Below are positions 1 to 19,501 of a DNA stretch of 19,501 nt, piece after piece (position 1 is the stretch's first letter; the number at the start of each line of letters is the position of its first letter). Below the pieces are notes generated by a model. It worked only from the letters and a program-made list of their open reading frames with translations, was not told the origin of the DNA and did not search any database. Origin of the DNA: Acidobacteriaceae bacterium (GTDB taxonomy: Bacteria; Acidobacteriota; Terriglobia; Terriglobales; Acidobacteriaceae); the NCBI GenBank assembly GCA_030042915.1, contig JASHYS010000206.1, positions 1 to 19,501 of the forward strand, in the 5' to 3' direction. The position numbers and the translations under genes were made by a program.

Positions 1-261
1 GCCCTCCAAGGCCGCCTTGCGAACGAAGAGATCGGGGTCAACTGCCGCCAACCTCATCAAATCCGGCGCTGCTTGACGCACGCGGTTCTCGCCAATCAGC
101 CAACAGATGCGCGCTCTGGCCTCGGGCAACGGGTGTGCGAGCGCTCCGATCAGTTTTTCTTCGTATGTTCGAGGGTCCAAAGCTAGATCGGCGCGGCAAC
201 CAGGACACACTCTGGTTTCGGAGTTCAATTCACGCCAGCAATGAGTGCAGTAAGCGATCAT
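1..261 (-). CDS. Zinc-ribbon / HEAT-repeat-like protein, C-terminus cut by window edge
   Basis: The visible 87 codons begin with a treble-clef or zinc-ribbon pattern, CTHCW followed 10 residues later by CPGC, at residues 5-22. An alpha-helical stretch follows (ALAHPLPEARARICWLIGEN, then AAPDLMRLAAVDPDLFVRKA) that resembles HEAT repeats, where changes in helix pairs accumulate 'D..LFVRKAALEG'-type ends. Such proteins are usually protein-protein scaffolds; no enzymatic role is visible. The reading frame stays open to base 1, so the gene continues outside the window. The ATG at 261 is the first good start in frame but has no clear ribosome-binding site. The frame is open further upstream into the end of the DUF190 gene, so an earlier non-ATG start is possible. 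It follows the fluoride cluster on the same strand with an 80-bp gap and may be its last gene. Confidence 0.7.
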   Translation of the reverse strand, partial: MIAYCTHCWRELNSETRVCPGCRADLALDPRTYEEKLIGALAHPLPEARARICWLIGENRVRQAAPDLMRLAAVDPDLFVRKAALEG

Positions 262-341
262 GCTGTTAACCCGATGGCTAGTTGCTGTCAGATTTCGGCT
301 TGCGACTTCCTCATTGAATCGCGTGTCCCGGAGCCATTTGC

Positions 342-710
342 TTACCTTCTCTGTGCCTGCGCCGGGGACTGCTGCGTAGGGCTGCGGGACAGGCGAATTA
401 CTTCGACGCGGGAAATCACAATTAGCCCTTCCGCGACCATGGTGTCGAGATGCGGAAGAAGCTTATTGATCTGTTCTTCTTGATCGATGATGCTTACCAT
501 AATGGGCGCATCTTTCGATAGCTTCCAATGACTTGAAGAATGAATTCTTGTGCTCGTCCCGTACCCTTCAATTCCCCGGTACACAGTCGCGCCGGCCATT
601 CCCAACTCCTGGCACTTGGCGACGATTGCCTCGTATAGCGGCTTCCCATGCCATTTGTCACCCTCGCTGAAGTGAATGCGCAGCATCCGGGCCTCAAATT
701 GCTCTCTCAT
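342..710 (-). CDS. DUF190 (PII-like) protein, single domain
   Basis: This 122-residue protein matches the DUF190 family in length and in its hallmark pattern. The core runs MLRIHFSEGDKWHGKPLYEA, then GMAGATVYRGIEGYG, then a basic/His stretch, and ends with a strand ending in VISRVEVIRL. DUF190 proteins have a ferredoxin-like fold related to PII signalling proteins and are often encoded beside crcB (family knowledge); their biochemical role is unsettled. The start ATG overlaps the stop of the upstream double-DUF190 gene as ATGA (710-707), which implies translational coupling. The C-terminal 15 residues, rich in Gln, Arg and Ser, lie outside the domain. It is the third DUF190 domain in the cluster, counting two in its neighbour. 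It probably acts with CrcB or as a small-molecule sensor, but that is inference from context. Confidence 0.88.
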   Translation of the reverse strand: MREQFEARMLRIHFSEGDKWHGKPLYEAIVAKCQELGMAGATVYRGIEGYGTSTRIHSSSHWKLSKDAPIMVSIIDQEEQINKLLPHLDTMVAEGLIVISRVEVIRLSRSPTQQSPAQAQRR

Positions 711-1474
711 AGCTTTCTCTCTCCGTCGTCAGGCGTAAGCGGCGAAGACGCGGTTGCCTCTATCTGGTCCAGGCCCTCGGCACGATAGGCATACTTGATG
801 ATGTCGACGTTAGAGAGAACAATGAGCCCTTCTTGCACCATTTGTTCAACGATCGGCATGAACGCCTCGAGTTTTTCTTCCGTATCGACGGCTGAGAGCA
901 TGATGGAGCAATCGTGAGAAAGGTGTAGCGGTCGATCTTTGTGAAGCCGACGATGCGCCCCATAACCTAATATCCCTCGATAAACGGTTACCCCAGCAAT
1001 GTCGTTCGCGCGCATCGCTTCAACGAGAGCCTTGTGAAGCGCTTTGTCCCGCCAGCGGTCTGCCTCGCCGATGTAGATGCGCATCATCTTCGCCTTGCCC
1101 TCGATCTTCATGTGCGCGGGTGGAATGTCGTACTTGGGTTGTGTTTTTCGCGCTGGCTTGGCGACTGTAGTTTCCTGCACCTCAATCATCCCCGTCCCGA
1201 CGAGTTCCTCAAGCTTGCCAAGCAGCTCGCTTACCTTTTCGCGCGACTCAATGAACTCGATTTTGAGGGGAAGACGGTCGGAGACCTCAACGACGCTCGA
1301 TGTGTGAATATGATGGTCCGCCCCGAACCCCGCAACGCCCTTCATTACCGTCGCTCCCGAAACGCCCCTGTAGAAAAGAAAATCGAGTATGCTCGAGTAT
1401 GTTGCGACTCCGTGGTGTGTCGACCCTTCACTGATGTAGATCGACACCTTAAGAGCCTTGCCGGCATTTAGCAT
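707..1474 (-). CDS. Tandem double-DUF190 (PII-like) protein
   Basis: The 255-residue product contains two DUF190 domains in a row. Domain 1 covers about residues 8-105 (VSIYISEGSTHHGVATYSSI, GVSGATVMKGVAGFGADHHIH). Domain 2 covers about 130-230 (MMRIYIGEADRWRDKALHKA, GVTVYRGILGYGAHRRLH, then VLSNVDIIKYAY). A Lys/Pro-rich linker at 106-128 separates them. Most family members are single-domain proteins near 110 residues, so this is a fusion. Domain 1 has diverged: it keeps the G.GATV.KG..GFG core but has a different N-terminal strand. The start ATG follows a strong ribosome-binding site (GGAGGGG) and lies only 9 bp after the stop of the DUF6062-like gene. Its stop overlaps the start of the single-DUF190 gene. 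The two genes together could build mixed PII-like oligomers; this is inference. Confidence 0.88.
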   Translation of the reverse strand: MLNAGKALKVSIYISEGSTHHGVATYSSILDFLFYRGVSGATVMKGVAGFGADHHIHTSSVVEVSDRLPLKIEFIESREKVSELLGKLEELVGTGMIEVQETTVAKPARKTQPKYDIPPAHMKIEGKAKMMRIYIGEADRWRDKALHKALVEAMRANDIAGVTVYRGILGYGAHRRLHKDRPLHLSHDCSIMLSAVDTEEKLEAFMPIVEQMVQEGLIVLSNVDIIKYAYRAEGLDQIEATASSPLTPDDGERKL

Positions 1475-1483
1475 TTCCCCTCC

Positions 1484-2053
1484 CTATACTCTCAACCCAC
1501 GCTGTCCAACCAAGAACTCAGCAGTTCGCCCAAGTGCGCCCCATCCCGAGCGATCCGGCCCCGGATCACTACGCAACTTCAGGAGCTCTTCCTTCAGCTG
1601 CTCGCGATAATTTCTAATGATTGAATCGATCCGGGCGGTAAGCATAATTGGCACTTTTTGACGCAACTTCAAGGCGTGCGGAATACAGAAAACAGCCTCC
1701 ATCCGCAGCCATGAGACGATGTCAGGTTTTCCCAGCAAGGTCACCATTTCGCGGATCCGCAGCTCTTCCTCAGCAAGCACCTTCTGGCAAACATCGCAGG
1801 CAACAGGCTTATCCTCGCTTGCACCGTCGTTTTGGCTGACCAGACCAAGGAAAATCTCTGCTGCCGCCTGAGCGTCTTGCACCGCGGCCACAGCCCACGC
1901 ATGAAAGTTACAGAGACGATGGATTTCCCTGGCTGAGTCCTCCTGCAAATGAATCGCCTGAAAGTCCTTCAAAAAGCGGCAAAATGGACATCCTGGCTCA
2001 TGCAAGAGATCTTCGATTGATTCGCGAAGTACGATTTGCCGATGAGCTCTCAT
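1484..2053 (-). CDS. DUF6062-like Cys/His metal-binding protein
   Basis: The 189-residue soluble protein carries four Cys/His clusters in order: CPFC (about 22-25), CNFHAW (about 47-52), CDVC (about 87-90) and CIPHAL (about 127-132). The spacing, with helical segments between, resembles the DUF6062 family, whose members have CPxC and CxxHA pairs. It probably binds two metal ions, most likely zinc. A helical, Lys/Glu-rich C-terminal half follows the last cluster. The frame is open to 2176, but that part would lie inside crcB. I chose the ATG at 2053 because it overlaps the crcB stop as ATGA and begins a normal-looking sequence. Coupling to crcB points to a role with the fluoride channel, but no function is known to me. 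The family assignment is from memory of the motif pattern and is moderately secure. Confidence 0.8.
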   Translation of the reverse strand: MRAHRQIVLRESIEDLLHEPGCPFCRFLKDFQAIHLQEDSAREIHRLCNFHAWAVAAVQDAQAAAEIFLGLVSQNDGASEDKPVACDVCQKVLAEEELRIREMVTLLGKPDIVSWLRMEAVFCIPHALKLRQKVPIMLTARIDSIIRNYREQLKEELLKLRSDPGPDRSGWGALGRTAEFLVGQRGLRV

Positions 2054-2427
2054 GAGATTACCTCCGCAATCATGGAGCCGCACCAAACTGCGGCAAGTCC
2101 GAAGAAAAGGCTTACAAGAACGTAAAGAGCAGCAAGTGCAAACGCGCCTGTCCGCAGAGTCGAGAGAGTTTCCCACTCATACGTAGAAAATGTGCTGTAG
2201 GCGCCAACAAACCCAACCGGAATCAGAAAGCGCCAGGCGGGATTTAAGTCGGCGCGTTTGCCCAGAAACGTCAAGGCAAAGCCGATTGTGATACATGCAG
2301 ACACGTTAATGACGAAGGTTCCGTATGGGAACTTTGTGCCCATGCGGCTGGCGATTGTCGATCCCACCCAGTATCGGGCGATAGATCCTAGCGAGCCGCC
2401 CAACGCAATGAATACGTATTTCTGCAA
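2050..2427 (-). CDS. crcB: Fluoride ion channel CrcB/Fluc
   Basis: The 125-residue product has four hydrophobic segments and the Fluc signature blocks: GGSLGSIARYWVG (about 10-22), FPYGTFVINVSACITIGF (about 33-50) and GFVGAYSTFSTYEWET (about 72-87). Fluc proteins work as dual-topology dimers that passively export F-. The central block keeps the pattern of the pore and Na+-site region. It reads STFSTY instead of the usual TTFSTF, so one of the two pore phenylalanines is a tyrosine. The window holds one copy, so it is either a homodimer or partners with a second crcB elsewhere. The start codon is TTG at 2427, preceded by a near-perfect AAGGAGGT six bases upstream. No alternative start lies before the first motif. 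It sits 22 bp after the dynamin gene and overlaps the next gene. Confidence 0.96.
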   Translation of the reverse strand: MQKYVFIALGGSLGSIARYWVGSTIASRMGTKFPYGTFVINVSACITIGFALTFLGKRADLNPAWRFLIPVGFVGAYSTFSTYEWETLSTLRTGAFALAALYVLVSLFFGLAAVWCGSMIAEVIS

Positions 2428-2449
2428 AATCTAACCTCCTTATCCCACA

Positions 2450-4540
2450 TCAAGCCTGTTTTCCTTCGATTTCCCCATCTGAGTCCCACCTAAGGAGTCT
2501 CGCCAAGTCCTGGGCCAGTTCCGGAATGGATTCATCACCTCCAGAAAGCCCGCGGACGCGATTGAGCTGCGCGCGGTACGCGTCTGCATATGAGTTCACA
2601 AAGGCCACCATTTTCTTGCTCGTCTGCTCGCCCCATAGATCGAGCGCTCGCCCATATCGGTGCAACTCTTCCTTAAGCAGCGGGCCAAGATGCTCACGAA
2701 GGCTATTTCTCACGACCACTCGCACAATAGCTCTTCCAAGCCAGCTCCAATGAGCGGCCCTTATCTTCACGGAGACAACTTCGATCTCGAAGCGCGGAAC
2801 TTCCCTCAGCAACAATTCGCCATCTGTGTTCGAAGGCATATCGGAACGAGACATCTCCCCGGCGATCTCTTTCAAAGAATTAACTGCAGCGATAACGCTC
2901 TTCCGCGCTTTGGCAATAGTCTCGTCCACTCGACGCTGCACCATATCGTGGGTCCACTCAGAAATCTCGAACGGAGTGAAATCCCTCCTCTCCCGCGCAC
3001 AGATGCGTGCCGTGATCATCTCTGCAAGTTCCGCTACAACGATTTCTGGCTGCTCTCCCAGCTCAAGAAATGCTTGACTAAGGGTGCTCCGCAGCTCGCC
3101 GATTTCTCCATTGATTCGACGAAGTCGCATTTCTATGTCATGAGCATCGATTGTGCGGGCGGCTTCTCTGCCGCGCTTCTCACGGTTGAGTGAGGTTTCG
3201 AGAGCCGCGATGACAGAGTCGCGAAGAGCCCCGATTTTTCTGGCTACCGATGCCTCGCGCAGAGTGCGGGCCTGCTCAAATCTGGGGTACAACTCACTTT
3301 CAAAGAACTGATCGAGGAGTGGAGCGTACCCCGGCAAGGAGCTCACCGGATGAATCTGTGTGTTAATCCCGAGTTCGTGCTTTAACTGTGCTTGGATGTA
3401 TCCCGTGACCCTGTGGAGATCGCCTTCTCGCAACAGGTCCGCCTTGCTGAGCAACACAATGGATGGAATACCGCCTTCATAAAGAAGGCGGAGTGTCCCG
3501 ATGTCTTCATCGTTGAGAGCCACTCCGGCATCGATCAGTAGTAGGGCTAGGTCGCAGGCTGGCAGGTAAGCAAGTGTCTCGGCGGCTCCGCGCCGGGCAA
3601 GCGACCCCAGGCCAGGGGTATCGACCAGAAGGATACCTTTTTTGAGACGTGACGAAGGAACTTCAGCCATCGCTCGGACAATGTTGCGCACGTTTCCGGG
3701 ATTGCCCTGCTCGGAAATGAGTCGCGAGAACTCTTCAAGGGAAACCTGTTCTACTCTCCCACTAGCAAAGGTCACTTCCGCGCGCAGGGAGTTTCCATAG
3801 CGCAGCTTCGTCGGCACAGCCGTGATCGGGTTCACCCCGACCGGTAGGACATTTGTATCCAGAAGCGCATTTAAGAGCGAAGACTTGCCACAGCTGACTC
3901 GCCCAAAGAGGGCTACTTCAAGATGATTGTCCTCCAAGCGATGCGCAAGAGAACCAACGCGTGCCCGGAATTCAACTAGACCATGGCGGGTGATAATCTC
4001 TTCGAGTAAACGCAGGAGTGCGACATCGTGGCCGGTCTGCTCGAGCTCTTCCAGGCGGCTTTGAAGATTGGTTCCGAACTCCTGGCGGATGTATCGCTGC
4101 ATACTTTGCACAACGGATCGGAGTTCGTGGACTACGCCGGTCAGTTCGTCGGCCGCATCAGCCGGAACCGCTCCCGAGCCTCGCATGTAGCTTGGCTTAA
4201 GTTCCTCAACAGCAATGTCGATGAACTCAAGATGAGTAAGCACGGACCTGGTGGCCGGTATTTCCGGGGGTTCAGGCTTCATCTTCTGCCAGGCGAGCGA
4301 ACGTAGAAGCTGTTCGCGGATCCTGCGAATGTGATCTTCAAGCACGCGCGCCTGTGCAGGGGTAATGTCAATGACATGATGAGGGAAAGGAGATGGCGAG
4401 GCTGCCTCATTAAGGACCTGCTCTATCTCCGCGAGGAGTTTGTCAATGTATGAGCATGTGATGTACAGGCGTCGCTGCTGAGCACCGTTGAGCTCGCCTG
4501 GGCTCTGTGTATCTGATACCTCGGGTTTAATTTCGGGCAT
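2450..4540 (-). CDS. Bacterial dynamin-like GTPase
   Basis: The 696-residue protein has an N-terminal helical region, a GTPase domain from about 190 to 420, and a helical C-terminal half. The GTPase motifs are all visible: the P-loop GRVSCGKSS (213-221), switch threonine in NPITAVPTKLRYG (237-249), DTPG (307-310) and SKAD (365-368). The domain order (helix bundle, GTPase, long stalk) is that of bacterial dynamin-like proteins (BDLPs), which remodel or protect membranes. The hydrophobic, aromatic stretch SWLGRAIVRVVV, about 80-90 residues from the C-terminus, could be a membrane-binding paddle. It starts with ATG after GGAGGA, and that ribosome-binding site lies in the switching helix of the second riboswitch. 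It lies between enolase and crcB in the fluoride cluster. A role in fluoride-induced membrane stress is inference; a fluoride operon is not a usual place for this family. Confidence 0.93.
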   Translation of the reverse strand: MPEIKPEVSDTQSPGELNGAQQRRLYITCSYIDKLLAEIEQVLNEAASPSPFPHHVIDITPAQARVLEDHIRRIREQLLRSLAWQKMKPEPPEIPATRSVLTHLEFIDIAVEELKPSYMRGSGAVPADAADELTGVVHELRSVVQSMQRYIRQEFGTNLQSRLEELEQTGHDVALLRLLEEIITRHGLVEFRARVGSLAHRLEDNHLEVALFGRVSCGKSSLLNALLDTNVLPVGVNPITAVPTKLRYGNSLRAEVTFASGRVEQVSLEEFSRLISEQGNPGNVRNIVRAMAEVPSSRLKKGILLVDTPGLGSLARRGAAETLAYLPACDLALLLIDAGVALNDEDIGTLRLLYEGGIPSIVLLSKADLLREGDLHRVTGYIQAQLKHELGINTQIHPVSSLPGYAPLLDQFFESELYPRFEQARTLREASVARKIGALRDSVIAALETSLNREKRGREAARTIDAHDIEMRLRRINGEIGELRSTLSQAFLELGEQPEIVVAELAEMITARICARERRDFTPFEISEWTHDMVQRRVDETIAKARKSVIAAVNSLKEIAGEMSRSDMPSNTDGELLLREVPRFEIEVVSVKIRAAHWSWLGRAIVRVVVRNSLREHLGPLLKEELHRYGRALDLWGEQTSKKMVAFVNSYADAYRAQLNRVRGLSGGDESIPELAQDLARLLRWDSDGEIEGKQA

Positions 4541-4574
4541 GACTCCTCCAAGTGTTCGCGCTTCGAGGAGTCAT
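4539..4574 (-). promoter_or_regulatory. Switching hairpin that hides the dynamin ribosome-binding site
   Basis: Perfect 10-bp arms, ATGACTCCTC (4574-4565) and GAGGAGTCAT (4548-4539), are separated by 16 bases on the minus strand. The 3' arm contains the GGAGGA ribosome-binding site and the first two bases of the dynamin start codon. The 5' arm is the 3' end of the fluoride aptamer, so the aptamer helix and this hairpin cannot form together. No T-tract follows, so it is not an intrinsic terminator. Pairing in the absence of fluoride would block translation, and aptamer formation would free the site. Confidence 0.8.
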
Positions 4575-4610
4575 TTGCCCTTGTGAGCCGTTCCGGTGGA
4601 CTCCAACACC
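4565..4610 (-). promoter_or_regulatory. Fluoride riboswitch (crcB motif), second copy
   Basis: Read on the minus strand, GGTG (4610-4607) pairs with CACC (4598-4595) around an 8-base loop, TTGGAGTC. A linker GGAAC follows, then a hairpin GCTC-ACAA-GGGC (4588-4577), then AAATGACTCC. The loop's GGAGTC can pair with GACTCC (4572-4567), giving the pseudoknot-like closing helix of the fluoride aptamer. The Bacillus cereus crcB riboswitch has the same order, with GGAGTT and ATGACTCC. The copy here has a short second hairpin and a less conserved linker than the copy at 6786-6847. It begins 13 bp after the enolase stop, so it is an internal switch of a longer transcript unless an unseen promoter lies in eno. 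Confidence 0.85.
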
Positions 4611-4623
4611 ACTTGCCAATTTC

Positions 4624-5928
4624 TTATGCCTTCACTGGCTTCTTACGGCGCTCGTAAGCGCTCACGCCTGCATAGCGCCCTTTGGATCCCAACTCGCGCT
4701 CGATCTCCAGTAGCCGGTTGTACTTCGCGATTCGCTCGCCGCGGCAGGCGGAGCCCGTCTTGATCTGGCCCATGCCGGCCGCCACTGCAAGATCGGCAAT
4801 GCTGGTGTCGTCGGTTTCCCCAGACCGGTGAGAGATCACCGCGCCGTAACCGTTCGACCTCGCCATCTCAATGCAGTCGAGTGTTTCGGTGACAGTCCCG
4901 ATCTGGTTGAGCTTGATGAGAATGGCATTGGCGATGCCATCCTCGATTCCCTTGTGAAAGATCTCCGGATTGGTGACAAAATTGTCGTCGCCCACGAGCT
5001 GAATTTCATCTCCCAATTCCTTCGTGATCGATATCCAGCCCAGATGGTCGTCCTCCGCCATACCGTCTTCCAGGGACCAGATCTCCGGGTACTTCTGAAG
5101 CCAGCTCTTATAGAGCGCGACCATCTCGACAGGGGATTTCCTACTCTTATCCGATTTGGCGAAGACATATTTGCCCTCATCGAAAAACTCACTGGCCGCT
5201 GGATCGAGCATAATGGCGATATCTTTCCCCGGTTTGTAGCCAGCCTTCTGAATGGCCTCGAGGATCAGTTCGACCGGCTCTTCGTTAGATTTCAGTTGTG
5301 GAGCAAACCCTCCCTCATCGCCAACGCCGGTGCTATAGCCCTTCTTGTGCAGTACCCCCTGGAGGGCGTGGAACGTTTCCGCAGATGCACGCAACGCCTC
5401 ACCAAAAGAAGGGGCGCCTACAGGAGAGATCATGAATTCCTGGAAGTCGACGTTGCTGTCGGCATGCTTGCCGCCATTTAGCACATTGAGACCGGGCGTT
5501 GGCAGAAGATTGGCCGGTTCGTCCACAATGCTTGCGTAGAGTGGGAGGCCACGGTCCTTAGCCGCGGCAACGGCTACAGCCAGTGAAACGCCAAGAATCG
5601 CGTTGGCTCCGAGTCGGCCCTTGTTGGGCGTGCCGTCAAGTTCGCATAGCTTCTTGTCGAGCCCTTTTTGATCGTTGGCATCAAAACCGCGGATAGCTTT
5701 CTGAATTTCGCCCTCCACATGCCCTTTCGCTTTCAGTACGCCCTTGCCGCCGTAGCGGGATTTATCCCCGTCACGAAGTTCAACCGCTTCGCGCTTGCCG
5801 GTTGATGCCCCAGACGGCACCTTCGCCGTAGCAGTGACTCCATTCGACAACGTCGCAGTAACGGCCAGCGTGGGATTACCACGGGAGTCCAGAATTTCAA
5901 GCGCATCGACTTTCGCAATTTCAGACAT
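4624..5928 (-). CDS. eno: Enolase (phosphopyruvate hydratase)
   Basis: Full-length 434-residue enolase, which converts 2-phosphoglycerate to phosphoenolpyruvate in glycolysis. Visible active-site elements include the Ser-loop [10 protein letters not shown] (38-47), H155 in [10 protein letters not shown]205 in [10 protein letters not shown], the Mg2+ ligands D242, E287 and D314/D315 ([17 protein letters not shown]), the catalytic base K339 in [17 protein letters not shown] (366-374) and K390 in QIKTGS. No key residue is missing. Enolase is strongly inhibited by fluoride together with Mg2+ and phosphate, and eno genes have been reported under fluoride riboswitches (family knowledge). Its position between two such riboswitches therefore fits target replacement or boosting. 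The 155-bp leader before it shows hairpins, including CGGCC-TTGT-GGCCG just before the start codon, but only a weak ribosome-binding site. Whether this is the cell's only enolase cannot be told here. Confidence 0.98.
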
Positions 5929-6083
5929 GATGATTTCGCTTTCCCGGCCACAAGGCCGATTGCTATGAAAACATGAGCACTCCGATGAAGAGATGAATCA
6001 CAGTTGCCGAACTGCAATCTTGCATCGACCAGCGCTTTCGCTCAATGGATGCACAATCCTCATGACCAACCCCTTTCTTGCCT
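5929..6083 (-). other. usp-eno intergenic leader with small hairpins
   Basis: These 155 bases contain no gene. On the minus strand two tidy hairpins are visible: CAGTT-CGGC-AACTG near 6002-6015, and CGGCC-TTGT-GGCCG near 5946-5959, close to the eno start. Neither is followed by a T-tract. No fluoride-aptamer pattern was found here, so eno would rely on the upstream riboswitch or on an unseen promoter. Confidence 0.5.
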
Positions 6084-6521
6084 TCAGTGGACAATCATGA
6101 CCGGGCAATGCGAATACTTGAGAACTCGCTCTGTATTAGAGCCCCGCGCCCATCGATGTAATACAGTGTGACCGCTCTTGCCCATCACGATTACACTGGC
6201 CTGTAGCTTGTCGGCCACTTGAATGACCAGTGCCGCGGGGTCTCCGACAGCAATCTCCGTCTCGAGTTCGACCTCCCCCTGCTTGGCGCGCTCCCGCACT
6301 GAATCGAAATAACGCTCAAAGCGATCACGCTGATCGTCGAGCACCCCACGGAGCTCCGCGCTTTCTGCAGTCTTCGGCAGCCAGATGACCGACAGCACAT
6401 GCAGCTTGGCATTCGCATCTCTGGCCATGGAAAACGCAACGTTCAAAGCGTGCTCCGCATGAGGCGATCCATCAAACGCCACCAAGATTCTTTGAAACCC
6501 AGAAAAAACAGGGCTTCCCAT
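6084..6521 (-). CDS. Universal stress protein (UspA family)
   Basis: The 145-residue product is a single Usp domain. It starts with RILVAFDGSPHAEHALNVAF, the first strand with its ATP-contact Asp. It ends with GKSGHTVLHRWARGSNTERV, which fits the ATP-binding pattern G-x2-G-x9-G-S, followed by SHCPVMIVH. ATP-binding Usp proteins act in the cytoplasm in stress survival. I chose the ATG at 6521, with GGTGAG a few bases upstream. In-frame TTG (6533) and GTG (6530) codons are alternatives. The start lies just after the stop of the small upstream ORF, so the two may be coupled. Usp genes are among those reported downstream of fluoride riboswitches, which fits this placement. Confidence 0.93.
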   Translation of the reverse strand: MGSPVFSGFQRILVAFDGSPHAEHALNVAFSMARDANAKLHVLSVIWLPKTAESAELRGVLDDQRDRFERYFDSVRERAKQGEVELETEIAVGDPAALVIQVADKLQASVIVMGKSGHTVLHRWARGSNTERVLKYSHCPVMIVH

Positions 6522-6526
6522 CTCGC

Positions 6527-6715
6527 TCACCAAGACTCATTAGGCAGACCGATGTTTCGCCAGGCGCAGTACTTGCGTATTGATCGTTTGGAAAGCAGGG
6601 CATTGCGAGGGAACGATGCCGATCGCACCAGGGCGCAAAATCCGACGCGTCGAATCCCCACCGCGATCAGAGCAGACCCCACTGACAAAGCTGCCACGAA
6701 CCATGGACTAATCAT
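6527..6715 (-). CDS. Small membrane protein, first gene after the riboswitch
   Basis: A 62-residue ORF with a hydrophobic N-terminal segment (about residues 4-22, WFVAALSVGSALIAVGI) and a basic, Arg/Lys/Ser-rich tail (SKRSIRKYCAW). This looks like one transmembrane helix with a cytoplasmic basic end. The ATG follows AAGGAG at nine bases, a good ribosome-binding site. The stop lies just before the usp start, as expected for an operon. I do not recognise a family. It could be a real small stress protein or an open stretch of leader RNA; the strong ribosome-binding site favours a real gene. Confidence 0.5.
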   Translation of the reverse strand: MISPWFVAALSVGSALIAVGIRRVGFCALVRSASFPRNALLSKRSIRKYCAWRNIGLPNESW

Positions 6716-6759
6716 GGATCCAAGCTCCTTCAGTTTTGTTCGGGGATCGCTGCCGGGAC

Positions 6760-6794
6760 ATGACTCCGCAACAGGATTCCCTGTCAGGAGTCAT
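6760..6794 (-). promoter_or_regulatory. Expression-platform hairpin of the first fluoride riboswitch
   Basis: On the minus strand ATGACTCC (6794-6787) can pair with GGAGTCAT (6767-6760). An inner stem ACAGG-GAAT-CCTGT (6784-6771) extends the hairpin. The 5' arm is shared with the aptamer's closing helix, so the two structures exclude each other. The arms are nearly those of the hairpin at 4539-4574, indicating a common switching logic. There is no T-tract, and the ribosome-binding site of the next ORF lies about 40 bases further on, so the output step (Rho, RNA stability or a leader ORF) is unclear. Confidence 0.65.
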
Positions 6795-6847
6795 CATCTG
6801 TCCGGCCTATTCGGAGGACAGCGGTTAAAGGTGAACTCCGTCACCTC
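6786..6847 (-). promoter_or_regulatory. Fluoride riboswitch (crcB motif), first copy
   Basis: The minus strand matches the fluoride aptamer closely. AGGTG (6846-6842) pairs with CACCT (6833-6829) around ACGGAGTT. Next comes TTAACCGC, then a stem CTGTCC/GGACAG (6821-6816 with 6803-6798), then ATGATGACTCCT. The loop GGAGT pairs with ACTCC (6791-6787). The spacing, the AAC linker and the GATGACTCC end all agree with known crcB-motif RNAs. The aptamer begins one or two bases after the expected transcription start of the promoter at 6854-6882. It should control the small ORF, usp and probably eno and the genes beyond. Confidence 0.93.
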
Positions 6848-6853
6848 GACTCA

Positions 6854-6882
6854 AGTCTATGGTTGCAAAAAACTAAAGTCAA
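6854..6882 (-). promoter_or_regulatory. Sigma70-type promoter of the fluoride cluster
   Basis: On the minus strand a -35 box TTGACT (6882-6877) and a -10 box TAGACT (6859-6854) are separated by exactly 17 bases. The spacer is T-rich (TTAGTTTTTT). The expected start near 6848-6847 coincides with the first base of the riboswitch aptamer, which supports the call. Confidence 0.8.
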
Positions 6883-6896
6883 GCAGTGTAAAGGGG

Positions 6897-6932
6897 GGTA
6901 CTGTCCTAATTTAAGTAAATTAGGACAGTACC
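6897..6932. repeat. 36-bp near-perfect palindrome
   Basis: The arms GGTACTGTCCTAATTTA (6897-6913) and TAAATTAGGACAGTACC (6916-6932) are exact complements with two bases (AG) between them. It lies 15 bp beyond the -35 box of the fluoride promoter, next to a recombinase remnant. The form suggests two terminal inverted repeats of a mobile element brought together, or a strong bidirectional hairpin. No element family could be named by eye. Confidence 0.85.
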
Positions 6933-6951
6933 AAAGCGGGAGTGCTTCAGT

Positions 6952-7044
6952 TTGAAATTGCAAGCAAAGGTCCGGTTCGGGCGCGAGGTGACGGTTCAGA
7001 GGATTCGGGACAAGATTGCGGGTTCGAAAAAGAAGGGCACGTGA
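6952..7044 (+). pseudogene. Serine site-specific recombinase remnant
   Basis: The plus-strand frame from 6952 ends at a TGA at 7042-7044 and encodes FGREVTVQRIRDKIAGSKKKG at codons 9-29 (6976-7038). This closely resembles the end of the catalytic domain and start of helix E in serine recombinases, whose usual form is FEREVTGERIRDKIAASKKKG. Nothing recombinase-like was found before or after it, and the catalytic Ser region is absent, so it is a short fossil. The adjacent 36-bp palindrome may come from the same lost element. Confidence 0.65.
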
Positions 7045-7141
7045 AACGTGCGAAAGCTAGCCAGAAATCTTCCGCCTAAGGAGCATGTGCCAGCCCAAAT
7101 CTATGAGCGCGACCTGCATGCCATAAGTTAATCAATCAAAA

Positions 7142-7498
7142 TCACTTATTTAAATCCGCACACAACCAAGTATCAATCGTACTGGGTACCGGCCATGAAT
7201 TGAGGACGTAGTTCAGCATCGATCCCCAGGGCATGACCTGGGTGTGCCACAGAAGCGAACGAATAGAGATTTTGATACGCTTGCCCAAAGGGAGGAGCAC
7301 CTGAAGACCTTCATGGGATCTATCGAACCCAAAGGATAAGTCTCCGGCCTCATTCACGGTTCGTCCCTGAATCTCGGTGGTCGTCCAGGGCTTTGCCCGG
7401 CTCCAGCAAGTTCGCCCATGGGGTCCATCAATGTATATATCTCGTTGCCCGTAAAGGCTGAAGCGTTCAGGCTGCGAATGACACAGGAGCACCAGCAA
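7142..7498 (-). CDS. Doubtful ORF of unknown function
   Basis: A 118-codon open frame starting with TTG and lacking a convincing ribosome-binding site. The middle (EIQGRTVNEAGDLSFGFDRS, then LQVLLPLGKRIKISI) reads like an alternation of strands, but the N-terminus and C-terminus do not look like a folded protein. An overlapping frame (7354-7536) is equally open. It may be a decayed gene fragment in this accessory stretch or a chance ORF. No family was recognised. Confidence 0.22.
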   Translation of the reverse strand: MLVLLCHSQPERFSLYGQRDIYIDGPHGRTCWSRAKPWTTTEIQGRTVNEAGDLSFGFDRSHEGLQVLLPLGKRIKISIRSLLWHTQVMPWGSMLNYVLNSWPVPSTIDTWLCADLNK

Positions 7499-7690
7499 TC
7501 TTTATGGGTTGGGAACCTAAAGATCTTGGGGCTCATGCGTTGACAAAAAATGGACTCACCGAGCGGACAATCTCGATCAGTGGTAGATCAGCGAGTCGCT
7601 TGCGGATACAAATCCACATACAAGTCGCCGAAATGCCATGATTCCTGGGTTCGGCAAGTTGCCGTAAAACGGCCTAACCGCCAAAGCTCC
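7499..7690. other. Non-coding spacer
   Basis: No gene or RNA gene seen. It contains one copy (7652-7674) of a 23-bp sequence that recurs inverted at 10321-10343; otherwise nothing was recognised. Confidence 0.5.
7652..7674 (+). repeat. 23-bp repeat, copy 1 (inverted partner at 10321)
   Basis: The sequence begins CGGCAAGTTG and ends CGTAAAACGGCC. It matches the reverse complement of 10321-10343 at 22 of 23 positions. The two copies lie in non-coding DNA on opposite sides of the hairpin-dense block and the amidohydrolase gene. Confidence 0.75.
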
Positions 7691-7796
7691 GGGCAACCCA
7701 GAAGTCTCTACAACTGAGTTGCTTGCGTTGCTTGGGAAGAATAGACCCCCCGGAAACGCGTTTAGGTCGAGTGATGTTGTTTCTCATCGCCGACTA

Positions 7797-7823
7797 CACA
7801 CCCGCTCTGGGCGAGCGGGTGTG
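7797..7823. repeat. 11-bp-arm hairpin
   Basis: Arms CACACCCGCTC (7797-7807) and GAGCGGGTGTG (7813-7823) are perfect complements with a 5-base loop. No T-tract lies on either side, so it is not a typical intrinsic terminator. It is the strongest single stem in the block. Confidence 0.8.
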
Positions 7824-7865
7824 CACAGAGCCGTCGCCGTTGGACACCCTAACGCGTCGACTACA

Positions 7866-7927
7866 CCTGGTCCCTCTCCGGCCGGCGCATATAAAAACCC
7901 GCGCGCGGGGGCGAGCCGGCCTCCGGG
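7866..7927 (+). repeat. 62-bp direct repeat, copy A
   Basis: This copy runs from CTGGTCCCT through GCGCATATAAAAACC and GCGCGCG to GGGGCGAGCCGGCC. It aligns with copy B 132 bp downstream with several substitutions and small indels. The outer CCGGC/GCCGG arms can pair. Confidence 0.75.
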
Positions 7928-7997
7928 GCCGCCAGGATCGGCTCTTGGGGGAAGCTTTCCAAATGGAATCGAGTGGGCCCCCGCAGCCGGCCAGGAC

Positions 7998-8060
7998 CTG
8001 GCCCCTTCTCGGCTAGCGCACATAAAAATTCGCGCGCGCAGGGGCGAGCCGGCCCCCGGG
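7998..8060 (+). repeat. 62-bp direct repeat, copy B
   Basis: This is the diverged second copy: CTGGCCCCT, GCGCACATAAAAATT, GCGCGCG, GGGGCGAGCCGGCC. The pairing arms survive (CGGCT/AGCCG), with one position changing from a mismatch in copy A to a Watson-Crick pair here. That hints at selection on structure, though two copies are weak evidence. Confidence 0.75.
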
Positions 8061-8627
8061 TGTGCCCTCGGTGTGCCGGGGGCTTCCAGTCTGCCTCTTT
8101 GGCTAGCCGGCCGAGTGGGGGTAAAATCCGCCGGGGGCCTTCTGTCTTGGGCGAGACCAGGGCGGACCGGCTGGAGCAGGTCAGGCCTTGGGGGTAGCCA
8201 ATGCCTGGGGCTTGTCTTTAAGCCCTTGGGTCTTGTTGGGTGTCTTGGGGGAGAGTGGGTTTGTGAAGAGAAACCTTTTTCGTCGTCAGCCGGAGACGTC
8301 TGTTTGAGCGCCGCGCCGCCAGCCCCCGTTAGGGCTGGACAGGCGCTCCAGACCCGGTTGGGCCGGGTAACCAAGTGGTGGTTACTTTCGACTGATCGAG
8401 GTGGAAAAACCCCGCGGAGCTCCTGGCAGGATTTTCAGGTCTGAGGCCGGATCCCTATAGGGTTCCGACCAATGACTGGAGCTCCCTTACCAATTAAAAC
8501 TTGTTTTTGCGCACTAAGGCCCTGACCTAGTCGGGAGAAATCAAGCTCTCCCGTCCAAGATTGAAGTTCGCAACCATACAATAGCGACAGCCCCGTTCAG
8601 AGAACCTTGTCTGGCCCAATTCCCACA

Positions 8628-9974
8628 TCACTGATCGGATTCCAACTTTTGAGCGGGCACTTTGAAGATCGTCCCGCCTTTCATCACAAAGACTACAGTC
8701 TCCATAGATTGAATGTTGGCCAGCGGATCGCTGCTGACAGCTACGATGTCGGCAAACTTGCCTGGCTCCAGCGTGCCAATCCGATCAGACATGCCCAAAA
8801 GCTCCGCACCCCGCACGGTCGCCGCCTGAATCGCGCCCAGCGGGGTCAAGCCGCCGCGAACAAGAGCGCCAAACTCCTTTGAGGAGAAATCGGGATCGTC
8901 GTCTACGCCGTAGGCGATTTTCAAATGATGTTTCAACGCGAGCGAAAATCCGGTTTGTTGATAAGCGAGGATTTGTTTGCCTTTCTCAACCATCTCAGGA
9001 CTAGCGCCGTGGGACGCGCCAACTTCCACACCATGCTGGAACGTGTACAGCGTTGGCACCAGCCAAGTGCCTTTCTGTTCCATTAGGGCTGCGCCCTCCT
9101 CGTCGAGCATGGTACCGTGCTCGATGGTGTCGACGCCTGCCCTCACCGCCGCCTTGATACCTTCCGTGCCTTCGGCATGTGCCATGACTTTCTTATGGGC
9201 TCGGTGAGCAATCTCCACGGCCTTGGCCATCTGTTCTTCACTGAGCTCCTGCACGTTGAAGTCACTCGCGGTGTCCATAACTCCGCCGGTGGCCATCAAC
9301 TTGATCCAATCGGCGCCGTACTTGATGTCACGGCGCACGGCTACGCCGATCTCGTCCACATTGTCGGCCAGATTCGGACGCCGCGGCAGCGCCTGGTCGG
9401 GAGCAAGCGAATCAGCATCCCCATGGCCCCCGGTCAGTGATATAAAGTTGCCCGCTGAGAAAATTCTTGGTCCCTGAATCAGCCCCTGGTTGATTCCATC
9501 GCGCAACGCGAGTTGCCCATAGGCAAGATCGCTCTGTCCGGCGTCTCGGATGGTAGTGAATCCATGAGCCATCCAGATCTGAAGATTGTGAATGCCCCAG
9601 ATTGCCCCCATTGGGGAAGACATCCGCAGGTCACTTGTGGGTGAATCGTCCTTGGGATTGCCGAGGATGTGGTCATGACAGTCGATCAGGCCGGGCAACA
9701 AAGTTGCGTTCCCCAGATCAATGACTTTGACGTCGCGGCTTAGTTCTGGCGGGATGCTGGCAGCGGCTCCTACCTGGCGGATGAGGTCGCCTTCCACCAC
9801 TACTGCCTGGTTGTCGAGCACTCTCCCATCGCGCACATCAATCAAATGTGCGGCGCGAATGATCGTGATTTGCCTGGAGGGACTCGCCTTTGTCGTCGTG
9901 TCCTGCGCAATGGCGCCCAATAGGGAGCACGACATGAGAATGCCGTTAACTGCGACAAACCGGAGTGGCTTCAT
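8628..9974 (-). CDS. Exported imidazolonepropionase-like amidohydrolase
   Basis: The 448-residue product belongs to the metal-dependent amidohydrolase superfamily, close to the imidazolonepropionase-like/prolidase group that hydrolyses imides or dipeptides. It starts with a signal peptide (about 1-24, cleavage after AIA). The active-site set is complete: H100 and H102 in IDCHDH, the carbamylated-lysine position K225 in WIKLMATGG, H266 in MAHAEG, H286 in IEHGT, and D358 in AYGVDDD. The C-terminal GTLEPGKFADIVAV motif is typical of the superfamily. The ATG is preceded by AAGAGGT. It stands alone on the minus strand, with non-coding DNA on both sides. The substrate cannot be told from sequence; a peptidase-like role in the cell envelope is likely. 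Confidence 0.93.
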   Translation of the reverse strand: MKPLRFVAVNGILMSCSLLGAIAQDTTTKASPSRQITIIRAAHLIDVRDGRVLDNQAVVVEGDLIRQVGAAASIPPELSRDVKVIDLGNATLLPGLIDCHDHILGNPKDDSPTSDLRMSSPMGAIWGIHNLQIWMAHGFTTIRDAGQSDLAYGQLALRDGINQGLIQGPRIFSAGNFISLTGGHGDADSLAPDQALPRRPNLADNVDEIGVAVRRDIKYGADWIKLMATGGVMDTASDFNVQELSEEQMAKAVEIAHRAHKKVMAHAEGTEGIKAAVRAGVDTIEHGTMLDEEGAALMEQKGTWLVPTLYTFQHGVEVGASHGASPEMVEKGKQILAYQQTGFSLALKHHLKIAYGVDDDPDFSSKEFGALVRGGLTPLGAIQAATVRGAELLGMSDRIGTLEPGKFADIVAVSSDPLANIQSMETVVFVMKGGTIFKVPAQKLESDQ

Positions 9975-10528
9975 GAAAATTACCTCTTAAAAGAAGGTAT
10001 CACTCGATCTGCCCAGAGTATTTGGAACAGGGAGTAACATGAGCATGGAATTCGTCCATTTTTCCAGCCAATCTTGCATTTGTAAAGCGCAACGGATGGG
10101 TCGGCGATCCGGATCTCTTTCGCTGGTGATCGCCTTACTAGGCAGATTGTCCCTCACTCGGAAATTATGTAGCAGTAAACACTTCAGACGAAAACTTTGG
10201 CCTGCTTTCACGATAGATCCTGAAAACGGGCCGGGATTCCGCGATCCGCCTAGCCGTAAAGTCGCCGTCGCGTCCTTGTGCCGCAGCCGCCTGCCTATCC
10301 TGGAACCAATAGGCCGCGTCGGCCGTTTTACGTCAACTTGCCGGGATCCAAGTGTTCTAGGGCAAGTTGCTGGCCCCAAGCATCATGGAGCCTTGGCGAC
10401 CTGCATGCTGACTTGCGTTAGCGAGTGGCTCGATTTGGCATTCATGAAGCATGTTTGTATCTGCTCGACGTCCTATTAACCACGGAAAGTCACGTTTGCG
10501 GTTCGCAACACTTTTCAATGTTCAGATG
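9975..10528. other. Non-coding interval between amidohydrolase and glycosidase
   Basis: No convincing gene. It contains the inverted copy of the 23-bp repeat (10321-10343), followed by a 9-bp inverted repeat CAACTTGCC/GGCAAGTTG (10334-10342 with 10361-10369). A small stem TTGCG-GTT-CGCAA lies downstream of the glycosidase near 10496-10508. The ORFs here on both strands lack protein-like sequence. Promoter boxes for the amidohydrolase were not clear. Confidence 0.5.
10321..10343 (-). repeat. 23-bp repeat, copy 2 (inverted partner at 7652)
   Basis: Its reverse complement differs from 7652-7674 at one base (A for C after CGGCAAGTTG). The adjacent GGCAAGTTGC at 10361-10370 shares the first ten bases in the opposite orientation, so the local sequence can fold back on itself. 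Confidence 0.75.
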
Positions 10529-12754
10529 CTAGGTTTCTGTTCGCAAAGTCAAGCCGGTATTGCCGGATTGGATGGTAAAACTCTGCACTCCATGGCGAAC
10601 GTGATGCAGTTCCGCTGAGAGACCTCTGGGCGTGCCGGGATTCAGCAGCTGGGGTGGGCCGCCGAGTTTGGGCAGATAGCCGAAGAGTGTGCAAACAACG
10701 GTTTCTGCGAAGGCTCCGCCACCTGTACATTCGCGCATGCAGCTCTGACGCTGTGCGATGCGGACCGGCGCATCGCGGTCCCGCCGTTTTGTTCCATAGA
10801 ACTCATGCGCCTGCGCGTACACGCCCTCATAGACGGCAGCCTGTGTTCGCCGCAGAAAAGCAACCGCGGCATTCCAATAGCCCAGGCGGCACATGGCGTC
10901 AACCGTCACGGCAGGCCACGCGTCGTAGGCGCCCATTGGACCATGGTCCGGGCGGTCGGAGTTCGCCGCTGCCACGTCGAGTTGCGATTGCGCGCGCATC
11001 CACTTTTCCATCAGTAGTTCTCGTCGAACAAAGTCCACCATTTCACAGCCAACGTTGGCAGGCAGGTCCGCAGCCAGGAAGCGGCCCACAGTGGCGAAGT
11101 CGTAGCAATGGCGCATCTCCACGCGGGCGCCGTCGCGATGCAGGCTCGCCCACACCCCCTTTCCTGGCTCGTAAAGGGTCATCACTGCCTTTAGCATGGT
11201 GTCGGCTTCAACGCGCAACTGCCGAGCCTCGTCGTCATCGCCGTTCTCTTCAAGAATGTCTGCAAGCTCGCGCATCATCCACACATTCGCGGAATTGAAT
11301 GAGGGAACCTTGTTGATGTAAGTGGGCACACACTCCAGCAAGTTGAGCGCGCCGCCATAATCGGCAAGCTGGTCATTGGGATTCAGCCGCAGCTTCTTCC
11401 AGTCGGTGGCCAGAACGCGCAGGCGCTCGAGCACACTCTGGTCGGCGATCTTTTCGCGGAGGAATTCCTTGTCCTGCGTAACGACCAGGTACGACCAGGT
11501 GAGCCGGAAGATGGAAAGATCGTTGGCCGCATAACCGCGCAGATCCCAACCCGCGGGAACATGCAGGTTTTCAGGTGAAGGAGGCCGCTCGGTCGTGAAG
11601 ACGATTACATCGCTCTCGTGCGGATCCTGTTCAAGGAATAGCTTGATTTGCTCCTTCATCTGCCTCGGTTCGAGCAAGGCGAAGATGGTCGAGAACAGCG
11701 AGGTATCCCAGTAGTAGACCACTCCCTTAGCGCGCTCACCGCTGGTGATGAAGGTGCGATTGCTCCACAGGTTGGTTCTGAGCAGCACCAGCAGCGTGAG
11801 CACGCTGCGGTAATAGATTTCGCGGATTGCTGCATCGTCTGTAACCAGCAGCGGAGCATTGCCTGAAAAGAATCTGTTGCCTGGCGTAAAGGCGCTCTTC
11901 CAGCGCTCCTCCCACACCGCTTTAGTGCGGGCCCACTGCGTCTCAAACCACTCGCTTGTGAGACCTGTGCGTCCGCGCCTGTCGGGTTCCTCCACGTGCA
12001 TCAAGAAACGAATTTCGCGGCTCTCACCCGGTGCAAGATGCACCGGCCACTCCGCGAACTGGCCGTCCACTCTGTCTTGCGGAAGATCGAAAAACGAATA
12101 AACCGCGTCCTTCTTCCATTCGTCTGATCTGGCGCGAATCTCAGTCGGACCGATGATCTCCTGGTTTACCGGTTTCCAGCCGATGTCTGCCGTTATCGCG
12201 ACGTGAAAGGTTTTGGGCGCCGCGCCATGATTCGTGAACTTCACCCGCCACAGGACCACCGAGTCTTCTATGACCAGCCTGTTTGTGGTGATGACCTCAA
12301 GATTGCCCGCCTGTGCGCGGCGTACGGCCTGGTAGGCAAACCACCGGCAGCTGGTGCTGTCGCAAGGCCGGCCATCGATGGTCATCCCGCACAGCGGAAG
12401 CGAATTGTAGATCAGCCAGCGCGGGCTCGATCCGTCGCCGTAGAGTTGCCCGTCAGGCAGGAAATTCACGCCAACGAGATCGGGCGCGCAGGCCGCCATG
12501 TCATGAAAGTTATGCAGCGAAGGCATCTGCGCAAGCAGGTCGCAATCGAGCCAGCTGGTTCCCAACTCCTCCAGTGTGGGCAGCCCGGGAGCGCTTGACG
12601 GCACAACTGCTCTGCCCGTCGCAGGCGCAAGAGTGTCCTCAGGCGGCAACTCCGTTGGCAGCGTTGCAATGCCTGGGGAACTTGCAGCGTTCCGGCCCCA
12701 GACCATTGCGGGGACTCCGGCCAGCAGCTGCATCGCAGTACGTCGAGTAATCAT
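10529..12754 (-). CDS. Tat-exported (alpha/alpha)6-type glycoside hydrolase
   Basis: The product is about 741 residues. The N-terminus MITRRTAMQLLAGVPAMVWG has a twin-arginine-like signal. A beta-rich domain follows to about 290, then a helical domain from about 300 to 690 with features of the GH63/MGH1-type (alpha/alpha)6 barrels: VYYWDTSLF (347-355), WDLRGYAANDLS, ADYGGALNLLECVPTYIN, FNSANVWMM, and later DHGPMGAYDAWPAVTVDAM. Acidic residues in these blocks are the likely catalytic pair, but I cannot assign them surely. The substrate is probably an alpha-linked glycoside or oligosaccharide. I chose the ATG at 12754; an in-frame GTG lies one codon earlier. It lies 37 bp after the LacI-family gene and may be its target. 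Confidence 0.82.
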   Translation of the reverse strand: MITRRTAMQLLAGVPAMVWGRNAASSPGIATLPTELPPEDTLAPATGRAVVPSSAPGLPTLEELGTSWLDCDLLAQMPSLHNFHDMAACAPDLVGVNFLPDGQLYGDGSSPRWLIYNSLPLCGMTIDGRPCDSTSCRWFAYQAVRRAQAGNLEVITTNRLVIEDSVVLWRVKFTNHGAAPKTFHVAITADIGWKPVNQEIIGPTEIRARSDEWKKDAVYSFFDLPQDRVDGQFAEWPVHLAPGESREIRFLMHVEEPDRRGRTGLTSEWFETQWARTKAVWEERWKSAFTPGNRFFSGNAPLLVTDDAAIREIYYRSVLTLLVLLRTNLWSNRTFITSGERAKGVVYYWDTSLFSTIFALLEPRQMKEQIKLFLEQDPHESDVIVFTTERPPSPENLHVPAGWDLRGYAANDLSIFRLTWSYLVVTQDKEFLREKIADQSVLERLRVLATDWKKLRLNPNDQLADYGGALNLLECVPTYINKVPSFNSANVWMMRELADILEENGDDDEARQLRVEADTMLKAVMTLYEPGKGVWASLHRDGARVEMRHCYDFATVGRFLAADLPANVGCEMVDFVRRELLMEKWMRAQSQLDVAAANSDRPDHGPMGAYDAWPAVTVDAMCRLGYWNAAVAFLRRTQAAVYEGVYAQAHEFYGTKRRDRDAPVRIAQRQSCMRECTGGGAFAETVVCTLFGYLPKLGGPPQLLNPGTPRGLSAELHHVRHGVQSFTIQSGNTGLTLRTET

Positions 12755-12790
12755 CACGGCCCGCTTTCTGAAATGGGAGCTGCGAAATCG

Positions 12791-13819
12791 CTAGTGTACC
12801 CGCGAGGACTCCCTGATAACCAATTCGGGTTCAAGAACTACCGATCGAAATCGAGTGTCTAATGGTTTAGCCAGGATGGAGCTGACCATCTTCGCGGCAC
12901 GTTCGCCCAGCTCTCGCGCCTTCTGATCGATGCTCGACAAAGGAACGCGCAGTTTACTGCTGTAATGGAAGTTTCCGCATCCCAGGAATGCGATGTCGGT
13001 TGGGATGCGCAGGCCCGCCTGAAATGCTCTCTCCATGGCTCCAATGGCGACTGTGTCGTTGTAGCAGAACACAGCGTCAGGCCGGGGATCAAGATTCAGA
13101 ATCCGGTCCATTGCTTTCCTGCCCAGAACCTCGCCATCGGAATCGCAGCTTTCGTCGATAAAGACTACAAAATCCTGACGCATTGCCAGATCGTTTCGGC
13201 GAATGGTGTCCCAATATCCCCGAGCTCTTCGATTTCCAATCTCGGTCACTGGGCCGCGAATATGTGCAATGCGTTTGAATCCCTGCGCGAAGAGATGTTC
13301 CGTGGCAAGCTGTCCAACTCGATAGTCGTTTACGCCAACGAAGTTGCAGAGAAAATTCTCGAAACTTCGATCCAGAAGAACCAGCGGAACTCCGGAGTCA
13401 ATGATCTGCTTCAAGCTATCTGTCTCTCTCTGGCAAGAAGCCACGACAAAGCAATCGAGATGATGAGCGAGCATATGGTCGATTTCGTCGCGCTCCAGTT
13501 GGGGATCGTTTTCCGACGAAGAAATGATGACAAAATAATTCGCCTTGCGCAGCGCTGCCGATAAGCTCTTCGCGACTTCTGAAAAGAACGGATGAATCAG
13601 GTCAGGAACGATGAGCCCAACAAGTAAGCTGCGCCCGGTGACCAGGCTGCTTGCCAGCAGGTTGGGGCGGTAATTCAGTTCCCGAGCTCGCTTGAGGACC
13701 CGCGCTTTCGTTTCCACGGCAATGTCGGGAAAATCGCGAAACGCCCGAGAGACGGTGACGATCGAGATACCGAGATCGTCTGCAATGTCTTTCATTCTGA
13801 CTACCGCGCGACGATTCAT
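12791..13819 (-). CDS. LacI-family transcriptional regulator
   Basis: A 342-residue repressor-type protein. The N-terminal helix-turn-helix (about 9-29) contains MKDIADDLGIS and TVSRAFRD. The hinge segment NYRPNLLASSLVTGRS follows, then a periplasmic-binding-protein-like core (LLVGLIVPDLIHPFFSEV, DAVFCYNDTVAIGAM, DIAFLGCGNF). Such proteins sense sugars and control nearby uptake and hydrolase genes. I chose the ATG at 13819, preceded by AGGAG. The frame extends upstream to an ATG at 13903, also with a purine-rich site (GAGGG), which would add 28 residues before the HTH. It lies between the TonB-dependent receptor and the glycosidase on the same strand, so it probably regulates one or both. Confidence 0.92.
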   Translation of the reverse strand: MNRRAVVRMKDIADDLGISIVTVSRAFRDFPDIAVETKARVLKRARELNYRPNLLASSLVTGRSLLVGLIVPDLIHPFFSEVAKSLSAALRKANYFVIISSSENDPQLERDEIDHMLAHHLDCFVVASCQRETDSLKQIIDSGVPLVLLDRSFENFLCNFVGVNDYRVGQLATEHLFAQGFKRIAHIRGPVTEIGNRRARGYWDTIRRNDLAMRQDFVVFIDESCDSDGEVLGRKAMDRILNLDPRPDAVFCYNDTVAIGAMERAFQAGLRIPTDIAFLGCGNFHYSSKLRVPLSSIDQKARELGERAAKMVSSILAKPLDTRFRSVVLEPELVIRESSRVH

Positions 13820-13939
13820 TTGCTCCTGCTGTTCCCAGCAAAAATCGAAGAGTACGGTCAAGCTTCGGCTCGTCAAAAAGGGCGGAATGCGAAGCTTAGC
13901 CATTCCGCCCTCGAATCGGTCTGATCGGGATGCTCTGCT

Positions 13940-16900
13940 TCAAAAGCTGAGGTGAAGCGCGAGCTGAATTTCCCTGGGCGTAGTAACGTTTGAAGTAATT
14001 ACTCCCACCGTGGGATCGGAGATGTCGTTATCCGGAACGCCGTAATTCTGAATATTGAACACATTGAATGCTTCAGCCCGGAAGGTGAGGCCCAGCTGAT
14101 CGTGAATAGGAAAGCTCTTGAACAGAGACATGTCGGTATTGACAACGTGCATGGAGAGAAGCGGATTTGTCCCGGCGTTTCCGTAACTCCCCGTTGCCGG
14201 TGACACGGCTGCACCCGTATTGAATGCCTCACTCTTTGTCGGGTGCGCCGACTTCAGGCCGCCGACCACGTTCGGCCTCATGTACGAGAACCAGCTGTCA
14301 CCGGCGGGAGCTTCAATATTCGCGATGTCGCCATTGATTGACAGATTATACGGCTGGCCCGAACGAATCTGTACGGTGGTGTTCGCCTGCCAGTTGCCGA
14401 GAATGTAAGCAGCTGCGCCGTGGTTCAGGTATCGTTGACCTACCCCGACAGGTATGGCGTACTCTCCGGCGATCGTGAAGAACTGCGGGACACTAAACGC
14501 CAGAACACCTTTTGACGCTTTGAGATCGTAGTAGTTTTGCCATATTGAGAATGCGCCGCTGCCTGGTCCGTTTTCGACGTCGAATAGTCCGCTTCCGCCA
14601 ATGCCGATCGCTTTGGACCACGTATAGGACGCCAGGTATTGCAGACCGTTAGAGAACTTTCGATCCAGCTTGACCTCAAGTCCGTTGTAGTTCGATGTTC
14701 CGTTGCTTGTGCTGTAGAAGGCCGACGTGTTGTACCACGGAAAAGGAGTTAGAGCCCTGACTTGCGCCGCAGTTCCAAGACCCGGAGTTACAGCAGTGTT
14801 CCAAAGCCCGGTGATTCCGAGCCGGTCGTCGAGTCCGCCAACATATTCGGCGGTGAGCGCCGTCTTGGCTCCCAATTCCCGTTCCACAGTTAGATTGAAC
14901 TGCTGCGATCGCGGATCGCGGATATGGGGGTCCATGTACCAGTTTCCAAGGCTCCAGGGATCGGCAGAAGGCAGGACGCTACCCACCTGACCGAATGTGG
15001 ATTCAATGGTCGCAAGCGGGCTCCCGGTCTGATTCATGGCGATGCTCGAAACCACGGCGCTCTGGCTCGGCCAGTTCCCCGCATTTCCCTTCCAGTCCTG
15101 CTCCATCCCCATGGTGTCGTCGTAGACAAAGCCGTATCCGCCACGCACCGTTGTCTTCGCATTGAGCCGCCACGCAATCCCGATGCGCGGTCCCCAATTT
15201 TCCCAGTTGTCTTCTGCTCCCCACGCAGTCCCATAGGGCGACAACTGAATGGGCGGAGCCGCCGGGTCGTAGTAGGTGGCGCCGGTCGTTGGATCGATGG
15301 GAGCAACACCACCATCGATTCCCGATAGCGCACCAGTTGCCGAAGGAATGCAGGGTGCCGCCTTTGTCACTGCACATGCTCCGGGCAGCGAATTCATGCC
15401 AATCCAGTAAACACCATCGGTATTCGGGCCGGAGACGAAGGTTCCTGCTTTTGGATCAAACGGCCGCCGATGGTCGAGGCGAAGCCCGTACGTGACCGTG
15501 ACACGCGGACTGACGGTCCATACATCTTGGGCAAAGATCCCGTAGGAGGATACGCGATTGCCGAGCGCGATCGGCCCGGTGTTATCGTTCGCTGAAGGCA
15601 GCCCGAGCAGCATCGACGCCAGGGAATTTCCAGTGGTGCCCACATTGGTTGGATCATCCGTTTGTGTGTTCGTAAACGCGTAGTCTCCATACGGGGGACT
15701 GTCGGAATCGTTGCCTTGCCGAATATATTGCACGCCGAACATGAGTTCGTGCTTGCCGTGAACCCAGGTCAGCGTGGGCGAATAACTGATGACTGGGTTG
15801 GAGATTGTGTTGCCGGTCTGGCTGCCAAAGCCCTCTGCAATGCCCGGCACCTGGTAAGGCGACTGCAAGCCAATTACAGTTCCGCCTGAGCTTGAAAAGC
15901 CGAGCCCCTGCAGTGTTGCCAAGCCATGACTATCGAGCGATGAAGCCCGGCTGAAGGGACGTGTCGCAATTCCAAACCGGAAATCGAAAAGAAGATTGGG
16001 CGTGAAGGTGTGTGTCCAGCCCGCGGCCAGGTTCTTGGCCGGCACTGAATCTGTGCTTGTCTGGCTCAGAGACTTCGGAGAAACATCAGTTACGTTCAAC
16101 TGGTCGTAGCGGAAAAAAAGCAGATCTTTACTTCCTAGTTGTTCGTCGATACGGGCTGTATAGTGATCCGCATTGTCGATATGTGGATTATGTTCATAGG
16201 CGTTGAAGTTTGGATTGCCGGTCAAAGGCAGTCCGGTGTCGTAGGTCTTGAGAAAATTAACCATGTTCTGGTCGATCCGGCCCGGAGGGATAACGTTCAG
16301 TTCGCCGTTGTATGAGAATTGCTGACGCGAATAGCCGTTCGAGGTCGCCACAGTTGTCGCGGGATCGAAAATGCTCTGATCGAGAAGCGAATGTGAGAAG
16401 TCGCCGCCAAGTTCCGCGGTCGTGGGAAGGTTGTAGAGAATCTCATTCGATTGCGTAAATCTCCATCCCTCATAACCAAATTCAAAGAAGGTTCGGTTAC
16501 GGCCGTTGTAGATGTGGGGCAGCCACACGGGTCCGCCAATGGTGGCCCCGAATTGATTCTGCCTGTAGGGCGAGGGTGAAGCGGTGTACTCATCCAGAAA
16601 TGAGTCTCGCGCATCAAAGATGTTATTCCGGACGAACTCCCAGGCCGCGCCGTGCAACTGATTCGTTCCGCTCTTGGTGACAACATTCACAACGCCGCCG
16701 AGGACGCTGCCAAATTCTGCCTTGTCGTCGTGCGACTGCACTTTGAATTCCTGCAAGTCATCGATAATAGGCGGGACAACGTAGACGCCATTGGTGAAGT
16801 CCGTATTGACGACTCCATCGAGAAGGAACAGGTTCTCGCGAGTGATTTGTCCCTGCATCGAAGGTAATGAAAACTCCGTGCCCGGAACGCCGAGCACGCC

Positions 16901-17491
16901 TTGATCGTTGACTGCGATTCCATTCCCCGCTGCTTGCGAGGTCATGATGGGCGACGCGCCCGGAGTCAAAGTCAAAAGCTCCGTAAAGTTCCGGCCGTTC
17001 AAAGGCAGATCGTGAATCTCTGCCTGTCCGATCTCGGTCCCGAGTTCGGAGCTGGTTTGCTCGACCATTTCATCCGCTTCTTCGGCTGTCACGGTCACAA
17101 CCTGGGCCTCGGCTCCAATCTTGAGGGCAACATCCCGGGACAGACTTCCCTGAACGGCAACAGTGAGGCCAGAAATCGTAACTGTATTGAAGCCCGGTGC
17201 AGCTACCGTCATTCTGTAGTTGCCTGGCTTGACTGAGGCGAACGTATACAGCCCTTCCCCGTTCGAAGTGGTCGTCATCTCAACGTTGGTTTCGATTTCG
17301 ATCAAGGTGACGGCGGCTCCTGGGACCATTGCGCCCTTGGGATCGATTACGTGTCCCGAGACGGATCCATTGGCCGTCTGGCCGAATGCCCGCGGCACTC
17401 CTGACAATGCCCATATACAAACGACCAACGCCAGCACTGTCCTTTGGAAAGTGCCGAACCTCAAGTGTTGAGCGGTCTCCAAAATCGTCAT
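13940..17491 (-). CDS. TonB-dependent receptor with carboxypeptidase-regulatory domain (Oar-like)
   Basis: An 1183-residue outer-membrane protein. Signal peptide about 1-38 (hydrophobic LALVVCIWALSG, cleavage after AFG). Next is a carboxypeptidase-regulatory-like Ig fold (GSVSGHVIDPKGAMVPGAAV to NYRMTVAAPGF), a plug domain with DLPLNGRNFTELLTLTPG, and a long beta-barrel ending in aromatic Phe (LALHLSF), as OMPs do. This architecture is typical of the large receptor families of Acidobacteriota, which import oligosaccharides or peptides with TonB energy. The ATG at 17491 follows GGAGGA at eight bases; the frame opens earlier, at 17575, without such a site. Next to a LacI regulator and glycosidase, a glycan substrate is likely. 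Confidence 0.95.
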   Translation of the reverse strand: MTILETAQHLRFGTFQRTVLALVVCIWALSGVPRAFGQTANGSVSGHVIDPKGAMVPGAAVTLIEIETNVEMTTTSNGEGLYTFASVKPGNYRMTVAAPGFNTVTISGLTVAVQGSLSRDVALKIGAEAQVVTVTAEEADEMVEQTSSELGTEIGQAEIHDLPLNGRNFTELLTLTPGASPIMTSQAAGNGIAVNDQGVLGVPGTEFSLPSMQGQITRENLFLLDGVVNTDFTNGVYVVPPIIDDLQEFKVQSHDDKAEFGSVLGGVVNVVTKSGTNQLHGAAWEFVRNNIFDARDSFLDEYTASPSPYRQNQFGATIGGPVWLPHIYNGRNRTFFEFGYEGWRFTQSNEILYNLPTTAELGGDFSHSLLDQSIFDPATTVATSNGYSRQQFSYNGELNVIPPGRIDQNMVNFLKTYDTGLPLTGNPNFNAYEHNPHIDNADHYTARIDEQLGSKDLLFFRYDQLNVTDVSPKSLSQTSTDSVPAKNLAAGWTHTFTPNLLFDFRFGIATRPFSRASSLDSHGLATLQGLGFSSSGGTVIGLQSPYQVPGIAEGFGSQTGNTISNPVISYSPTLTWVHGKHELMFGVQYIRQGNDSDSPPYGDYAFTNTQTDDPTNVGTTGNSLASMLLGLPSANDNTGPIALGNRVSSYGIFAQDVWTVSPRVTVTYGLRLDHRRPFDPKAGTFVSGPNTDGVYWIGMNSLPGACAVTKAAPCIPSATGALSGIDGGVAPIDPTTGATYYDPAAPPIQLSPYGTAWGAEDNWENWGPRIGIAWRLNAKTTVRGGYGFVYDDTMGMEQDWKGNAGNWPSQSAVVSSIAMNQTGSPLATIESTFGQVGSVLPSADPWSLGNWYMDPHIRDPRSQQFNLTVERELGAKTALTAEYVGGLDDRLGITGLWNTAVTPGLGTAAQVRALTPFPWYNTSAFYSTSNGTSNYNGLEVKLDRKFSNGLQYLASYTWSKAIGIGGSGLFDVENGPGSGAFSIWQNYYDLKASKGVLAFSVPQFFTIAGEYAIPVGVGQRYLNHGAAAYILGNWQANTTVQIRSGQPYNLSINGDIANIEAPAGDSWFSYMRPNVVGGLKSAHPTKSEAFNTGAAVSPATGSYGNAGTNPLLSMHVVNTDMSLFKSFPIHDQLGLTFRAEAFNVFNIQNYGVPDNDISDPTVGVITSNVTTPREIQLALHLSF

Positions 17492-17520
17492 GATCTTCTC
17501 CTCCATCGAATGCGTTCTCG

Positions 17521-17534
17521 TAAACGCTAACGGG
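17521..17534. promoter_or_regulatory. Possible LacI-family operator
   Basis: On the minus strand, a 14-base sequence around GTTAGCGTTTAC resembles LacI-family operators of the TGTTAGCGCTAACA type, with a central CG and partial dyad symmetry. It lies about 30 bp upstream of the receptor start. The symmetry is imperfect (4 of 6 half-site pairs in the 12-bp core), so this is a guess supported mainly by the nearby LacI gene. Confidence 0.25.
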
Positions 17535-17684
17535 AACGCTTCGCCCAATCTCGTGCGGATTAGACACCGATCCAATCCGCGGCCACAAGGTGAATTACGG
17601 TGCTCCCGGCCGAAATCATCTGCATCTCTTTCAGGGGAAATGGATTAGCGATTCGATTATTCCGTGCAACTGCCGGGATTTCGA

Positions 17685-17699
17685 GGGGTACTGTACCCC
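17685..17699. promoter_or_regulatory. 15-bp palindrome between divergent genes
   Basis: GGGGTAC-T-GTACCCC is a perfect dyad with a single central base. It lies 46 bp before the start of the plus-strand regulator and about 190 bp before the receptor. Symmetry, position and the lack of a T-tract suggest a dimeric regulator's operator, perhaps for the regulator beside it. Confidence 0.45.
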
Positions 17700-17745
17700 C
17701 TAAAGAAGCTGGACAACCGCGCGCGAAGGGTATATAAAGCGTGGC

Positions 17746-19272
17746 GTGAACACAACAGCTCAGCAGACCGGGCTCGAAGCGCGAAAGAGTGAGATTGAGC
17801 AAGCGCTCGAGAGGGTCCTGACAGGGAGCTCGTTTCGATCGAGTGCCCAGTGCCAGTCATTGCTGCGTTACATCGTGGAGCACTCACTCAGTCAAGAAAA
17901 TGAGATGCTTCGGGAGCGCGTGATTGGGATCAGTGTCTTTGGACGCCCATCGAACTACGACTCCGGTAATGACCCGATCGTCAGAGCAAGGGCAGCTGAG
18001 ATCCGCAAGCGCCTGGCTCAGCATTACATGCAGGGCGAGGGCGTGAATGAAGAAATAAGAATCGAAATCCCTCCAGGCTCTTACAGGGCCATTTTCACGA
18101 TGCACACCACGGGCGAATCTTCCGATCCAGACCGAGGGACCAGATCCAAATTGAGTGACGGGCTGACCGCAACTTCAGGAAGCCAAGCGGGCGAATTGCC
18201 AACGCCCATTGAAAACGCGGACAACAGGTCAGGTATCAGCTCTCCAACGTTGGAGGTTGAGCATCCCGGCCCACAAAAGCCGCCATGGATCCAGAGGGGG
18301 CGTGCATCAGCCCTGGCTGCAATCATCTCGATCGGTCTTGCCATGGGAGTTATTGGGTTCTTCGCCGGTCACTTTTCCACGGCTTCCATATCCACACAAC
18401 AAGATGTTCAGAACGCGCTAACATCGCAGGCTGCTTCCGATGATCCTGTCGGGGCGTTTTGGGCTCCGTTCCTCAAGGAGGATCACTCGCCCATCATCGC
18501 CTACGCAGACGCGATGTTTCTGATCGACGGATCAGGAGATCTCTTCCGGTTTCGGCACGGGGCCTCTGATAATCGAGGCGCTTCTGTCGATTTGCACCTG
18601 GCGCGGCAGTTCGCTGCAAGTCCTGGCCTTGTAGCCAACGCGGGCCTGCTTTTTTACGACAACGGCTATACCGGAACGGGCGACTTGCGCGCCATGGCCA
18701 TGCTAATCAGCCAGCTGGCACGCGAGGGTGCAACTCCTCTGGTCGAATCAAGCTACGATATCAGCACTGACGACTTGAAGCAGCACAATGTGATCCTGCT
18801 TGGATCGTCCGCTGAAAATCTCGCCGTCGCGCAATTGGTCCCAACGGGGGATTTTCTGTTTGAAGGACCTGCGTCGAGCCGTGATCCCTGGTCCAATGAG
18901 ATTGTGAATGGGCATCCAAGAGCGGGAGAGCAAACCAGGTACGCGACCGTACGCGACCCGATCACTCACGTCCTGAAAGAGGATTACGCGTTAGTATCTT
19001 TCCAGCCAAGCGTCACCCCGGAACATCAAATCGCGATCCTGGGCGGCATCGACACAACGGGTACTGAGGGCGCAGCCCTACTGGTCACTTCAAAAGCCGG
19101 TGTGGATGAACTGAACAATGCGCTTTCCCACAACCCTGCCACGACACAATCGCACTTGACTGATTCGTTCCAGGCGCTGGTTCATGTAGATGTGAAGAAG
19201 GGCTACCAGGTCCTCGGCTCCCATCTCGTCACGATCCATGCTCTTCGCCATCCTGACGAGAGCAAACCCTAG
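17746..19272 (+). CDS. Membrane-anchored putative transcriptional regulator
   Basis: A 508-residue protein. Residues 12-120 hold a domain common in Acidobacteriota, with SSFRSSAQCQSLLRYIVEHS, ERVIGISVFGRP, YDSGNDPIVRARAAEIRKRL and IEIPPGSYRAIF. Related proteins are often annotated as winged-helix-type or cyclase-like regulators. A low-complexity linker follows, then one transmembrane helix (about 187-210, LAAIISIGLAMGVIGFFAG) and a 300-residue C-terminal domain of unknown role, with a conserved-looking LGGIDTTGTEGAALLVTS. It would sit in the inner membrane with the N-terminal domain inside and the rest in the periplasm. The start codon is GTG, with only a weak ribosome-binding site. It is divergent from the TonB-dependent receptor, as a regulator often is. 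Function is inferred from the family, not proven. Confidence 0.75.
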   Translation: MNTTAQQTGLEARKSEIEQALERVLTGSSFRSSAQCQSLLRYIVEHSLSQENEMLRERVIGISVFGRPSNYDSGNDPIVRARAAEIRKRLAQHYMQGEGVNEEIRIEIPPGSYRAIFTMHTTGESSDPDRGTRSKLSDGLTATSGSQAGELPTPIENADNRSGISSPTLEVEHPGPQKPPWIQRGRASALAAIISIGLAMGVIGFFAGHFSTASISTQQDVQNALTSQAASDDPVGAFWAPFLKEDHSPIIAYADAMFLIDGSGDLFRFRHGASDNRGASVDLHLARQFAASPGLVANAGLLFYDNGYTGTGDLRAMAMLISQLAREGATPLVESSYDISTDDLKQHNVILLGSSAENLAVAQLVPTGDFLFEGPASSRDPWSNEIVNGHPRAGEQTRYATVRDPITHVLKEDYALVSFQPSVTPEHQIAILGGIDTTGTEGAALLVTSKAGVDELNNALSHNPATTQSHLTDSFQALVHVDVKKGYQVLGSHLVTIHALRHPDESKP

Positions 19273-19501
19273 GGAGCGGATGCCGATCGTCTCGGAAACC
19301 GATCGCCGACTTTCTACCGGAATTGCGATTCGTATTGGGCGCACCGCGCGGCACACAGGCGCCTTGCCGCTATGAGGACGGAGGCGTCGCGCAATGGTGA
19401 ACGTGGCTAAAGGCCATATAGCATACCGTGCTTTAGTGCGATCTGGTCAGATTACCGCGATTCGGAACTTTGCCAGCTTTGCCGCATGACGTATCTGCCG
19501 A
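19273..19501. other. Non-coding end of window
   Basis: No complete gene. A dyad CGATCG...CGATCG (about 19283-19304) follows the regulator and may be part of a terminator, but no T-tract is present. Minus-strand frames entering from the right edge close within about 70 bases, too short to judge. Confidence 0.4.

Follow-up and report, generated by a model that had tools for sequence, protein, structure and literature searches.

Does a single mRNA of a soil acidobacterium consult the same ion twice and, if so, what would each reading control? The window analysed here, a stretch of 19,501 nt from an Acidobacteriaceae bacterium (contig JASHYS010000206.1), carries on its minus strand, to which all coordinates below refer, a fluoride-defence operon with the order usp-eno-dynamin-crcB-orfX-DUF190-DUF190. 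A fluoride aptamer (RS1) stands at its head, and another (RS2) lies between eno and the dynamin gene. The best reading of the sequence is that RS1 and RS2 would be two fluoride checkpoints on one transcript. We propose, with a probability of roughly 0.7, that this fluoride-resistance operon is driven from one promoter (6882-6854) and gated by two fluoride riboswitches in series, in the manner set out below.

Gene content of the operon

The gene content is that of a typical fluoride regulon, and agrees with the known fluoride response, given in a passage of PMC11139923 as exporter, antiporter and enolase. The operon encodes a universal stress protein (usp, 6084..6533; PF00582, E 1.8e-30), an enolase (eno, 4624..5928; TIGR01060, 614 bits), a dynamin-like GTPase of 696 aa (2450..4540; PF00350, E 4.9e-23) and the fluoride channel Fluc (crcB, 2050..2427; PF02537, E 1.3e-26; TIGR00494, 110 bits, over the cut-off). 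These are followed by the cysteine-rich orfX (1484..2176), which matches nothing in Pfam or NCBIfam and is unassigned to a family, although many relatives have it at the same position; its true start likely lies, as judged by eye, inside the annotated ORF, shortly 5′ of the crcB stop. Two DUF190 proteins complete the series, one with two domains (707..1474; PF02641, E 2.3e-60) and one with a single domain (342..710; PF02641, E 4.8e-37).

The enolase is a second, fluoride-type paralog, which groups with copies 77-99% identical to it and separately from the 60-64% identical copies of the same genomes. Comparison of 20 fluoride-type with 10 housekeeping enolases yielded 44 clade-diagnostic positions, including K-R versus E-H directly after SGASTG; three of the 44 are gaps in the housekeeping copies. 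Altered catalytic residues were sought in this comparison, but the displayed active-site motifs are intact, and therefore no claim of enolase fluoride resistance is made.

The initial annotation placed RS1 before usp-eno. Both genes do follow it, but the first reading frame 3′ of RS1 is a 62-codon ORF preceded by a Shine-Dalgarno (SD) sequence (6527..6715). This ORF is probably the remnant of a CPA2-type antiporter gene, the likeness of the N-terminus being judged by eye. The antiporter is full length at this position in the relatives L019, L021, L026 and L058, and the L021 protein matches TIGR00932 with an E value of 8.7e-26, under the cut-off of that model. A Pfam search of the remnant itself gave no match. 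The ORF was also considered as a conserved small protein, but it matched only the window and the near-identical locus L009, and the antiporter remnant is preferred.

The operon ties dynamin-like GTPases to fluoride defence; a full-text literature search with dynamin and fluoride riboswitch terms returned no paper with both. A viral carrier was sought in 64 pattern stretches, none of which encodes the dynamin. The dynamin search of 396 Acidobacteriota genomes matched three, with two candidates per genome scored among the matches listed, and is not a measure of prevalence. Genome-wide counts rest on the genomes of relatives rather than on that of the window.

RS1 and its output

RS1 (6787..6845, from P1 to the 3′ strand of the pseudoknot) is an aptamer of the canonical A6/U38 type and belongs to the Rfam family RF01734, whose model scores it at 39.5 bits (cut-off 34; E 5.9e-8; span 6854-6778). 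Only 8 nt separate its first P1 base from the second hexamer of the operon promoter, a sigma-70-like TTGACT-17-TAGACT (6854..6882). The GGAGT...ACTCC pairing, at first taken for a closing helix, is the pseudoknot of the aptamer, here as well as in RS2.

The 3′ pseudoknot strand of RS1, AUGACUCC (6794-6787), can also pair with GGAGUCAU (6767-6760) in a competing hairpin (6760..6794), whose inner stem is ACAGG (6784-6780)/CCUGU (6775-6771). This hairpin has a folding energy of -21.2 kcal/mol (z -5.5 versus shuffles), and is paired in 95.6% of 588 cells from 42 sequences, versus 36-53% in slid versions. Such reuse of the pseudoknot strand is shared with the crcB motif, as presented in a section of the published covariation model (PMC13273304). 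RS1 would sense fluoride at the start of the transcript. Without fluoride, AUGACUCC would pair with GGAGUCAU and a long hairpin would form; with fluoride, the strand would be locked in the pseudoknot, the hairpin could not close and the operon would be expressed. RS1 would probably act in this way by relieving transcription attenuation.

The output level of RS1 is uncertain. Unlike the crcB motif, the hairpin in the window lacks the U-tract that would make it the intrinsic terminator of a transcriptional riboswitch. In most of the 43 listed relatives the next sequence is GUCCCGGCA or a similar U-free stretch; T-rich tails, as judged by eye, are confined to L032, L041 and L052. A possible alternative helix (6743..6781), in which GGGAAUC (6781-6775) pairs with GAUCCC (6748-6743), would exclude the inner stem of the competing hairpin. 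By reading, it is ungapped in 31 of the 43 RS1 platforms, and its arms covary (CAGGGA/TCCCTG, GCGGAT/ATCCGC, AGGATTCTTGT/GCAAGAATCCT); the window falls outside those 31 and its helix is weak (4 pairs, -5.2 kcal/mol). Because the U-tract is lacking and no ungapped form of the alternative helix turned up in the window, any assignment of the RS1 output is a guess.

In fact, RS1 might work on translation or via Rho instead of intrinsic termination, in which case the levels of the two gates need not differ, and we would give this possibility somewhat under even odds. It is consistent with the lack of intrinsic terminators in 4300-7000 and with the U-less sequence after the hairpin in most relatives. 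Moreover, GGAGUCAUG resembles an SD sequence plus start codon, and ACUCC can pair with later AGGAGU sites, for instance in L016, L018, L019 and L026. However, the GGAG-ATG spacing is only 2 nt, the next reading frame is short and by eye not conserved, L018 keeps the box but has ATA in place of ATG, and the T-rich tails of L032, L041 and L052 argue for termination. A conserved leader peptide beginning at GGAGUCAUG was dropped as a candidate, given that frames and stops vary by eye and that the start is missing in L018.

RS2 and the dynamin ribosome-binding site

RS2 (4567..4610) begins 13 nt past the eno stop, as had been claimed, and has the fold of a fluoride aptamer: P1, the GGAGU/ACUCC pseudoknot and P3 are all present in the window, with the pair 6/38 in the swapped form U6/A38. 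Rfam scores it at 20.1 bits against a cut-off of 34 (span 4619-4558; E 0.13 over all 4227 families), and it is therefore filed as a variant homologous to RF01734, not as a member. Of the two aptamers that the initial annotation expected the Rfam model to recognise, RS1 lies above the cut-off and RS2 below it, but RS2 is found by a model of distant relatives (R1). This model was built from 18 aptamers at loci encoding a dynamin with 35-41% identity to that of the window, 16 of the 18 lying directly upstream of the dynamin gene, and contains neither the window sequence nor those of close relatives. It scores RS1 at 36.7 bits (E 1.5e-8) and RS2 at 35.5 bits (E 3.1e-8), the next-best match in the window reaching 8.2 bits (E 0.62). 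The initial observation of two aptamers holds, and both lie on the minus strand. A further match, to IRES_Bip (17.2 bits, cut-off 40), was taken as chance.

Across 37 sequences, 99.6% of 518 cells preserve P1, pseudoknot, 6/38 and P3 of RS2 (slid versions, 39-57%); in this count P3 was free, whereas the search pattern constrained the other three in part. When folded by a plain method that has no means of displaying the pseudoknot, the RS2 aptamer does no better than shuffles (z 0.47; 128 of 200 equally good).

The expression platform of RS2 (4539..4574) reuses the pseudoknot strand. The 3′ strand of RS2, AUGACUCCUC (4574-4565), is exactly complementary to GAGGAGUCAU (4548-4539), which covers the SD GGAGG (4549-4545) from its second base on and extends to the second base of the dynamin start codon. 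This makes RS2 most likely a translational switch for the dynamin gene: the 10-bp complement over SD and start would provide the SD-masking competing pairing that characterises such riboswitches, and RS2 appears, from its sequence, to be built to conceal the dynamin ribosome-binding site until fluoride is present. The hairpin reaches -21.0 kcal/mol (z -6.4), a stability matched by 0 of 200 shuffles, and is paired in 96.0% of 481 cells from 37 sequences (slid, 38-53%). This conservation shares its ground with the SD and start codon, both of them conserved in any case. On both strands of the window, GAGGAGTCAT occurs only as the two hairpin arms (2 matches versus 0.04 expected). Covariation is slight, with 2 cells changed on both sides, as many as 51 of 500 shuffles reach.

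Across all 152 aptamers, an average of 18% (A/U) or 20% (U/A) of shuffles equal the best complement that the pseudoknot strand has downstream; such a platform is therefore not present at every aptamer. The complement between RS2 and SD is missing in distant relatives (16 pre-dynamin rows among 26 lacking the SD match), and the translational platform is therefore a feature of the nearer group. Since the hairpin (-21.0 kcal/mol) far exceeds the pseudoknot-less aptamer (-11.3) in stability, switching would need to be decided during transcription. RS2, 2.2 kb downstream of RS1, would form a second gate that works independently of the first. In the absence of fluoride, the pseudoknot strand of RS2 would pair with the ribosome-binding site and start codon of the dynamin gene and block translation; with fluoride, the strand would be held in the aptamer and leave the site free. 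Position and hairpin fit the second check that had been postulated ahead of the dynamin and channel genes.

RS2 might instead be a worn, non-sensing aptamer whose function has passed to the SD-masking hairpin alone, which could, for instance, couple dynamin to eno translation. The low Rfam score, the short distance from eno to the aptamer (6-19 nt in 31 of 32 cases) and the altered joining segment after P1 in some relatives (L002, L035, L039) are consistent with this, as is L028, where the aptamer has been lost but a perfect GATGGCTCCTC/GAGGAGCCATC hairpin persists in the corresponding position. On the other hand, P1, P3 and U6/A38 would not persist for the hairpin alone, and the near-complete retention of the aptamer elements in the 37 sequences, together with an invariant position 48, makes a worn RS2 unlikely.

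A probable single transcript and a swapped tertiary pair

The serial arrangement supposes one uninterrupted mRNA across the operon. The only sigma-70-like site in 4300-7000 is the RS1 promoter, where shuffles give 1.2 expected, and a weight matrix derived from 37 RS1 sites in relatives, with the window and L009 left out, ranks it first on the operon strand. No intrinsic terminator was found in 4300-7000 (mean of 3.1 in shuffles), in line with the earlier observation that none follows eno, and neither promoter nor terminator was found between RS1 and RS2. With the promoter rank, the lack of terminators and the conservation of the pair, there is good support at the sequence level for the proposal that two fluoride sensors share one transcript. 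The dynamin gene and the genes downstream of it would then need both gates, dynamin repression extending to crcB by translational coupling or polarity.

A promoter inside eno driving RS2-dynamin-crcB would place the riboswitches on different transcripts. The promoter scans used can miss other promoter types; in the 300 nt preceding RS2, 2 of 24 loci score above the random 95% level, and within 70 nt so do 20% of 45 RS2-like sites, a looser set that included aptamers of other genes. However, none of 25 pre-dynamin sites at 24 chosen loci does so in the 70 nt before RS2, and in the window the 400 nt ahead of RS2 contain no site scoring above 4.9, whereas that of RS1 reaches 13.2. Besides, RS2 starts so close to the eno stop that an internal start site would have to lie within eno, and two separate units seem quite improbable.

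Of 79 usable loci in relatives, 64 have an aptamer no more than 300 nt 5′ of the dynamin start (38 of the 45 with at least 55% identity, 26 of the 34 below 55%), the other 15 having none nearby. The order aptamer...eno...aptamer-dynamin was recovered by script in 30 of the 79, with L034, L065 and L023 as looser cases. A cultured relative, Acidicapsa dinghuensis 4GSKX (L027), shares the arrangement of the window. In the window, 2,176 nt with usp and eno separate RS1 from RS2, more than the 300 nt within one 5′ UTR that define a tandem. In L020 and L025 the intervening genes are lost and both aptamers retained, 248 and 252 nt apart; by distance only, these two and L081 are tandems.

Translational fluoride riboswitches share with RS2 an RNA pairing that masks the ribosome-binding site, and a case is known in Pseudomonas. 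To our knowledge, those described are 5′ leaders, none between genes. A translational fluoride riboswitch is also mentioned for archaeal hyperthermophiles in a passage of PMC11077080. The SAM-II/SAM-V bi-mechanism tandems treated in a section of Sherlock 2022 (PMC9481103) likewise combine two independent same-ligand riboswitches in a single transcript, with output probably at two levels, whereas here the distance and the two genes between exceed the 300-nt limit given there, inside which L020 and L025 fall by distance. The remark on the rarity of repeats inside an operon is in agreement with that paper, where fluoride is listed among the classes not found in tandem, although a tandem there means one leader, not one operon. 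The novelty lies in a series arrangement that is conserved, in the swapped pair and in the tandem fluoride riboswitches of relatives. This would be a natural and conserved case in which the same ion is seemingly read twice per mRNA, probably at two output levels.

Both aptamers share P1, pseudoknot, P3, the tertiary pair 6/38 and the 40/48 linchpin with the crcB motif, from which RS2 differs in its swapped pair, its place inside an operon and its sub-threshold score. The long-range pair is A6-U38 in RS1, as stated for T. petrophila in part of PMC11586693, and U6-A38 in RS2. With positions 6 and 38 left free in the search pattern, 152 unique aptamers comprise 86 A/T and 66 T/A pairs and no mismatched combination, and 46 unique phylum-wide aptamers 37 A/T, 5 T/A and 4 G/C, with none other. 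The A40-U48 linchpin is present in RS1 and RS2; A40 was fixed by the pattern, and all 152 aptamers carry T at position 48, where the pattern set no constraint. The swapped pair provides evolutionary support for the tertiary contact of the crystal structure. Graded or staged control, as first suggested, would mean different fluoride thresholds; the difference between the two aptamers could tune affinity. That U6/A38 aptamers sense some other ligand is very unlikely, despite a class-wide change adjoining the ligand site and their presence before other genes (one precedes that of a MutS_V-domain protein), as the swap preserves pairing, the remaining core and linchpin are unchanged, G6/C38 also occurs and the associated genes are those of fluoride defence.

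Returning to two fluoride sensors in series, a more elaborate version is offered only tentatively: a serial double gate in Acidobacteria, with a canonical RS1 followed by an intercistronic U6-A38 RS2 tuned to a different fluoride level, might put usp and the fluoride-type enolase under the first gate and release the dynamin-channel block only at higher fluoride. Its deletion derivatives would be true tandem bi-mechanism fluoride riboswitches, apparently the first. The swapped pair also marks aptamers that are partly missed at the Rfam cut-off.

Two fluoride aptamers in one operon

The operon lies on the minus strand in the order promoter, RS1, short ORF, usp, eno, RS2, dynamin-like GTPase, crcB, orfX and two DUF190 genes, RS1 (6845-6787) being the fluoride aptamer that opens it and RS2 (4610-4567) the one between eno and the dynamin gene. 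The Rfam fluoride model (cut-off 34 bits), against which the initial annotation proposed to check its two riboswitches, supports RS1 at 39.5 bits but leaves RS2 below the cut-off at 20.1 bits. RS2 was therefore tested out of sample with R1, a covariance model of 18 aptamers from loci in which the dynamin shares no more than 35-41% identity with that of the window, 16 of them directly 5' of that dynamin. R1 recovers RS1 at 36.7 bits and RS2 at 35.5 bits (E 3.1e-8), with no further match in the window better than E 0.62, and the two-aptamer observation itself is secure.

The window comes from an acidobacterium: within the genome collection its dynamin gene is closest to those of Acidobacteriaceae MAGs, and the gene in one of these (JOPF070, loci L008 and L009) is 98-100% identical to that of the window in the stretches present. 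Upstream sequence was usable in 79 of 80 dynamin loci (L008 is truncated), and aptamers were counted per locus as plus-strand R1 matches with E at most 0.01. In 64/79 loci, the dynamin start has an aptamer no more than 300 nt 5' of it (38 of the 45 at 55% identity or more, 26 of the 34 below 55%). R1 finds none in these 300 nt in 15/79, several of which (e.g., L028, L032, L041, L054 and L058) retain an aptamer further upstream. The order aptamer, eno, aptamer-dynamin was detected by script in 30/79 loci, including the looser cases L034 and L023, with eno fragments, and L065, where eno is 2.4 kb away. In two different MAGs, usp and eno are gone except for remnants visible by eye, and both aptamers are kept in a single leader (L020:9621-9973 and L025:3384-3740), spaced by 248 and 252 nt, respectively. 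That both outlast the deletion of the intervening genes argues that RS1 and RS2 each do a separate job.

In many relatives, a second dynamin-like gene, about 30% identical, lies 3' of the DUF190 genes (e.g., L001:13927-14832); its place here falls past the window edge. Aptamer, enolase and dynamin also stand in a row in L064:7243-10920, on a contig labelled as the archaeon Methanoregula, possibly through mis-binning.

A swapped pair at positions 6 and 38

In the crystal structure, A6-U38 forms a reversed Watson-Crick pair and A40-U48 a Hoogsteen pair (PMC11586693 and PMC10687018). The window carries A/U at 6/38 in RS1 and U/A in RS2. A pattern leaving both positions free, run on the window and 91 loci, returned 171 aptamers, of which the 152 unique ones comprise 86 A/T, 66 T/A and no other combination. 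In 247 Acidobacteriota genomes drawn evenly, the pattern matched 48 times, in 35 genomes, with 39 A/T, 5 T/A and 4 G/C (37/5/4 among 46 unique), and a reversed-pattern control over the same draw gave 0. With three pair types and zero mismatches, the paired state of 6/38 is strongly supported; its Fisher value overstates independence, since the sequences are related. Some U/A aptamers exceed the Rfam cut-off (G004:C46:98422, 44.7 bits; G008:C225:4822, 39.3 bits), and four mapped pre-dynamin ones (genomes G001, G004, G013 and G017) score 16.4-31.6 bits. The pre-dynamin aptamer of L029 and L042 is of the RS1 (A/U) type. U6/A38 aptamers also lie 5' of related genes at L036:7347, L038:11709, L006:15714 and L087:1479, the L036 protein carrying a MutS domain V.

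Proposed platforms of RS1 and RS2

At the 3' end of RS2, AUGACUCCUC (4574-4565), pseudoknot strand included, is perfectly complementary to GAGGAGUCAU (4548-4539), which comprises the ribosome-binding site (SD) and the initial two nucleotides of the dynamin start codon. The only two matches of this 10-mer in the window are the hairpin arms themselves (0.04 expected), and the folding energy of the hairpin is -21.0 kcal/mol (z -6.4). Of the 39 rows in which the SD is matched, 37 were scored (all but L070 and L080), and pairing holds in 96.0% of their cells, versus 38-53% when the arms are slid. Covariation inside the hairpin is weak, because other duties fix both arms. From the sequence, we are fairly confident that RS2 would act by pairing of its pseudoknot strand over the dynamin SD and start. 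More distant relatives have a different pre-dynamin platform. Across the 152 aptamers, the best downstream complement of the pseudoknot strand is equalled by shuffled sequence in 18-20% of cases on average, and a strong complement is therefore the property of a subset; it reaches 10 or 11 nt in 26 U/A aptamers. As the hairpin is far more stable than the aptamer without its pseudoknot (-11.3, no better than shuffles), the choice between them would be made during transcription. Since the aptamer starts 6-19 nt past the eno stop in 31/32 loci (in the 32nd, L006, the script runs beyond the aptamer before meeting a stop), ribosomes finishing eno could touch P1 of RS2. In L028, a perfect hairpin GATGGCTCCTC/GAGGAGCCATC is still present upstream of the dynamin start at 5844, where the aptamer is absent.

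RS1 is preceded by the promoter site TTGACT-17-TAGACT, ranked first on the operon strand (score 13.2) by a weight matrix derived from 37 RS1 sites in relatives; in the 400 nt before RS2, this RS1 matrix scores 4.9 at best. In 24 chosen loci, the 70 nt upstream score above the random 95% level in 16/16 cases for RS1 and 0/25 for RS2, and the 300 nt before RS2 do so in 2/24. A looser first set, which included aptamers of other genes, had 20% of 45 RS2-like sites above that level. The RS1 hairpin is paired in 95.6% of 588 cells (42/43 platforms), and nine sequences have changes on both sides of one inner pair. Both-side changes at two pairs are matched by 168/500 shuffles, and the 10 such cells by 0/500. 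On inspection, an alternative helix that could not coexist with the inner stem is ungapped in 31/43 platforms, with covarying arms; in the window it was not found ungapped, with 4 pairs only. Intrinsic termination at RS1 is doubtful, because the hairpin of the window has no U-tract, and we are unsure of the output level on which RS1 acts. Just 5' of the promoter lies a perfect inverted repeat of 17 bp, its arms 2 nt apart (6897-6932), perhaps a mobile-element end, and 7790-8450 is very G+C-rich, with similar blocks about 130 bases apart and by eye no convincing gene.

Operon genes and other fluoride aptamers

Known riboswitch-controlled fluoride genes include exporters, antiporters, pyrophosphatase and enolase (PMC11139923). 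A full antiporter gene lies between RS1 and usp in L019, L021, L026 and L058, and the window has a 62-codon remnant at that place. Its eno groups with copies that share 77-99% identity and is separate from those at 60-64%. The first type occurs in 15 of 17 relatives' genomes searched, 13 of which also carry the second (only a fragment in G011); the second was not found in G003 and G007, and G014 and G017 have it alone, absences that mean little as the genomes are incomplete.

The earlier statement that repeated riboswitches inside an operon are uncommon is in keeping with Sherlock 2022 (PMC9481103), in which fluoride is among the classes not found in tandem, though that survey excluded gaps over 300 nt. 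The window pair is thus outside its definition of a tandem, whereas L020, L025 and L081 are inside by distance. The pair would work like the bi-mechanism type of the same survey, but spread across an operon. Staged control as initially proposed, here read as different fluoride thresholds for RS1 and RS2, is uncertain.

Two same-strand fluoride aptamers precede a single gene for inorganic pyrophosphatase (its domain was verified in L081) in both L081:7492-7713 and L082:5395-5836, with gaps of 100 and 320 nt, respectively. All four exceed the Rfam cut-off, and after the first of each pair comes a hairpin that resembles a terminator, with a T-run; both pairs are candidates for true tandem fluoride riboswitches. 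The operon of the closest relative has two genes 3' of it that are pyrophosphatase-like by eye (L008:5341-6060), each headed by a separate fluoride aptamer that has a T-run hairpin. In L085:4549-4610, a 61-bit aptamer oriented away from RS1 heads a NADHdh-domain gene of a hydrogenase/NADH dehydrogenase-like cluster; the window has no such match beside RS1. The 17 genomes hold 3 to 18 fluoride-model matches each at E<=1, a level at which 13/14 control genomes also match; among the matches listed, at least 10 in G011 and at least 9 in G013 exceed the cut-off.
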